In this document: one piece after another, positions 1-64,000 of the stretch
Layout: each line of letters opens with the position of its first letter
How positions within the stretch are numbered: the first letter of the stretch is position 1
DNA from: Meridianimarinicoccus sp. MJW13
GTDB lineage: Bacteria > Pseudomonadota > Alphaproteobacteria > Rhodobacterales > Rhodobacteraceae
Direction: 5' to 3'
NCBI RefSeq assembly: GCF_014901205.1
Contig: NZ_JACNMU010000006.1
Location: forward strand, 186,001 to 250,000
DNA: 64,000 bases
Position numbers and translations under genes: made by a program
The notes under the pieces: model-generated
What the model was told of the DNA's origin: nothing
The model's database searches: none
The model's input: the letters and a program-made list of their open reading frames with translations, nothing else

Positions 1-437
1 CCCAGCGACAGGCTGAGAACGCCGTCCTGATCGCGTGACAGGGCGACGGCCAGCCCACTGGCCCGCACCGCCTTGATCCGCGCCCGCCCCTGCAAAAGAT
101 CGTCCCGGCTGAGCACCATTTCCAACTGGTCCAGCGACAGGGCATCGGTGTCGTCCGCGCCGCGAAACACCACGCCCGTGGCCACCACCACCGGCACGAA
201 TCCCTCGCGCAGGTCCAGCGCGATGCTGTCGATATGCGCGTCCAGATCCAGCGCGGCGGATTCGGTGCTGAGATGATCCGCCACCATTCCGGCCAGCCAG
301 TGCGGCGCGGGAACCGAGCCATTCCGCGCGCCCCACAACAGCACCGCCAGAACGACAACCACGATCAGCGCCAGACGCCACGTCCACCGCATCGCCCAGT
401 GCAGAACCGTTCCAAGCCATCGCAACAGAAGTTTCAT
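1..437 (-). CDS. AsmA/YhdP-like inner-membrane protein, DUF3971 type (N-terminal part, runs off the left edge)
   Basis: Reading the minus strand from the ATG at 435-437 gives 145 codons with no stop before the window edge. The product starts with a short basic stretch, then one hydrophobic segment at about residues 19-37, then a periplasmic-looking region with alternating hydrophobic strands. This matches the start of the AsmA-like, DUF3971-containing proteins that span the envelope and are linked to lipid traffic or outer-membrane integrity in other proteobacteria. Only the N-terminus is visible, so the family call rests on layout. It is divergent from bcp; the 112 bp between them must hold both promoters. 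Confidence 0.6.
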   Translation of the reverse strand, partial: MKLLLRWLGTVLHWAMRWTWRLALIVVVVLAVLLWGARNGSVPAPHWLAGMVADHLSTESAALDLDAHIDSIALDLREGFVPVVVATGVVFRGADDTDALSLDQLEMVLSRDDLLQGRARIKAVRASGLAVALSRDQDGVLSLSL

Positions 438-549
438 CGCCGCTACCCTAGCTTGTCGCCAAATCGGTACCAAGCAGGCTCTGCCGCTGGACATTGCCGC
501 AGCCGTTCTAGACTAACGGGCTGAACTCTTGAAACCGGAAGGAAACCCG

Positions 550-1017
550 ATGATCGAGACCGGCCAGACCGCCCCGGAGTTTACCCTGCCCCAAGATGGC
601 GGCGAGGATGTGACCTTGTCGAAATTGCGGCCCAAGACTGTGGTTCTGTATTTCTACCCGCGCGATGACACCAGCGGCTGCACAAAGCAAGCCATCGGGT
701 TTACCGAGAAGCTGGCCGACTTCGACGCAGCGGGCGCAGTGGTGCTGGGGGTGTCCAAGGATACCGTCGCCAAACACGGAAAGTTCCGTACCAAGCATGA
801 TCTGGGCGTGCACCTGCTGTCGGACGCTGAAAGCGATGTCTGCGAGCAGTACGGCGTTTGGGTCGAGAAATCCATGTATGGCCGCACCTACATGGGCATC
901 GAACGCGCCACCTTCCTGATCGACGGCACCGGCACGGTGCAGCAGATCTGGCGCAAGGTGAAAGTGCCGGGCCATGTGGAGGCCGTGCTGGACGCGGTGC
1001 GCGCACTCGGATCATGA
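550..1017 (+). CDS. bcp: Thioredoxin-dependent thiol peroxidase (peroxiredoxin Q/BCP family)
   Basis: A 155-residue peroxiredoxin that reduces H2O2 and organic peroxides in the cytoplasm using thioredoxin. The peroxidatic cysteine is Cys44 in TSGCTKQA. The ATG at 550 has an AAGGAA Shine-Dalgarno and gives the usual BCP start (IETGQTAPEF); a TTG at 529 also opens the frame but is less likely. Odd point: many BCPs carry a resolving cysteine five residues after the peroxidatic one, and here that position (49) is Ile. The only other cysteine is Cys98, so the protein resolves through another cysteine or works as a 1-Cys enzyme. The stop overlaps the next start (ATGA), implying co-translation with the DUF455 gene. 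Confidence 0.93.
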   Translation: MIETGQTAPEFTLPQDGGEDVTLSKLRPKTVVLYFYPRDDTSGCTKQAIGFTEKLADFDAAGAVVLGVSKDTVAKHGKFRTKHDLGVHLLSDAESDVCEQYGVWVEKSMYGRTYMGIERATFLIDGTGTVQQIWRKVKVPGHVEAVLDAVRALGS

Positions 1018-1850
1018 CCGACACGTTCGACCCGCCCGGAACCGTCGCCGACTGCGCCGTGGCGGTGCTGACCTGCGCCGATGGCCGTCGCAAGGCGGCC
1101 ATGACGCGCGCTTTCGCCGCCCATTGGCGGGCGGCGCGCGATGCGGGCACACCGATGCCCATGGGCCGCGCCACCCCGCCGCTGCGCCCGGCCCGTCCCG
1201 AAAAGCCCGAATTGCTGTCGCCGCGCGATGTGCCGCGCCGCCGTCCGGGCTCTCCCGTGGGGCGGATCGCGATTCTGCACGCCATCGCCCATATCGAGTT
1301 GAACGCGGTCGATCTGCACTGGGACATCCTTGCCCGTTTTGCCGACACCCCCATGCCGCCCGGCTTTGCCGAGGATTGGGTGCGCGCCGCCGACGAGGAG
1401 GCCAAGCATTTCAACCTGGTCTGCGACCGTCTGGAGGCCATGGGCAGCCACTATGGTGCCCTGCCCGCCCATGCTGGCATGTGGCGCGCCGCCGAGGACA
1501 CGGCAGACGACCTGATGGGCCGGCTGGCCGTGGTGCCCATGGTGCTGGAAGCCCGCGGTCTGGACGTGACGCCGGGCATGATCGAGATCTTCCGCAAGGC
1601 CAAGGATCCCGAGACCGTTGCGGCGCTTGAGGTCATCTACGCCGAAGAAGTCGGCCATGTCTCCTATGGCTCGAAATGGTTTCACTTCCTGTGCGGACGG
1701 GCCGACTGCGACCCCAAGACGGTCTTTCACGATCTTGTCCGGCGCTATTTCCACGGCGCACTGAAACCGCCCTTCAACGAGGAAAAACGCGCCGAGGCCG
1801 GCATCCCGCCAGACTTCTACTGGCCACTGGCGGAAGGCGCCGATCGCTAG
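1014..1850 (+). CDS. DUF455 family ferritin-like protein
   Basis: The 278-residue product matches the DUF455 family, whose members have a ferritin-like four-helix fold with carboxylate and histidine residues that could bind two metal ions. Visible candidates are HAIAHIELNAVDLHWD, the EEAKHF segment and EEVGHVSYG, a pattern of E, H and ExxH spacing like di-iron proteins. Substrate and pathway are unknown. The ATG at 1014 overlaps the bcp stop by four bases (ATGA), so it is translationally coupled to a peroxide-detoxifying enzyme. A role in oxidant or metal handling is an inference from that pairing only. Confidence 0.85.
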   Translation: MTDTFDPPGTVADCAVAVLTCADGRRKAAMTRAFAAHWRAARDAGTPMPMGRATPPLRPARPEKPELLSPRDVPRRRPGSPVGRIAILHAIAHIELNAVDLHWDILARFADTPMPPGFAEDWVRAADEEAKHFNLVCDRLEAMGSHYGALPAHAGMWRAAEDTADDLMGRLAVVPMVLEARGLDVTPGMIEIFRKAKDPETVAALEVIYAEEVGHVSYGSKWFHFLCGRADCDPKTVFHDLVRRYFHGALKPPFNEEKRAEAGIPPDFYWPLAEGADR

Positions 1851-1999
1851 AATCAGCGGATTCCCGCCGTTTTTGGGGCAGCAATGATGCCCCATCGCGC
1901 GAACAGACTCCTTTTCTTGTCAAGAAGCCCCGTCCGCGCTATCGCGACGACGGGAATACACGCGGCGGATGCTCCGCCCCACAAGAACAGAGGCGCTAC

Positions 2000-3334
2000 G
2001 TGACGACCCGCACCAGCTCCGACAGACAATCGCTGCTTCACCGGATCTTCCCGGAAAAGCGCATCTTCGTAAAATCGGACAAGGGCACCCGCTTTGTTCG
2101 GCTGGGTCCGCGTCACCATCTTGTGGCCCTGCTTGGCGGCACCGCCATCGTGCTGTGGTCGGTGACCGCCACGTCCTTTCTGGTCATCGACCTTGTGAAG
2201 GGCAGCGGCGAACGCCAGCAGATCGCGCAGGAAAAAGCCGTCTACGAGTCGCGGCTGAATGCCATGGCCGAAGAGCGCGACACCTATCGTCTGGCAGCGC
2301 TTGAGGCACAGGCCAATTTCACCCGCGCGCTGGACGAAATCGGCAACTTCCAGGACACGATCTTTGATTCGGCCCTCAGCCGTCAGGAATTCGCAGCGCG
2401 TCAGGATGCCTTGCGGCGCCTGCTGCGGGATTCGCTGACCGAACGCGATCTGCTGCAGGCCCGGCTGGACACGCTGAGCGCCGACTCCGGCGATGCCACG
2501 CTGGCCGAACTGGATCGCAGCCGGGCCGAGGCCGAACGCACCGTCGCCTTCCTGACCCGCGCCCTTGGCCGCACCGCCGAAGATCGCAACCGTCTTGAGG
2601 CCGAGGCCGGTGAGGCCCGCGTGCAACTGGCCGCGATCCGCAACGATCTGGACACCCGCGACCGCGCCAACGAGCGGATCTTCTCGCAACTGGAAGAAGC
2701 CGTGGTGCTGGCGATGGAACCGCTGGGCAAGATGTTCACCGAGGTTGGCCTGCCACCGTCGGCGATCCTGCGCCAGATGCGCGACCAGTATTCCGGCCAG
2801 GGCGGACCGCTGACGCCGATCTCCTTCTCAACGAAGGATGACGGCAGCAATCCGGACTCGCAGCGCGCCGAGGCGATCCTGACCCATATGGACGACTTGA
2901 ACCTGTACCGCATGGCCGCCGACCAGGTGCCCTTCGCGCAACCGGTGTCCGCCGCCGTGCGTCGCACCTCGGGCTTTGGCTATCGCCGCGATCCGATCCG
3001 GGGCGGCACGCGCCTGCACGCAGGCATGGATTGGGCCGGGGCCTATGGCACCACGGTCAACGCCACCGCCGAGGGGGTTGTGACCCATGCGGGTTGGCAA
3101 TCGGGCTATGGCCGTCTGGTGACCATCTCGCACGGGTTCGGCCTTGAAACCCGCTATGCACATCTGTCCAAAATCACGGTGAAGAAGGGCCAAAGGGTCT
3201 CGCGCGGGGAGAGGATCGGTGCTATGGGGAATTCCGGCCGGTCCACGGGCACGCATCTGCATTATGAAGTGCGCGACAGTGGCACGCCGGTCAATCCGAT
3301 GAAGTATATCAAGGCTGGACGCGATGTTTTCTAA
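2000..3334 (+). CDS. M23 family metallopeptidase (LytM-type murein hydrolase) with N-terminal anchor and coiled coil
   Basis: The likely start is GTG at 2000, preceded by AGAGG; the open frame extends upstream to 1676 but that part overlaps the DUF455 gene. The 444-residue product has a basic N-terminus, a membrane segment at about 41-63, a long helical region at 70-240 rich in Glu, Arg and Ala, and a C-terminal peptidase M23 domain. Zinc ligands are visible: His340 and Asp344 (HxxxD) and His419/His421 (HLHYE). Such enzymes cut peptide cross-links in the periplasm. The last 11 bases overlap the bactofilin start, a pairing known elsewhere to link cell-shape control to localised wall cutting. 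Confidence 0.92.
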   Translation: MTTRTSSDRQSLLHRIFPEKRIFVKSDKGTRFVRLGPRHHLVALLGGTAIVLWSVTATSFLVIDLVKGSGERQQIAQEKAVYESRLNAMAEERDTYRLAALEAQANFTRALDEIGNFQDTIFDSALSRQEFAARQDALRRLLRDSLTERDLLQARLDTLSADSGDATLAELDRSRAEAERTVAFLTRALGRTAEDRNRLEAEAGEARVQLAAIRNDLDTRDRANERIFSQLEEAVVLAMEPLGKMFTEVGLPPSAILRQMRDQYSGQGGPLTPISFSTKDDGSNPDSQRAEAILTHMDDLNLYRMAADQVPFAQPVSAAVRRTSGFGYRRDPIRGGTRLHAGMDWAGAYGTTVNATAEGVVTHAGWQSGYGRLVTISHGFGLETRYAHLSKITVKKGQRVSRGERIGAMGNSGRSTGTHLHYEVRDSGTPVNPMKYIKAGRDVF

Positions 3335-3833
3335 GAACAGGACACCTGAAACGGGACAAAAGCCGGGCGAGACCGAAAAGGCGCCGGACACGCGCCCGAC
3401 CGCGACACCGCAGCCCTCGGCTGGAACAACCCCCGCCCCTGCCCCGCGCGCCAAGCCGCCGGCATCGGTGCTGTCCAGCGACCTGACCATCACCGGCAAC
3501 ATCCGCACCAGCGGCGACGTGCAGGTCGAAGGCCAGATCGAAGGCGACATTCACGCGCATCTGCTGACCGTGGGCGAAACCGCCACGATCAACGGCGAGG
3601 TTGTGGCCGATGACATCGTGGTCAATGGCCATGTGATCGGACGCGTGCGCGGCCTGAAGGTGCGCCTGACATCGACCGCCAAGGTCGAAGGCGACATCAT
3701 TCACAAGACCATCGCGATCGAGAGCGGCGCCCATTTCGAGGGCTCGGTTCAGCGCAAGGAAGACCCGCTGAACGAGGGCAAGGGCCAGCAGCGCCCGGTC
3801 CCGCAGAAACAAGCACCTGTCGCCGAGGGCTGA
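3324..3833 (+). CDS. Bactofilin (polymer-forming cytoskeletal protein)
   Basis: A 169-residue protein with a Pro/Ala-rich, disordered N-terminus (about 1-50), a central bactofilin beta-helix domain (about 50-148) and a short charged tail. The repeated pattern of Gly, Val and Ile every six to seven residues (ITGNI, VEGQIEGDI, INGEVVADDIVVNG) is typical of this right-handed helix. Bactofilins self-assemble without nucleotide into membrane-associated scaffolds that place wall enzymes. Here the gene overlaps an M23 endopeptidase, the enzyme class bactofilins are known to recruit. A strong terminator follows directly. Confidence 0.93.
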   Translation: MFSKNRTPETGQKPGETEKAPDTRPTATPQPSAGTTPAPAPRAKPPASVLSSDLTITGNIRTSGDVQVEGQIEGDIHAHLLTVGETATINGEVVADDIVVNGHVIGRVRGLKVRLTSTAKVEGDIIHKTIAIESGAHFEGSVQRKEDPLNEGKGQQRPVPQKQAPVAEG

Positions 3834-3858
3834 GCCGAAGCTCACAGCGCAAGACAGC

Positions 3859-3885
3859 AAAGCGGGCCCTGGGCCCGCTTTTTTT
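3859..3885 (+). terminator. Rho-independent terminator after the bactofilin gene
   Basis: A nine-base GC-rich perfect inverted repeat (AGCGGGCCC at 3861 against GGGCCCGCT at 3871) is followed by a run of seven T. It ends the M23-bactofilin unit. Confidence 0.9.
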
Positions 3886-3909
3886 ATGGCAGATACCGGG
3901 GATCGAAGG

Positions 3910-4692
3910 TCAGTCGCCCGGATGCACCAGAACCCGGCGATACAGATGCCAGGTGGCATGGCCCAGCACCGGCAGCGCCACGAACAGACCCAGGAACGCC
4001 GGGATCATCGCCAGAAGCACCAGGCCCGCGATGATGGCCGCCCAGGCAATGCTGACCGGAATATTCTGTTGCACCGCCTTGAAGCTGAGCAACATGGCGG
4101 TCATGAAATCGATCTCCTTCTCCAGCAGCAGCGGCAGGCTGAAGGCCGTCAGACCGAACAGGATGAAGGCCAGTATCCCGCCCAGAACCAGTTCCACGGC
4201 GATCATGGTCAGACCGTTTGTCGTGAAGAACGCCTCGTAAGAGCTTGAAATATTTGTCATCACCGACAGGCCCATGAAAAGGGCAAAGATCATGTGCGCC
4301 AGAAAGGTGTAGAACAGGAAATAGACCACGATGATCGCCCCGGCCCAGGGGATCTGCCGATCCTTCTCGCGCCAGACCGCGCCGAAGATCTGGTTGGGAT
4401 CCATCGGGCGATTGTCTTCCAGCCGCCAGCTGACCTCGTACAATCCCACCGCCACGAAGGGCGCGAGAATGGGAAAACCAAGGGCAAGGATTACGGTGCT
4501 CCAGACAAAGCCGCTGGACACGAAAGCCAGGAACAGCCCGCCCAGCACATAGACCGCGCTGAAGATCAGCCCAAAGGTAGGGGCGCGGCGGAAGTCATGC
4601 CAGCCCAGCACAAGAACCTCGCGCAGATCGGACATTGTGATCCGGGCGATCTGGGGGATCGGGGACGCTTCGGGGGCGGTTGTGTCGGTCAT
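3910..4692 (-). CDS. DUF2189 family integral membrane protein
   Basis: A 260-residue polytopic membrane protein matching DUF2189. A short soluble N-terminus carries the family-like LGWHDFRRAP segment at about residues 29-38. Roughly six hydrophobic segments follow, including FGLIFSAVYVLGGLFLAF, AIIVVYFLFYTFLAHMIF and a C-terminal AWAAIIAGLVLLAMIPAFL. The function is unknown. It is transcribed towards the bactofilin terminator, convergent with that unit, and lies downstream of prfB with a 96 bp gap, so it probably has its own promoter or is read through from prfB. Confidence 0.85.
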   Translation of the reverse strand: MTDTTAPEASPIPQIARITMSDLREVLVLGWHDFRRAPTFGLIFSAVYVLGGLFLAFVSSGFVWSTVILALGFPILAPFVAVGLYEVSWRLEDNRPMDPNQIFGAVWREKDRQIPWAGAIIVVYFLFYTFLAHMIFALFMGLSVMTNISSSYEAFFTTNGLTMIAVELVLGGILAFILFGLTAFSLPLLLEKEIDFMTAMLLSFKAVQQNIPVSIAWAAIIAGLVLLAMIPAFLGLFVALPVLGHATWHLYRRVLVHPGD

Positions 4693-4788
4693 CGCTGGGC
4701 CTCCTCCTTGCTCAGACGAGTCCCCAAGAATGCCGAATTGCAGATGTTTGGCAATCGGAAAACACCCCGCAATCGCAGGGCAATCCGA

Positions 4789-5916
4789 TCAGTCGTCCGA
4801 TTGCGCCTCGGAGCGGCTTTTGCCAGCGACATTCATCGCCAAAGTCGCCGCCATGAACTTGTCCAGATCGCCGTCCAGAACGCCCTGGGTGTCCGAGGTT
4901 TCCACGTTGGTGCGCAGATCCTTGACCATCTGGTAGGGCTGCAGGACGTAAGAGCGGATCTGGTTGCCCCACCCCGCGTCGCCCTTGTTCTCGTGCGCCT
5001 CCTGGATCGAGGCGTTCCGGCGATCCAGCTCCATCTGGTACAGGCGCGATTTCAGGGCCTTCATGGCAATGTCGCGGTTCTGGTGCTGGGATTTCTCGGA
5101 GCTGGTCACGACGATGCCGGTGGGCAGGTGGGTGATCCGCACCGCCGAGTCGGTGGTGTTGACGTGCTGGCCGCCCGCACCCGACGAGCGATAGGTGTCC
5201 AGCCGGATGTCCGAGGGGTTCACCTCGATCTCGATATTGTCGTCCACCACCGGATAGACCCAGACCGAGCTGAACGAGGTATGCCGCCGCGCCGCGCTGT
5301 CATAAGGCGAGATGCGCACCAGCCGGTGCACGCCGCTTTCGGACTTCAGCCAGCCATAGGCATTGGGGCCGCTGATCTTGTAGGCCGCCGACTTGATGCC
5401 CGCTTCTTCGCCAGCGCTTTCGGATTGCAGCTCGACGGTGTAGCCGTGCTTTTCGGCCCAGCGGACGTACATCCGCGCCAGCATCGACGCCCAATCGCAG
5501 CTTTCGGTGCCACCCGCGCCCGAGTTGATTTCCAGGAAGGTGTCGTTGCCGTCGGCCTCGCCATCCAGCAGCGCCTCGATTTCTTTTTGTCCGGCGGTTT
5601 CAGCCAGCGCCTTAAGCGCGGTCTCAGCCTCGGACACGACCTCGGCGTCCTCCTCCATCTCGCCCAGTTCGATCAACTCGACGTTGTCGGACAGCTCCTG
5701 CTTGATGTTCTTGTAGGTGTCCATGGCGTCCACCAGCATCTGGCGGTCGCGCATCAGCTTCTGCGCCCGTGTGGGATCGTTCCACAGGTCGGGATCTTCG
5801 GCCATGGCGTTGAATTCTTCCAGACGGTGCGGCGCCGTCTCCCAGTCCAACCGCTGCGCCAGCAGGTTCAACGATTTCTCGACCTCGGCCACGATGTTCT
5901 GAATTTCCGCGCGCAT
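4789..5916 (-). CDS. prfB: Peptide chain release factor 2
   Basis: A 375-residue class I release factor that ends translation at UGA and UAA. The catalytic GGQ is at 248-250. The stop-codon-reading tripeptide is Ser203-Pro204-Tyr205; the E. coli version is SPF, so the third residue differs, a substitution I believe is common in alphaproteobacteria. The whole gene lies in one frame: there is no in-frame UGA near codon 26 and so no autoregulatory +1 frameshift like that in E. coli prfB. The start (MRAEIQNIV) lines up with the usual RF2 N-terminus. Confidence 0.97.
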
Positions 5917-6010
5917 AGCTGTTTTGTCCGTCCTGCATCGGCGGGCGTTTTCCCGCGTTGGAAGGCTGGTTATATCAGCGGCGCGGCCACTGGCAAGGGA
6001 GCCGGGCGGC

Positions 6011-8530
6011 TCAGTAGAGCCCGCCCGAACTGATGGTACCGAAGCCCGCTTTTTTCGGGATCTTCTTGACCTCGCCGGTCGATGTTGTGACCTCGGTCGC
6101 GCTCAGCGCCTCGTCCCGCGAGAACATCGGCAGGTTGCCCCCCATGGCAAAGCCGCCATCTACTGCGTAGCCGAACACAGGGTCGACGCCGTCGCGGAAG
6201 TATTCCGCCACCACGTTTGCGCCGCTGGCGGTATCGGGCAGACGTTGGCCGGTGACCCGGTCGATCTTCAGGAAATAGCCGCCCGGAGGCACTTCGAACG
6301 GGCCGCCGCCATAGATCTTCACGGCTTCCTGCATGAATTCGTTGAACACCGGCCCGCACATGCCGCCCCCCGAGGCCCCGCTTCCCAGCGAGCGCGGATT
6401 GTCATGGCCCATGTAGCAGCCCGCCACGATGTTCGAGGTGAAGCCGACAAACCAGACGTCCTTTTCATCGTTGGTGGTGCCGGTCTTGCCCGCCGTGGGC
6501 ACCGGCAGGTTCACCGTGCGCGCCGCCGTGCCGCGTTCGACCACACCCTGCATCATCGAGGTGATCTGATAGGCGGTGATCGGATCCATGACCTGTTCGC
6601 GGTCCGACACGATCTTGGGCGACAGGCCCGCCGGCACCACAAGGCTGTCGCAATCCAGGCACTGGCGCTGATCGTGGCGATAGATGGTGCGCCCGAAGCG
6701 GTCCTGGATGCGGTCCACCAGCGTCGGTTCGACCCGCTCGCCGCCGTTGGCGAACATGGCATAGGCCGCAACCATGCGGTACAGCGTGGTTTCCTCGGAC
6801 CCCAGAGAGTTCGCAAGGTATGGCTTCATGTCGTCATAGACGCCGAAGGCCTCGGCATGTTCGGCAACCTTGTCCATGCCCACGGCCTGCGCCAGACGGA
6901 TGGTCATCAGGTTCCGCGACCGTTCGATGCCGGTGCGCAGCGGCGTCGGGCCATAGAACTTGTTGGAATAGTTCTTGGGCCGCCAGATTTCGCCGCCGAT
7001 GTTCACCTCGATGGGCGCGTCCACGACGATTGTTGCGGGCGTATAGCCGTTGTCCAGCGCTGTGGCATAGACGAACGGCTTGAACGATGACCCCGGTTGA
7101 CGGGTTGCCTGCGTGGCGCGGTTGAACACCGATTTCTGGTAGCTGAAGCCGCCCTGCATGGCGATCACCCGCCCGGTGTTCACGTCCATGGCCACGAAAG
7201 CGCCCTGGATCTCGGGGATCTGGCGCAGCGACCAATGGCTGATGCCGCCGTCGTCACCGGTGACCGGCTTGACGTAGACCACTTCGCCGAGGCGCAGCAG
7301 ATCGTCGGGCACGCGCGGGCGCGGCTGGCCCCGGCGCGCGGCCCAGGTCAACTCGGACAGCGGGATGAAGTCGGTTTCCGCCACCTCCTGCCCCTCGACG
7401 CCGATGATCGCGCGATCGCCGGTCAGGGACAGCACCACGGCCAGCGCCCAGCCGTCGATGTCGCGCGGCAGGTCGGCCTCTTCCAGCGATATTCGCCAAT
7501 CGATCTCGGTCCCCAGCCGCTCGGGCGGGACGAACAGGTTGTTGCCACGATAGATGCCGCGGCTGCGGTCGTATTTTTCCAGCCCGCGCCGCAAGGCGGT
7601 GGCGGCATGGGCCTGCAAGTCAGGCTCCAGCGTGGAGCGCACGCTGAGACCGCCGGTGAAGAACTCGGCCTCTCCGAAATCGCGGCTCAACTGGCGGCGG
7701 ATCTCGTCTGTGAAATAGTTGCGGGGCGGCAGCGAACGGCGGAAGCTTTCGTATTCCCCGCCCTGCACCGAGCGGATCGGTTGCGCTCGCGCTTCGGTAT
7801 ATTCGGCCTGGGTGATATGACCGTTTTCGTACATCTCGCGCAGAACAAAATTCCGGCGGTCGGTGGCCCGCTCACGCTCGCGCACCGGATGATAGGTCGA
7901 GGGTGCCTTGGGCAGGGCCGCCAGATACGCGGCCTCTTCGATGGTCAGATCGCTGAGCTTCTTGTTGAAATAGGTCTGTGCCGCCGCCGCCACGCCATAG
8001 GAGTTCTGCCCGAGGTAGATCTCGTTCAGATAGAGCTCAAGAATCTGCTCCTTGCTCAGCGTCGCTTCCAGACGGGTGGCCAGGATCAATTCCTTGATCT
8101 TGCGTTCTGCCGACCGGTCCGAGGACAGCAGGAAATTCTTCATCACCTGCTGGGTGATTGTCGACGCCCCGCGCAACGCCCCACCCTGCGCCATGCTCAG
8201 GGCCGCCGCCGCGATGCCCAGCGGGTCATAGCCGCCGTGGGTGTAGAAGTTCTTGTCCTCGGCCGAGATGAACGCCTCTTTCACCAGATCGGGGATTTCG
8301 GACGAGGCCGCGAACAACCGCCGCTCGTGGGCGAATTCGTCAATCAGCTCGCCTTCGTCGGAATAGACCCGGCTGATGGTGGCGGGGGTATACTGGGACA
8401 GCTGTTCGTGATTGGGCAGATCGCGCCCGTACATCCAGAAGACGCCGCCGACGGCAAGCGCCGCCAGAACCGCGCCGATCGTCAGGAAGCTGAAGAACGC
8501 GCCGAAGATGCCAAGAATGAAGCGAAGCAA
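6011..8530 (-). CDS. mrcA: Penicillin-binding protein 1A (bifunctional peptidoglycan synthase)
   Basis: A class A PBP that polymerises lipid II and cross-links the glycan strands at the inner membrane. I place the start at TTG 8530, after GGGAG, giving 839 residues that begin [11 protein letters not shown] and lead straight into the membrane anchor (about 3-32); a further 49 upstream codons are open but are not membrane-protein-like. The GT51 glycosyltransferase domain shows [10 protein letters not shown] and RGASTITQQ. The transpeptidase shows SSFK (Ser481 to Lys484), an SRN box and KTGT (682-685). It is followed by prfB on the same strand. Confidence 0.95.
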
Positions 8531-8591
8531 GGGGGACTCCCGAAGGCCTGTTTGCGCCGATCTATACGCCGGGCGCGCCCAGGGGTCAAAA

Positions 8592-9746
8592 TCACATCTT
8601 GGCCAGCACCGGTTGCCGGGCCATGAAATCTGCCAGACGTTCCAGCCCGAGGGCCATGTCCGATGTGGCCCCGGCATAGGAAAAACGCAAGGTGTGATGG
8701 CCGCGTGCCGGGTCGAAATCCAGCCCCGGCGTCACCGCCACCCCGGTTTCGGACAGGATCTGCGCGGCAAAGGCGCGGCTGTCGTCGGTCAGATGCGACA
8801 CGTCGGCGTAGATGTAGAAGGCCCCGTCAGGCGGTGCAAAGCGGTCGAAACCGGCTTTCGGCAGCCCCTCCAGCAGCAATTTGCGGTTGGCGGCATAGAC
8901 GGCCCGGTTGTCTTCCATCTCGGCCTCGCACTCCAGCGCGGTCAACGCGGCAACCTGGCTGACGTGAGGCGCACAGATGAACATGTTCTGCGCCAGACGT
9001 TCGACGGTGCGCACATGATCTTCAGGCACCACCATCCAGCCGACGCGCCAACCGGTCATCGAAAAATACTTGGAAAACGAGTTAATGACATAGGGCGCGC
9101 CCAGTTCCAGCGCGGAAATCGCCCGGTCGCCGTAGTGCAGCCCGTGATAGATCTCGTCCGAGATGAAGGCGATGTCATGGGCGTCGCAATGATCCATCAG
9201 CGCGTTCAGATGCGGGCCATCCAGGATCGTGCCGGTGGGATTGCCCGGCGAGGCCACAATCAGACCGTCCAGATCGCTGGGCACATCCTCGGGCCGCATG
9301 TGGTGGCCATGGGCGGCATCGGTAGGAATGTCCACTGGCGTCAGGCCAAGCGCCTTCAGGATCTGCCGGTAGGAAGGATAGCCGGGGGCCGCGACGCCGA
9401 CCCGCGCACCGGTGTCGAACAGCGCGGTGAAGGTCAGAAGGAAGGCACCCGACGAGCCCGAGGTGACGATGATCCGCGCCGGATCCAGATCGACCCCGTA
9501 CCAACGGCGGTACAGGTCGGCGATTCCTTGCCGCAGGGCCGGCAGACCAAGCGCCACGGTGTACCCCAGCGGATCGCCGTCCAGTTGCCGAGACAGGGCC
9601 GCACGCGCGCCCTGGGGCGCGGGCGTGGCGGGTTGGCCGATCTCCATATGGATCACGTGACGGCCGTCTGCCTCCATCCGCGCGGCCTGTTGGGCCACGT
9701 CCATCACGATGAAGGGATCAACCGAACTGCGCCTTGAAGTTTTCAT
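8592..9746 (-). CDS. Class I/II pyridoxal-phosphate aminotransferase
   Basis: A 384-residue fold-type I aminotransferase. The PLP lysine is Lys226 in NSFSKYFSMTGWRVGW; other family marks are SPGNPTGT and the SDEIYHGL segment with the pyridine-binding Asp. The start at 9746 has a good GGGAGAG Shine-Dalgarno; 12 further codons are open upstream. The amino donor and acceptor cannot be read from sequence; relatives act on aspartate, alanine or aromatic amino acids. It ends 61 bp before the mrcA start on the same strand and is divergent from the M48 protease gene. Confidence 0.9.
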   Translation of the reverse strand: MKTSRRSSVDPFIVMDVAQQAARMEADGRHVIHMEIGQPATPAPQGARAALSRQLDGDPLGYTVALGLPALRQGIADLYRRWYGVDLDPARIIVTSGSSGAFLLTFTALFDTGARVGVAAPGYPSYRQILKALGLTPVDIPTDAAHGHHMRPEDVPSDLDGLIVASPGNPTGTILDGPHLNALMDHCDAHDIAFISDEIYHGLHYGDRAISALELGAPYVINSFSKYFSMTGWRVGWMVVPEDHVRTVERLAQNMFICAPHVSQVAALTALECEAEMEDNRAVYAANRKLLLEGLPKAGFDRFAPPDGAFYIYADVSHLTDDSRAFAAQILSETGVAVTPGLDFDPARGHHTLRFSYAGATSDMALGLERLADFMARQPVLAKM

Positions 9747-9800
9747 CAAACTCTCCCAAACCGGACGCATATGCGATTGCATCCGCGGAACCCGAGGTCA

Positions 9801-11147
9801 ATGCTGACCCTGCTGCGTCGAACCGCCCTTGGCGGGATTTTCACGGCGTTCCTGGCGATTCTGGCCAGTGCTCCGGCAATGGCGCAAGGGTTGTTGCGCG
9901 ATGCCGGCATGGAACATGCGCTGAACATCCTGGCCCGCCCCCTGCTGACCGCCGCCGGACTTCCGGCCAACCGCACCCAGGTGATGGTGGTCAATGACAT
10001 GGGGCTGAATGCCTTTGTCGCCAACAGCCGCACGATCTTCGTCAATGCCGGACTGCTGCTGCGGATGCAGAATGCCGACCAGTTGCAGGCGGTCATCGCG
10101 CACGAGGTTGCCCATATCGCCAACGGCCATTTTGCCCGGCGTGGACTGAATGCGCAGGCAATGCAGCGCGCCTCGGCTATCGGGGCGTTGGTCGGGGTTG
10201 CGGCGGGGGCCGCGTCCAACAATCCCGGCGCCGGGGCCGGGATCATCATGGGCGTCCATTCCTCGGCCCGGCGCGCCCTGTTTGCCCACACCCGCGAGGA
10301 AGAAGCCGCCGCCGACAAGTCCGGCCTGCGGTTCCTGGCCCGCGCCGGGATCGATCCGGTGGCCCTGGCCGAGGTGATGGAGCTTTTCAAGGGCCAGGAA
10401 GAGCTGCTGCCGGGACGGCAGGATCCCTATGCCCGCACCCACCCGCTGTCCCGCGACCGGGTTCGCGCGATCCACATGACAGTGGATGCGCTGTCGCCGC
10501 TGGATGTGGACCGGGGCGACACCGAATACTGGTTCGGCCGCGCCAAGGCGCTGTTGTCGGCCTATCTGCGCTCGCCCAGCTATACGTTGACCCGCACCAA
10601 AGCGTCCGACACATCGGATGCGGCGGCCATTGGCCGGGCGCTGGCCTATTACAAGAAATCCGATCTGGCAGCGGCGCGGGAACAGGTGGCCCTTCTTGTC
10701 GACCGCCGTCCCGACGATCCCTACATCCAGGATCTCAGCGGCTGGATCGAACTGGAATCAGGCAATGTGCAGAGCGCCATCGAAGCCTATGCCACCGCCG
10801 CCGAACTGGGCCCGCGCGAACCGCTGATCCTGGCCGGCTATGGCCGCGCGCTGCTGGCCCAGAATACCAGGACCGGCGATCTTGAAGCGCTGGAGGTACT
10901 GGAAAAGGCCCGCGCCCGCGATCAATACGACACGCGGATGCTGCGCGATCTATCGGTTGCCTATGCGCGCACTGGAAATCCGGGCATGGCCTCGCTGGCG
11001 ACGGCGGAACGCTATGCCCTATATGGACAGATTGAAGATGCGGCGATTCACGCCCACCGGGCCGCCGGCGTGCTGCCCACCGGGTCGCCGGGATGGTCAC
11101 GGGCGCAGGATGTGATCCATGCCGCCAATCAAAACAAACGGAGATAG
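9801..11147 (+). CDS. Periplasmic M48 metalloprotease with TPR repeats (BepA-like)
   Basis: A 448-residue secreted zinc protease. A signal peptide covers residues 1-27, with likely cleavage after AMA. The zinc motif is His101-Glu102-x-x-His105, and the third ligand probably lies in the TREEEAAAD segment. The C-terminal half has TPR-like helical repeats (about 260-440). This matches BepA/YfgC, which degrades or assists stalled outer-membrane beta-barrel proteins at the BAM complex. The ATG at 9801 follows CGAGGT. A DsbA-like gene starts three bases after the stop, so the two form an envelope protein-quality operon. Confidence 0.92.
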   Translation: MLTLLRRTALGGIFTAFLAILASAPAMAQGLLRDAGMEHALNILARPLLTAAGLPANRTQVMVVNDMGLNAFVANSRTIFVNAGLLLRMQNADQLQAVIAHEVAHIANGHFARRGLNAQAMQRASAIGALVGVAAGAASNNPGAGAGIIMGVHSSARRALFAHTREEEAAADKSGLRFLARAGIDPVALAEVMELFKGQEELLPGRQDPYARTHPLSRDRVRAIHMTVDALSPLDVDRGDTEYWFGRAKALLSAYLRSPSYTLTRTKASDTSDAAAIGRALAYYKKSDLAAAREQVALLVDRRPDDPYIQDLSGWIELESGNVQSAIEAYATAAELGPREPLILAGYGRALLAQNTRTGDLEALEVLEKARARDQYDTRMLRDLSVAYARTGNPGMASLATAERYALYGQIEDAAIHAHRAAGVLPTGSPGWSRAQDVIHAANQNKRR

Positions 11148-11150
11148 CCC

Positions 11151-11906
11151 ATGTTGCTGAAACACCTGCTTGCCCCGGCCCTTGCGGTCGCTGCCCTTGC
11201 CCTGCCGGCATCGGCGCTGGACCTGAAGGATCTGTCCGAGGCCGAGCGGACCGCATTGCGCGCCGAGGTACGCGCCTATCTGCTGGACAACCCCGAAGTG
11301 CTGATGGAGGCCATCGGCATTCTGGAACAGCGCCAGGCCGTCGAACAGGCCCATGCGGAACAGCAGATGATGTCGGGCCTTCAGGACGAGATCTATAACG
11401 ACGGCTGGTCGTGGGAGGGTGGCAACCCGGACGGCGATATCACGCTGGTGGAATTCGTGGACTACCGATGCGGATACTGCCGCAAGGCCCATGACGAAGT
11501 GGCCGAACTGGTCTCCAGCGATGGCAACATCCGGCTGATTCTGAAGGAATTCCCGATCCTGGGCGAAGATTCGCTGATGGCCTCGCGCTTTGCCATCGCC
11601 ACCCGGATGATCCACGGCAACGACGCTTACAAGCGCGCCCACGACCGCCTGATCACCATGACCGGCAGCGTCAACGAAGCCGCGCTCAGCCGGCTGGCCC
11701 GCGATCTGGATCTGGATCAAGAGGCGGTGATGGCCGCGATGAACGACGACAAGGTGGTGGAAGAGCTGCGCGGCAATCGCGATCTGGCCCAGAAGCTGGA
11801 AATCTCGGGCACGCCAACTTTCATCCTGCAGGGCGACATGCTGCGCGGCTATGTACCCCTGCCGCAGATGCGCGAACTGGTTGCCCAGGCGCGCACCGCC
11901 GACTGA
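11151..11906 (+). CDS. DsbA-family thiol:disulfide oxidoreductase (thioredoxin fold, periplasmic)
   Basis: A 251-residue exported protein with a signal peptide (about 1-22), a helical linker rich in Glu and Gln (30-85), and a thioredoxin/DSBA-like domain. The active site is Cys107-Gly-Tyr-Cys110, and the cis-proline loop is GTPTF. The linker resembles the dimerisation stalk of Com1/ScsC-type DsbA-like proteins, so isomerase rather than oxidase activity is possible. It is co-transcribed with the BepA-like protease, three bases after its stop. Confidence 0.92.
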   Translation: MLLKHLLAPALAVAALALPASALDLKDLSEAERTALRAEVRAYLLDNPEVLMEAIGILEQRQAVEQAHAEQQMMSGLQDEIYNDGWSWEGGNPDGDITLVEFVDYRCGYCRKAHDEVAELVSSDGNIRLILKEFPILGEDSLMASRFAIATRMIHGNDAYKRAHDRLITMTGSVNEAALSRLARDLDLDQEAVMAAMNDDKVVEELRGNRDLAQKLEISGTPTFILQGDMLRGYVPLPQMRELVAQARTAD

Positions 11907-11913
11907 CCCATCC

Positions 11914-13047
11914 CTATTCGGCGGCGGCCTCTGCAACAGCGGCCGCTGCCTCGATCTCGGCGGCCTTGGTTTCGACCTGCTCGACGATGTGCTCGATCAT
12001 CTTTTCGTTTGACAGCTTGTGGCTCTGCTTGCCCGCCAGATAGACCATGCCCGCCCCGGCGCCACCGCCTGTAAAGCCCACATCGGTCATCAGCGCCTCG
12101 CCCGGCCCGTTCACCACGCAGCCGATGATCGACAGGCTCATGGGCGTCTTGATGTGCTCCAGCCGCTGCTCAAGGGTTTCGACGGTCTTGATGACATCGA
12201 ACCCCTGCCGCGCGCAGGACGGGCACGAGATAATGTTGACGCCGCGATGGCGCAGACCCAGTGATTTCAGGATCTCGAAGCCGACGCGCACCTCTTCCAC
12301 CGGATCGGCGGACAGGCTGACCCGCAGGGTATCACCGATCCCCGCCCACAACAGGTTGCCCAGCCCGATCGAGGATTTCACCGTGCCCGCGTTCAGCGTG
12401 CCCGCTTCGGTGATGCCCAGATGGATCGGCGCGTCGGTCGCCTCGGCGATGCCCTGATAGGCGGCGGCGGCCAGGAACACGTCCGAGGCTTTCACCGAGA
12501 TCTTGAACTCGTGAAAGTCGTTGTCCTGCAGGATGCGGATATGGTCCATCCCGGATTCCACCATCGCCTCGGGACAGGGCTCGCCATATTTCTCAAGCAG
12601 GTGCTTTTCCAGCGACCCCGCGTTGACGCCGATGCGGATCGAACAGCCGTGGTCGCGGGCGGCCTTGATGACTTCGCGCACGCGGGCTTTGTCACCGATA
12701 TTGCCGGGATTGATCCGCAGGCACGCAGCCCCGGCCTCGGCCGCCTCGATGGCGCGTTTGTAGTGAAAATGAATGTCGGCCACGATGGGCACCGGGCTTT
12801 CGGCCACGATTTCTTTCAACGCGCGGGTAGAGGATTCATCCGGGGTCGAGACCCGCACGATGTCCGCGCCCGCTTCGGCACAGGCCAGCACCTGGGCAAC
12901 CGTGGCCTTCACGTCCGAACTGTCGGTGTTGGTCATGGTCTGCACGCTGATCGGCGCGTCGCCGCCCACCGGCACCTTGCCCACATGGATCTGGCGCGAC
13001 GTGCGGCGGTCGATGTTGCGCCAGGGGCGAATGGGATTATGCGACAT
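11914..13047 (-). CDS. ispG: 4-hydroxy-3-methylbut-2-en-1-yl diphosphate synthase
   Basis: The MEP-pathway enzyme (GcpE) that converts methylerythritol cyclodiphosphate to HMBPP using a [4Fe-4S] cluster. The three cluster cysteines are Cys275 and Cys278 (SCPSC) and Cys310 ([10 protein letters not shown]). The start ATG at 13047 gives 377 residues and the usual N-terminus ([12 protein letters not shown]); the frame stays open to 13110 without a better start. The C-terminus adds an Ala/Glu-rich tail of about 25 residues. It lies 79 bp downstream of the RodZ-like gene on the same strand, and a shared transcript is likely. Confidence 0.96.
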
Positions 13048-13126
13048 GGGGGGCGTCCGTTGCTGCGATCCGGTTGGGTGACAGATAGCCCTGAGACGCG
13101 CGCGCTGCAACGGGGTCTGGCGCGAC

Positions 13127-14326
13127 CTATTCGATGGGGCTGGCTTCCGGCGCGACTACCAGTTCGGCCAGACGAGCCAGTTCCGGGTCCGCCGTCAGAT
13201 CGGCGATCTGGTAGGTTTCGCTGAGCGCTTCGGCCGAGAGCACCACGTTCTTGGCCACCGATGTGCCGGGTCCGGCCGGCCCAAGGGTTTCGCCGTTGAC
13301 CGCGAAGAATACCGAGCCGGAATTGCCGGCCCGCAGGGTCGGCGGCTCTTCGGTGGCGGGCAGGACGAAGCGTTCCCCCTGCTCCATGATCTTTTCCAGC
13401 AGCACGCTGCCATCGGCGGCGCGCACGCGCACCCAGGCCGGACGGCGGGCGAACAGCACCAGTTCGGGTGCGGCCTGGGCCACGACCTGAACTTCCGGTT
13501 CGGCAATGGTTTCCACTTCGGGCGCGACTTCGGGCAATGCGGCCACCAGCAGCGGGTTTTCGAACCTGGGCGCATAGACGCCCTGGGCATCCGGGTCGAG
13601 CATCGCGATGGGACCATCCCGCGGCACCAGAACCGGGGTGTCCAGCGCCTTGGGGCGATACAGACGCTCCAGCGCCGCCGGGGTGGGTGCGGCATTGTCG
13701 ATAGCCAGACCCGCGCCCTCGACAGTCTCGGTGGGCGACAGCGCCACGGTCAATGGCGTTTCGACCGGCGTCAGGGTAACACGTTGAATCTCTTGCAGAA
13801 GTGACCAGCCGCCGTAGCCCAGACCCGCCACCAGCAGGCACAGCACGGCCAACGATCCGATGGCACTGGCCTGCACGCCGTGAAAGGGTCCGTGGGTCGG
13901 GGCGGAACTGATCGGGCTACGCGACAGCACGTCATCGCCCACGGTCGAGGTCTTGCGCCGGGCCGGGCGCGTGCCGCCGCGCGCGGTCTTGGTGTAGACC
14001 TGCGCCTCAAGCCCCGCCACATGGGAAAACCCGCTTTCTTCGCAGAAGCGCTGATAGACCCAGTCGGCGTTCATGCCGAGGTAGCGCGCATAGGCCCGCA
14101 CGTATCCGTTGATGAATCCCGGGGTTTCGAAGACGGACAGATCGGTATCCTCGATCCCGGCGATGTATTCCGCCTTGATCTTGAGGTCACGCTGAACGTC
14201 CAGCAGGGACTTGCCCAGCGTGGCCCGTTCTCCGCGCATGATATCGCCCAAGGTCAGTTCAAAATCGTCAAAGCTCTTCAACTTGACGTTCTCGGCCTGT
14301 CCGGGTTCGTGACTACGCCCCGTCAT
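13127..14326 (-). CDS. RodZ-like membrane protein with cytoplasmic helix-turn-helix and DUF4115 domain
   Basis: A 399-residue bitopic protein. An HTH_25 domain lies at about 20-90 ([20 protein letters not shown]), a single membrane segment at about 152-176, a disordered Pro/Glu-rich region follows, and a C-terminal DUF4115 beta domain ([17 protein letters not shown]) ends the protein. This is the RodZ layout, in which the HTH binds MreB and the tail lies in the periplasm. I chose the ATG at 14326, after CAGGATT; the open frame extends to 14428. It lies upstream of ispG, an order common in this group. Confidence 0.85.
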
Positions 14327-14461
14327 GGAATAATCCTGTCTGCCCTGCCCGTATCCCCGTCGCATCCCCGCGATTCGATGCGCAGGGTTTGCTGCCAAAG
14401 TCGTAGCACAATGCGCAGAAAAGCGCACGCACCATCCCGTGGCTGACTTAATGGGACATTG

Positions 14462-14495
14462 AAAACCCCGGCATGACCATGTGGTCAGACCGGGG
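14462..14495 (-). terminator. Rho-independent terminator after hemA
   Basis: On the minus strand a CCCCGG...CCGGGG stem with an inner TGACCA/TGGTCA stem is followed by TTTTC. It lies 25 bp beyond the hemA stop. Confidence 0.85.
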
Positions 14496-14519
14496 CGGTT
14501 TCAGGGCTGGAAGGTGAAA

Positions 14520-15743
14520 TCAGGCCGAGAGCGACTGGCGGCTCAGCGCACAATGCGACCAGAGTTTGTCGAGCGCCTTCACAAGCCGGTCCAGATCATC
14601 GGGACCATGCACGGGCGACGGGGTGAACCGCAGCCGTTCGGTGCCGCGCGGCACGGTGGGGAAGTTGATCGGCTGCACGTAGATGCCGTCGTCCTGCAAA
14701 AGGCGATCCGAAATCATCTTGCATTTCACCGGGTTGCCGACCGGAACGGGCACGATGTGCGATCCGAAGTCGATCAGGGGCAGGCCAATACCTTTAAGAC
14801 GGGTCTTCAGGATATGGGCTTGCGTCTGATGCCGGGCGCGCAGGGTCTGATCCTCTTTCAGGAAGCGGATCGACGCGGCGGCCCCGGCGGCGATTGCCGG
14901 CGGAATCGAGGTGGTGAAGATGAAACCCGGCGCGTAGGAGCGGATCGCATCCACCATCCGGGCCGAGGCGGAGATATAGCCGCCCATGACGCCATAGGCC
15001 TTGCCCAGCGTGCCGTTGATGATGTCGATCCGATGCGCCAGCCCGTCGCGCTCGGCCACACCGGCACCGCGCGGACCATACAGGCCGACGGCGTGAACCT
15101 CGTCCAGGTAAGTCAGGGCATTGAATTCATCGGCCAGATCGCAGATCTCGCGGATCGGGCCGAAATCGCCATCCATCGAATAGACCGACTCGAAGGCGAT
15201 GAGCTTGGGCGCTGCGGGATCAAGCCCCTCAAGGACCTCGCGCAGATGGGCCACGTCATTGTGTCGGAAGATCTTCTTCTCGCACCGGCCGTGCTTGATG
15301 CCTTCGATCATCGAGGCGTGGTTCAACTCGTCGGAAACGATGATCAGGCCCGGAAACAGCTTGGGCAGGGTCGAAAGTGTCGCCTCGTTGGCGATATAGG
15401 CCGAGGTGAACACCAGCGCGGCCTCTTTCTGGTGCAGATCGGCGAGTTCAGCCTCAAGGCGACGGTGATACACCGTGGTGCCCGAGATGTTGCGCGTGCC
15501 GCCCGATCCGGCACCGGTGGCATCCACCGCTTCGTGCATGGCGGCCAGAACGGCCGGATGCTGACCCATGCCAAGATAGTCATTGCCGCACCACACGGTG
15601 ATGTCCTGCTGGCTGCCATCAGGGCGCGTCCAGACCGCATGGGGGAAGTGACCGTTGCGGCGTTCGATATCAATGAAGGTCCGGTAACGGCCCTCATCGT
15701 GCAATTTCTGGATCGCCGCATCGATCTTGGCAGAGTAATCCAA
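14520..15743 (-). CDS. hemA: 5-aminolevulinate synthase
   Basis: Condenses glycine and succinyl-CoA to 5-aminolevulinate with PLP, the first step of tetrapyrrole synthesis in alphaproteobacteria. I start it at TTG 15743, eight bases after a perfect GGAGG. The 407 residues then match Rhodobacter HemA in length and start, and the PLP lysine in LGKAYG falls exactly at position 248, as in Rhodobacter. ATGs at 15761 and 15773 are in frame and may be annotated instead. An FnrL box lies about 130 bp upstream, fitting the known oxygen control of hemA in Rhodobacter. A terminator follows. Confidence 0.96.
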
Positions 15744-15874
15744 CGTGTCTTCCTCCAACATGGCGGACATCAACTGTCCGGGCCCGCAGGCGGGCTGTCG
15801 CGTTTTTCATATGCGTGTCACAGAATAGCTGCCCCGCGCAATAGTCTTAATGGCGCATACTGTCCCGGCGCGTT

Positions 15875-15888
15875 TTGATGTAAATCAA
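15875..15888. promoter_or_regulatory. FNR/FnrL binding site between hemA and the M20 peptidase gene
   Basis: A perfect TTGAT-N4-ATCAA palindrome, the FNR consensus. FnrL activation of hemA under low oxygen is established in Rhodobacter sphaeroides. The site is 132 bp upstream of the hemA start and 84 bp upstream of the M20 gene, so it could serve either. Confidence 0.85.
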
Positions 15889-15971
15889 ACTCCGGTTTGC
15901 AGCAAGTGGTGGCCCATCTGGACGCGCCAATCCCCGGTGATAGGGTGGCGCCCGTCAACCAAGGAGTCCCC

Positions 15972-17345
15972 ATGTCCCTCGCTTCCGTTCTCGACCATAT
16001 CGACACGAACCTGGATGCTGCGCTGAACCGTCTGACAGATCTGCTGAAGATCCAGTCCATTTCGACCGATCCCGCCCACAAGGACGATTGCGAAGCCGCT
16101 GCCGACTGGCTGGTGGCCGATCTGGCCGGGATCGGGTTTCAGGCGAAAAAGCGCCCGACGCCGGGTCATCCGATGGTGGTGGCCACATCCGAAGGCGCCG
16201 GTCCGCATGTGCTGTTCTACGGCCACTACGACGTGCAACCTGTTGATCCGCTGGAGTTGTGGGATCGCCCGCCGTTCGAGCCGCGCATTGAAGAAACCCC
16301 GACCGGCCCTGTGATCCGCGCACGCGGCGCCTCTGACGACAAGGGCCAGTTGATGACCTTTGTCGAAGCCTGCCGGGCCTGGAAAGCGGTGCATGGCACC
16401 CTGCCCGGTCCGATCACCATCTTCTTCGAGGGGGAAGAGGAAAGCGGCTCGCCCTCGCTGGTGCCTTTCATGGAGGAAAACGCGCCGGAATTGACCGCCG
16501 ATATTGCCCTGATCTGCGACACCGGTCTGTTCGCCGACCGGGTGCCGGCCATCGTCACGCAATTGCGCGGACTGGTGGGCGAAGAGATCACCATCACCGG
16601 TCCCGACAAGGATCTGCATTCGGGCATGTTCGGCGGCATCGCCATCAACCCCGCGCGGGTGCTGACGCGCATCCTGGCCGATCTGCACGACGACACCGGG
16701 CGCATCACCCTGCCCGGCTTTTACGACGGTGTGCCGCCGCTGCCCGACGATCTGCGCGCGCAGTGGGAAGGACTGAACTTCGACCACTCCGCTTTCCTGG
16801 GTGGCGTCGGCCTGTCGGTGCCTGCGGGCGAGGCCGGCAAGATGCCGGTCGAGATGATCTGGTCGGAACCGACCTGCGAGATCAACGGCATGTGGTCGGG
16901 CTATACCGGCGCCGGGTTCAAGACGGTGCTGCCGTCCAAGGCTTCGGCCAAGGTGTCCTTCCGTCTTGTCGGCCAGCAGGATCCCGACCGCATTCGCGCG
17001 GCGTTCCACGACTTCGTGACGGCGCGCCTGCCCGAGGATTGCACGGTGGAATTCGCCCCGCATGGCGCTTCGCCCGCCAGCCAGATGTCCACCGACCATC
17101 CGGCTTTCGAACAGGCCCGCGCGGCCCTTAGCGATGAATGGCCCGATGCGGCGGCTTTCGTGGGCTGCGGCGGCTCGATCCCGATCGCGGGCTACTTCAA
17201 GACCCTGCTGGGCATGGATTCGATGCTGATCGGTTTCGCCAAGGATGACGACCAGATCCATTCCCCGAACGAGAAATACGACGTCGAGAGCTTCCACAAG
17301 GGCATCCGCAGCTGGGCGCGTATCCTTGACCGGCTGAACAGCTGA
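15972..17345 (+). CDS. M20 family dipeptidase / metallopeptidase
   Basis: A 457-residue zinc-dependent peptidase of the M20 family. Visible marks are GHYDVQP (His85 metal ligand, Asp87), ASDDKG, the catalytic EGEEESGS, and the lid-domain segment KDLHSGMFGG. This set is typical of cytosolic nonspecific dipeptidase/carnosinase-like members, so short-peptide hydrolysis is the best guess; the exact substrate is open. The ATG at 15972 follows AAGGAG. It is divergent from hemA across a spacer that contains an FnrL box, and ends just before a UUCG hairpin and a tRNA-Asp. Confidence 0.93.
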   Translation: MSLASVLDHIDTNLDAALNRLTDLLKIQSISTDPAHKDDCEAAADWLVADLAGIGFQAKKRPTPGHPMVVATSEGAGPHVLFYGHYDVQPVDPLELWDRPPFEPRIEETPTGPVIRARGASDDKGQLMTFVEACRAWKAVHGTLPGPITIFFEGEEESGSPSLVPFMEENAPELTADIALICDTGLFADRVPAIVTQLRGLVGEEITITGPDKDLHSGMFGGIAINPARVLTRILADLHDDTGRITLPGFYDGVPPLPDDLRAQWEGLNFDHSAFLGGVGLSVPAGEAGKMPVEMIWSEPTCEINGMWSGYTGAGFKTVLPSKASAKVSFRLVGQQDPDRIRAAFHDFVTARLPEDCTVEFAPHGASPASQMSTDHPAFEQARAALSDEWPDAAAFVGCGGSIPIAGYFKTLLGMDSMLIGFAKDDDQIHSPNEKYDVESFHKGIRSWARILDRLNS

Positions 17346-17356
17346 TCCCAGACCCC

Positions 17357-17376
17357 GGTCCCGCTTCGGCGGGACC
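17357..17376 (+). terminator. UUCG-capped hairpin after the M20 peptidase gene
   Basis: An eight-base perfect stem (GGTCCCGC/GCGGGACC) with a TTCG tetraloop, 11 bp past the stop. No T run follows, so it may be an RNA 3' stabiliser or a weak terminator. Confidence 0.5.
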
Positions 17377-17453
17377 ACTCCCACGTTTCAGGTGGTCAGA
17401 CGTGAACCCGCCAAGGGCAGGAAAGTCTGTGTCACATCGTGAGGGGGAGAAAG

Positions 17454-17530
17454 TGGCGCGGTTGACGGGGCTCGAACCCGCGACCCCCGGCGTGACAGGC
17501 CGGTACTCTAACCAACTGAGCTACAACCGC
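17454..17530 (-). tRNA. tRNA-Asp (anticodon GTC), copy 1
   Basis: On the minus strand the 77 bases fold as a full cloverleaf: acceptor GCGGTTG/CAACCGC, D arm GCTCAGTTGGTTAGAGT, anticodon loop with GTC, T arm with GTTCGA, discriminator G73 as expected for Asp, and an encoded CCA. Confidence 0.97.
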
Positions 17531-17760
17531 GCTTTTCGCGTTCAGGACGCTGTGTCCCAAGGCGTGGGCGGTGTCTATGTCTCTACAGCAGAGCCGTCAA
17601 GCAGTTTCCACGCGCCACAAACAAAAAAACTAACCGACCTGAAAACCGACGTATTGCACCAAACGCCCTGCCCGGACCGCAGTCCGGCACGACGCACAAA
17701 GCCTGTGAAATCGCCCCAGCCGAGGTGCGAAATATCCGGGGATGAAGGAAGGGAAAGCCA

Positions 17761-17837
17761 TGGCGCGGTTGACGGGACTCGAACCCGCGACCCCCGGCGT
17801 GACAGGCCGGTACTCTAACCAACTGAGCTACAACCGC
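17761..17837 (-). tRNA. tRNA-Asp (anticodon GTC), copy 2
   Basis: Nearly identical to the copy at 17454, differing by one base in the T-arm region, with the same GTC anticodon, G73 and encoded CCA. The 230 bp between the two copies hold no gene that I can see. Confidence 0.97.
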
Positions 17838-17899
17838 GCGATGGAGTGTCTGTTTATGACCCACTTCGCAGACCGTCAAGCGCCAATCCAACGCTTGTT

Positions 17900-18520
17900 T
17901 CAGGAAATCGAGATCACGCGCCGGGGGCCCACGGCCCAGGTCATCCCGGCATCTGACAGAGCCGTTTGCAGGCGGTCGCGCTCAGCCGCCGCCGGATAGG
18001 GAAACATGCGCGCTGCCTGTACCAGACCATATCGCGGGGCATTGTCCTTCAGCTGTGCAACCTCGCCCGAAGCCGCCTTCGTCTGACCCAGTTCCATCAG
18101 CGCCCGGATCAACTGCACCCGCGCCGGAACAAAGCCCGGCACCCGCGCCAGCACCGCGCGGAACCTGAGGACAGCCTTGTCTTGTGCCCCCAACAGCACC
18201 AGGCTGTGGCCACGGGGAAATTCCCAGCTTGGCGGGCAAAAACTCTCGCCCGCCATGGCGGCGTCCAGCAGCGGTTGCGCCTGTGCCGGGCGGCCCAGCC
18301 GGTTCAGGGTCTCGCCATAGGCCACCAGCGCTTCGGCGTTTTCGGGGGACAGGGCCAAGGCCTGCTCGAAGGCCGCGACGGCGGCGTCGGGCCGGTCGCG
18401 AAATCCCAGCGCCGAGTTCCCATCCAGCGCAATCGCCTTGTGGGCCAATGCCTCGGCGGGATCCAGCGTCGCATCCCAATCCTGACGGGCAAAGATAAAC
18501 AGAGGGGTTCGGTAATGGGC
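17900..18520 (-). pseudogene. C-terminal remnant of a TPR-containing adenylate/guanylate cyclase-like protein
   Basis: The frame is open from a stop at 18521 to the stop at 17900. The product consists of TPR-like helices (DATLDPAEALAHKAIALDG, AAFEQALALSPENAEALVAYGETL) and ends in the ARMFPYPAAAERDRL motif seen at the C-terminus of many alphaproteobacterial class III cyclases with TPR tails. The catalytic domain is missing, and the upstream DNA on this strand does not continue it in any frame. The first ATG (18448) sits inside a TPR, so this is a truncated gene. It abuts the broken DUF302 gene head to head, suggesting one deletion removed both 5' ends. Confidence 0.6.
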
Positions 18521-18572
18521 CTATTGGACAAAGGCCCCGGATAGCCCGGATCACAGCGCGCGGCTTGTGTAA

Positions 18573-18917
18573 TACGACAGGACGGTCGGCGCGGTCGAAG
18601 CCGCAGGCGCCCGGGTGTTTGCCAAGGTAGACTTCGCACAGGGTGCGGCCACGATGGGCGAAACCCTGCGTCCCACCACGGTGGCGATCTTCGGCAGCCC
18701 CAAGATCGGCTCGACCGCGTTGCAGGAAGGCCAGACGATGGCGCTGTACCTGCCGCTGCGGATCCAGTTTTTCGAAGATGCCAGTGGTCAGACTTGGGCC
18801 TCCTATGAAGACCCGACCGCCGTTGCACCGTCGCATGGGCTGGCCGCCAGCAATGCCGCCGTCCAGAAGATGCAGGCCGCCTTGTCAGGGTTTTCGGCCA
18901 TCGCGACAGGGAGTTGA
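18573..18917 (+). pseudogene. DUF302 family protein lacking its N-terminus
   Basis: The readable part (GARVFAKVDFAQGA, GETLRPTTVAIFGSPKIGSTALQ, ALYLPLRI) is a clear DUF302 domain core and runs to a normal end. A stop (TAA at 18570) cuts the frame where homologues would have a signal peptide and the first third of the domain. No credible start exists before an internal ATG at 18615. I read it as a 5'-truncated pseudogene joined to the cyclase remnant on the other strand at about 18,520-18,570. Confidence 0.6.
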
Positions 18918-19036
18918 ACGGCACTCTTCACCCTGCCCCGGTCGGGCTGATCAGGTTCGGCTGAAGGCTGATGCCCATGAGCGCGGCGCGAGATGCTGAA
19001 GACAGCATGTATCCAACCGCAGACGCAGGGCTTGCG

Positions 19037-19112
<76 letters not shown>

Positions 19113-19174
19113 ACGCAAGGGTCGCGGCGCGACAGCGCGCTTTGGGTCTTCCGCCCGTGTCAGACAGGGGGAAA

Positions 19175-19249
19175 TGGTGGGTGATAAGAGATTTGAACTC
19201 CTGACATCTTCGATGTGAACGAAGCGCTCTACCACTGAGCTAATCACCC
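19175..19249 (-). tRNA. tRNA-Val (anticodon CAC)
   Basis: Same acceptor stem as the tRNA-Val at 19037, D loop one base shorter, anticodon stem CTTCG/CGAAG with loop TTCACAT (CAC), T loop GTTCAAA, A73 and an encoded CCA. The two valine tRNAs are probably one transcript from the right. Confidence 0.97.
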
Positions 19250-19348
19250 GTGGCGCGGTGTGTAGCCCTGCCCGACACAAGGTGCAAGACCAAATTTCCG
19301 GGTTTTTCGCGTGTCTGGCGGTTCGGGAACCCTCGCGGTCAATCCATG

Positions 19349-19380
19349 AAAAAGGCCCGCATGGGGGTGCCATGCGGGCC
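19349..19380 (-). terminator. Rho-independent terminator after lon
   Basis: An 11-base perfect stem (GGCCCGCATGG/CCATGCGGGCC) is followed on the minus strand by TTTTTC, 27 bp past the lon stop. Confidence 0.9.
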
Positions 19381-19407
19381 GATGCCATTGGTTCGGATCA
19401 GTGCCGG

Positions 19408-21816
19408 TTAGTGGGCGCGCGCCGCGACGGTGTCGCCGCCACGTTCCAGCGCCGATTTGGCCGCGGCCTCCTCGGCTTCCTCGTCCCATTCGATGGACTC
19501 GGGCGTGTCCACCAGCGCAAGTTTCAGCACGTCGCGCACATGGCTGACAGGGATGATGTCCAGCCCTTCCTTCACGTTGTCAGGGATCTCGGTCAGATCC
19601 TTGGCGTTTTCTTCCGGGATCAGCACCGTGGTGATGCCACCGCGCAGCGCCGCCAGAAGCTTTTCCTTCAGCCCGCCGATGGCCAGAACATTGCCCCGCA
19701 ACGTAACCTCGCCGGTCATGGCGATGTCCTTGCGCACCGGGATCTGGGTCAGCACCGACACGATCGAGGTTACCATGGCAACCCCTGCCGACGGGCCGTC
19801 CTTGGGCGTCGCCCCTTCCGGCACGTGGACGTGGATGTCGATCTTGTCGAACTTGGTCGGTTTCACCCCGATTTCCGGCGCGATCGACCGCACGAAGCTG
19901 GAGGCCGCGTCGATGGATTCCTTCATCACGTCGCCCAGCTTGCCGGTGGTCTTCATCCGACCCTTGCCCGGCAGGCGCAGCGCCTCGATCGACAACAGAT
20001 CGCCGCCCACGCTGGTCCAGGCCAGCCCGGTGACGACACCGATCTGGTTCTCCTGCTCGGCCAGACCATAGCGGAAGCGTTTCACGCCCAGCATGTCCTC
20101 CAGCGACTCCGGCGTCACCTCGACCTTGTCGGTCTGCTTGCGCACGATCTGGGTCACCGCCTTGCGGGCCAGCTTGGCAATCTCGCGTTCCAGGTTCCGC
20201 ACGCCCGCTTCGCGGGTGTAGGTGCGGATGATCTCGGTCAGCGCCGCATCGGAAATCTCGAACTCGCCCTTGCGCAGGCCGTGGTTCTTGATCTGCTTGT
20301 CGATCAGGTGCTGGCGCGCGATTTCGCGCTTCTCGTCCTCGGTGTAGCCGGCCAGCGGGATGATCTCCATCCGGTCCAGCAGCGGACCCGGCATGTTGTA
20401 GGTGTTCGCCGTGGTCAGGAACATCACGTTCGACAGGTCGTATTCCACCTCAAGATAGTGGTCCGAGAAGGTGCTGTTCTGTTCGGGGTCCAGAACCTCA
20501 AGCATCGCCGAGGCCGGATCGCCACGGAAGTCCTGTCCCATCTTGTCGATCTCGTCGAGCAGGATGAGCGGATTCGTGGTCTTGGCCTTTTTCAGCGCCT
20601 GGATGATCTTGCCGGGCATCGAGCCGATATAGGTCCGGCGGTGGCCGCGGATCTCGGATTCGTCCCGCACGCCGCCCAGCGAGATGCGGATGAATTCGCG
20701 TCCCGTGGCCTTGGCGACCGATTTGCCCAGCGAGGTCTTGCCCACGCCCGGAGGGCCCACAAGGCACAGGATCGGCCCCTTGAGCTTTTTCGAGCGCTGC
20801 TGCACCGCGAGGTATTCGACGATGCGTTCCTTGACCTTCTCAAGACCATAGTGGTCGTCGTCCAGCACGGACTGGGCGCGGTTGAGATCCTTCTTGACCC
20901 GGCTTTTGGTGCCCCACGGGATCGCCAGCATCCAGTCCAGGTAGTTGCGTACGACGGTGGCTTCGGCCGACATCGGGCTCATCTGCTTGAGCTTCTTGAT
21001 CTCGCCTTCGGCCTTTTCACGGGCTTCCTTGGACAGATCGGTTGCGGCGATCTTTTCTTCCAGTTCGGCAATCTCGTTGCTGCCGTCCTCGCCGTCACCC
21101 AACTCCTTCTGAATGGCCTTCATTTGCTCATTCAGATAGTATTCGCGCTGCGTCCGCTCCATCTGGGTCTTGACGCGGGACTTGATCTGCTTCTCGACCT
21201 GAAGCACCGACATTTCGCCCTGGATGTGGCCATAGACCTTCTCCAGACGCGCGGCGATTTCCAGCGTCTCCAGCAGTTCCTGCTTTTGCTCGACCTCGAT
21301 GCCCAGGTGGCCCGACACCAGATCCACCAGCTTGCCCGGCTCGCGGGTTTCCGACACGGCGGCCAGCGCTTCGTCGGGGATGTTCTTGCGGATCTTGGCG
21401 TAGCGTTCGAATTCGTCGCCGACGGACCGGACCAGCGCCTCGACGGCAGCTTCCTCGCCCAGCGATTCCTCAAGCGGCAACACACGGGCTTCGAAGAAGT
21501 CCTCGTTTTCCAGGTATTCGACGATCTCGACGCGCGAACGACCCTCGACCAGCACCTTTACGGTGCCATCGGGCAGCTTCAGCAGTTGCAGGACATTGGC
21601 CAGCACGCCGATGTTGTAGATGCCGTCAGAGGTCGGCTCGTCCACGCTGGCGTCGATCTGGCTGGACAGCAGGATCTGCTTGTCATCCGCCATCACTTCT
21701 TCCAGCGCCTTGACCGACTTCTCGCGCCCGACGAACAGCGGAACGATCATGTGCGGGAAGACAACGATGTCGCGCAGCGGCAGGACGGGATAAGACGGGC
21801 TTATTTGATTTTCCAT
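19408..21816 (-). CDS. lon: ATP-dependent protease La (Lon)
   Basis: An 802-residue cytoplasmic AAA+ serine protease that degrades misfolded and regulatory proteins. The N-terminal LAN substrate domain ([13 protein letters not shown]) is followed by a coiled coil, an AAA+ module with Walker [10 protein letters not shown], and the protease domain. The Ser-Lys dyad is Ser676 (DGPSAGVAM) and Lys719 (GGLKEKLL), 43 residues apart as in E. coli Lon. Length and start match bacterial LonA. A possible heat-shock type promoter lies about 70-100 bp upstream and a strong terminator follows. Confidence 0.98.
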
Positions 21817-21884
21817 GACATATCCTTAGTGGCAGCAGGTCCCGGCCCCGTTACGGCAACCGAAACCTCTCCGATCAGACGGTT

Positions 21885-21913
21885 TAGGTGGGGTTTCCGC
21901 GCCCGTCTGTCAA
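21885..21913 (-). promoter_or_regulatory. Possible RpoH-type promoter of lon
   Basis: Minus-strand TTGACA (21908-21913), a 17-base spacer ending in a C-run, and CACCTA (21885-21890) resemble alphaproteobacterial sigma-32 promoters (CTTGAC, then CCTATNT-like). Lon is a classical heat-shock gene, but the match is by eye only. Confidence 0.35.
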
Positions 21914-22020
21914 CTCTTGGGTTCTGACTTGACCGTGACTGTGGCCCGCATTTCGGGCAAGGGCAAGGCGATCTGACTACATCTTGCCCTGGTGTGCCGA
22001 AATGCGAAGGGTGGCTTCGT

Positions 22021-22521
22021 TCAGTTGCTCAACGTCTCGGCAACCTGGTCCAGGGCGGCCGAAAGTCCGCTCAGCGGGATGCTTGTCGCAACCGGGGTGT
22101 CGGCTTCGGCGGCGAAGAAGCTGATGTCCAGCGCCGGCAGGATCGACATGTTCTGCACATCGTCCAGCGCCACGCGGTCCAGCACCACGCAGCCTTCGGC
22201 AAGGCAGGTGGAGAAGGCATAGTCGCGCTGAATCGGTCCGGCCATCAGCGTCAGCGGCTTCTGCACCGCTGTTCCCAGTGGCACGAACAGCGCCATCTGG
22301 GCAAAGCTGGCCTCGGCGGCCAGGGCGAAGGTCAAGGTGGCGAAGCGGCTGTTGCCGGTCGGTTCCATCATCGAGCGCGAGATCACGCAGCCCCGGTCAT
22401 CGCAGGCCACGGACCAGTCGGATTCAACCAGTTCCAGCGGGGCGTCTTCAGCCGCCAGCGGCATGGCACTGCACATCAGCGCGGCGGTCAGGATCGGGGT
22501 CAGCTTCAAGGTGATCTCCAT
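22021..22521 (-). CDS. Invasion-associated locus B (IalB) family periplasmic protein
   Basis: The ATG at 22521 gives 166 residues with a signal peptide (about 1-23, ending AAE) and a single IalB-like domain. Family marks are WSVACDDRGCVISR with a cysteine pair near the N-terminus, and AFSTCLAEGCVV with a second pair; the pairs probably form disulfides. Name and homology come from a Bartonella invasion locus, but in free-living alphaproteobacteria the role is unknown, so no virulence function is implied. The upstream extension to 22593 lacks signal-peptide features and is unlikely. Confidence 0.82.
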   Translation of the reverse strand: MEITLKLTPILTAALMCSAMPLAAEDAPLELVESDWSVACDDRGCVISRSMMEPTGNSRFATLTFALAAEASFAQMALFVPLGTAVQKPLTLMAGPIQRDYAFSTCLAEGCVVLDRVALDDVQNMSILPALDISFFAAEADTPVATSIPLSGLSAALDQVAETLSN

Positions 22522-22605
22522 CTTGGGTTGCGCAAGCTTCCCAGACTGGGCCGGTGAAGGAAAGGGATTTCGCCGCACCGACCCGGTTCGCAAGACGCCG
22601 CCCGG

Positions 22606-23736
22606 TTACAGGCGCGGGATGTCACCTTCGGCGCGCTGCGCATGAAAGGCGTCCTGAAAGGCGGCAAAACGGCCTTCGGCAATGGCATCACGAATGCCCT
22701 GCATCAACTCCTGGTAATAGTGCAGGTTGTGCCAGGTCAGCAGCATCGAACTGATGATCTCCTGACTGCGGAACACATGGTGCAGATAGGCGCGCGAGTA
22801 GTTGCGGCAGGCCGGGCAGCCGCAGGCTTCGTCCAGGGGGCGCGGATCGTCCTGGTGGCGGGCGTTCTTGATGTTGACCACGCCGTGCCGGGTGAACACC
22901 TGCCCGGTGCGGCCCGAGCGCGACGGCAGCACGCAGTCGAACATGTCGATGCCGCGCGCCACCGCACCCACGATATCATCTGGCTTGCCCACTCCCATCA
23001 GGTAGCGTGGCTTGTCGGTGGGCAGCATGTCGGGCGCATAGTCGAGAACGCCGAACATGGCCTCCTGCCCCTCGCCCACGGCCAGACCGCCGACCGCATA
23101 GCCTTCGAAACCGATGGCACGCAGCGCCTCGGCGCTTTCGCCGCGCAGGTCCTGCTCAAGCCCGCCCTGCTGGATGCCGAACAAGGCGTGTCCCGGACGA
23201 CCCCCGAAAGCCTCGCGCGACCGTTCGGCCCACCGCATCGACAGCCGCATCGAACTGGCGATGCGGTCGCGGTCAGCGGGCAGTGCCGGACATTCGTCGA
23301 AGCACATCACGATGTCGGAGCCCAGCAGCCGCTGGATCTCCATCGAGCGTTCGGGAGTCAGCCAGTGTTCCGACCCGTCGATGTGGGATTTGAAGCGCAC
23401 GCCCTCTTCGGACATCTTGCGCAGGTCCGACAGGCTCATCACCTGAAACCCGCCGCTGTCGGTCAGGATCGGCCGGTCCCAGTTCATGAACTTGTGCAGC
23501 CCACCCAGCCGGTCGATGCGTTCCGCCGTGGGGCGCAGCATCAGGTGATAGGTGTTGCCCAGCAGGATATCGGCCCCGGTGGCGCGCACGGACTCGGGCA
23601 TCATCGCCTTGACGGTGGCGGCGGTGCCCACGGGCATGAAGGCGGGCGTGCGGATTTCACCACGCGGCGTGTCGACGACGCCGGTGCGTGCCCGCCCGTC
23701 GGTGGCATTCAGGGAGAAGGAGAAGCTTTTGGTCAT
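22606..23736 (-). CDS. tgt: Queuine tRNA-ribosyltransferase
   Basis: A 376-residue enzyme that swaps guanine-34 for preQ1 in tRNAs with GUN anticodons (Asp, Asn, His, Tyr). Visible marks are the substrate-binding [10 protein letters not shown], the catalytic region [18 protein letters not shown], and the C-terminal zinc site [16 protein letters not shown]. The start at 23736 gives the usual N-terminus ([15 protein letters not shown]); the extension to 23892 is spurious. Two of its tRNA-Asp substrates are encoded about 5 kb away. Confidence 0.97.
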
Positions 23737-23921
23737 GGGATCATCGCTAGGGGCTTTGCCCGCGCCAGTAAAGCAAGGGCCGCAGGTTGACCACAGTTCT
23801 TGCACCTTGCGCGATAAGGGGCATAGTCGCGACGAACCCGTTGCCATGGCACCAACTTCGTGCCCATACACGCAGCGCGCCACCGGCGACACCTTCCAGA
23901 CGCAACAAGGGCTCTTCCAAC

Positions 23922-25343
23922 ATGGACACTCCGAACGCTGCCTCCGAACCGTTCCAACTGGGCTGGGAGGAATGGGCGAGCCTGCCGCAACTGGGATTGC
24001 CGGCCCTGAAGGTCAAGGTCGACACCGGGGCGCGGACCTCGGCGCTGCACGCCTATGACATCGAATCCTTTGGCAGCGCCGCCAGCCCCAAGGTGCGCTT
24101 CACCATCCACCCGATTCCGGACCGCGACGATGTGTTGATCCACTGCTCGGCCCCGGTGGTGGACCGGCGCGAGGTTACCTCGTCGAACGGCGAATCCGAG
24201 TGGCGTTACGTGATCCGTACCAGTATCCGCATGGGCGATCGGGAATGGCCCATCGACGTGTCGCTGACCGACCGGGGCAACATGGCCTACCGGATGCTTC
24301 TGGGCCGCACCGCGCTGGCCGAGGACATGCTGGTTATGCCGCAGCAAAGCTTCTGCCAGCCGGAACTGGGCTATGAATCCTACCATTCGGTGGCCGTCAA
24401 ACAGGATGCCCCGCGCCGCAGCCTGCGCATCGCCGTGCTCAGCCGCGAGGCGCACAACTACTCGACCCGGCGTCTTGTCGAGGAAGGCGAGGCGCGCGGC
24501 CATGTGGTCGAGGTTATCGACACCACCCGCTGCTACATGGCGATCAACCAACTGTCGCCCGAGGTCTATTACGACGGCACGCGCCTGCCCCGCTATGACG
24601 CGGTGATCCCGCGCATCGGCGCGTCGATCACCTCGTACGGTACCGCCGTGGTGCGCCAGTTCGAAACCATCGGCACCTATTGCGTGAACCCGTCCGACGG
24701 CATCACCGCCTCGCGCGACAAGCTGCACGCGCATCAGATTCTGGCACGGCAACGCATCGGCATGCCGGCGACGGCCTTTGCCGCCTCACCGAAGGACACC
24801 GGCAACCTGATCGGCCTGGCCGGAAACGCACCGCTGATCGTCAAGCTGCTGGAAAGCACGCAGGGCAAGGGCGTGGTGCTGGCCGAAACCCGCAAGGCCG
24901 CCGAGTCGGTGATCGACGCCTTCCGCGGTCTGAAGGCCAGCTTCCTGGTGCAACAATTCGTGAAGGAAGCGGCGGGCGAGGATATTCGTTGCCTGGTGAT
25001 CGCAGGCAAGGTCGTGGCGGCCATGAAACGCTCGGCCGCAGAAGGGGAGTTCCGGTCCAACCTGCATCGCGGCGGGCACTCCAGCCCGGTGCGCATCACC
25101 AAGCAGGAACGCGACGCCGCCGTGCGCGCAGCCAAGGCTTTCGGGCTGAACCTGTCGGGCGTGGATCTGCTGCGGTCCTCCACCGGGCCGAAGGTGCTTG
25201 AGGTCAACTCCTCCCCCGGTCTGGAGGGCATCGAGAAATCCAGCGGCAAGAACGTCGCCGGGTTGCTGTATGATGCCATCGAAAAGAAGGCCCGTCCGGT
25301 GCCTGCGCGCCGCCGCGCTGCGGCAAAACCCAAGGCCACCTAG
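23922..25343 (+). CDS. Fusion of a retropepsin-like (COG4067, RimB-type) domain with a RimK-type ATP-grasp ligase
   Basis: A 473-residue two-domain protein. The N-terminal 150 residues match the putative Zn/aspartic protease family COG4067, with [13 protein letters not shown] (Asp34-Thr-Gly-Ala37) like a pepsin active-site loop. From about residue 165 a RimK ATP-grasp domain follows ([50 protein letters not shown]). RimK relatives add glutamate to protein or small-molecule carboxylates. In many genomes the two domains are separate neighbours, so the fusion supports a joint role, perhaps adding and removing a tail. The substrate is unknown. A basic Lys/Arg/Ala tail ends the protein. It is divergent from tgt. 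Confidence 0.88.
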
Positions 25344-25395
25344 ACGCGCCCGCTCTGCCGACATATATTCCCATGTGAAATAGTAAGGGATCACC

Positions 25396-25767
25396 ATGTC
25401 AGCTCAGGACACAAGCGCGGCGCCCATGGAAGGCGCGCCGCTCATCAAGCCCTCTTCCACCGACCATCCGTTGTACGACACGGTGGTCGAAGCCTGCCGC
25501 ACGGTCTTTGACCCGGAAATTCCCGTCAACATCTATGACCTCGGCCTTGTCTACACGATCGAGATCGGCACCGAAGGCGATGTCGAGGTCATGATGACCC
25601 TGACCGCGCCCGGCTGCCCGGTGGCCGGTGAAATGCCCGGCTGGCTGGCCGAGGCGATCGAGCCCCTGCCCGGCGTCAAGACGGTCAACGTCGAACTGAC
25701 CTGGGAACCGCCCTGGGGCATGGACATGATGTCGGACGAGGCGCGGCTGGAACTGGGCTTCATGTAG
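25396..25767 (+). CDS. sufT: SufT-like DUF59 (MIP18) Fe-S assembly factor
   Basis: A 123-residue protein: about 20 disordered residues, then a DUF59/MIP18 domain with DPEIPVNIYDLGLVY and the TLTAPGCPVAGEMP loop that carries the reactive, possibly cluster-binding cysteine. SufT-type proteins help mature Fe-S enzymes. It sits 73 bp before an A-type Fe-S carrier gene, supporting a shared job. The rest of a suf operon is not in this window. Confidence 0.9.
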   Translation: MSAQDTSAAPMEGAPLIKPSSTDHPLYDTVVEACRTVFDPEIPVNIYDLGLVYTIEIGTEGDVEVMMTLTAPGCPVAGEMPGWLAEAIEPLPGVKTVNVELTWEPPWGMDMMSDEARLELGFM

Positions 25768-25840
25768 GCGCCAGCCCGGCACATCTTGAGAATCCTGCAT
25801 CCAGCCCTTAGGTTTAAAGGGCAATCACAAGGATCGATCC

Positions 25841-26206
25841 ATGTTCGGCATTCCCGGAAAACAGGCCGTCTCGCTGACCCCGGCGGCGGCCAGCCAGATC
25901 AGGAAACTGATGGCCAAGGATGGCACCACGGGCTTGCGCCTGGGGGTGAAGAAGGGCGGCTGCGCGGGCATGGAATACACGCTGGACTACGTGTCCGAGA
26001 TCGACCCGCATGACGAGGTGGTGGAACAGGACGGCGCGCGGGTGATGATCGCCCCGATGGCGCAGATGTTCCTGTTCGGCACCGAGATCGACTATGAGGT
26101 TTCGCTGCTGGAATCGGGCTTCAAGTTCCGCAATCCCAACGTGGTGGATGCCTGTGGCTGCGGCGAGTCGATCAAGTTCGACGAAAGCCTCGGCGCGGGC
26201 GGATAG
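25841..26206 (+). CDS. A-type iron-sulfur carrier (HesB/IscA/SufA family)
   Basis: A 121-residue protein with the three conserved cysteines of A-type carriers: Cys41 (GGCAGM) and Cys105/Cys107 (ACGCGES). These proteins hold and pass Fe-S clusters to apo-enzymes such as IspG, which is also encoded in this window. Whether it is SufA, ErpA or IscA cannot be settled by eye; the neighbouring sufT favours SufA. It is followed after 88 bp by tpiA on the same strand. Confidence 0.93.
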   Translation: MFGIPGKQAVSLTPAAASQIRKLMAKDGTTGLRLGVKKGGCAGMEYTLDYVSEIDPHDEVVEQDGARVMIAPMAQMFLFGTEIDYEVSLLESGFKFRNPNVVDACGCGESIKFDESLGAGG

Positions 26207-26294
26207 CGGCGCTGCGGCAAGATGCTGGGCCCCGCGCCCTTGCCTTCCGTCCACGGCTTTCCCTTAATCGCGCCAAAATCTGAAAGGGAGAGCC

Positions 26295-27041
26295 ATGCCT
26301 CGCAAACTTGCAGCCGGTAACTGGAAAATGAACGGCGGTTCCGCGGAACTGTCCGAAATCGCGGCCCTGGCCCTGGCCCATCCGGCGCCCGGCTGCGATG
26401 TGTTGATCTGCCCGCCCGCCACGCTGATCTCGCGCATGGCCGAGGCTGCCCGTGGCAGCGCCATCGCCGTTGGCGGACAGGATTGCCACGGTGCGCTGAA
26501 CGGCGCGCACACCGGCGATATCTCGGCACCGATGTTGCTGGACGCCGGCGCCAGCCACGTGATCCTCGGCCATTCCGAGCGGCGGCAGGATCACGGCGAA
26601 ACCGATGCCACCGTGCGGATCAAGACCACCACCGCCGTCACCGAAGGGCTGATCGCCGTGGTCTGTATCGGCGAAACCCTGAGCGAGCGTGAAGCGGGCC
26701 AGACGTTGGAGGTGATCGGCACGCAGATGGACGGCTCCCTGCCCGACAGCACCACCGCCGCGACCATCGTTGTCGCCTATGAACCAGTCTGGGCCATCGG
26801 TACCGGGCTGACGCCGACGCTGGATCAGATCGCCGAGGTGCACGACTTCATACGCGCCCGCCTGAGCGAGCGGTTCGGCACCGAGGTCGCAGAGGGCATT
26901 CGCCTGCTCTATGGCGGTTCGGTCAAACCTTCCAACGCCGCCGAGATCTTTGCCGTGTCCAACGTCGATGGCGCGCTGGTGGGCGGTGCCTCGCTGAAAG
27001 CCGATGACTTCGGCCAGATCATCGCCGCACTGGACAGCTGA
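26295..27041 (+). CDS. tpiA: Triosephosphate isomerase
   Basis: A 248-residue TIM barrel that interconverts dihydroxyacetone phosphate and glyceraldehyde-3-phosphate. Catalytic Lys lies in AGNWKMN (Lys11), the electrophilic His in LGHSERR, the base Glu in [11 protein letters not shown] with the flexible loop 6 following, and the phosphate-binding LYGGSVKP near the end. Length is normal. The ATG at 26295 follows AAAGGGAGAG. A double hairpin terminator follows and faces sodB from the other side. Confidence 0.98.
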
Positions 27042-27047
27042 CAGCAA

Positions 27048-27107
27048 AACGGGGCCCCGCAGGACCCCGTTCGTATTTCCGACGCCCGCCGTTTTGGCGG
27101 GCGTTTT
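27048..27107. terminator. Tandem hairpins between tpiA and sodB (convergent)
   Basis: The first hairpin is AACGGGG at 27048 with CCCCGTT at 27065. The second has nine-base arms (ACGCCCGCC at 27082, GGCGGGCGT at 27096) followed by TTT on the plus strand. The pair probably ends tpiA and also insulates sodB, whose stop is 10 bp further on. Confidence 0.8.
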
Positions 27108-27116
27108 CATGAATGC

Positions 27117-27719
27117 TCAGCCCAGACGGGAAGCGACGTTTTCCCAGTTCACCAGGTTGTCGAGGAAGTTCGACAGATAGACCGGGCGCTTGTTGCGGAA
27201 GTCGATGTAATAGGAATGCTCCCACACGTCGCAGCCCAGCAGCGCGGTCTGGCCGAAGCACAGCGGGTTCACGCCGTTCTCGGTCTTGGTGACCTTCAGG
27301 CCGCCGTCAGTGTCCTTGACCAGCCAGCACCAGCCCGAGCCGAACTGGCCTGCGCCCGCAGCGGCGAACTGCGATTTGAACTCGTCGACCGAACCGAAGC
27401 TGTCGACGATAGCCTTTTCCAGCTCGCCGGGCATGGCGGTCTTGCCCGGACCCATCATTTCCCAGAACTGGACGTGGTTCCAATGCTGCGAGGCGTTGTT
27501 GAAAATGCCGTTCTGGGCAACAGCGCCGGCCGCGTAGGTGCCGGTGATGATGTCCTCGACCGATTTGCCTTCCCACTCGGTGCCGGCAATCAGCTTGTTG
27601 CCGTTGTCGACATAGGCCTTGTGGTGCAGGTCGTGGTGAAACTCCAGCGTCTCCTGCGACATGCCGAATTCGGCAAGAGCGTCATGGGCGTAAGGAAGAT
27701 CGGGAAGTTCGAATGCCAT
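27117..27719 (-). CDS. sodB: Iron (Fe-type) superoxide dismutase
   Basis: A 200-residue cytoplasmic enzyme that dismutates superoxide. Metal ligands are His28 (FHHDLHHKAY), His82 (SQHWNH), Asp164 and His168 (DVWEHSYY). Gln78 in FNNASQHW is at the place typical of Fe-SODs, and the Mn-type glycine/glutamine pattern is absent, so iron is the likely metal. It is the next gene downstream of the sarcosine oxidase operon (H2O2-producing), about 95 bp away, probably with its own promoter. Confidence 0.95.
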   Translation of the reverse strand: MAFELPDLPYAHDALAEFGMSQETLEFHHDLHHKAYVDNGNKLIAGTEWEGKSVEDIITGTYAAGAVAQNGIFNNASQHWNHVQFWEMMGPGKTAMPGELEKAIVDSFGSVDEFKSQFAAAGAGQFGSGWCWLVKDTDGGLKVTKTENGVNPLCFGQTALLGCDVWEHSYYIDFRNKRPVYLSNFLDNLVNWENVASRLG

Positions 27720-27814
27720 GGGAAACCCCTGTTGTGGTGGTTGCGATTACCTCGACACATGAAGGACGGGGCTGACCAAGGTCAACCCCGCATACAGGTT
27801 TTTCCCTTCGCAAT

Positions 27815-28351
27815 TCAGGGCAGAACGATGCCCTGCGTGTGCCGCGCCGCCCGGGTAAGAACGTTGCGGGCATAGCCGGCCACCGACCGGAAACAGACCA
27901 GATCGAAATCGGCGCCGTTTTCGGTCCAGAAGGCCGCCGGGATCTGCGCCAGACGGGTGCGGCGCAACTCGGCCGGGGCGATGCGGGCCATGTCCACCGG
28001 GCAGAGCTTGGCCAGCGCGACCCGCGCCCCCGGCCCGGCGATGCGGAAGCGGGCGCGCATGTCGTCGACCCGCAGCACCAGCGCGTGCTGGCCGGACAGG
28101 GCCGCGTCCAGACGCAGGGCCAGATCGGCGCTGGCGGTGGCCTCGCAGAACACCAGCAGTTCATCAGGCGACATCCAGCCCACCTGCCCGACTGTACACG
28201 GCACGATCTGCCGGGTGCCGGGCACGCTGATCCCGCAGCCGGTCAGCACCTCGGCAAAAGCCGCGTCCGCAAGGCTGCCACGCAACAAGATCATGCCGCC
28301 GGGCGGCAGGTCGGTGACCGTTGTCTCGGGGGTTTCCAGCAGATCAGGCAT
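27815..28351 (-). CDS. soxG: Sarcosine oxidase, gamma subunit
   Basis: A 178-residue subunit of heterotetrameric sarcosine oxidase. It matches the SoxG/GcvT-like fold with LRGSLADAAFAEVL, GWMSPDELLVF and RVDDMRARFRIAGPGARVALAKLCPVD. The start overlaps the soxA stop by eight bases, so it is translationally coupled and is the last gene of the operon. SoxG has no cofactor of its own and contacts the folate-binding part of the alpha subunit. Confidence 0.92.
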   Translation of the reverse strand: MPDLLETPETTVTDLPPGGMILLRGSLADAAFAEVLTGCGISVPGTRQIVPCTVGQVGWMSPDELLVFCEATASADLALRLDAALSGQHALVLRVDDMRARFRIAGPGARVALAKLCPVDMARIAPAELRRTRLAQIPAAFWTENGADFDLVCFRSVAGYARNVLTRAARHTQGIVLP

Positions 28352-31349
28352 TCAGCTTCTCTCCTTCCGGATCAAAGAACACCGGGCTGACGATCCGGGT
28401 GTCGATGGTCATGCCCGAGGTGGTGGCAAACTGGATAACCTCGCCCATCCGGTCGGGCCCGTGTTCGACTAGCCCCATGGCGATGCTCCGGCCCAGTGTC
28501 GGCGACATGTAGGTCGAGGTCACGCGCCCGATCGTCTTGCGCTGACCATGGGCATTGTCGCCTGTGCCAACCGCATAGGCACCATCGGGCAGCACCGTGC
28601 CGTCCAAAGTCTCCAGTCCGACCAGCTGCCAGCGGTTGGGATCCACCATATGCGCCCGCTGCTGCGCCCGCTTGCCCAAGTAGTCGGTCTTTTTCTTCGA
28701 GATCGCCCAACCCAGCCCCAGATCCTGCGGGATCACGGTGCCGTCGGTTTCGTCCCCGATCATGATGAAACCCTTTTCGGCCCGCATGATGTGCAGCGCC
28801 TCGGTGCCATAGGGCATACCGCCCAGATGCAGTCCCAGTTCCATCATGCGATCCCACAGAGCGCGGCCCTGGCCCGCCACCACGCGCACCTCGAAGGACA
28901 ACTCGCCCGAGAAGGAGATGCGATAGACGCGCACCGGGAAGCCGCCCAGGGTGCCGTCGATCCAGCCCATGAAGGGCAGCGCCGCGTTCGAGACATCCAT
29001 GCCGCCCAGTTTGTCCAGCAGCTTGCGGGCATTGGGGCCGACAACGGCGATCTGCGCGTATTGCTCGGTCACATTGGCGGTATAGACCTTCCAGTCCCAC
29101 CATTCGCACTGCAACCAGTCTTCCATATGGGCATGGATGCGGTCGGCGCCGCCGGTGGTAGTGTGACACAGGAAGGTGTCATCGTCGATCCGCGCCACCA
29201 CGCCGTCATCGGTCAGAAAGCCGTTTTCCGTACACATCAGCCCATAGCGGCATTTGCCCGGTTTCAGGCTGCTCATCATGTTGGTGTAGAGCATGTCCAG
29301 GAAACGGCCCGCGTCCGGCCCCTTGACGATGATTTTTCCCAGCGTTGACGCATCAAGGAAACCAAGGGCTTGGCGGGTGTTTTTCACCTCACGGTGCACG
29401 GCTTCGTCGATGGATTCCCCGGCGCGCAGATAGCAGTACGGGCGGCGCCAATGGCCGACAGGCTCCCAATGGGCACCGTGGGTGGCGTGCCATTCGTGCA
29501 TGGGGGTGCGACGCAGGGGCTGGAAGGCGGCGTCGCGGGCCTCGCCGGCAATGGCGCCCATCGGCACAGGCGTATACGGCGGGCGGAAGGTGGTGGTGCC
29601 GACCTCGGGGATCGGTTTGTCCAGAGCTTCAGAAAGAACTGCCAGTCCGTTGATATTGCTTAATTTGCCCTGGTCGGTGGCCATGCCGAGCGTGGTGTAG
29701 CGCTTGGTATGTTCGACGCTTTCATAGCCTTCGCGCGCGGCCAGTTGCACGTCCGAGACCTTCACATCGTTCTGGAAATCCAGCCACATCTTCGACCGCA
29801 GTTCATAGCGTGCCTGCGCCGGCATGACCCAGATCGGGGCGATCGGTCCTTCAGCGGGGTCCTGGGCCTGCGACGGCGCGATGGGCGCGCGGTCCAGCTT
29901 CAGGGCCGCCTGCGTGGCGGCAACCGCATCGTGCAGGATCGCCCCGGTGTCGAAATGGCCGTTGGCCGCCCCGGCGGTGCGCACGAAGGGCTGGCCATCG
30001 TGGCCGGTGGGCAGCCGCGCGGGATCCGGGCGGAACATCGCGCGCGCGTCGTCCCAATAAAGCTTGCCGCCACAATGGGAAAACAGATGCACCGCGGGCG
30101 ACCAGCCGCCCGACATGGCCACGGCCTCGCAGTCGATGATCTCGGTCACTGCGCTGCCACCGGTGTTCATGGCGCACAGTGCCACGCCGGTGACGCGCTT
30201 GCCGCCCTTGACCTTGGCGATGGCGGTGCCGGTCAGGATGCGAACGCCGCGCACGCGGGCTTGATCTATCAGCGCGCTTTGCGCCGCTTCCCGTGCATCG
30301 ACGATGACCGGCACCTCTTGCCCCGCATCCAGCAGGGTCAGCGCGGTGCGATAGGCGTCGTCGTTGTTGGTGACGATGACGGTGCGGGCGCCGGGGCTGA
30401 TCGCCCAGTTGACCACGTAGTCGCGCACGGCACCGGCCAGCATCACGCCGGGAATGTCGTTGCCGGCGAAACTCAGCGGCCGTTCGATGGCGCCGGTGGC
30501 GACCAGCACCTGTTTGGCGCGGATTTTCCACAGCCGCGCGCGGGCGGTGTCGGAGCCGGGCACATGGTCGGGCGGCAGTTCGGTGGCCAGCACATAGCCA
30601 TGGTCATAGACCCCCGAACCCTGGGTGTGCCGTTTCAGGGTGACATTGGGTAGGGCTTCCAGGTCAGCCACCGCGGCAGCGACCCAGTCGTCTGCCGGTT
30701 GTCCATCGATTTGCGCGCCATCGACGGGCGCGCGCCCGCCCCAATGGCCGGTCTGTTCGACAAGCAACACCCGCGCCCCGGATGTGCCAGCGGCCAAGGC
30801 GGCCTGCAGCCCCGCCACGCCGCCACCGACAATCAGCAGATCGCAATGGGCATAGAGATGCTCGTAGACATCGCCGTCCTTCTCGGTAGGGGCTTTGCCC
30901 AGACCGGCGGACTGGCGGATGAAGGGTTCGAACACATGCTTCCAGAAGGGCCGCGGGTGCATGAACGTCTTGTAGTAGAACCCCGCGGTCAGGCCGGGCG
31001 CGAGGATCTGGTTCAGCGCGCCGATATCGGCTTCCAGCGACGGCCAGTGGTTCTGGCTGGTCAGGGACGCCCCATCCCGCAAGGGGGTTGTGGTGGTGCG
31101 CTGGTTGGGTTCGAAAAACCGGCCCTTGCCCAGACCGACAAGGGCGTTGGGCTCTTCGGGGCCCGACGCGACGATGCCGCGCGGGCGGTGGTACTTGAAC
31201 GAGCGGCCCACCAGCATCTGGTCGTTGGCCAGCAGGGCCGAGGCCAGCGTGTCGCCAGCAAGCCCGGTCATGGCGTGGCCATTGAAGGTGAACCGGGTGG
31301 TGTGCGTGCAGTCGATCAGGCGGCCGCCGGTGGCAAGACGGGTGCTCAT
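28344..31349 (-). CDS. soxA: Sarcosine oxidase, alpha subunit
   Basis: A 1001-residue subunit that oxidises sarcosine-derived intermediates and passes the methyl group to tetrahydrofolate. The N-terminal 2Fe-2S-like (ferredoxin fold) region contains LIDCTHTTRFTFNGH and lacks cluster cysteines. An NAD-binding flavoprotein domain follows, with LLIVGGGVAGLQAALAAG and the VLVATGAIERPLSF loop. The C-terminal 400 residues form the GcvT/aminomethyltransferase domain that binds folate (GKIIVKGPDAGRFLD, GWIDGTLGG). The start follows GGAGG. Products are glycine, H2O2 and 5,10-methylene-THF. Confidence 0.96.
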   Translation of the reverse strand: MSTRLATGGRLIDCTHTTRFTFNGHAMTGLAGDTLASALLANDQMLVGRSFKYHRPRGIVASGPEEPNALVGLGKGRFFEPNQRTTTTPLRDGASLTSQNHWPSLEADIGALNQILAPGLTAGFYYKTFMHPRPFWKHVFEPFIRQSAGLGKAPTEKDGDVYEHLYAHCDLLIVGGGVAGLQAALAAGTSGARVLLVEQTGHWGGRAPVDGAQIDGQPADDWVAAAVADLEALPNVTLKRHTQGSGVYDHGYVLATELPPDHVPGSDTARARLWKIRAKQVLVATGAIERPLSFAGNDIPGVMLAGAVRDYVVNWAISPGARTVIVTNNDDAYRTALTLLDAGQEVPVIVDAREAAQSALIDQARVRGVRILTGTAIAKVKGGKRVTGVALCAMNTGGSAVTEIIDCEAVAMSGGWSPAVHLFSHCGGKLYWDDARAMFRPDPARLPTGHDGQPFVRTAGAANGHFDTGAILHDAVAATQAALKLDRAPIAPSQAQDPAEGPIAPIWVMPAQARYELRSKMWLDFQNDVKVSDVQLAAREGYESVEHTKRYTTLGMATDQGKLSNINGLAVLSEALDKPIPEVGTTTFRPPYTPVPMGAIAGEARDAAFQPLRRTPMHEWHATHGAHWEPVGHWRRPYCYLRAGESIDEAVHREVKNTRQALGFLDASTLGKIIVKGPDAGRFLDMLYTNMMSSLKPGKCRYGLMCTENGFLTDDGVVARIDDDTFLCHTTTGGADRIHAHMEDWLQCEWWDWKVYTANVTEQYAQIAVVGPNARKLLDKLGGMDVSNAALPFMGWIDGTLGGFPVRVYRISFSGELSFEVRVVAGQGRALWDRMMELGLHLGGMPYGTEALHIMRAEKGFIMIGDETDGTVIPQDLGLGWAISKKKTDYLGKRAQQRAHMVDPNRWQLVGLETLDGTVLPDGAYAVGTGDNAHGQRKTIGRVTSTYMSPTLGRSIAMGLVEHGPDRMGEVIQFATTSGMTIDTRIVSPVFFDPEGEKLNA

Positions 31350-31408
31350 GGATCAGGCCTCCGCGCCGAGGGTGAGGATGGATTGAGTATTTTTGCCAAG
31401 AAGAGGGG

Positions 31409-31717
31409 TCATGCAGCAGGCTCCACCCCGGCGGCTTTCAGCAGGTCAGCGGGCGGGGTCAGGGTCTGGGCCGGATAGGTGCCGAAGACCTGCAGCGTGG
31501 TCGTGTCGCGCAGGGCGTGGAACCATTTTCCGCAGCCATAGACATGGCGCCAGCGTTCGGCGTGGACGCCGCGCGGGTTCTGACGCAGGAAAAGATAGGC
31601 CTCGAATTCGTCGTCGCTGCTGTCGGGGCCGAAGCGGGTCAGATGTGCCTCGCCGCCGCCGTGAAGTTCGGTTTCATCGGCTTGCAGGCCGCAATAGGGG
31701 CAGGTGAGCGTCAGCAT
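31409..31717 (-). CDS. soxD: Sarcosine oxidase, delta subunit
   Basis: A 102-residue zinc-binding subunit. The N-terminal CPYC motif (Cys6, Cys9), with further His and Cys in GGGEAHLTRFGP and VYGCGKWFHALRD, gives the zinc site of SoxD. The segment EFEAYLFLRQNPRGVHAERW is typical. It lies 59 bp before soxA and 57 bp after the tfoX-like gene that interrupts the usual soxBDAG order. Confidence 0.95.
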   Translation of the reverse strand: MLTLTCPYCGLQADETELHGGGEAHLTRFGPDSSDDEFEAYLFLRQNPRGVHAERWRHVYGCGKWFHALRDTTTLQVFGTYPAQTLTPPADLLKAAGVEPAA

Positions 31718-31774
31718 GGGAAAGCCTTGGTCTGGCCGGGATCAGTCGGGTGAAAGTAGCGCGTCATGGCGGGG

Positions 31775-32098
31775 CTATTTGGCGGGCAGGCTGGCGGCAT
31801 GGGCCAGCGCCATGGTGGTCAAGGCCGCGCGGGTGCTGTCGGGCAGATCGGCGTCGGCCTCGACGATGCCGCCCATGCGCCGGCCGGTGAAGCTGAGCGG
31901 GCGGACGCCCGCGTAAACCAGCGCATCGGGTTCAGCGGCCTTGCCCACGCGGTACATCAGCCCGCCCTTGTGGACGCCGCAGACCATGTTGCCGTTGAGC
32001 AGGAAGCACAGCCCGCCGAACATCTTCTTTTCGGCCATGCCCGGGCCGATGCCGAGATCATCGCGCATCGCATTTGCGACAGTTTCGTCGAAGGACAT
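31775..32098 (-). CDS. TfoX/Sxy family protein (N-terminal domain only)
   Basis: A 107-residue protein matching the TfoX N-terminal domain (EKKMFGGLCFLLNGNMVCGV, ARVRPLSF-like segment, TRAALTTMALAHAASLP). Full-length TfoX/Sxy controls competence in gammaproteobacteria; single-domain versions in alphaproteobacteria have no known role. Its ATG overlaps the soxB stop (ATGA at 32097-32100), so it is translated with soxB and lies inside the sarcosine oxidase operon between soxB and soxD. A function linked to sarcosine use is possible but unproven. Confidence 0.85.
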   Translation of the reverse strand: MSFDETVANAMRDDLGIGPGMAEKKMFGGLCFLLNGNMVCGVHKGGLMYRVGKAAEPDALVYAGVRPLSFTGRRMGGIVEADADLPDSTRAALTTMALAHAASLPAK

Positions 32099-33354
32099 CA
32101 GTGCGCCACCCCCGCTGCCACGCTTTCATCGATGAAGCGGCCTTCGCGGAAGCGGTCCAGGCCGAAGTCGGCGGCCAGCGATCCCGGTGTGCCCTTGGCC
32201 ATGAGTTCGGCCATGGCCCAGCCCGAGCCGGGAATGGCCTTGAAGCCGCCGGTGCCCCAGCCGCAATTGACGAAGCAATTTCCCAGCGGCGTGGTGGACA
32301 GGATTGGCGAGCGGTCGCCGGTCATGTCCACGATGCCGCCCCATTGGCGCAGCATCTTCAGGCGCGAGATCATCGGGAAAGTCTCGACCAGGGCGCGGAC
32401 AGTTTCTTCGATGTGGTGAAAGCTGCCGCGCTGGGTGTAGTTGTTGTAGCCGTCGGCGCCGCCGCCGATGACCATCTCGCCCTTGTCGGACTGGCTCATG
32501 TAGCCGTGCACGGTGTTGGCCATGACCACCACATCCATGCAGGGTTTGATCGGTTCGGAGACCAGCGCTTGCAGGGCGACGGATTCGATGGGCAGGCGAA
32601 AGCCCGCCATCTGGGCCAGATGGCCCGAATGTCCGGCCACCACCAGACCCAGTTTGTCGCAATCGACCGGGCCGCGTGAGGTTTCCAGCCCCGTCACCTT
32701 GCCGCCGGCGCTGCGCACCCCGGTGACTTCGCATTTCTGGATGATGTCCATGCCCATGTCGGAACAGGCGCGCGCATAGCCCCAGGCCACCGCATCGTGC
32801 CGCGCGGTACCGCCACGCGCCTGCCAGAGCGCCCCCAGCACCGGGTAGCGCGGCCCGTCGATGCTGATGATCGGGCACAGTTCCTTGACGCGGTCGGGGC
32901 CGACGAATTCGGTTTCCACCCCTTGCAGGGCATTGGCATGTGCGGTGCGTAGGTAGCCACGTTTCTCATGCTCTGTCTGGGCCAGCATCATCACGCCGCG
33001 CGGGCTGAACATGATGTTGTAGTTCAACTCCTGACTGAGCGTCTCGTACAAGCCGCGCGCCTTTTCATAGATCGCGGCCGAGGGATCCTGAAGGTAGTTC
33101 GACCGGATGATCGTGGTGTTGCGCCCGGTGTTGCCGCCGCCCAGCCAGCCCTTTTCCAGGATCGCCACGTTGGTGATGCCGAAGTTCTTCCCAAGGTAAT
33201 AGGCCGTGGCCAGCCCATGCCCCCCGGCGCCAACGATGATCACATCGTAGCGCGGCTTCATCGGGCGGTCGGCCCAGGCCCGATCCCAGCCCGCGTGCTG
33301 GCGCAGAGTTTCGCGGGCGATGGCAAAGGCGGAATAGCGGCGTTTGGGCGGCAC
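32098..33354 (-). CDS. soxB: Sarcosine oxidase, beta subunit
   Basis: A 418-residue FAD/FMN subunit that carries the sarcosine-oxidising site. An N-terminal extension is followed by the Rossmann motif VIIVGAGGHGLATAYYLG (about 36-55) and AILEKGWLGGGNTGRN. The NTTIIRSNYL segment contains the histidine/asparagine region near the covalent FMN site, and the C-terminal CGWGTGGFKAIPGSG closes the FAD domain. It is the first gene of the operon soxB-tfoX-soxD-soxA-soxG; its promoter must lie in the 172 bp spacer shared with ccmI. Confidence 0.96.
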   Translation of the reverse strand: MPPKRRYSAFAIARETLRQHAGWDRAWADRPMKPRYDVIIVGAGGHGLATAYYLGKNFGITNVAILEKGWLGGGNTGRNTTIIRSNYLQDPSAAIYEKARGLYETLSQELNYNIMFSPRGVMMLAQTEHEKRGYLRTAHANALQGVETEFVGPDRVKELCPIISIDGPRYPVLGALWQARGGTARHDAVAWGYARACSDMGMDIIQKCEVTGVRSAGGKVTGLETSRGPVDCDKLGLVVAGHSGHLAQMAGFRLPIESVALQALVSEPIKPCMDVVVMANTVHGYMSQSDKGEMVIGGGADGYNNYTQRGSFHHIEETVRALVETFPMISRLKMLRQWGGIVDMTGDRSPILSTTPLGNCFVNCGWGTGGFKAIPGSGWAMAELMAKGTPGSLAADFGLDRFREGRFIDESVAAGVAH

Positions 33355-33526
33355 GGGCGAACCTCTTGCAGTTTGCTCGCAGCATGGCGCGATCGCCGCG
33401 CCAAGCCAAGACTTTAGACGGCAATCGCCTTGTGATGTGCGACCTGCGGCACAAAGCGCAGGGCGTTGCTGAAACGACCGCTTTTGACGCCTTTTTCCCG
33501 GACCAAAAAGCGCCTATGTCCCGGTC

Positions 33527-34753
33527 ATGATGTTCTGGATCCTGACTTCGGCCCTGGCACTGGCCTCTGCGGTGCTTCTGGCCCTTGCGCTCTTGCGCCG
33601 CCCGCAATCCGCCCCTGACCGGGCTGAATACGATATTGCCGTCTACCGCGACCAGCTGAAAGGCGTGGAGCGCGATCTTGCGCGCGGCGTGATCTCGGAG
33701 GAAGTGGCCGGGCGCACCCGGACCGAGGTCAAGCGCCGCATCCTGGAAGCGGACAAGGCGCGCTCTGCCCACGTTGCCCCCGGCACTGCACCGCGCGGTG
33801 TGACGCTGGCGCTGATCGCCGTCCTGGGCCTTGTGCTGGGGGGCGGCAGCTTTGCGGCCTACCTGAAGCTGGGCGCGCCCGGCTTTGGCGACCTGCCGTT
33901 GAAGACCCGGATCGAGAATGCGCAAACGCTGCGTGAAACCCGGCCCAGCCAGTCCGAGGCCGAGGCAAGGGCCGAGCCGCTGCCCGGCTTTCCCGAACGC
34001 GATCCGCAATTCGTCAAGCTGGTGGAGCAACTGCGCACGACTGTGGCGGACCGCCCCGATGATCCGCGCGGCTTCGAATTGCTGGCCAACAACGAGGCCG
34101 CCCTTGGCAATTTCTCCGCCGCCCACAAGGCACAGGCGCGGCTGATCGAGTTGCGCGGCGCCGACGCCTCGGCGGCCGATTATATCACCTGGGCCGACCT
34201 GATGGTGATCGCCACCAACGGCTATGTCTCGCCCGAGGCGGAGGCGGCGCTGAACGAAACGTTGAAGCGCGATCCGCACAATGGGCCGGCGCGCTATTAC
34301 ATCGGGCTGATGCACGCCCAGACCGGGCGCCCCGACATGGCCTTCCGCATCTGGAAGCCCCTGTTGGAAGAGTCCACGCCTGACGCGCCCTGGCTGCCCG
34401 CCATTCGCGGCCAGATCGAGGAGCTCGCCTTCCGCGCCGGCATCGACTATCGCCTGCCCGAAGCCGCGCCCCTGGGTGGCCCCTCTGCCGAGGACATGGA
34501 TGCCGCCGCCGAGATGAGCCCCGAAGAGCGGATGGAGATGATCCGTTCCATGGTCGAGGGCCTGTCGGAACGTCTGGCCAGCGAAGGCGGCGCGCCGTCG
34601 GAATGGGCGCGGCTCATCACCGCCCTGGGCGTGCTGGGCGAAACCGGACGGGCCAACGCGATCTACGCGGAAAGCAAACAGGTCTTTGACGGCAATGCCG
34701 CGGCTTTGAACGAACTGGCCGAGGCCGCGCGCCGGGCGGAGATCTTGCAATGA
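33527..34753 (+). CDS. ccmI: Cytochrome c-type biogenesis protein CcmI
   Basis: A 408-residue membrane protein that presents apocytochrome c to the heme-ligation complex. An N-terminal membrane segment (3-24) is followed by a Leu-zipper-like cytoplasmic loop ([23 protein letters not shown]), a second membrane segment (about 89-110) and a TPR-rich periplasmic tail (about 170-400) that binds the apocytochrome C-terminus. Other ccm genes are not adjacent. The start is ATG 33527 or 33530 (consecutive ATGs). The stop overlaps ruvX (ATGA). Confidence 0.94.
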
Positions 34754-35226
34754 TCCACGACGGGTTCGAGGCATTTGCCGCCGCCCTGCCCCCCAATCGC
34801 GCCATCATCTGCCTGGACTACGGCACCAAGACCATCGGTCTTGCGATGTCGGATCCGCGCCGCAAGGTGGCGTCTCCGGTCAAGACCATCAGGCGCAAGA
34901 AGTTTACCAAGGATGTGCTGGAGATCCTCACCTTCTGCCGCGAGCGCGAGATCTCGGGCGTCCTTCTGGGCCTGCCGCTGAACATGGACGGCAGCGAAGG
35001 ACCGCGCTGCCAGTCCACCCGCGCCTTCGCGCGCAACCTGTCGGAGATGACCGAAATGGCCATCGGATACTGGGATGAACGTCTGAGCACCGTTGCCGCT
35101 GAACGGGCGTTGCTGGAATCCGACCGCTCGCGCGGCAAACGGGCAGCCGTTATCGACAATGTCGCGGCCAGTTTCATCCTTCAGGGCGCGCTGGACCGGC
35201 TGTCTTTCATGGAGACTTCCCGATGA
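34750..35226 (+). CDS. ruvX: Putative pre-16S rRNA nuclease / Holliday junction resolvase-like protein (YqgF)
   Basis: A 158-residue RNase H-fold protein. The first catalytic aspartate lies in [32 protein letters not shown] and the DERLST and [10 protein letters not shown] segments are the other YqgF motifs. In E. coli the protein trims the 5' end of 16S rRNA; the resolvase role is by fold only. It is coupled to ccmI upstream and to the DUF1289 gene downstream by four-base overlaps. Confidence 0.95.
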
Positions 35227-35459
35227 ACACCCCGGTCTGGAAACGCGACGAAATCGAAAGCCCCTGCGTGCAGATCTGCGTCATCCATCCCGAAACCCGC
35301 CTGTGCGCCGGATGCCATCGCAGTATGGACGAGATCACCGAATGGGGCCGGATGAGCGTCGAACAACGCCGGATCGTCATGGCGCAATTGCCGCAACGCG
35401 CCGCGGTGAAGCCGCGCCGCAGGGGCGGACGCGCGGCACGTCAGGCCCGCGAAAGCTGA
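35223..35459 (+). CDS. DUF1289 domain protein
   Basis: A 78-residue protein with the DUF1289 cysteine signature [19 protein letters not shown] (four cysteines, probably metal- or cluster-binding) followed by a WGRMS segment and an Arg-rich tail. Function unknown. It ends the ccmI-ruvX operon with a four-base overlap. Confidence 0.92.
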
Positions 35460-35518
35460 GGTTTCAGGCAAGCAGGTCTTTTTGGCTGGCCGACACCTGA
35501 GCAGAGGGGACGGGTGAT

Positions 35519-36520
35519 CTATTCCGCTGCCGCCGAAGACACGTCGTGCAACATTTCCAGCGCGTCCAGGATGATCCGGGCATCGGCCTCCGGACGGCTG
35601 GAGGCTTCGGACAGATGCCGCCGCCACGCGCGCGCACCGGGACGGCCCGCAAACAGACCCAGCATGTGCCGGGTCACAGAATGCACCCGCCCGCCTTCCG
35701 CCACATGACGCTCGACATAGGGGATCATGGCCCGGGCCACCGCGACCGGGTCTGCATGCCCCTGCCCGCCAAAGATGCGGGCATCGGCCTGCGCCAGGAT
35801 ATCGGCCGGCGCATGGTAGGCCGAGCGCCCGATCATCACCCCGTCCAGCCCATCGGCCAGGAAAGCTTCGGCCTGGTTCAGCGTGGTGATCCCACCGTTG
35901 ACCGAGATGTGCAGATCCGGAAAGGCGCGTTTCATCTCAAGCACCAGCGGATAGTTCAGCGGCGGAACCTCGCGGTTTTCCTTGGGGCTGAGCCCTTTCA
36001 GCCAGGCCATGCGGGCGTGGATCGTCACCCGGCGAATCCCGGCTGCGCGGATGGTCTCAAGAAATGTCGGCAAGACTTCGGCGGGCACCTGATCGTCCAC
36101 CCCGATCCGGCATTTGACGGTGATCTCGGCCTCACCGGCAGCATCGGCCATGGCCGAAACGCATTCGGCCACCAGCAGGGGATCCTTCATCAATACCGCC
36201 CCGAAGGCCCCCGATTGGACCCGGTCCGACGGGCAGCCGACATTGAGGTTGATTTCGCCGTAGCCCTGGGCCGCGCCCAGACGCGACGCCTCGGCCAGTT
36301 CGGATGGCACCGACCCGCCCAGTTGCAGCGCCACCGGCTGTTCCGCCGGTTCGAAACGCAACAGATGCAGCGCACCGCCGTGCACCAGCGCCGGCGCCGT
36401 GACCATCTCGGAATACAGCAACGTATCCTTCGACAGCAGACGATGGAAATAGCGGCAGTGCCGGTCGGTCCAGTCCATCATAGGGGCACAGGATAATCTA
36501 GCGTGTTGATTTATTTGCAT
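35519..36520 (-). CDS. dusA: tRNA-dihydrouridine(20/20a) synthase DusA
   Basis: A 333-residue FMN enzyme that reduces uridine-20/20a in the D loop of tRNAs. Marks are APMMDWTDRHCRYFHR, the catalytic Cys96 in NVGCPSDRVQSG, KCRIGVDD, IHARMAWLKGLSPKENR and the phosphate-binding SVNGGI. The gene looks intact, but its first codons and upstream DNA are AT-rich and unlike the core around it. The integrase of the mobile element starts 113 bp away in the opposite direction. This fits known elements that insert into the 5' end of dusA and supply a new start. Confidence 0.96.
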   Translation of the reverse strand: MQINQHARLSCAPMMDWTDRHCRYFHRLLSKDTLLYSEMVTAPALVHGGALHLLRFEPAEQPVALQLGGSVPSELAEASRLGAAQGYGEINLNVGCPSDRVQSGAFGAVLMKDPLLVAECVSAMADAAGEAEITVKCRIGVDDQVPAEVLPTFLETIRAAGIRRVTIHARMAWLKGLSPKENREVPPLNYPLVLEMKRAFPDLHISVNGGITTLNQAEAFLADGLDGVMIGRSAYHAPADILAQADARIFGGQGHADPVAVARAMIPYVERHVAEGGRVHSVTRHMLGLFAGRPGARAWRRHLSEASSRPEADARIILDALEMLHDVSSAAAE

Positions 36521-36545
36521 TTTTTGTGTATCTTCAAACTGTTGG
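36440..36545. other. Probable left attachment site (attL) of the element, at the 5' end of dusA
   Basis: Members of the dusA-associated integrase family are known to insert in the 5' part of dusA. Here a tyrosine integrase lies directly beside an intact dusA start. The crossover most likely lies in the conserved MMDWTDRHC codons (about 36,455-36,485) or the first codons. The exact core cannot be fixed without the right end, which is outside this window. Confidence 0.5.
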
Positions 36546-36633
36546 CGGCGGATGCTGCTACGCTGGAATACGCCCCAATATCCCCGAATTTGCCCCTCTA
36601 CGACGACTCATTGCACACACAGCGCACACGAAA

Positions 36634-37722
36634 ATGGCCTCCATCACCAAACTCCCCTCCGGTGCCTACCGGGTTCAGATCAGACGAAAGGGCCGCTACG
36701 CGAGCGAGACGTTTCTCCGTCGCGACGATGCCCATCGCTGGGCCCGCCAAGCGGAGACCCGGGTGGATCAGGGGTTGGCGCCGAACAAGTCGTCCGTTTC
36801 CCGCCTGACCACCTTCGGCGATCTCATCGATCTCCACATAATCGATATGTGCGAGGTAGGCAAACCGCCGCGTCGCAGCAAGGCCGCCACGCTCAAGACG
36901 CTCAAGCGCGATCTGGGCAAGGAGAAGATCGGGCACCTCGACCGGCAAAAGCTGATCGACTACGGCAAGATGCGCGCTGATCAAGGCGCCGGTCCGGTGA
37001 CCCTCAGCATCGATATCGGCGTGATCAAGATGATCATCACCCATGCGGCAGCCGTACACGGGCTCGACATTTCTCCCGAACCCGTTGATCTGGCACGTGT
37101 CGCGCTCAAGCGGCTCGGCCTCATCGGCAAAGGCACCGAGCGGGACCGCCGCCCCACCACGGACGAGCTGAACCGCCTCTTCCGTTGCTTCGATGACAAC
37201 GAACGCCTGACCCTGCCGATGACACGGATCGTGAAGTTCGCGGTGGCCACGGCGATGCGGCTCGATGAGATCTGCCGCGTCGCATTGACCGATCTCGACG
37301 TCGACCGCCGGATGCTCATGATCCGCGATAGGAAGGACCCGCGCAACAAGACCGGGAACGACCAGCGGATCCCACTCTTCGCCGCCACGGGGTTCGATGC
37401 CTGGGCATTGGTCACCGAACAGGCCAAGGAACTCGGGCACGCAAGGGGCCGGATCTTTCCCTACAACTCGAAATCGGTTGGAACGGCCTTCCGGCGCGCC
37501 TGCGTCGAGGTCAGCGTGAAGGACCTGCATTTCCACGATCTACGCCATGAGGGCACAAGCCGCCTGTTCGAGGCCGGCTTCGCCATTGAACAGGTCTCGC
37601 TGGTCACTGGCCACAAGGATTGGAAAATGCTGCGCCGGTACACGCATATCCGCCCGGAAACGCTGCACCGGCTTGCCGCGTCGCGCGCCCCTTCCCCGCT
37701 CGAGACCCGCGCAGCCGAGTGA
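36634..37722 (+). CDS. int: Tyrosine-type integrase, dusA-associated family
   Basis: A 362-residue site-specific recombinase. The N-terminal arm-binding segment (SITKLPSGAYRVQIRRKGRYASETF) is followed by a SAM-like core-binding domain and the catalytic domain. Catalytic residues are Arg209 (ATAMRLDEIC), His301/Arg304 (HDLRHEG), His327 (GHKDW) and the nucleophile Tyr336 (RRYTHI). I use ATG 36634; the frame is open from 36526, but the extension is not protein-like and no strong ribosome site decides. It should integrate and, with RdfS (52446), excise the element at dusA. Confidence 0.93.
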   Translation: MASITKLPSGAYRVQIRRKGRYASETFLRRDDAHRWARQAETRVDQGLAPNKSSVSRLTTFGDLIDLHIIDMCEVGKPPRRSKAATLKTLKRDLGKEKIGHLDRQKLIDYGKMRADQGAGPVTLSIDIGVIKMIITHAAAVHGLDISPEPVDLARVALKRLGLIGKGTERDRRPTTDELNRLFRCFDDNERLTLPMTRIVKFAVATAMRLDEICRVALTDLDVDRRMLMIRDRKDPRNKTGNDQRIPLFAATGFDAWALVTEQAKELGHARGRIFPYNSKSVGTAFRRACVEVSVKDLHFHDLRHEGTSRLFEAGFAIEQVSLVTGHKDWKMLRRYTHIRPETLHRLAASRAPSPLETRAAE

Positions 37723-37732
37723 CCGGAGAGTC

Positions 37733-37811
37733 AGAGGGGTGCCGTCCCGGCCCGTGACGGGTTTGGAGGTCGAGAGAGAGGCTTTCGGCCGCCCGTCGCG
37801 GGAGAAAACCC
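37733..37811 (+). promoter_or_regulatory. Structured leader, copy 1 (before the DUF932 gene)
   Basis: A 12-base block AGAGGGGTGCCG (37733) precedes two nested helices. The outer stem pairs 37753-37761 with 37792-37800 (nine pairs, one G-U). The inner stem pairs 37768-37776 with 37782-37790 around the loop AGAGG. The outer helix ends against the Shine-Dalgarno GGAG, 11 bases before the ATG at 37812. The same layout with compensating base changes recurs at 40244-40322, so the fold rather than just the sequence appears conserved. It is a candidate cis-regulatory RNA or RNA-binding site; no known class is claimed. Confidence 0.6.
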
Positions 37812-39002
37812 ATGAATACCGAGATTATCGATGCCGGGCGTGACACAAGCGGCGGCTACAAGGTGGACGTGTCGCGCGGCACGAACGTGGACCGCGTTTC
37901 GTCCGAATGGTTCTCGCGGCCGGATGACGAGCGGTATCTGTCCCTCGACGATCTCTTTTCATCCGTAAAAGGTCGGGCGGAGCGGAGCCGGACGCGCACT
38001 GTGGAAAGCGCGGCGATCCGGGTCGAGGCGCATCGCGACAACCCGGAAAAGCTGGGGCTGGTCCTGCCCGGCGCGGACGAACCCATCGCGCCGACACATT
38101 GGTCCTTTGGCCAGCTCTCGAGCCTCGTCGGCGCGCCTGCAGCCTATCTGCGCCAACTGCCCGCGCCGCTGGCGGGCATTAACCTTCAGTACGGCCTTAC
38201 CAACCACCGGGTCGAGCAGATCAAGACCATGGAGGTCGCGGATGGTCGCACGGAACTGCGCGCCGTGACCGGCCCCGACTACGGGCGCATCTACGACTTT
38301 GAGTTGGTCTCCGCCGTGCAGCGCATCGCGGGCAACGGCACCGGCGACACGCGCTGGAAAGTGCCGGGCGTGCTCGACTGGTCGACCGGCATCTACAACC
38401 CGCGCGTGGACGTAACGACCGAGACGACGACGCTCTACGCCTCCGACCGTGACGTGTTCCTGTTCCTCGTTGACGACCTGAACCCGATCGAGGCGGGGCT
38501 GCTACCCGACGGCACGCCCGACCTCTATTTTCGGGGCTTCTACTGCTGGAATTCCGAGGTCGGGGCGAAGACGCTCGGCATCGCCAGCTTCTACCTGCGC
38601 GCGGTCTGCCAGAACCGCAACCTGTGGGGCGTCGAGGACTTCCAGGAGATCACGATCCGGCATTCGAAATACGCCGCCTCGCGCTTTGCCAACGAGGCTG
38701 CGCCTGCGCTCAGCCGCTTCGCCGAGTCCTCGCCCGCGCCCTTCATCGACGGCATCCGCGCAGCGCGCGAGAAGATCGTCGCGCGGTCCGACGAGGACCG
38801 TCAGGATTTCCTGCGCAAGCGCGGTTTCTCGAAGGCGGAGACGGGGCGGATCGTCGAGACGGTGCTGGCCGAGGAAGGCCGCCCGCCCGAGAGCGTCTTC
38901 GACTTCGTGCAAGGGATCACGGCAGTGGCCCGGTCCAAGCCGCAGCAGGATGCGCGGCTGGTCATGGAGGGGAAGGCAAAGGCGTTGTTGGAGAAAGCCT
39001 AA
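37812..39002 (+). CDS. DUF932 (phage/plasmid-like) domain protein
   Basis: A 396-residue protein matching DUF932, a family found on plasmids, phages and ICEs (LVGAPAAYLRQLPAPLAGINLQYGL, ELRAVTGPDYGRIYDFELV, YASDRDVFLFLVDD, YLRAVCQNRNLWG). It has no known catalytic motif. Its biochemical role is unknown; members often sit beside DNA-replication or anti-restriction genes. The start lies 11 bases after a structured leader and follows GGAG. It faces the RES-Xre pair convergently. Confidence 0.88.
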   Translation: MNTEIIDAGRDTSGGYKVDVSRGTNVDRVSSEWFSRPDDERYLSLDDLFSSVKGRAERSRTRTVESAAIRVEAHRDNPEKLGLVLPGADEPIAPTHWSFGQLSSLVGAPAAYLRQLPAPLAGINLQYGLTNHRVEQIKTMEVADGRTELRAVTGPDYGRIYDFELVSAVQRIAGNGTGDTRWKVPGVLDWSTGIYNPRVDVTTETTTLYASDRDVFLFLVDDLNPIEAGLLPDGTPDLYFRGFYCWNSEVGAKTLGIASFYLRAVCQNRNLWGVEDFQEITIRHSKYAASRFANEAAPALSRFAESSPAPFIDGIRAAREKIVARSDEDRQDFLRKRGFSKAETGRIVETVLAEEGRPPESVFDFVQGITAVARSKPQQDARLVMEGKAKALLEKA

Positions 39003-39065
39003 TTGCGTTGAATATAAATTGGGATCAACGCCCTATCGTGATAATCTCAAGCACTGAATGAAGAT

Positions 39066-39091
39066 ATCGAGGGGCGTCACAGCCCCTCGAT
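39066..39091. terminator. Hairpin between the DUF932 and RES genes (convergent)
   Basis: A ten-base perfect stem ATCGAGGGGC/GCCCCTCGAT with a six-base loop spans the stop codon of the RES gene. No T run follows on either strand, so termination is only a possibility. Confidence 0.35.
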
Positions 39092-39766
39092 CGTGAACTC
39101 GGGCGCACCTTGCCAAACCAGCTTCCAGCTCGCGCCAGGGCGGACATTCTGGATGATCCCAGGATCGAAGGCGACAAAGCACCGTCCGCCCGGGTGGCGC
39201 ACGGAGGGGTAGATCAGCCCGCGATGCCCCTCTGCCCTCAAGTCGGCGGCAAGGCGCTGCCCGGCCGGGTAGCCCCGCTCGGGGACCGAATCGAGCGCCG
39301 GATGCGCCTCTCCGTGCAGATCCGGGAAATCCCCGATAAAATCCGCCAGCAGTTCCACGTAGCGCGCCTCGTCCTCGTAGCGGCCGATGAAGCCCAATTC
39401 ACGGGTCCGGTGAAATCCAACTTCCTGCGCGCTCGTCAGCATGTCCCAGGCGCAGTACCACGCGCCGCGATCGCCGGTGTTGAACCGGTTGCCCGAGGGT
39501 CGCGTGTAGGTGAATGCCGCGTTGATGTGGCTCTGACCGTAGAGAGCCAGATCATGCGACCGCCGCGCGAAGGCCAATTCCCGGCGATCGAGCGCGGGGC
39601 TGCCCTCGCGCTCGGCGATCAGGCGGGCACTGGTCTCGCCTTCGATCTCGGCGAGAACCGCGGCCTCCTCGTCGCTATCAACCAGCCCCCGCAGCACCGG
39701 CGGCTTGTGATGGGTCTCTGAGATCAGGCGGACAAGGGCGCGGTCATTGACCGACGTGATTCTCAA
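39077..39766 (-). CDS. RES-domain toxin (NAD+ phosphorylase family)
   Basis: A 229-residue protein with the RES fold signature: the RFNTGDRGAWYCAWD segment (Arg and Tyr) and GLIYPSVRHPGGRCFVAFDP (Ser/Asn region). RES toxins deplete NAD+ by phosphorolysis or ADP-ribosyl transfer. The gene is longer than the minimal RES domain, with an N-terminal helical extension (1-80). It is preceded by its antitoxin with a four-base overlap, making a RES-Xre type II toxin-antitoxin module that would stabilise the element. Confidence 0.9.
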   Translation of the reverse strand: MRITSVNDRALVRLISETHHKPPVLRGLVDSDEEAAVLAEIEGETSARLIAEREGSPALDRRELAFARRSHDLALYGQSHINAAFTYTRPSGNRFNTGDRGAWYCAWDMLTSAQEVGFHRTRELGFIGRYEDEARYVELLADFIGDFPDLHGEAHPALDSVPERGYPAGQRLAADLRAEGHRGLIYPSVRHPGGRCFVAFDPGIIQNVRPGASWKLVWQGAPEFTIEGL

Positions 39767-40152
39767 ACCCCGCCCCGCAGCGCATCAACATAGCCCCGCA
39801 CGCGCAGGATCTTGGGCAATCCCCCTTCGATCATCGCGTCCACAGGCCGCGCACCGTCGAACTCGGGACCCCGGTTGGGCAGCTTCACCCAGTCGCGCGA
39901 GATCGGCTCATTGAAATAGAGCTCGAGCGACTTGTAGAGGCCGATGAGCGCGGACAGGCGCAGCATCTGGTCGCGCGTCAGATCTCCGGCAAAATCAGGC
40001 TTCTTGGCCCGCTTCCAAGTGGATTCCGACATATCCGCCAGCGCCGCGGCCTCCCGCAAGGTGAGTGACCAGGCGTCCGCGATCCGCGTGAAGGCCTTGA
40101 GCGCGACCCCCTGCCGATCCGGCGCAGGACGTTCCAGAACAACGTTTTCCAT
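39763..40152 (-). CDS. Xre/MbcA/ParS-type antitoxin of the RES toxin
   Basis: A 129-residue protein with an N-terminal Xre-like HTH (AAALADMSESTWKRAKK) and the C-terminal MbcA/ParS toxin-binding domain (LYKSLELYFNEPISRDWVKLPNRGPEFDGARPVDAMIEGGLPKI, read in part). In this family the C-terminus plugs the RES active site and the HTH represses the operon. The start at 40152 follows AAGGAG, and a promoter with a palindromic operator lies just upstream. Confidence 0.92.
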   Translation of the reverse strand: MENVVLERPAPDRQGVALKAFTRIADAWSLTLREAAALADMSESTWKRAKKPDFAGDLTRDQMLRLSALIGLYKSLELYFNEPISRDWVKLPNRGPEFDGARPVDAMIEGGLPKILRVRGYVDALRGGV

Positions 40153-40182
40153 GTGTTGGCACTCCTTCCTAGCGTGAAAGAC

Positions 40183-40223
40183 GATATAAGACCATATGGA
40201 TCGTATTGCAAGTCCATATGACC
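40183..40223 (-). promoter_or_regulatory. Promoter and palindromic operator of the RES-Xre module
   Basis: On the minus strand TTGCAA (40206-40211) and TATATC (40183-40188) are spaced by 17 bases. Two inverted half sites with a CCATATG core (40190-40200 and 40213-40223) flank and overlap the promoter elements. This is the layout expected for autorepression by the Xre antitoxin. Confidence 0.7.
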
Positions 40224-40243
40224 TATTTGGTGCCTCCAGAGTA

Positions 40244-40322
40244 AGAGGGGTGCCGGGTTTTCCGTGACGGGTTTGGAGGTCGGGAGAGAGGCTCCCGGCT
40301 GGCCTGTCGCGGAGATATCCCG
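40244..40322 (+). promoter_or_regulatory. Structured leader, copy 2 (before the ParB-like gene)
   Basis: The same AGAGGGGTGCCG block (40244) is followed by an outer stem 40263-40271 with 40303-40311 and an inner stem 40278-40286 with 40292-40300 around the loop AGAGG. Relative to copy 1 (37733) an A-T pair has become G-C, a G-U has become G-C, and two G-C pairs have become G-U; every pair is kept. The distance from the outer stem to the ATG is again 11 bases. Confidence 0.6.
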
Positions 40323-42455
40323 ATGACCAAGCAACAGAAGATCACCCTCAGCGCCTCGCGCGACATTCCCTTCAACAAGCTGATGCTCAGCCAGTCGAAC
40401 GTGCGCCACGTCAAGGCAGGCGTGTCGATCGAGGAACTGGCCGAAGACATCGCGCGGCGGACGCTGCTCAGCTCCATCACCGTGCGGCCCGTGCTGGACG
40501 ACAGCGGCGCCGAGACCGGCATGTACACGATCCCCGCCGGCGGGCGGCGGTTCCGGGCGCTCGAGCTTCTCGTCAAGCAAAAGCGTATGAACAAGACAGC
40601 ACTTGTGCCCTGCATCGTGCGCACCGACGGGCTCGCCGAGGAGGACAGCCTAGCCGAGAATGTCCAACGCGCGCCGCTGCATCCGCTCGACCAGTTCCGC
40701 GCCTTCCAGGCGATGCGCGAGAAAGGCCGCACCGAGGAGGAGATCGCGGCGGCGTTCTTCGTCTCGGCCAGCGTGGTCAAGCAGCGGCTGAAACTCGCCG
40801 CAGTCGCGCCGTCGCTGCTCGACGCCTATGCCGAGGAGGAGATGACGCTCGACCAGCTCATGGCCTTCACGGTCAATCCCGATCACGCGCGGCAGGAACA
40901 GGTCTGGGAGGCGCTGCAGCGGCATTATTCCCGGCAGCCCTACGAGATCCGCCGCGTGCTGACCGAGGGCGCGGTGCGGGCCTCGGACAAGCGGGCGCAA
41001 TTCGTCGGGCTTGACGATTACGTCGAGGCCGGGGGCGAGATCCTGCGCGACCTGTTCCAGCAGGACGACGGCGGCTGGCTGCAGGATGCCGCCCTTCTCG
41101 ACGTCATGGTGCGCGAGAAGCTGGCCGAGCAAGCCGAAGTCATCCGCGCCGAGGGCTGGAAATGGGTCGAGGTCGATACCGAATTCCCCTATGGCCACAC
41201 CTTCGGGATGCGCCGGGTTCATGGCGAGGCGGTGCCGATGACATGTGAGGAAGCCGCCAGCTACCAGGCGCTGAAGGCCGAATACGACGCGCTCGAGTCC
41301 GAGCACGCAGAGGCCGACGAGCTGCCCGAAGATGTCGATGCCCGGTTGGGCGAGATCGAGGAGGCGATGGAGGCATTCGAGGCGCGTCCGATCCGGTACG
41401 AGGCCGACGACCTCGCGCTGGCCGGGGCCTTCGTCAGCATCGACAGTTCCGGGCGGCTGCGGGTTGAACGCGGCTATGTGCGGCCCGAGGATGAGCCTGT
41501 GGAAGAGGTGGAGGACCTCAGCGATGTCGCGTCCGAAGCGCCGACCATCGACGACGCGGATGATCCCATCGCACCCGCCCTCGACGACGAGGAGGAAGAG
41601 GATGACGGCCTGAAACCGCTCTCCGACCGCCTCGTCATGGAACTGACGGCCAATCGGACCCTGGCACTGCGCAATGCGCTGGCCCAGGACCCGCAGGTCG
41701 CCGTCCTCGCGGCGCTGCACGCGATGGTCCTTCGGCTCTTCTACCGCTACGCGGTCGACAGCTGCATCGAGATCGAACCGCGCAACGCGGGGTTCGGATC
41801 GCAGGTGCCGGGCCTCGGCGACACGGCCTACGCGCAGGCCATCGACCAGCGTCACGAGACCTGGGCACGGAACCTGCCGAAAGCGCCAGAAGACCTCTGG
41901 GAGGCCCTGACCGAGTTCGACAGCTGCAGCCGCGAGGCGCTCTTCGCCCATTGCGTGGCGATGAGCGTCAATGCCGTCCACGATCCCTACCAGCGGCGGC
42001 CGCGCGCCATCGCGCATGCCGATGTGCTTGCCGGGACCGTCGGGCTCGACATGGCAAAGGCGGGCTGGACGGCGACGGGCGACAGCTATCTCGGCCGCGT
42101 GACCAAGGCGCGCATCCTGGAGGCCGTGCGCGAGGCGAAGGGTGAGGACGCCGCTGACCGGATCGCCGGGCTGAAGAAGTCGGAGATGGTGACGGCTGCC
42201 GAGGACCTGCTCTTGGGCACCGGCTGGCTGCCCGAACCTCTGCGCACGCCACCGCTGCCAGAAGAGGATGCCCCGGAGATCGAGCTGGTCGACGAGGCGG
42301 ACCGCTCCGACGATGACCCTTCGGAAGACGATCCCGACAGCAGCGAAGCGCAATCGGCGGAAGACGGCGGCGAACCGGCTATCGGAGATTCCGACCCGAT
42401 GGAGGAAGATGATCCCGTCGCCGGTGACGCCTTCGCCCGGACAGCAGCCGAGTGA
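40323..42455 (+). CDS. Large ParB/RepB-like protein of the element
   Basis: A 710-residue protein. Residues about 12-120 form a ParB N-terminal domain (LSQSNVRHV, IPAGGRRFRALELL, DSLAENVQRAPLHPLDQFRAF), followed by an HTH (EEEIAAAFFVSASVVKQRLKLA) and a long C-terminal region that is acidic at 380-430 and 650-700. ParB-fold proteins bind DNA and use CTP in segregation; no ParA partner is seen nearby, so this version may do another DNA-related job on the excised element. A structured leader precedes it and a strong terminator follows 45 bases after the stop. Confidence 0.88.
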   Translation: MTKQQKITLSASRDIPFNKLMLSQSNVRHVKAGVSIEELAEDIARRTLLSSITVRPVLDDSGAETGMYTIPAGGRRFRALELLVKQKRMNKTALVPCIVRTDGLAEEDSLAENVQRAPLHPLDQFRAFQAMREKGRTEEEIAAAFFVSASVVKQRLKLAAVAPSLLDAYAEEEMTLDQLMAFTVNPDHARQEQVWEALQRHYSRQPYEIRRVLTEGAVRASDKRAQFVGLDDYVEAGGEILRDLFQQDDGGWLQDAALLDVMVREKLAEQAEVIRAEGWKWVEVDTEFPYGHTFGMRRVHGEAVPMTCEEAASYQALKAEYDALESEHAEADELPEDVDARLGEIEEAMEAFEARPIRYEADDLALAGAFVSIDSSGRLRVERGYVRPEDEPVEEVEDLSDVASEAPTIDDADDPIAPALDDEEEEDDGLKPLSDRLVMELTANRTLALRNALAQDPQVAVLAALHAMVLRLFYRYAVDSCIEIEPRNAGFGSQVPGLGDTAYAQAIDQRHETWARNLPKAPEDLWEALTEFDSCSREALFAHCVAMSVNAVHDPYQRRPRAIAHADVLAGTVGLDMAKAGWTATGDSYLGRVTKARILEAVREAKGEDAADRIAGLKKSEMVTAAEDLLLGTGWLPEPLRTPPLPEEDAPEIELVDEADRSDDDPSEDDPDSSEAQSAEDGGEPAIGDSDPMEEDDPVAGDAFARTAAE

Positions 42456-42499
42456 CCTTCGAGCAGGTCGGAGCTCCTTCCCCCCGAGTTCCGGCAGCC

Positions 42500-42530
42500 G
42501 GGGTCCGCCAGAAATGGCGGGCCCCTTTTT
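42500..42530 (+). terminator. Rho-independent terminator after the ParB-like gene
   Basis: An 11-pair stem (one G-U) with a GAAA tetraloop and five T. It lies 26 bases before the Toprim gene start, so it may also limit read-through into that gene. Confidence 0.9.
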
Positions 42531-42555
42531 CTATCCACGACAGGAGGCACAAAGC

Positions 42556-43599
42556 ATGCACAGCCCCGCCGCCGACATCGCCCGCCGCCTTGCCGAGGAT
42601 GCCGAGGCCGTCTGCCGTCACTACCTCACGAACGGGCGCAAACAGGGCCGCTACTGGGTTGTTGGCGATGTGCAGAACACACCAGGCCGCAGCCTCTATG
42701 TCAGACTGACCGGTCCGATCTATGGTCCCGGTGCCGCCGGAAAATGGACCGATTCCGCAACCGGGCAGCATGGCGACCTTCTGGACCTGATCGCCCTGAA
42801 CATGGGTATCACCACCCTGAGGGACGCGCTGGACGAAGCGCGCAGGTTTCTCAGCCTGCCGCAGACGGACAGGCACCGGGCCACCAAACTGCCAGCTTCT
42901 CGCGGCTCACCCGAAGCCGCCCGGCGGCTCTGGGCCATGGGCCAACCGATTTCTGGCACCTTGGCAGAACGCTATCTCGCAAGGCGCGGCCTCACCGGGT
43001 TGGGCCATCTCGACAGTCTTCGGTTTCACCCGAACTGCTTCTACTGGCGCGAGGATCACGCGCTGACAGACCCGCCCGAGACCTGGCCCGCCCTGCTCGC
43101 CAAGGTGACGGACCTCGACGGACAGCTCACGGGCCTGCATCGCACGTGGCTCGATCCTGTCTCGGCAGACAAGGCCCCAGTCAGTCCACCGCGCAAGGCC
43201 ATGGGCAATCTCCTCGGCCATGGTGTCCGCATAGGCGAACCGAACGGCATGCTGGCCGCAGGCGAAGGGCTGGAGACCATGCTCTCCCTGCATCTTGCGC
43301 TGCCGAAGTTGCCTGCGGTAGCGGCTCTGTCCGCCAATCATCTCGCAGCCCTGCAGCTGCCCGCCGACCTTCGCCGCCTCTACATCGCCGTCGATGCCGA
43401 CCCGGCAGGCCTGTCCGCTGCGGACCAACTGGCGCATCGGGCCATTGGGGCCGGAATCGACGCCGTCCATCTCTCCCCCTGTCTCGGCGATTTCAATGAC
43501 GATCTGCGGGCAATTGGCCGCGACGCGTTCCGCGCGCATCTGCGTCCGCAACTGGCGCCCGAGGATGCCGTGACCTTCCTCGACCACGCCATCGATTGA
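42556..43599 (+). CDS. Toprim-domain protein (plasmid/ICE primase-like)
   Basis: The 347-residue product starts at ATG 42556 after AGGAGG. The N-terminal half resembles the zinc-ribbon/primase-like part of DUF7146-type Toprim proteins (GKWTDSATGQHGDLLDLIALN). The C-terminal half is a Toprim domain: AAGEGLETMLSLHLALP (catalytic Glu) and LYIAVDADPAGLSAADQL (DxD). Such proteins are thought to prime or nick DNA during replication of plasmids and ICEs. No helicase domain is fused. Confidence 0.87.
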   Translation: MHSPAADIARRLAEDAEAVCRHYLTNGRKQGRYWVVGDVQNTPGRSLYVRLTGPIYGPGAAGKWTDSATGQHGDLLDLIALNMGITTLRDALDEARRFLSLPQTDRHRATKLPASRGSPEAARRLWAMGQPISGTLAERYLARRGLTGLGHLDSLRFHPNCFYWREDHALTDPPETWPALLAKVTDLDGQLTGLHRTWLDPVSADKAPVSPPRKAMGNLLGHGVRIGEPNGMLAAGEGLETMLSLHLALPKLPAVAALSANHLAALQLPADLRRLYIAVDADPAGLSAADQLAHRAIGAGIDAVHLSPCLGDFNDDLRAIGRDAFRAHLRPQLAPEDAVTFLDHAID

Positions 43600-43782
43600 T
43601 CGGAGTCGGCGCAGTCGGCCAGCGCCTCCGCGATCAGAGCCACGCCTTCCGGCCTTCCGAGAGCGGGCATAACGGAGCAGCGCCCGAACGGGCCCGCAAC
43701 GGCAAGCCGTCCTTCGCTTTGCTTCGGCCGCCGCAAGCGCGGCGGTGCAGACCCGCCCGGCCCCCGCTTTTCCGTCGCCCGG

Positions 43783-43807
43783 GAAGGCCGCGAGAGGCGC
43801 GGTCTTC
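43783..43807 (+). promoter_or_regulatory. AGAGG-loop hairpin before the DUF2493 gene (leader copy 3)
   Basis: A ten-pair stem (43783-43792 with 43798-43807, one G-U) closes the same five-base loop AGAGG as the leaders at 37733 and 40244. A TCCG/CGGA pairing may form an outer helix with a bulge. GGAG follows, and the ATG is at 43827. The stem sequence differs completely from copies 1 and 2, only the loop is shared. Confidence 0.45.
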
Positions 43808-43826
43808 GACAACCGGAGACGACATC

Positions 43827-44753
43827 ATGCCCGAGACCCACCTTCAAACCCGATCCTCCACCGCCGTCGTACTCGAGGAACTGCAGCTATACGGCTGGCG
43901 CCCCTTCATCGACGAGCCCGATCCCCGCCCCTTGCCGGAACCCGACGCAATTCGCACCGCCGTCGCCGACATCTTCGACGCGCTCGTCTCGACCCTGTCC
44001 GACACGCGGCTGGAACCCGACCTCGAAGACCTGCTCTGGTCCACCACGAACCTGTTTCACCGCATGGCGACGCGGACAGGCCGGGATCTCGACAGCAACG
44101 AACAGGCGCAGAAACGGGCGCAACGCGAACAGGACGGATCCGAGGTCCGGTCCGTCGAGCTCGAGAACCTGATCGCTGAAGGCGTCACGCTGATCGAGCG
44201 ACGCAATGCCTTTGAGGCCATGCGTGATCTCGCCGCCGAGGGCTTCGAGGCGCATCTCGGCCAGACATGGCACCCGCGCACGGGCAGCCACGTGAACCGG
44301 CGTACTATGACCGCGTCCCTGATCGACAGCCGCGATCATCTCATTGCGAAGCGCCGGGCCGATCTGGAACCGCTCCTGCCCCAAGGCACGAAAATCGCCT
44401 TCACCGGCGGGCTCGACTGCAACGATCATGCGGCCATCTGGGCGGCCCTCGACCGCGTCCACGCGAAACACGCCGACATGGTCTTGTTGCACGGCGGCGC
44501 ACCGCGCGGGGCAGAACGGATCGCCGCCGCCTGGGCCGACAACCGCGCCGTGACGCAGATCGTCTTCAAACCCGACTGGACGCGGCACGGCAAATCGGCC
44601 CCCTTCAAGCGCAACGACCAGTTGCTCGACACCCTGCCCATCGGCCTCATCGTCTTCCCGGGCTCGGGCATCACCGAAAATCTCGCCGACAAGGCCCGCA
44701 CGATGGGCATTCCCCTCTTCGACTTCCGGCCGAAAGCTGCCCCACCGGCATGA
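43827..44753 (+). CDS. DUF2493 (SLOG/YspA-like) domain protein
   Basis: A 308-residue protein. The N-terminal 190 residues are helical and mostly charged. The C-terminal 120 residues are a DUF2493 domain of the SLOG superfamily (TKIAFTGGLDCNDHAAIWAAL, LLHGGAPRGAERIAAAWA, VFKPDWTRHGKSAPFKRN), a Rossmann-like fold that binds nucleotide-derived ligands. SLOG domains occur as sensors in several defence and DNA-uptake systems, but the role of this ICE version is unknown. A strong terminator follows. Confidence 0.87.
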   Translation: MPETHLQTRSSTAVVLEELQLYGWRPFIDEPDPRPLPEPDAIRTAVADIFDALVSTLSDTRLEPDLEDLLWSTTNLFHRMATRTGRDLDSNEQAQKRAQREQDGSEVRSVELENLIAEGVTLIERRNAFEAMRDLAAEGFEAHLGQTWHPRTGSHVNRRTMTASLIDSRDHLIAKRRADLEPLLPQGTKIAFTGGLDCNDHAAIWAALDRVHAKHADMVLLHGGAPRGAERIAAAWADNRAVTQIVFKPDWTRHGKSAPFKRNDQLLDTLPIGLIVFPGSGITENLADKARTMGIPLFDFRPKAAPPA

Positions 44754-44769
44754 CCGGATTTCCGCCGAC

Positions 44770-44804
44770 GCCCGCCCCGAACCCTCCCGGGGCGGGCCGT
44801 TTTC
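44770..44804 (+). terminator. Rho-independent terminator after the DUF2493 gene
   Basis: CCCGCCCCG (44771) pairs with CGGGGCGGG (44788), extended by one pair, and is followed by TTTT. Confidence 0.85.
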
Positions 44805-44871
44805 TGCTATGATCCGCCCGTGCCAATGGAGGAGGTGGCGGCGCGATCCTTGTTCTCGAAAGGAGTGCCTC

Positions 44872-45324
44872 ATGTTTTTCTCCACCCTCTTCGCGCTGTT
44901 CGGCCTCGGTGCCCTCTGCTGGGTTCTGTTCAACTTGGCCGTCTACGCCCTGCCTTTCGCGATCGGCCTGACGTCCGGCATGTATCTGTATGAAACGGGC
45001 CAAGGCGTCTTTCTGTCGATCATTGCGGGCCTCTTCATCGGCGGCTTTGTCGCGGCTCTGGGTGAATTCGCCTTTGACCGCATCCGTTGGGCCCCGCTCA
45101 AACTCGCGATCGGTCTGATCTATGCGATCCCCGCCGGGATCGCCGGGTTTCATGCGGCAAAGGGTCTTGCCGAATTCGGCAGCGCGGGCACCGTCACCAT
45201 CACCTTCTTGTCCTGGTTGGGCGCGCTGGTTGTGGGCGGGACCGCGTGGGCGCGGGTATCGGGCTGGTCCGAGGTCAACGCCATGTCCGACCCGCATCCG
45301 CACAGGTCTTTCGACGAACACTGA
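44872..45324 (+). CDS. Small integral membrane protein of unknown function
   Basis: ATG 44872 after AAGGAG gives 150 residues with four hydrophobic segments (ALFGLGALCWVLFNLAVYAL, FLSIIAGLFIGGFVAAL, LAIGLIYAIPAGIAGF, VTITFLSWLGALVVGG) and a short charged C-terminus. I do not recognise a named family. It is a frequent type of cargo gene beside DUF2493/DUF736 genes on alphaproteobacterial elements, but no function can be assigned. Confidence 0.75.
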   Translation: MFFSTLFALFGLGALCWVLFNLAVYALPFAIGLTSGMYLYETGQGVFLSIIAGLFIGGFVAALGEFAFDRIRWAPLKLAIGLIYAIPAGIAGFHAAKGLAEFGSAGTVTITFLSWLGALVVGGTAWARVSGWSEVNAMSDPHPHRSFDEH

Positions 45325-45968
45325 ACGCCCAGTGAAGTCTACGCAGCAGCATGCCGTCAGTGACGTCGTCAGCATGCCCAGCGACCGATTGAGGCAACAG
45401 GTCTCGATCCGCGCCGTCACCGCAGCGTTGCGGTTGGGCGGGATCGGCTGAGCAAAGCCAAATCGCCGAAACCCACGTTGTGGCGCATGGCCCCGGTCGC
45501 GCATGCACCTGGATCGCCGGCAGAAAGAACATCGCGGCAGTCAAACACAGACACGGCGAGAGGGGGCAATCCCGGAGTACCGAAGCACGTCCAGGACATG
45601 CACCGTTTCTGCCTGCACGCCATAGCCTGTCTTTGCACGACGCATGCTGCCGGGGTCTTGCGCGGTCCAGAGGTAGCCTGTCATCCCCTCTTCCATGGCA
45701 TGACGCCACGCGTCCCTTGCGGGCCTCTCAGCGGCTGATCTGACCGGGATCGGCTGACGCCTCGACCGCCTTGAACGCAACAGCGCGTCCGGACTTTCTT
45801 CCCCTGGCGGATACCCGCCATTCCTCGCGGAGCAAGAAAGACCGGCGTTGCCGTCCTCCGCTGGCGCTGCGGGCCACAGGGGCTGCGTCGGCGGATCGCC
45901 CCGGTCCTGACGATCGCCATCGAGGCCGCGAAGGGCGCGGGCTCGGACAAGCCAAAAGGAGATATGAC
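45325..45968. other. 644 bp without a convincing gene
   Basis: Short open frames exist on both strands (for example 45480-45743 plus, 45541-45780 minus), but none has a ribosome site with a protein-like composition or a family I recognise. The right end holds the leader hairpin before DUF736 at 45922. The stretch may be decayed DNA left by rearrangement within the element. Confidence 0.5.
45922..45944 (+). promoter_or_regulatory. Hairpin before the DUF736 gene (leader copy 4)
   Basis: GAGGCCGCG (45922) pairs with CGCGGGCTC (45936) apart from one G-G mismatch, around the loop AAGGG. It is close in sequence to copy 3 at 43783 (GAAGGCCGCG stem, AGAGG loop). AAAGGAGA follows, with the ATG at 45969. 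Confidence 0.4.
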
Positions 45969-46307
45969 ATGGCCACCATCGGAACCTTCAAGAAGACCGG
46001 CAGCGAATACGTCGGCGAAATCGTCACCCTGAGCGTTCAGGCGAAAGCCGTCCGCATCGTCCCCGAGGACAGCACCCCGAACGACAACGCCCCCTCCCAC
46101 CGCGTCTTCGTCGGCCGTGCCGAGATCGGCGCCGCCTGGTCCAAACGCTCGACCGAGGGCCGCGACTACCTGAGTCTCAAGCTCGACGACCCGAGCTTCA
46201 CCCAGCCGATCTACGCCAACCTCTTCGACGATACGGTGATCGAAGGCGGCGAAGAGACCTTCAGCCTCATCTGGTCGCGCCCCAACACCCGCCGCAACGG
46301 CGACTGA
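45969..46307 (+). CDS. DUF736 family protein
   Basis: A 112-residue protein matching DUF736 (MATIGTFKKTG, EIVTLSVQAKAVRIVP, HRVFVGRAEIGAAWSK, DYLSLKLDDPSFTQPIYANL). The family is confined to plasmids and ICEs of alpha- and other proteobacteria and has no known function. The ATG at 45969 follows AAAGGAGA. A hairpin terminator follows the stop. Confidence 0.93.
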   Translation: MATIGTFKKTGSEYVGEIVTLSVQAKAVRIVPEDSTPNDNAPSHRVFVGRAEIGAAWSKRSTEGRDYLSLKLDDPSFTQPIYANLFDDTVIEGGEETFSLIWSRPNTRRNGD

Positions 46308-46317
46308 CAACAGACCG

Positions 46318-46342
46318 CCCCGCCCAGGATCACTGGGCGGGG
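46318..46342 (+). terminator. Hairpin terminator after DUF736
   Basis: A ten-base perfect stem CCCCGCCCAG/CTGGGCGGGG, followed after six bases by a T-rich stretch. The 210 bp from here to the next gene are AT-richer and hold no gene. Confidence 0.7.
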
Positions 46343-46552
46343 TCCACTTTCCTTTTCGTTGGTTTGGCAACAAGCGGTTCGGAGCCATGCTTGAAGCCAA
46401 CACGTTCAGCCCTGATATGTACTTGGCGCTTCTAGGACTTTTGCTGCGCAGAATAGCGCAAAGAAGGCATTGGTTTCTGAAAGCGCCGTTCGTTCACGGG
46501 TGACAAGCCCTGCACGAACTGCGATGCTCAAAAGGCTGTTTGAGGAACGTAC

Positions 46553-48679
46553 ATGCCGACAATGACCGAGAACCTACCCAACAGGGTTAGGAAGCTGACT
46601 AAGCCAAGAAATTATGCGCAAGCGATGCAGCCATTCTTGGAAGCTGTCAGCAATTCAATCATGGCAATTGATGACCGAGTGGCAGTATTCGGAGGTCGTT
46701 CGGATGGAGTAGTCAATATTGTCGTCTCAGATCTCGGGGCAGACGACATCAGCATTGAGATATCGGACAATGGCATTGGCCTTGACAAAGAGCGGTATGA
46801 TGCGTTCTGCGAGATTGACACCGACTTCAAAAGGGAGCGCGGCGGCAAAGGAGTCGGCCGTCTTTACTGGCTAGACGCATTCAAGAAGATAGAGGTAGTC
46901 TCTAATTATAAAACAGACACTGGCATGTCACAGCGAGCTTTTGAGTTTCGCTTGGCGCAAGAAAATCAAGTATTTGAAAATACTGACTTGGATCATGATC
47001 TAGCGCAAGGCGTTACTGGAACGACAGTTCGCTTTCGAGGATTACGACAGGGGCCTTACTTGGAGCTGTTTCCGAAACGGGCCGCAACGATCAAAGACTA
47101 TTTGGCAGCAGAGTTTATTTCAAATTTCTTGAGCAAGGTCGGTCCAGTAGTCCACTTAACCGCCACGACCAAAGGCGGAACCGTACAAACAGCAACTTAC
47201 CCAAAAGATGTTTCGGAATTGGTTGCGCGAGGGCCTGAAAAAATCAGCGATATTATTCTAGATGACGCTTCAAAACTCGAAGTTCGCTGTTTTCTTTGTG
47301 ACAAAAAGGCGAGTTCTGGGCTTACCGGCCGCCATCAAGTTCATTTGCTCGGAAATAACCGCACTGTTGAGAGTCGAAATGTAGACGATCTTGTTGCGAT
47401 TGGCCCTCTAAGAACCGAAGAGCTCGATGACTTGGCACTTCATATTCTGGTGAGCGGTGAACTCCTTGACAACAGTGTTGCCGAAAGCCGCACATCCTTT
47501 ACTCTTCCGGAAGTCGAGGTTTCCGAGATCGTTAAAAGCGCGGTCAAAACTGCTCGATCAGAATTCATTGCAGACCAGCTGAACGAGTTTGATCGAGCCC
47601 GTCGGGAGCAATTTGATAAATTCTTGGAACATCAACCAATTTTTGGTTTTGCCAATAGGGATGAGATTTTTGCTTCGCTACCTGCAAATGCAAAAAGCCC
47701 AGAAGATTTCGTAAGCAAATTGGCGCTTCCTAGGTTTCGCGCTGAGCAAAAGAGAGAAGAAGCCCTTTCATCTTTGGTGGACAAGGTCGTATCGGGCGAT
47801 GAAGTTCCCGAAAATTTTGGCGAGGTTGTACGCCGTGCTGCCGAAGGGGTGCAAGACAATGAAAGGGCAGCGTTGGGCCACCACGCCGCAAGAAGAAGAG
47901 TTGTCTTGGACCTGATGGATCGTTTGATCCGACGTCTTCGAAATAGCCCAGACAAAGACAAGAACCACGTAGAAAACACCTTACATACTTTGCTTGTACC
48001 GATGAGGGTCAATTCATCTAATCCAGACGAAGAGGAGCGTGCGGCTCACGACCTTTGGCTATTGGACGAGCGCTTGGCTTTTGCGTCCGGTTTCTCTTCT
48101 GACAAACGTTTAGCAGCCGTTCTTGAAGACAGTGATAGTGAGCTAAGGCCCGATGTGCTCTTGTGGGACGTGCTCTATGCATTGGGTCCAGTGGGTCACC
48201 AAGGAGGTGCCGAAGATGTCGAGGACACAGAACCTCTTTCTACGGTGTTCATTGTTGAGCTGAAACACCCTGGTCGCGAAAACTACAAGGCGGAGGAACG
48301 AATCGAGGATCAGGTTCGAAGATATGTCACTGAGATAAAGGGTGGCAAAATCGAGAGTTTTGGGCGTAGAAAAATCCGCGTTTCAGACGACTGCCAGTTC
48401 CATTGTCTCGTTGTCGCCGATTTTCATGGGCGGCTAGCAGATGAAGTGTCAGGTTGGGACTATGTCCATAATCGCCGAGGTCGTGAGCGGCGTCTTGGCG
48501 GGGATCATTCGAGCGTAATCATTCAGGCCGTTGAATGGGATTATGTCCTCTCAACATCACGCCAAGCGAACAGAGCCCTACTTGACGCGGCTGGTCTTGA
48601 TCGTGCGCGAACGACAGATTTCACCAAACAACGTTCAATACAGGATGACAGTCAGGAGGGTACAAAGGCAGCTGAATAG
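46553..48679 (+). CDS. Stand-alone GHKL (Bergerat-fold) ATPase with PD-(D/E)XK-like C-terminus; candidate defence protein
   Basis: A 708-residue protein. The N-terminal 190 residues carry all GHKL motifs: N box Glu30...Asn34 (FLEAVSNS), G1 Asp72-Asn-Gly-Ile-Gly, and G2 GGKGVGRLYW at 97-106, as in Hsp90, MutL and MORC ATPases. A middle region of about 300 residues has helices (VKTARSEFIADQLNEFDRARREQFDKF, read in part). The C-terminal part has Pro533-Asp534 and Glu569-Leu-Lys571 (VELKHPG), a PD-(D/E)XK nuclease-like pattern. No kinase, receiver or membrane part is present. Its lower GC content and different codon use suggest separate acquisition. Anti-phage or DNA-repair function is inferred, not shown. 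Confidence 0.75.
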   Translation: MPTMTENLPNRVRKLTKPRNYAQAMQPFLEAVSNSIMAIDDRVAVFGGRSDGVVNIVVSDLGADDISIEISDNGIGLDKERYDAFCEIDTDFKRERGGKGVGRLYWLDAFKKIEVVSNYKTDTGMSQRAFEFRLAQENQVFENTDLDHDLAQGVTGTTVRFRGLRQGPYLELFPKRAATIKDYLAAEFISNFLSKVGPVVHLTATTKGGTVQTATYPKDVSELVARGPEKISDIILDDASKLEVRCFLCDKKASSGLTGRHQVHLLGNNRTVESRNVDDLVAIGPLRTEELDDLALHILVSGELLDNSVAESRTSFTLPEVEVSEIVKSAVKTARSEFIADQLNEFDRARREQFDKFLEHQPIFGFANRDEIFASLPANAKSPEDFVSKLALPRFRAEQKREEALSSLVDKVVSGDEVPENFGEVVRRAAEGVQDNERAALGHHAARRRVVLDLMDRLIRRLRNSPDKDKNHVENTLHTLLVPMRVNSSNPDEEERAAHDLWLLDERLAFASGFSSDKRLAAVLEDSDSELRPDVLLWDVLYALGPVGHQGGAEDVEDTEPLSTVFIVELKHPGRENYKAEERIEDQVRRYVTEIKGGKIESFGRRKIRVSDDCQFHCLVVADFHGRLADEVSGWDYVHNRRGRERRLGGDHSSVIIQAVEWDYVLSTSRQANRALLDAAGLDRARTTDFTKQRSIQDDSQEGTKAAE

Positions 48680-48754
48680 GTGTCTGCTTTCTCGCTTGGT
48701 AATCCTTGCCTTGCTTATGCAGCAATTTTCCAGAATCCGCCCTCCCCAAAGTAG

Positions 48755-48793
48755 TTGCGAGTCTTCCGATCTTCGCTAAGATGACTAAGTCAT
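48755..48793 (+). promoter_or_regulatory. Promoter and palindromic operator of parDE
   Basis: TTGCGA (48755-48760) and TAAGAT (48777-48782) are spaced by 16 bases. The palindrome ATGACT-A-AGTCAT (48781-48793) overlaps the -10 end, the usual place for ParD autorepression. The parD ATG is at 48809. Confidence 0.6.
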
Positions 48794-48808
48794 ACCTTGG
48801 AGGCAAGC

Positions 48809-49078
48809 ATGACCGTCAAGACAACACTCAGCTTCACCGACCGCCACCATCGGTTCCTGACCGACAAGGTGGGCCAAGGCGTCTTCGCCTCGCAAAGCGC
48901 GGCCGTGGCGGCGGCGCTGGAGCAGATGATGCGCGATGAAGAGGAGCGCGAGTTGGCCCTTGGGGCTATGGCCGAAGAAATCCAGGCGCGGCTCGACACA
49001 CCGCGTGCCGACTATGTCCCGGCCGAGGACGCCTTCGCTGCCGCGCGGGCACGGCTGCAGGCAGCGCGTGGGGCGTGA
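48809..49078 (+). CDS. parD: ParD-family antitoxin
   Basis: ATG 48809 after GGAGG gives 89 residues. The N-terminal ribbon-helix-helix (TVKTTLSFTDRHHRFLTDKV, FASQSAAVAAALEQMM) binds the operator, and the C-terminal disordered part (PRADYVPAEDAFAAARARLQ) wraps the toxin. It overlaps parE by four bases (GTGA), the standard arrangement of these addiction modules. Confidence 0.92.
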   Translation: MTVKTTLSFTDRHHRFLTDKVGQGVFASQSAAVAAALEQMMRDEEERELALGAMAEEIQARLDTPRADYVPAEDAFAAARARLQAARGA

Positions 49079-49392
49079 GCTATCGCATCCGGTTCCATCC
49101 GGCGGTCACGGATGATCTCGACGCGATCACACACTGGCTGATCGACTATGCCGGCCCGCAATCCGCCGCGCGCCGGCTGGACGAGATCGAGGCCACCATC
49201 GCCAGCCTCGCTGACCTGCCGCACAGGGGCAGCCGCCGGGACGAGATTGCCCCCGGGCTGCGCGCCATTCCAGCAGGCCGCAAGGCCGTGATCGCCTTCA
49301 CCGTCGACGATGATGCGCGCGAGGTTCATATCCACGCCGTGACTTATGCCGGGGCCGACTGGATCACGCGCAGTAAAGTGCGCGGGCGGTAG
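49075..49392 (+). CDS. parE: ParE/RelE-superfamily toxin
   Basis: A 105-residue toxin starting at GTG 49075. The fold signature is RIRFHPAVTDDLDAITHWLIDYAG, LADLPHRGSRRDEIAPGLRAIP and AVIAFTVDDDAREVHIHAV. ParE toxins poison DNA gyrase; RelE relatives cut mRNA on the ribosome. Pairing with a ParD-type antitoxin supports ParE. It is the second toxin-antitoxin unit on this element besides RES-Xre. Confidence 0.92.
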   Translation: MSYRIRFHPAVTDDLDAITHWLIDYAGPQSAARRLDEIEATIASLADLPHRGSRRDEIAPGLRAIPAGRKAVIAFTVDDDAREVHIHAVTYAGADWITRSKVRGR

Positions 49393-49396
49393 CAGG

Positions 49397-50632
49397 ATGG
49401 CGCGCAAACCCGTCCACAAATGGGCCTTCAAACCTGGCATGTGCGCAAGCGCTTTCGGATGGCGCGGCTCCGCCAAGGCGACCCAGCGGTTGAAATCGGC
49501 CAGCGCGGAGATCCGGGCCGTCAATCGCGCGGATCCTGTCACGGCGGCGGACGGCGTGGTCGCATTGGCCGCACGGATCTGGCCCGCGTTTGAGCAGATC
49601 GATACCTCGTCAGGCGCGCTTGGCACCGCCGTGCGCCGCACACTTGACGACCTTGTGCCGATCCTGATCGCCGCCCCTGCCGATGAAAAGACGCGCGCAA
49701 AATGGTTGGAGCAGCTGCGCGCGGCGATCGAGGACGATGGCGTCGACTACCTCGCCCCGATCTCGGAGCGGTTCGGGGAGATTGCGGCATATCCCGCGCT
49801 CATGACCTTACATGCCGACAGGGATCTCGCCCTGATCCATCGGGCCTGGTCGGATTGGGAGCGGTATTCCCATGTCGGCACAGCGCCGCTCACGCTGTCC
49901 TGCCTGCTCGAGGCGGAACGGTATGACGAACTGCTGGCGCTCCTCGCGGTCAAGAAGACCCGGCTGTGGTTCGATGACAAATTCGGAGCCGAAGCCTTGC
50001 TCCGACAAGGCCGCGAGGATGACGCATTGGCCTATGCAGAGGCGCTGCTGCAGGCGGACCGCCAGACATGGGGCCATCACGACATCTGCCGCTTTTGCGA
50101 GGCGATCCTGGTACGCCAAGGCAAGGCGGACGAGGCCTATCGCCGGTTCGGCCTGCCCACAGCGAGCGGAAACACTTGGCTGGCGATGTGGCGCGATCTG
50201 GTCAAACGCTACCCTGACCGGGATGCTCGTGCATTACTGGAAGACCTGATCGCGCTCCACGGTCGCAAGGGCAAATGGTTCGCCGCGGCCAAGACCGCGA
50301 CGTATTTCGACATCGCCCTCGACTGCGCAGCCGATCATGAGGCGGCACCGGCCACGCTCATCCGGGGCGCCCGCGATTTCGCGATCAAGGAACCGGCCTT
50401 CGCTGCCGATGTCGCTCTGCATGCGATAAGGCATCTTCTGGCGGGCCGTGGCTATGAACCCAGCCCGTTCGACATCGACGAAGCGGTCGATCACCTGATG
50501 ACTGCCAGCACGCGCATCGACCGGCGTGACTGGGCCATTACGGCGCTTCAGCGACTGATGGAGACCACGCCCAGCGATGATCTGATGCAACGCCGCCTTT
50601 GCGAGAAGCTGACCGAACTCAGCGTTGAATAG
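49397..50632 (+). CDS. DUF6880-like helical protein of unknown function
   Basis: ATG 49397 after AGCAGG gives 411 residues, almost wholly helical with TPR-like spacing (RQGREDDALAYAEALL, VRQGKADEAYRRFGLP), consistent with the DUF6880 family. No catalytic motif is seen. It begins five bases after parE, so it is probably on the same transcript and may be retained as cargo. Confidence 0.7.
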   Translation: MARKPVHKWAFKPGMCASAFGWRGSAKATQRLKSASAEIRAVNRADPVTAADGVVALAARIWPAFEQIDTSSGALGTAVRRTLDDLVPILIAAPADEKTRAKWLEQLRAAIEDDGVDYLAPISERFGEIAAYPALMTLHADRDLALIHRAWSDWERYSHVGTAPLTLSCLLEAERYDELLALLAVKKTRLWFDDKFGAEALLRQGREDDALAYAEALLQADRQTWGHHDICRFCEAILVRQGKADEAYRRFGLPTASGNTWLAMWRDLVKRYPDRDARALLEDLIALHGRKGKWFAAAKTATYFDIALDCAADHEAAPATLIRGARDFAIKEPAFAADVALHAIRHLLAGRGYEPSPFDIDEAVDHLMTASTRIDRRDWAITALQRLMETTPSDDLMQRRLCEKLTELSVE

Positions 50633-50740
50633 CGGATTGATCGCTATAGAAGATCATCCTGGCCGGCGCACTGGGTTCGACCAATGCCCTGCTCTGAACT
50701 TGCACGTTTCGCCCCGAAAGCTGACTGCCCGGGCGAAGGA

Positions 50741-50980
50741 TCACGGTTTTCGGGAACGCACATCGCATTCGGCGCGTTCTTCGATCAACTGTGCTGGTGC
50801 CACATCCAGATGCGCCGCGACCCGCTGTAGAGTTTGCAAGGTGACATTCTGCTGGCCGCGTTCCATGGCGCTGACATGGGCACGGTCGACATCCATCGCC
50901 GCCGCCAACGCGGCCTGCGTCAGCCCACGCGCTTGGCGGTAGTGCTTGAGATTACTTGCAAAAACAACGCGGATGTCCAT
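50741..50980 (-). CDS. qseC: Small Xre-family repressor (QseC-like)
   Basis: A 79-residue helix-turn-helix protein: LKHYRQARGLTQAALAAAMDVDRAHVSAMERGQQNVTLQTLQRVAAHL, read here in part as the Xre core. It has almost nothing outside the DNA-binding domain, like restriction C-proteins. It is divergent from a 90-residue DUF2285 protein across 140 bp. In ICEMlSym(R7A) exactly this pair, qseC and qseM, forms a switch that sets whether cells can transfer the ICE. Size, orientation and neighbours support the name; homology was not computed. Confidence 0.7.
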   Translation of the reverse strand: MDIRVVFASNLKHYRQARGLTQAALAAAMDVDRAHVSAMERGQQNVTLQTLQRVAAHLDVAPAQLIEERAECDVRSRKP

Positions 50981-51001
50981 CCGCAGCTAAAAAGCCTATC
51001 G

Positions 51002-51027
51002 CGTATTTTGGTGCGACGTATTATAAT
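51002..51027. promoter_or_regulatory. Probable operator/promoter region between qseC-like and qseM-like genes
   Basis: Two CGTATT repeats (51002 and 51017) and the palindromic ATTATAAT (51020-51027), which gives a TATAAT -10 on both strands, lie midway between the divergent genes. This is where a QseC-like repressor would be expected to bind. Confidence 0.4.
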
Positions 51028-51120
51028 GCTCATCTGCAACCTGACTGACCGCGATCCGTTCTTGCACAGGCAATCCGATGTGCTTTTATGGACCATAACG
51101 CCAAACGGCGAGGGGGAATC

Positions 51121-51393
51121 ATGTCTGCCACCGGCACCACGCCGATCTCTGATCTCGCACCACAAAGCGATGATCTGACCGATTATGACCACGCACATAT
51201 GACGCTTTACCTCCGCCTGTTCGACGCCGCTGAAAGCGGTGCAAGCCTGCAGGAAGTCAGCCAGATCCTGTTCGGCATCGATGCGGACAAGGAGCCGGAG
51301 CGTGCCCGAAAAATCTATGACAGCCACCTCGCCCGTGCGCGCTGGATGACCGAACACGGCTATCGCAAGCTGCTTGAGGGCGGTAACGGCTGA
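51121..51393 (+). CDS. qseM: DUF2285 domain protein (QseM-like antiactivator)
   Basis: A 90-residue protein after GAGGGGG. It contains a DUF2285-type segment (DYDHAHMTLYLRLFDAAESG, ARKIYDSHLARARWMTEHGYRKLL). In ICEMlSym(R7A) QseM binds TraR and FseA and blocks excision and transfer. Here the gene is divergent from a QseC-like repressor and lies 131 bp before the fseA-like gene, supporting the same job. No traR or traI is in this window, so FseA would be the visible target. Confidence 0.75.
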   Translation: MSATGTTPISDLAPQSDDLTDYDHAHMTLYLRLFDAAESGASLQEVSQILFGIDADKEPERARKIYDSHLARARWMTEHGYRKLLEGGNG

Positions 51394-51524
51394 ACTTTGC
51401 GCAATTCGGCCCAGATCGGCGAACACTCGCGCAGGTTGCGCAAGTTGACCGTTCGCGTCGTCGTTTTCTTGCACCTCCCGGCTATACTCTTTCCCCATCG
51501 AAACCTCTGACGCGGAGCTTCGCC

Positions 51525-51695
51525 ATGACCAGGGATTGGCAAGACGAAGCGGCGTATCGGCATTTCGACAGCCTCGACCTGTCCGGGCTGGCCTGGGAAT
51601 GCCTGCGCCGCAATTCCGACTATCGCGCGACCTACCCGCAGATGCGGGATGGATTGAGATCACCGGCTGCATGGGGGTTACGATTTCCCGGTTGA
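51525..51695 (+). CDS. fseA: FseA-like excision activator, N-terminal reading frame (ends at a TGA after a +1 frameshift site)
   Basis: ATG 51525 after CGGAG gives 56 codons to TGA at 51693. The product (WQDEAAYRHFDSLDLSGLAWECL, RRNSDYRATYPQM, AAWGLRFP) is the DUF6499-type N-terminal domain that in many elements is fused to DUF2285. Reading continues naturally into the 3' frame after the CCC codon at 51687. In ICEMlSym(R7A) msi172 and msi171 are joined by a programmed +1 frameshift to make FseA, which activates rdfS; the gene order here is equivalent. A stand-alone 56-residue product may also be made. Confidence 0.72.
   Translation: MTRDWQDEAAYRHFDSLDLSGLAWECLRRNSDYRATYPQMRDGLRSPAAWGLRFPG
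51684..51695 (+). other. Putative +1 programmed frameshift site in the fseA-like gene
   Basis: Zero-frame codons TTT CCC GGT TGA: a tRNA-Pro on CCC can slip one base onto CCG, after which GTT GAT CCG continues the open frame. The joined protein reads GLRFP-VDPDIDAPKAPVFW, the expected unbroken order for the family. The stop codon two codons later would favour pausing. A sequencing error is the alternative. Confidence 0.65.
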
Positions 51696-52269
51696 TCCGG
51701 ACATCGACGCACCCAAAGCACCCGTGTTCTGGACGCCTTCAATCGCCCCGGCAGCGGTAGGGTATGCTGTGCCGGTCCCCGGCGGCGACACCGCCGCGCC
51801 GCACATCGATGCAGATGATCTGACCGTCATCGGAACGCAGGACGGCTTGATGTATGTGCGCCTCGCAACAGGAGCGTTGCTCGTGCTGGATGCAAAGAAC
51901 CTGCACCGGCCCCTCGGCATCCTGGTGCCGCTGGACGAGCATTGGACGGCACGGATCAATTCGCTCGAGTCGCTCCGCGTGCAAATGCTTCATCACAAAA
52001 GATCCCCTCCGCCCCTGACGTCGCAGCAGCGACGGCGCATCCAGCTTGCATTGCGCACGCTCGACGCGCGCCGGGATCGTGCCAGCTATCAGACAATCGC
52101 GGGGCATTTGTTCGGCGCAGAGGCTGTGTCCCGCGAGCATTGGAAGACCAGCTCCCTCAAGGCCCAGATCACCCGACTGTCGGCCCATGGCACGCATCTG
52201 ACCACCAAAGGCTATCGCTTTCTCCTTCTCGGCAAAGGACCCACGGGGCGCTCCAAGCCGCGCAAGTGA
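51691..52269 (+). CDS. fseA: FseA-like excision activator, C-terminal reading frame (DUF2285)
   Basis: This is the +1 frame after the shift site: 192 residues with VFWTPSIAPAAVGY, a DUF2285 domain and an HTH-like C-terminus (LTSQQRRRIQLALRTLDARRDRASYQ, SSLKAQITRLSAHGTHL). It has no good start of its own; the first candidate is a GTG at 51724 without a Shine-Dalgarno, which supports expression as a fusion of about 247 residues. Expected role: activate the rdfS promoter 180 bp downstream, with QseM as antagonist. Confidence 0.78.
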   Translation, partial: VDPDIDAPKAPVFWTPSIAPAAVGYAVPVPGGDTAAPHIDADDLTVIGTQDGLMYVRLATGALLVLDAKNLHRPLGILVPLDEHWTARINSLESLRVQMLHHKRSPPPLTSQQRRRIQLALRTLDARRDRASYQTIAGHLFGAEAVSREHWKTSSLKAQITRLSAHGTHLTTKGYRFLLLGKGPTGRSKPRK

Positions 52270-52404
52270 TCACCGCGCGATCTCCGAAAATCGAACCCTC
52301 ATCAGTCCCTGATACTGTTGGCCTTTGGGGGTGACGTTTTCGCGCCGCGATCTTCGTCATCCCTTCCCATGGCGCTCTTCCGTTTTGATGACCTCCGACA
52401 GCCC

Positions 52405-52419
52405 GCGACGCGCCGTCGC
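52405..52419. promoter_or_regulatory. Inverted repeat upstream of rdfS
   Basis: GCGACG-CGC-CGTCGC, a perfect six-base palindrome with a three-base centre, 27 bp before the rdfS ATG. It may be an operator or 5' leader hairpin of the FseA-controlled promoter. No sigma-70 consensus is evident in the 176 bp spacer, as expected for an activator-dependent promoter. Confidence 0.35.
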
Positions 52420-52445
52420 TAGGCTTAGCCACCGGAGATGCTCAA

Positions 52446-52727
52446 ATGCCCGACCCAAATGAAGGACTACCGCCCCGCTACCTCAGAACGCCGGAAGCCG
52501 CCCGATTTCTCGGCCTGTCTGGCCGTACGCTGGAAAAACACCGGACCTACGGGACCGGCCCGCGCTATTCGAAAATTGGCGGACGTGTCGTCTATGCGGT
52601 CGACGATCTGCAGGCCTGGGTCACGAGGGGCGAGAAGACCTCCACCTCGGACGAGACCGAAGATCGCGTGCTGCCTGCCAAACGCCATGCCGCCGTTTCG
52701 CCGGCCTATCTGCGGCGTGGGCGCTGA
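52446..52727 (+). CDS. rdfS: Excisionase / recombination directionality factor (RdfS-like, MerR-type HTH_17)
   Basis: A 93-residue DNA-binding protein: RYLRTPEAARFLGLSGRTLEKHRTYG followed by a wing (GPRYSKIGGRVVYAVDDLQAWV), read here in parts, the AlpA/HTH_17 fold used by excisionases. In ICEMlSym(R7A) RdfS turns the integrase towards excision and its operon continues into traF and relaxase genes, as here. The start follows GGAGA. The expected partner is the dusA-type integrase at 36634, unusually 16 kb away. Confidence 0.85.
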   Translation: MPDPNEGLPPRYLRTPEAARFLGLSGRTLEKHRTYGTGPRYSKIGGRVVYAVDDLQAWVTRGEKTSTSDETEDRVLPAKRHAAVSPAYLRRGR

Positions 52728-52731
52728 GCCG

Positions 52732-53190
52732 ATGCAGACACTTGTCCACCTCACCTGGATCGAAGGGCGTATCGAGCGCTGGATCCGTTTCGGTCAGATG
52801 GCCGGGGAAACCATCCTGACGCGCACGGAAAAGCGCGTGGCCTTCGCTCCCGGCGCGATCTTCGCGCTCGTCCGCTGGTCGTCGAACGACCACGGCACCG
52901 TTGAAAGCCGGATCGACATTCTGCGCGCCGTCGGCGCTGGCGAGCCCTGCTCCACGGTGCCCTGTGTCACGCCAGGCGGAGAGCTTTTGCTGCGCCTCTC
53001 CGGCTGGCCCAAGGTCGAGGCGGCGCTGCGGTCCGTCGACATCGTGGAAAGCTATGGGATCGCACCGGAAGATGTCTGCCCCGATCATTGGCGGCACGTC
53101 CACAACCGCCTGACCACTGCATTGGAGCCCCGTCCCTACACTCCTGCCCGGCACGTGGCCTGGCTCAAGCGTCGCATGGTGACGACATGA
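52732..53190 (+). CDS. DUF2840 family protein
   Basis: A 152-residue protein of the conjugation region (VHLTWIEGRIERWIRFG, VAFAPGAIFALVRWSSNDHGTVESRIDILRA, PKVEAALRSVDIVE). DUF2840 occurs almost only between rdfS/AlpA-like genes and traF on alphaproteobacterial ICEs; its role is unknown. I use ATG 52732; the frame is open further upstream over rdfS. The stop overlaps the traF start (ATGA). Confidence 0.87.
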   Translation: MQTLVHLTWIEGRIERWIRFGQMAGETILTRTEKRVAFAPGAIFALVRWSSNDHGTVESRIDILRAVGAGEPCSTVPCVTPGGELLLRLSGWPKVEAALRSVDIVESYGIAPEDVCPDHWRHVHNRLTTALEPRPYTPARHVAWLKRRMVTT

Positions 53191-53708
53191 GCGCGGCGGT
53201 CCCTCCCCTCCTAGCGGCCGGTTTGTCCCTCGGTCTGCTCGCGGTCGCACAGATCGACCGCGCACCGCGTCTGATCTGGAATGCCTCAGCAAGCGTACCG
53301 GTCGGACTTTACGTTGTTCGAGCGTCAAACCCGCCATCGCTGGGCGATCTCGTTGCCGTGCGCCTGCCGGAAAACCTGTCATCCAGGGTTGTTGAGCGCG
53401 GCTATGTCGGTGCGGATACCCTGCTGTTGAAACGCATCGTAGCCGTCTCGGGCATGACCGTCTGTCGCGATGGTCTCGATATCGCAATCGGCGGCACCGT
53501 TGTTGCCCAGGCAGAATCGGATGACCGGCACGGTCGCCCACTTCCCCGTTGGACGGGATGTGTCACGCTCGGCTCGGACGAGGTTTTCCTGCTCCTTGCT
53601 GGTGTCGCCGACAGCCTCGATGGACGCTATTTCGGGCCCTTGTCAGCGGATACGGTCCTCGGGCGTGCCATCCCTCTTTGGACATTTGGAGGGGTGGCAG
53701 ATGCGTAG
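53187..53708 (+). CDS. traF: TraF-like S26 signal peptidase of conjugation
   Basis: A 173-residue membrane-bound serine peptidase that matures pilin (TrbC-type) during mating-pair formation. An N-terminal hydrophobic segment (1-22) is followed by the nucleophile Ser36 (SASVPVGLY) and the base Lys82 (LLKRIVAVSG). The C-terminal VFLLLAGVADSLDGRYFGPL is the typical Box E. It overlaps DUF2840 by four and the transglycosylase gene by eight bases. Confidence 0.93.
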   Translation: MSAAVPPLLAAGLSLGLLAVAQIDRAPRLIWNASASVPVGLYVVRASNPPSLGDLVAVRLPENLSSRVVERGYVGADTLLLKRIVAVSGMTVCRDGLDIAIGGTVVAQAESDDRHGRPLPRWTGCVTLGSDEVFLLLAGVADSLDGRYFGPLSADTVLGRAIPLWTFGGVADA

Positions 53709-54405
53709 TCTTGAACGCGGTCACTGCCGTCAGTACGCGGGCGTCACGACCGCGCTTGTACTGATCCTCTGCATGCCGATCACCGTGGCACCGTCCGCCG
53801 TGATCGCTCAGGACCGCAGTGTTCCAGCATCTGAGCAGCAACCCATCGACATCCATATCGCAGAAGCCGCGCGCAGGTTCGGCATCCCGCAGCCCTGGAT
53901 CCGTGCCGTCATGGAAGTCGAGAGCGCGGGCAATCCGCGCGCGGTGAGCCACGCGGGCGCCATGGGGCTTATGCAGATCATGCCCGGCACCTGGGCCGAA
54001 TTGCGCGCATCCCACCGGCTTGGCGATGACCCCTTCGATCCACGCGACAACATTCTGGCCGGCGCCGCCTATCTGCGGCAGATGTACGACCGGTTCGGGT
54101 CACCCGGCTTTCTCGCGGCCTACAATGCCGGGCCTGCACGGTACCAGAACCACCTTGATACCGGACGCGCCCTGCCGCTTGAAACCCGCAATTACCTCGC
54201 CATCCTCGCGCCACTCATCGCCGATGGAACCGACGTCGCGCGGGCAGTGAACAACCCGCAGAGGACGCAGGACTGGCGCGACGCCCCGCTGTTCGCGGCA
54301 ACGGCTGAGGCAGGTCACCTCCCCGGCGATGACACCCAACGGATTGCGTCTGACGCGTCTCGAAACGGCATCTTCGTCCCTCACAGCCGGGGGCAAACGC
54401 CATGA
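53701..54405 (+). CDS. Lytic transglycosylase (SLT domain) of the conjugation operon
   Basis: A 234-residue periplasmic enzyme with a signal peptide (about 1-36, ending VIAQ) and a C-type SLT domain. Catalytic Glu74 lies in MEVESAGNPRAVS, followed by GAMGLMQIMPGTW, DPFDPRDNILAGAAYL and AAYNAGP. It opens peptidoglycan for the mating channel and corresponds to Msi107 in the ICEMlSym(R7A) operon. Its start overlaps traF by eight bases. Confidence 0.92.
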   Translation: MRSLERGHCRQYAGVTTALVLILCMPITVAPSAVIAQDRSVPASEQQPIDIHIAEAARRFGIPQPWIRAVMEVESAGNPRAVSHAGAMGLMQIMPGTWAELRASHRLGDDPFDPRDNILAGAAYLRQMYDRFGSPGFLAAYNAGPARYQNHLDTGRALPLETRNYLAILAPLIADGTDVARAVNNPQRTQDWRDAPLFAATAEAGHLPGDDTQRIASDASRNGIFVPHSRGQTP

Positions 54406-54652
54406 TCCGCGAAATCGCACCATGGCGAGGTCTGGAATGCACGGTCGCAGGAATGTGCCGGAGAGAGCCGACGCGCAGGGTCTCAACAGAAAGAGCGCAA
54501 GATAAAAGAGGTGCCGCAAGCGGACATCAAGCTGTTGTTTTTCTGCGAGGGTTTGCGCCGCACATCCAAACTGCATGCCGCAGGACTTCACCTAGAGAGC
54601 TGATTTATGAGAGTTTTTCAAGCGGCAGCTGGTCCTGCAAGCGAGTGCAGCC
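54406..54652. other. Candidate origin of transfer (oriT)
   Basis: A 247 bp gene-free spacer directly before the relaxase gene. On the minus strand TATCTTG|C (54497-54504) matches the nic consensus of MobP relaxases (YATCYTG|Y). Just 5' of it on that strand lies the inverted repeat CCGC-TT-GCGG (about 54515-54524, extended by TG/CA). Position and motifs fit; no test was possible. An 84-codon open frame (54402-54656) overlaps it and is probably not a gene. Confidence 0.4.
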
Positions 54653-56410
54653 ATGACCCGGCGCGACAATGACCTCCGTATCCGGCCCGGGCGAATCCGC
54701 GACGGCGGCAGGACCTCGAAGCAACCGACACGCTTTGTCAGTGAGGTAATGCGCGCTGCCCGTAAGTCCGGTCAGACTGGTTATCGTTTCGGAGCCAAGC
54801 AATCTCAATCGACTTCCGGATCTTTCGGACGTGGGCGCTTTCAGAGAGCAGCGCTGAACATGTCACGCACATCTCGGCGCGTCATAGTCAATGCACGCGT
54901 CGTGCGCCACCAAGGCAAGCGCTTTCGCTCCGCGCCCATGGCCAAGCATCTCGGCTACCTGCAGCGCGATGGCGTCGGTCAGGACGGGCGCGACGCTGAC
55001 TTGTTCGGGTCTGAACGCAATGATCTCGACCGGGGCGGATTTGCGGCGCGCTGCGAAGACGACCGGCATCATTTCCGGTTCATCATCTCGCCGGAGGACG
55101 CGGGCGATCTCGAGGATCTGCGCGCCTTTACCCGTGATCTGATGGCCCAAGCCGAACGGGATCTCGGCACAACACTCGACTGGGTCGCCGTCGATCACTG
55201 GAACACCGACAATCCGCATGTCCACATCCTGGTGCGCGGAAAGGCCGACGATGGGCGGGACCTTGTGATCTCGCGTAACTATATCAGCCAGGGGTTTCGC
55301 GCGCGCGCAGAAGACCTCGTGCAACTGGAATTGGGACCTCGCAGCGAGCGGGAGATTTCCCAAGCGCTCGAAACGCAGGTCACGGCGGAGCGCTGGACCG
55401 ATCTCGACCGCGGCCTACGATCCCTCGCGGACGATCATGCCGGCATCGCCGACCTGCGCCGCGGAACGCCGGAGCCCCGCGATCCGGAGCTCCGCCGCTT
55501 GATGATCGGGCGTGCCCAGACACTGGAGAGGCTCGGACTGGCCGAACAAATCGCCCCCGCCGTCTGGGAGTTGAAACCGACTGCCGAAGACACTCTGCGC
55601 GAGCTTGGGATGCGCGGCGACATCATCAAGAGGATGCACCGGGCCATGGGCGCCGACCGCAACCGCGCAGCGGGTGATTTCGCCATCGAAGGCACGCCCA
55701 CCGCGCCGATCCTCGGGCGGCTCGTGGAACGCGGCTTTCATGACGACCACGCCGGGACCGGCTACGCGATCATCGACGGCGTTGACGGTCGTGTTCATCA
55801 CCTGCGTTTCCGGGATCTCGATGCGACCGGCGACACGCCGCAAGGTGGTATCGTCGAAACCCGGCTCTGGACGGGGAAGACGGACGGGACACCGCAACTG
55901 TCTCTTGTCGGTCGTTCCGAGCTGTCGCTGACCGCACAGATCGAGGCGGATGGTGCCACCTGGCTCGACCGCCTGCATCTAGCCCAGGACCGCGCACCGC
56001 TGAGCGGTGCTGGATTTGGCGCAGAGGTTCGCCGGGCATTGGAGCGGCGCTCGGACCACCTTGTCGCCGAAGGCCTCGCCCGACGGCAAGGTCAGCGGGT
56101 CACCTTTGCCCGCGATCTGCTGGCCACCCTGCGCAACCGCGAACTGGACGCCATCGCTCAAGACCTCAGCACACAAACTGGCCTCTCCCGTTACAAGCCG
56201 ACCGAGGGCGAACCCATCGCAGGGACGTTTCGCCAACGCCTCGATCTCGCCTCGGGCCGCTTCGCCATGATCGATGATGGCCTCGGATTTTCGCTTGTTC
56301 CCTGGACCCCGCAACTCGAACGCCATCTCGGCCAATCCGTCACGGGCACGATGACGCCCGGCGGCGGGATCGACTGGAGCCTCGGGCGCAAGCGTGGGCT
56401 GAGCCTCTGA
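54653..56410 (+). CDS. rlxS: Conjugative relaxase (VirD2-like, DUF3363)
   Basis: A 585-residue relaxase. The N-terminal 60 residues are basic and disordered. The relaxase domain (about 65-290) has the metal-binding histidines His182 (VAVDHWNTD) and His189/His191 (PHVHILVRG). A DUF3363 region fills the rest. This is the R7A RlxS type, which nicks oriT and leads the strand into the recipient. It is followed 17 bases later by traG. Confidence 0.93.
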   Translation: MTRRDNDLRIRPGRIRDGGRTSKQPTRFVSEVMRAARKSGQTGYRFGAKQSQSTSGSFGRGRFQRAALNMSRTSRRVIVNARVVRHQGKRFRSAPMAKHLGYLQRDGVGQDGRDADLFGSERNDLDRGGFAARCEDDRHHFRFIISPEDAGDLEDLRAFTRDLMAQAERDLGTTLDWVAVDHWNTDNPHVHILVRGKADDGRDLVISRNYISQGFRARAEDLVQLELGPRSEREISQALETQVTAERWTDLDRGLRSLADDHAGIADLRRGTPEPRDPELRRLMIGRAQTLERLGLAEQIAPAVWELKPTAEDTLRELGMRGDIIKRMHRAMGADRNRAAGDFAIEGTPTAPILGRLVERGFHDDHAGTGYAIIDGVDGRVHHLRFRDLDATGDTPQGGIVETRLWTGKTDGTPQLSLVGRSELSLTAQIEADGATWLDRLHLAQDRAPLSGAGFGAEVRRALERRSDHLVAEGLARRQGQRVTFARDLLATLRNRELDAIAQDLSTQTGLSRYKPTEGEPIAGTFRQRLDLASGRFAMIDDGLGFSLVPWTPQLERHLGQSVTGTMTPGGGIDWSLGRKRGLSL

Positions 56411-56427
56411 GCAGAAAGGACATCACC

Positions 56428-58422
56428 ATGAGCCGTCAGGACACGTCATCGGCCACCAAGATCCTCTGGGGCCAGATCCTCATCGTCAGCATCGTGGCGC
56501 TGATCTTCGTCTGGGCGGCGACGCAATGGGTCGCGTTTCGTCTGGGGTTCCAACCCCAGCTTGGCGCGCCTCTCACCGCCCTGTTCGGCCTGCCAATCTA
56601 TCGCCCGTGGCAGGTCTTCACCTGGTGGTACTGGTACGACGCCTACGCGCCGCGCGTCTTCATGGAAGGGGCCGCAATCGCCGGCGCTGGCGGGATAGCC
56701 GCCCTTGCCGTCGCCATCTTGCTGTCGGTCCTGCGGGCGCGCGAGGCGAGCGACGTGACAACCTATGGCTCTGCCAGATGGGCAAGCCCCAAGGATATCA
56801 CCGCCGCCGGGCTGTTCGCAGACGACGGGGTCGTACTCGGCCGTCTCGACAAGCGCTACCTCCGGCATGACGGACCGGAACATGTGTTGTGCTTCGCGCC
56901 CACCCGCTCCGGCAAGGGCGTCGGCCTGGTGATCCCAAGCCTGCTGACCTGGCCCGGCTCCGCGATTGTCCACGATATCAAGGGCGAGAACTGGCAGCTG
57001 ACTTCCGGTTGGCGTGCCCGGTTCGGACGCGTCCTGCTCTTTGATCCGACCAATGCCGCCAGCGCCGCCTATAATCCGCTGCTCGAGGTCCGCCGCGGCG
57101 AGCGCGAAGTCCGCGACGTCCAGAACATTGCCGACATCCTCGTCGATCCTGAAGGCCAGCTCGAGCGGAGGAACCATTGGGAGAAGACCAGCCATTCCCT
57201 TCTGGTCGGCGCAATCCTGCATGTCCTCTATGCCGAAAAGGACAAGACACTGGCTGGCGTCGCCGCCTTCCTGTCAGATCCGCGGCGTCCCATCGCCGCC
57301 ACACTGACTGCAATGATGCGGACTGCCCATCTCGGAGATCGCCCGCATCCTGTTGTCGCCCAGGCCGCTCGCGAGCTGCTGAACAAATCCGAGAACGAAC
57401 GCTCCGGCGTCCTGTCCACCGCCATGTCCTTCCTCAGTCTCTACCGCGATCCCGTGATCGCCGCCGTGACCCGGCGCTGCGACTGGCGGATCGATGATCT
57501 CGTCTCGGATGATCGGCCGCTCACCCTCTACCTCGTGGTGCCGCCCTCGGACATCTCCCGCACCAAACCGCTGGTCCGACTGATCCTCAACCAGATCGGT
57601 CGTCGTCTGACCGAAGACCTGCACAACACCAGCCGCAAGCACCGCCTTTTGTTCATGCTCGACGAATTCCCCGCCCTCGGCCGTCTCGACTTCTTTGAAT
57701 CCCAGCTCGCCTTCATGGCGGGCTATGGCCTCAAGGCCTTCCTGATCGCCCAGTCGCTGAACCAGATCGAAAAGGCCTATGGCCAGAACAACGCCATCCT
57801 GGACAACTGCCATGTCCGCGTCGCCTTCGCCACAAATGATGAACGTACGGCGAAGCGCCTGTCAGACGCCCTCGGCACCACGACCGAGTTGCGCGCGATG
57901 AAGAACTATGCCGGGCACCGCCTGTCGCCCTGGCTCGGACATCTGATGGTCTCGCGCCAGGAAACCGCCCGCGCGTTGCTGACCCCCGGCGAGATCATGC
58001 AGCTGCCGCCCGATGACGAAATCATCCTCGTGTCGGGCGCAGCCCCGATCCGGGCACAAAAAGTGCGGTACTTCCGCGATGCGCAACTGACGGCGAGAAT
58101 CCAAAAGCCGCCTATCGTCGGAGGATCTGCACCCGTCAGCCCTGCGGGATCAGACGATTGGAGCAGTCTTCAGCCGATAGTGCCACCTCAGGAAGCTGGT
58201 ACGAACAAGCCCGCTGACGATACAGATGGCGGCATCCGACGAGAGCCTGAAATCCCAGAACATGAAGATGTGGCGCCTGAGTTGCCGTTCCCGCGCGAGG
58301 AATTCGCCGCCCTCGAAGACGAACCCGACGACGAGGCCCAACGCGCCCGCGCCATGCAGACCCGCTTCCGCTCCGTCGCGCGTCAAGCGGCCCTCGATCC
58401 CGACGACGGCATTGAGCTGTGA
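56428..58422 (+). CDS. traG: Conjugal transfer coupling protein (VirD4/TraG family)
   Basis: A 664-residue type IV coupling protein. Two N-terminal membrane segments (about 12-32 and 70-105) are followed by the ATPase domain with Walker A PTRSGKG (158-164, Lys163) and Walker B LFMLDEFPALG (Asp412). It docks the relaxase-DNA complex onto the secretion channel. The C-terminal 100 residues are Pro/Glu-rich and variable. The trb genes for the channel itself do not follow. Confidence 0.95.
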   Translation: MSRQDTSSATKILWGQILIVSIVALIFVWAATQWVAFRLGFQPQLGAPLTALFGLPIYRPWQVFTWWYWYDAYAPRVFMEGAAIAGAGGIAALAVAILLSVLRAREASDVTTYGSARWASPKDITAAGLFADDGVVLGRLDKRYLRHDGPEHVLCFAPTRSGKGVGLVIPSLLTWPGSAIVHDIKGENWQLTSGWRARFGRVLLFDPTNAASAAYNPLLEVRRGEREVRDVQNIADILVDPEGQLERRNHWEKTSHSLLVGAILHVLYAEKDKTLAGVAAFLSDPRRPIAATLTAMMRTAHLGDRPHPVVAQAARELLNKSENERSGVLSTAMSFLSLYRDPVIAAVTRRCDWRIDDLVSDDRPLTLYLVVPPSDISRTKPLVRLILNQIGRRLTEDLHNTSRKHRLLFMLDEFPALGRLDFFESQLAFMAGYGLKAFLIAQSLNQIEKAYGQNNAILDNCHVRVAFATNDERTAKRLSDALGTTTELRAMKNYAGHRLSPWLGHLMVSRQETARALLTPGEIMQLPPDDEIILVSGAAPIRAQKVRYFRDAQLTARIQKPPIVGGSAPVSPAGSDDWSSLQPIVPPQEAGTNKPADDTDGGIRREPEIPEHEDVAPELPFPREEFAALEDEPDDEAQRARAMQTRFRSVARQAALDPDDGIEL

Positions 58423-58430
58423 GGCGACCC

Positions 58431-58853
58431 ATGAAGAAAGCCAAGATCACAGCCTATCTCGACCCTGCCCTCTTCGACGAAATCGACGCACTGGCAGCAC
58501 GGCGTCGCGTCCCCAAAACACAAGTCATCGAGGCGGCGCTGGCGTCGTTCCTCTCCCCAGACAGCGCCGAACAGAGCGAGGCCGCGATCGTCCGCAGGCT
58601 GGACCGTCTGACGCGGTCGCTCGAGCGGCTGGAACGCGACCAGGAGATCACGACCGAGGCGCTGGCACTGTTCGTCCGCTTCTGGTTGACCACGACGCCC
58701 CCCCTGCCCGATGACACCTACGCGGCCGCCAAGGCGAAGGGAAAAGAGCGGTATGGCGGGTTCGTTGAGACGCTGGCGCGACGGTTGGGTAAAGGAACGA
58801 CCTTGACAAGAGAGCTATCTAGGGAAAAGCCAAACCCCGAAGTCCAAGGTTAG
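58431..58853 (+). CDS. Ribbon-helix-helix (CopG-type) protein
   Basis: ATG 58431 after GAGG gives 140 residues; a GTG at 58419 overlapping the traG stop is an alternative. The N-terminal RHH motif (KKAKITAYLDPALFDEIDALAARRRVPKTQVIEAAL, read in part) is followed by a coiled-coil region with Arg/Leu (RRLDRLTRSLERLERD). This gene normally sits between traG and trbB in ICE transfer regions. Here it is the last transfer-related gene before unrelated defence genes. Confidence 0.87.
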   Translation: MKKAKITAYLDPALFDEIDALAARRRVPKTQVIEAALASFLSPDSAEQSEAAIVRRLDRLTRSLERLERDQEITTEALALFVRFWLTTTPPLPDDTYAAAKAKGKERYGGFVETLARRLGKGTTLTRELSREKPNPEVQG

Positions 58854-58955
58854 CAACAAAAACAGAAAAAAGTGATCCAAAATATGGACTTGTTCACAGG
58901 TCGTTGCTCAGTTTGACGTTCTGCAAGGCGTCGACTCAGGCCTCAACAAAGTCGG

Positions 58956-58986
58956 TTGACCTCGGTTCGGATACTTTGTATACGAA
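58956..58986 (+). promoter_or_regulatory. Promoter and palindromic operator of the WYL-hsdR operon
   Basis: TTGACC (58956-58961) and TATACG (58979-58984) are spaced by 17 bases. An inverted repeat with nine-base arms and one mismatch, TTCGGATAC-TTT-GTATACGAA (58966-58986), covers the spacer and -10. WYL regulators of the BrxR/CapW family bind such palindromes to repress the defence operon they head. Confidence 0.65.
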
Positions 58987-59016
58987 TACTTATTATACCC
59001 AACCGCGAGTCGAGCG

Positions 59017-59871
59017 ATGGCTTCCACCGAACTGAAATGGGCGACGGAACAAAGGTTCCAGTTTATCGAGTACCAAGCCTTCTGGCTTGGTAGCCTCAAC
59101 CGTGTCGACCTCACATCGCATTTTGGAATCTCGGTACCTCAAGCTTCCAAGGATATAGCAGCCTACCAATCGCTATACCCGCAAAACATAAAGTACGATC
59201 ACAGCGAGAAGCGGTACTTTGTGACGAAGGAGTTTGCGCCTCACTTCATCGAGCTGAAGCCAGATGTCTTCCTCAATGGCCTGCTGAGAGAAGCAGATGA
59301 TTCCCAAACTTCTGTCCTGCTTCCGACTGAAGGTATACGGATTCCGAAACGGCTGATTGATCCTTTGGTGCTGCAACGCCTGAATGAGTGCATTGCAAAC
59401 AACCAGTCGGTGGAAATCAATTATCAGTCGATGAGCCCCGGCAAACCAGATGCACTCTGGCGCCGCATCACTCCCCACAGCTTTGCAACTGATGGGCTTC
59501 GCTGGCACACAAGAGCCTACTGTCACATCGATCAAAAATTCAAAGACTTCCTGCTATCAAGGTGTCTTGGCTCCCGTGAGCCTGGCGCATCTGCCGCATC
59601 GGTGCATGACGATATCTATTGGAACAAGTCTTTCGAAATCCGCCTCGTGCCCAACCCCGCGCTGTCCGCTTCGCAGAAGAAGGTAGTGGCAACCGACTAC
59701 GGCATGCGCGATGCAAGGCTTACCGTATCCACCCGGATGGCCATGTTGTACTACTTTGAGAAGCGTTTGCGGTTAGACGTGGCGCATCTCATGGACGACC
59801 CAGGCGAATGCCCGGTGATCATTGAGAACAAGTCGGCTTTCGACGCCGCTGTCGAGGAGGCGACAAAATGA
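59017..59871 (+). CDS. WYL-domain regulator (BrxR/CapW-like) heading the restriction operon
   Basis: A 284-residue protein: N-terminal winged helix (FQFIEYQAFWLGSLNRVDLTSHFGIS, read in part), a WYL domain (QSVEINYQSMS, RRITPHSFATDGLRWHTRAYCHIDQKF, read in part; and LLSRCLG) and a C-terminal WCX-like region (LRLDVAHLMDDPGECPVII). BrxR and CapW are homodimeric repressors known to control BREX, CBASS and other anti-phage operons. Its stop overlaps the hsdR start (ATGA), so regulator and nuclease subunit are translationally coupled. It is AT-richer than the transfer genes. Confidence 0.87.
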   Translation: MASTELKWATEQRFQFIEYQAFWLGSLNRVDLTSHFGISVPQASKDIAAYQSLYPQNIKYDHSEKRYFVTKEFAPHFIELKPDVFLNGLLREADDSQTSVLLPTEGIRIPKRLIDPLVLQRLNECIANNQSVEINYQSMSPGKPDALWRRITPHSFATDGLRWHTRAYCHIDQKFKDFLLSRCLGSREPGASAASVHDDIYWNKSFEIRLVPNPALSASQKKVVATDYGMRDARLTVSTRMAMLYYFEKRLRLDVAHLMDDPGECPVIIENKSAFDAAVEEATK

Positions 59872-62800
59872 CGGCCTCCAATTTCGACTTTCTAAAGGAC
59901 CACTGGCCCGAGGTTGCTGTTCTTGGCGCAAGGGCCGAGAGCTACGTGATGCTCGATGCCCGGAGTGCTATATTCAATCTCCGGCTTCTGGCAGAGAATC
60001 TCGTGAAGGATATCTATTACGCACTTCATCTGCCCAAACCGGTTAGACCGACTCAAATCGATCTTCTCACCAACAGCGCCTTTGTAGCCGTGGTGCCGAA
60101 AGTCGTGCTGAACAAGCTGCATGCCATCAGGAAATTCGGAAATAAGGCGGCACATGGCGATGATGTTTCCCGGAATGACGCCCTGTGGTTGCTCAAGGAA
60201 GCTCACGATCTCAGCAAGTGGGCCATTATCAACTACTGTCAGGTCGACCACAAAACGCTGCCGACATTCGAGCAGCCAAAGCTCGAAAGCGTCGGCAAGG
60301 AACAGCAACCGCTTACTCAGCAAGAGAAGCAGACCCTCCAAAAGCTAGCTGCTCAGGAAGAGCAGATCGCTGCGCTTCTGGCAGAGGTAGAAAAGTCCCG
60401 CGAGCAAGTTGAAGCCGCCGAGAAAAAGGCTGACGAACTAGCAAGCCTCGCCAAATCCGCTCAGCAGACCGCCGACGTCCTTGAGTTCAATGAGGCGACA
60501 ACTCGGTCCCGCATCATTGACAACCTGATCGCGGCTGCCGGTTGGAATGTTGCGACGGGAGAAACCTCGACGAATGAAGTCGTGAAGGAAATGGAGGTCG
60601 ATGGCCAACCTACACCGTCAGGAAAGGGCTTCGTTGACTATGTCCTGTTGGACGCAGACGGCTCGCCACTGGCGGTTATAGAGGCAAAGAAAACCTCCGT
60701 CGATCCGGAACTCGGCCGAAAGCAAGCGGTGCTGTACGCAGATGCGCTTGAGAAGAAGTCTGGCCAGCGGCCGGTCATTTTCTACACCAACGGATACGAC
60801 ATCTGGATGTGGGACGATGCAGCCGGGTACCCGCCGAGAAAGGTGTTCGGCTACTATTCCAAGGACAGTCTGCAGTATCTGGTCAAGTTCCAGCGCAAGA
60901 GCCGCAAGGATCTTAAGTCGCTTGTACCGCAAGAGCGGATCGTCAATCGCTTGTATCAGATCGAGGCGATCAAACGCGTATCTGAGCGCTTTACCGACAA
61001 GCATCGAAAGGCGTTGATCGTTCAGGCAACAGGTACCGGCAAGACGCGTGTTGCGATCGCTCTTGCCGAATTGCTGATCCGCGCCGGATGGGCAAAGCGG
61101 GTGCTGTTCCTTTGCGACCGCAAGGAGCTCCGCAAACAGGCGAAGAACGCCTTCACTGACTTCCTCGATTCAGAGCCGATCCGGGTGGTCAACTCTCGTG
61201 TCAACGGGGCTGCCACGGAGCGCATATTCATTTCGACGTACCCGGCGATGCTCAAGGTGTACCAGTCGTTCGATGTGGGGTTCTTCGATCTGATTATCGC
61301 TGACGAGTCCCACCGCAGCATCTACAACATCTATGGTGATCTCTTTCACTATTTCGACAGCCTCCAGGTCGGGTTGACGGCGACGCCGGTCAATTTCGTG
61401 ACACGGTCGACCTTTGGCCTTTTCAATTGCGAGGGCAAGCTGCCGACCTTCAGCTACGACCTGGAAGAGGCGGTGGGTGAGAAGCATCTTGTTCCCTTTG
61501 AGGTGATCGATCATACCACTCAGTTCCTTCGTGACGGCATCACACTTGATGGGCTGACCCAAACGCAGATCGAGGAACTGGAAGCGCAAGGCGAAGACCC
61601 GAATGACTATGACTACTCCTCAGAACAGATCGACAAGGCGATTTACAATCGCGACACCAACCGTGTGATCATTCGCAATCTGATGGAAAACGGCATCCGA
61701 GATGCGAACGGACAGGCCATCGGCAAGACGATCATCTTTGCGCGCAATCACGAACACGCCATGCTGATGAGCCGGCTATTCGACGAGATGTATCCGCAAT
61801 ATGGCGGAAAGTTCTGTCAGGTGATCGACAACTATGACCCACGCGCGGAAAGCCTGATCGATGACTTCAAGGGAACGGGCACCAACAGCGAGCTCACCAT
61901 CGCCCTTTCGGTGGACATGCTCGATACCGGCATCGATGTGCCCGAGATCGTGAACCTCGTCTTTGCCAAACCTGTGCGCTCGCCGGTCAAGTTCTGGCAG
62001 ATGGTTGGACGCGGCACACGGCTTTGCACCGATTTGTTTGGCCCTGGAAAGGACAAGACCGTCTTCCGGATCTTCGACCACTGGGCTAACTTCAAACGCT
62101 TCGAAGAGGGGTACAAACCTGCCGAGCCGACGGTTACAAAATCACTGCTCCAACAGCTTTTCGAGCAGCGCATCCAGCTTGCTGAAACGGCACTGCAGAA
62201 AAGCGAGATTGCCGTCTTCGATCACGTGATCCAGTTGATCGCTGCCGACATCAATGCGCTCGATGAAAACACCGTCGCGGTGCGGGAGAAGTGGCGGGAG
62301 AAGCGCTCGACTGCTTCGATTGAGAACCTGAAACGGTTCGATCCCGGGACAGTATCGGTGCTGCGCCAGACCATCGCCCCGCTGATGCAATGGCGCGATA
62401 TCAGGGGCAAGGCCGAGGCGCATGCGTTCGATCTGCTTGTGTGCAAGGCTCAGATCGCGGTCCTGCATCAGTCTGCCGAAGTCACCGATCTCAAGATCGA
62501 TTTCCTCGATCGTCTGGGCTCGCTCCAGATGCATCTCAACCCGGTCCGTGAGAAAGCCGAAATCATCAAAAAAGCAAAGTCGGATGCCTTCTGGAACGGC
62601 GTGACCGTGATGGACCTTGAGGCCGTGCGCGAGCCGTTGCGCAGCATCATGATCTACCGCGACCGACAAAAGATTGGCGGCAACGGCCCCAAGATCGTCG
62701 ACATCACTGAAGACACCGGTCTCGTGCAGTCCTCGCGGCGCAGCGCTTCGCTCAAGACCGTGGACATGGCTGCGTATGAGCAGCTCGTGGAAGCTGAACT

Positions 62801-63284
62801 GAAAAAACACTTCGAGACCAATGCGACGTTGAAGAAAATCCGCGCAGGCGAGGCGGTCACGCCCGAGGACCTCAACGCAATCATCTCGCTGGTCTTGACC
62901 CAGAACCCCGATGTCACCCGCAACGCGCTGGAAGAGTTTTTTGCGTCCACGACGCTGCCGCTCGACATCACCATCCGCAAGATGGTCGGGCTCGAAGAAC
63001 AGGCCGTGAAGGAAAAGTTCTCGGCTTTCGTGCTGGGCCATCCCGAACTGACCGCCAAGCAGACACGCTTCCTGGCGCTGCTGCAAAACCACATCATCAA
63101 ATTCGGTTTCATCACCATCGACCGCCTCTATGACCAGCCATTCACGGTTGTGGATGCCGATGGTCCCGAGGGCATTTTCGAAAAACCCGATGACATTGAC
63201 CAGTTGATGAAGATCGTCAATCTCTTCGCTCCGGCGCCCAAAGGCGATGACGGAGCCGATACATCCCAAGGAAAGCTACACTAA
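59868..63284 (+). CDS. hsdR: Type I restriction enzyme, R subunit
   Basis: An 1138-residue restriction/translocation subunit. A DUF4145 domain (about 30-110) and a coiled coil (135-200) precede the PD-(D/E)XK nuclease (Asp257, Glu272-Ala-Lys274 in VIEAKK). The SF2 motor has Walker A ATGTGKTR at about 387-394 and DESH at 479-482, plus [10 protein letters not shown]. The C-terminus matches the EcoEI-type R subunit domain. It needs HsdM and HsdS; hsdM follows at a one-base overlap. DUF4145 fusions are typical of the EcoEI/EcoAI (type IB) group. Confidence 0.96.
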
Positions 63285-64000
63285 TGGTAACCGGCGAATT
63301 GAAAAAGAAGATCGATGCCCTCTGGACCGAGTTCTGGACCGGCGGCATCACCAATCCGCTGACGGTAATCGAGCAGATCACCTTCCTGATCTTCGTGCGC
63401 TTGCTCGACGTGAACGAAGCCCGCGACGAAAACCGCCTGAAGCGCAGCGGCGTGGAGTTCAAGCGCCGGTTCAATGCTGATGAACAGGAACTCCGCTGGT
63501 CGCAGTTCCGCCATCTGGGTGCCGACGAGATGCTGCCGCTGGTGCGCGACCGGGTCTTCCCGCATTTCCGCAAGGCATCCGTCGGCACCACCTTTGCCGA
63601 ATTCATGAAGGATGCGCAGCTGATGATCCAGAAGCCCAGCCTTCTGGTGAAGGCGGTCAACATGATCAACGACCTGCCGCTCACCGCTGGCGACACCAAG
63701 GGCGACCTCTACGAATATCTGCTCGGCAAGCTGACCACGGCAGGCATCAACGGACAGTTCCGGACACCGCGCCACATCATCCGCCTGATGGTGGACATGC
63801 TGGAGCCCAAGCCCACCGACGTGATTTCCGACCCGTCATGTGGAACCGGCGGCTTTCTGGTCGAGACGATGAACTATCTTCTCGAAAACCACACGTCGCC
63901 CGAAGCGGTGATGGAGGAAACGGATCCGGACACCGGCAAGACCGAGAAAACCTTCACCGGCGACCTGCTCGAAGATCATTGGACCCATATCCGCAACGAC
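63284..64000 (+). CDS. hsdM: Type I restriction-modification DNA methyltransferase, M subunit (N-terminal part)
   Basis: ATG 63284 overlaps the hsdR stop (TAATG) and has GGAAAG upstream. The 239 codons to the window edge show the HsdM N-terminal domain ([25 protein letters not shown], read in part), the [23 protein letters not shown] region and the SAM-binding [10 protein letters not shown] (Asp183 onward). It methylates adenine in the recognition site to protect host DNA. The NPPF motif, the rest of the gene and hsdS lie outside the window. Confidence 0.96.

What the first reader, a model, noticed from the sequence alone, without database searches (positions are those of the whole stretch)
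46553..48679. Single-gene GHKL ATPase with PD-(D/E)XK-like C-terminus: candidate new anti-phage factor
All Bergerat ATPase motifs are intact, but the protein lacks histidine kinase, gyrase, MutL and Hsp90 domain layouts. It ends in a region with PD...ExK, so an ATP-gated nuclease is plausible. It is AT-richer than neighbours, stands alone between a terminator and a toxin-antitoxin module, and lies on an ICE that also carries restriction genes. I cannot match it to a defence system I know.
Basis: partly seen in the sequence, partly recalled or inferred. Interest (0 to 1): 0.76.

Follow-up and report, generated by a model that had tools for sequence, protein, structure and literature searches.

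The report
Standalone paraMORC3 (VcSduA-like) nuclease ATPase
This gene encodes a probable ATP-driven DNA-cutting protein of an already described family, one member of which protects cholera bacteria from phages, so it looks like a real defence gene but not a new kind of system.

Summary
In detail: a 708-aa GHKL ATPase with a C-terminal PD-(D/E)XK nuclease, AT-rich, alone between a terminator-like hairpin and a ParE-type toxin-antitoxin pair, near conjugation and type I restriction genes. The claim that it matches no known system does not hold. It has the architecture of paraMORC3 (PMC2292703, 2008: GHKL + S5 + restriction-endonuclease fold with E-D-ExK, often standalone). A published protein of this layout, VcSduA of Vibrio cholerae, blocks phages and needs its ATPase Glu (E27) and nuclease Lys (K557) (PMC12137116, 2025); the equivalents here, E30 and K571, are invariant in my alignments. 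AlphaFold models show a MORC/Hsp90-like ATPase-transducer module (residues 2-348, Z 19-20) and a C-terminal domain whose best VIA-align match is the Shedu nuclease (Z 9.2; nicking enzyme 8.2). Profile comparison with Shedu far exceeds shuffled controls. On plasmids, 11 of 20 relatives have restriction, Abi, SIR2, TIR, HEPN or Shedu genes nearby, against 1 of 16 control windows. Best reading: an ATP-gated anti-phage DNA nuclease of the paraMORC3 / VcSduA type. PADLOC and Pfam's Shedu model do not recognise it, which explains why it looked new. Trigger and substrate are unknown.

The parts
46553..48679 (+). paraMORC3 / VcSduA-like gene, 708 aa: GHKL ATPase + transducer + helical middle part + C-terminal PD-(D/E)XK nuclease
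46553..47596 (+). GHKL ATPase and S5/transducer module, aa 1-348; N box E30/N34, D72-x-G74-x-G76, G97-x-x-G100-x-G102-R103
   Evidence: conserved columns; structural match of aa 2-348 to Hsp90 and MORC2/MORC3
47597..47869 (+). mostly helical middle region, aa 349-439; role unassigned
   Evidence: secondary structure
47870..48601 (+). PD-(D/E)XK nuclease domain, aa 440-683; E474, D534, E569-x-K571, Q587
46318..46342 (+). terminator-like hairpin (10-bp stem, loop GATCA) after the upstream DUF736 gene
   Evidence: sequence; not listed by the scan

Best explanation
It is a standalone paraMORC3-type protein of the VcSduA kind. Most likely the GHKL + transducer module dimerises on binding ATP and closes as a clamp round DNA (or a DNA-protein target); a phage-specific feature triggers or prolongs this, and the C-terminal PD-(D/E)XK domains then cut the invading DNA. 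It would act as direct restriction that spares the host rather than as suicide. Shown here: the domains, the invariant active sites, the predicted folds, the mobile and defence-rich context. Taken from a published protein of the same layout (VcSduA): anti-phage activity that needs both active sites, and robust protection at all phage doses tested. Inferred: dimerisation, ATP gating, DNA clamping and the trigger.
For: Architecture equals the paraMORC3 definition. VcSduA E27A and K557A both lose activity; the equivalents E30 and K571 are invariant in alignments of 27 and 36. AlphaFold: pLDDT 83, pTM 0.61 for the whole protein, 84 and 0.84 for the nuclease domain alone. VIA-align: Hsp90 7l7i Z 19.9 (294 residues, rmsd 4.5), MORC2 9cdh Z 19.6 (295, 4.1), MORC3 5ix2 Z 19.3 (288, 4.2) over aa 2-348; E. 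coli SduA 8ps4 Z 9.2 (163, 4.1) and B. cereus Shedu 8ti9 Z 8.5 (159, 3.9) for the C-terminal domain. hhalign of the nuclease domain against a Shedu alignment: 93.2%, score 56.5, with D534, ExK and Q587 on Shedu's D, ExK and Q; 40 column shuffles reach at most 24.3, the reversed profile 14.3. Defence genes near 11 of 20 relatives against 1 of 16 control windows, Fisher p 0.0035. Close relatives L003, L004, L005 and L010 share no neighbour gene with the window at E 1e-8 within the flanks held (right flank 1.7 kb for L003, about 1.5 kb each side for L010), as expected of a self-contained unit.
Against: The window protein is 24% identical to the Vibrio fluvialis member and lies in a separate clade. 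Pfam SduA_C does not match it, and matched 1 of 27 relatives at E 0.15. PADLOC gives nothing for it, and for 27 relatives only six weak hits of one member each, none to SduA, best TmtA 0.0028. Foldseek alone found no significant match for the C-terminal domain (best E 0.016, McrBC). The Shedu Z values (9.2, 8.5) are within about 1 of Nt.BspD6I (8.2). 9 of 20 relatives had no recognised defence gene near them. No match in the named phage collection at E 1e-5.
Confidence: 0.82

Rival explanations
1. It guards the mobile element rather than the cell: the GHKL nuclease acts mainly against incoming plasmids or rival ICEs, or in element maintenance, and phage protection is incidental.
For: Relatives occur on 55 plasmid records, 29 of 54 typed conjugative at E 1e-5, and the window copy lies among conjugation-element genes; DUF2493-type genes also lie near distant relatives on three Rhodobacterales plasmids (L009, L048, L050).
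Against: Defence genes lie near 11 of 20 relatives, and VcSduA is active against phages in E. coli and V. cholerae.
Confidence: 0.1
2. It is a subunit working with the type I restriction genes about 11 kb downstream, as its place in the Vibrio and Salinivibrio operons would suggest.
For: In L006 the gene overlaps a Shedu gene by 4 bp at the end of an HsdR-AAA-HsdM-HsdS-Shedu series, and L047 has the same series without Shedu; Iyer et al. link paraMORCs to restriction operons; HsdR and an N6_Mtase lie on the same contig.
Against: Here a toxin-antitoxin pair and conjugation genes intervene, and L003-L005 show no HsdR match at E 1e-8 within the flanks held. Iyer et al. describe standalone paraMORC3 genes.
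Confidence: 0.07
3. It is a repair or housekeeping GHKL protein (MutL- or topoisomerase VI-like) carried as cargo.
For: GHKL + transducer is shared with MutL and Topo VI; Iyer et al. considered functions independent of restriction for standalone paraMORC3.
Against: Patchy distribution (10 of 398 sampled genomes of the phylum at E 1e-20, own genome included), mobile setting, low GC, a nuclease domain whose best VIA-align match is Shedu.
Confidence: 0.03

Closest known systems
paraMORC3 family (Iyer, Abhiman and Aravind 2008, PMC2292703; passages and section 5 read)
   Same: GHKL + S5 + C-terminal restriction-endonuclease-fold domain with E-D-ExK; sporadic, prevalent in proteobacteria; a standalone subset is described
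   Different: No difference found; no 2008 sequence was aligned directly
VcSduA, GHKL Shedu (type I-D) of Vibrio cholerae (PMC12137116; passages and section 12 read)
   Same: Single gene, N-terminal GHKL, C-terminal PD-(D/E)XK, equivalent Glu and Lys
   Different: Sequence not compared directly; the nearest Vibrio relative at hand (L006) is 24% identical and in another clade; target phages and trigger unknown here
Shedu SduA nuclease (PDB 8ps4, 8ps5, 8ti8, 8ti9; PF14082)
   Same: Nuclease fold and register of D, ExK and Q
   Different: Not recognised by the Pfam model; regulatory part is a GHKL ATPase
Eukaryotic MORC2/MORC3 and Hsp90
   Same: GHKL + transducer module
   Different: No PD-(D/E)XK nuclease domain in these (recalled)
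Tiamat (TmtA)
   Same: TmtA models match GHKL regions of some other GHKL proteins of the window's family (L027, L028, L030)
   Different: The seven TmtA models listed are 1063-1782 positions long; none matches the window protein

Membership tests
paraMORC3 | N-terminal GHKL domain with intact ATP motifs | tested here: met
   E30, N34, D72, G74, G76, G100, G102, R103 invariant
paraMORC3 | S5/transducer domain after GHKL | tested here: met
   aa 2-348 of the model align with GHKL + transducer of MORC2, MORC3, SMCHD1 and Hsp90
paraMORC3 | additional C-terminal RE-fold domain with E-D-ExK | tested here: met
   E474, D534, E569-x-K571 invariant; most of the 50 structural rows are PD-(D/E)XK-type nucleases, a label I give from recall of those families
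paraMORC3 | sequence homology to a paraMORC3 named in 2008 | not tested
   no such sequence was fetched by name
Shedu, type I-D / VcSduA | match to the curated SduA_C (DUF4263) profile | tested here: not met
   no match for the window protein; 1 of 27 relatives at E 0.15, 1 of 35 nuclease domains at 0.12
Shedu, type I-D / VcSduA | nuclease domain homologous to SduA by profile or fold comparison | tested here: met
   hhalign 93.2% against a Shedu alignment, with shuffled controls; top structural rows 8ps4, 8ps5, 8ti9, but Nt.BspD6I is within about 1 Z
Shedu, type I-D / VcSduA | ATPase Glu and nuclease Lys equivalent to E27 and K557 | tested here: inconclusive
   E30 and K571 are invariant, but equivalence to VcSduA is by layout and numbering, not by direct alignment
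Shedu, type I-D / VcSduA | anti-phage activity | not testable with these tools
   needs plaque assays
Tiamat (TmtA) | match to a TmtA model | tested here: not met
   PADLOC: no family for the window protein at E up to 10; one of 27 relatives at 0.0028

The most novel reading that the evidence does not exclude
The clade of the window protein (15 of 59 aligned sequences, SH-aLRT 100; named rows are rhizobial or Rhodobacterales) could be a distinct paraMORC3 subtype with a trigger different from VcSduA's: a topoisomerase-VI-like DNA clamp that reads topology or crossings of replicating phage DNA or of transferring plasmid DNA and cuts only when closed.
Probability: 0.15. Interest if true: 0.55.

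Novelty: new member of a known kind. Interest (0 to 1): 0.3.

Why it matters
It points to the GHKL-Shedu architecture, shown to be anti-phage in Vibrio, on mobile elements of marine and rhizobial bacteria. PADLOC 2.0.0 gave no SduA hit in 27 sampled members and Pfam SduA_C one weak hit, so surveys that rely on them probably under-count the group (inference). It also offers a laboratory-friendly member for asking how a MORC-like module gates a nuclease, a question shared with eukaryotic MORC proteins.

Tried and rejected
Tiamat was considered because TmtA models hit GHKL regions of other proteins of the window's family; rejected for the window protein. Histidine kinase, gyrase, HtpG/Hsp90, MutL and Topo VI rejected as identity: sequence matches cover only the GHKL part, structural ones GHKL + transducer. 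Co-function with the neighbouring ParE pair rejected: it is absent from the flanks held of L003-L005. Sequence searches for the nuclease domain against the PDB gave nothing relevant, and Foldseek alone gave no significant match; the Shedu match came from VIA-align and hhalign. A Shedu query in viral contigs found no relative.

Rows dropped. One search gave a best ORF for 50 loci; 14 were set aside before as copies, fragments or weak GHKL hits. Of the 36 I aligned 26 with the window protein (A1): L012, L017, L047, L053 and L054 were left out as close to rows kept, L051 without a recorded reason, and L026, L027, L028 and L030 as short or different GHKL proteins. Of 39 viral-contig loci I used 32 in A2: L062, L087 and L092 were partial, L072, L074 and L089 close to rows kept, L084 was left out for its GTG start; A3 also leaves out L071. 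L094-L098 re-find contigs already held and were not used. The Shedu alignment A4 used L006 and 8 of 11 genome loci; L129, L131 and L132 were left out. The neighbourhood count used 20 fetched loci out of 57 places in 55 plasmid records, chosen for diversity; products were classed by me from annotated names after seeing them (restriction-modification, Shedu, Abi including AbiEii, SIR2, TIR, HEPN counted; other toxin-antitoxin, AAA, UvrD and patatin genes not counted); the L006 flank was 8 kb, the others 6 kb, and L044 was cut at its record end. Controls were 8 stretches of 28 kb from 8 of those records, each split into two 14-kb windows; the one positive is an AbiEii gene. On the same 8 records the result is 6 of 8 against 1 of 16, p 0.0013.

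Literature. PMC12137116: passages and section 12. PMC2292703: passages and section 5. PMC8011034 and PMC12926258: passages. Other papers only as search listings. Gu et al. 2025 and Loeff et al. 2025 are not held and are known to me only as cited in PMC12137116.

Full report
What is there. Window 46553-48679 (+) encodes one 708-residue protein. Its genome assembly (20 contigs) holds no second match at E 0.001, and an identical protein lies in Sulfitobacter delicatus DSM 16477 (L002). GC is 0.49 against 0.63 for the window. Upstream lie a DUF736 gene and a 10-bp terminator-like hairpin at 46318-46342 (my reading; not listed). Downstream lie a 93-aa ORF without a Pfam match and a ParE toxin. Further off are a YAcAr/DUF2493-type gene, a lytic transglycosylase, a relaxase, TraG and a type I restriction HsdR, followed by an N6_Mtase gene.

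What it is. Pfam sees only a borderline GHKL domain, and PADLOC nothing. Relatives are nevertheless common: 55 of 72,556 plasmid records at E 0.001; 28 of 394 genomes of the window's own family at E 0.001, of which 10, own genome included, have a match spanning at least 85% of the query, the rest being partial or other GHKL proteins; 10 of 398 genomes of the phylum at E 1e-20, own genome included; and 39 loci in viral contigs, whose viral nature I did not check. None matched in the named phage collection. In alignments of 27 and 36 sequences (59 distinct) the GHKL residues E30, N34, D72, G74, G76, G100, G102, R103 and the C-terminal E474, H478, W502, D534, E569, K571 are invariant in both; Q587 is invariant in the second and at least 90% in the first.

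Structure. An AlphaFold2 model of the whole protein (pLDDT 83, pTM 0.61) matches GHKL + transducer modules over residues 2-348: Hsp90 7l7i Z 19.9, MORC2 9cdh 19.6, MORC3 5ix2 19.3. The C-terminal domain folded alone (pLDDT 84, pTM 0.84) has as best VIA-align matches E. coli SduA (8ps4 and 8ps5, Z 9.2) and Bacillus cereus Shedu (8ti9, 8.5), then Nt.BspD6I (8.2), FokI (6.7), EndoMS (6.5) and McrBC (6.1); most of the 50 rows are PD-(D/E)XK-type nucleases by my recall of those families. Foldseek alone was not significant (best E 0.016, McrBC). A profile of the domain aligns with a Shedu profile at 93.2% probability and score 56.5, with D, ExK and Q in register; 40 column shuffles reached at most 24.3 and the reversed profile 14.3.

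What is known. Iyer, Abhiman and Aravind (2008) defined paraMORC3 as GHKL + S5 + a C-terminal restriction-endonuclease-fold domain with E-D-ExK, with a standalone subset mainly in proteobacteria and bacteroidetes. PMC12137116 (2025) showed that VcSduA of Vibrio cholerae, a protein of that layout, protects E. coli against T1-like coliphages and V. cholerae against vibriophage X29, that E27A and K557A abolish the anti-phage activity, and that protection is robust at all phage doses tested; it files VcSduA as type I-D Shedu and notes the older name paraMORC3. Three of 36 rows carry Glu27 and Lys557 (L069, L076, L077) and L006 of Vibrio fluvialis carries Glu27 and Lys556; since L077 lies in another clade, numbering alone is weak. 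The window protein lies in a separate clade whose named rows are rhizobial or Rhodobacterales (quick tree, SH-aLRT only).

Context. Using annotated products, 11 of 20 plasmid relatives have a restriction-modification, Shedu, Abi, SIR2, TIR or HEPN gene within 6 kb (8 kb for L006), against 1 of 16 control windows from 8 of the same plasmids; Fisher p 0.0035, and 0.0013 on the matched records, 6 of 8. The classification was mine, by name and after the fact, and the 20 loci were chosen for diversity. L003, L004, L005 and L010 share none of 15 other window genes at E 1e-8 within the flanks held, so the gene seems to travel alone.

Mechanism. The best reading is an ATP-gated clamp whose closure allows the nuclease domains to cut invading DNA. 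Active sites, predicted folds and context are shown here; phage activity is taken from VcSduA; dimerisation, gating, clamping and trigger are inferred. By name I file it as paraMORC3, VcSduA-like. Calling it Shedu follows the published proposal and the profile and fold results, but the curated SduA_C model does not recognise it, so I leave Shedu membership open.

Verdict. Real, probably a defence gene, already known in kind. It looked new because PADLOC and the Pfam Shedu model do not recognise it.

Noticed in passing
window 46000-48500 against L002 9400-12100: In 500-bp bins this stretch is 99-100% identical in DNA to Sulfitobacter delicatus, while bins from 40.5 to 58 kb on either side are mostly 86-98% (one at 81%), as if this cargo block had been exchanged recently.
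   Followed up: partly
L006 1-10016; L047 1-8016: In Vibrio fluvialis and Salinivibrio the paraMORC3 gene closes an HsdR-AAA ATPase-HsdM-HsdS series; in V. fluvialis a gene annotated as Shedu, overlapping it by 4 bp, sits before it, so two Shedu-type nucleases lie side by side.
   Followed up: partly
L132 184-1941: A GHKL protein of a different branch (its GHKL part matches PADLOC type II REase and MzaB models) with a C-terminal SduA-like domain (PADLOC SduA 2.5e-4; Pfam SduA_C 27.5 bits, cut-off 27), suggesting that GHKL and Shedu nuclease may have been fused more than once.
   Followed up: partly
L048 1907-7992: In Celeribacter a 1361-aa gene annotated 'restriction endonuclease' overlaps the paraMORC3 gene by 4 bp, a possible two-gene system.
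   Followed up: no
L115; L116 and L121; plasmid NZ_CP050098.1 401445-404788: Apparently broken copies: a stop codon in one genomic relative, another split into two matches with a stop, and an IS256 transposase annotated inside a Rhizobium leguminosarum copy.
   Followed up: no
L009, L048, L050 and window 43596-46307: Distant paraMORC3 relatives on three Rhodobacterales plasmids lie near DUF2493-type genes, as the window copy does, which hints at a shared cargo hotspot.
   Followed up: partly
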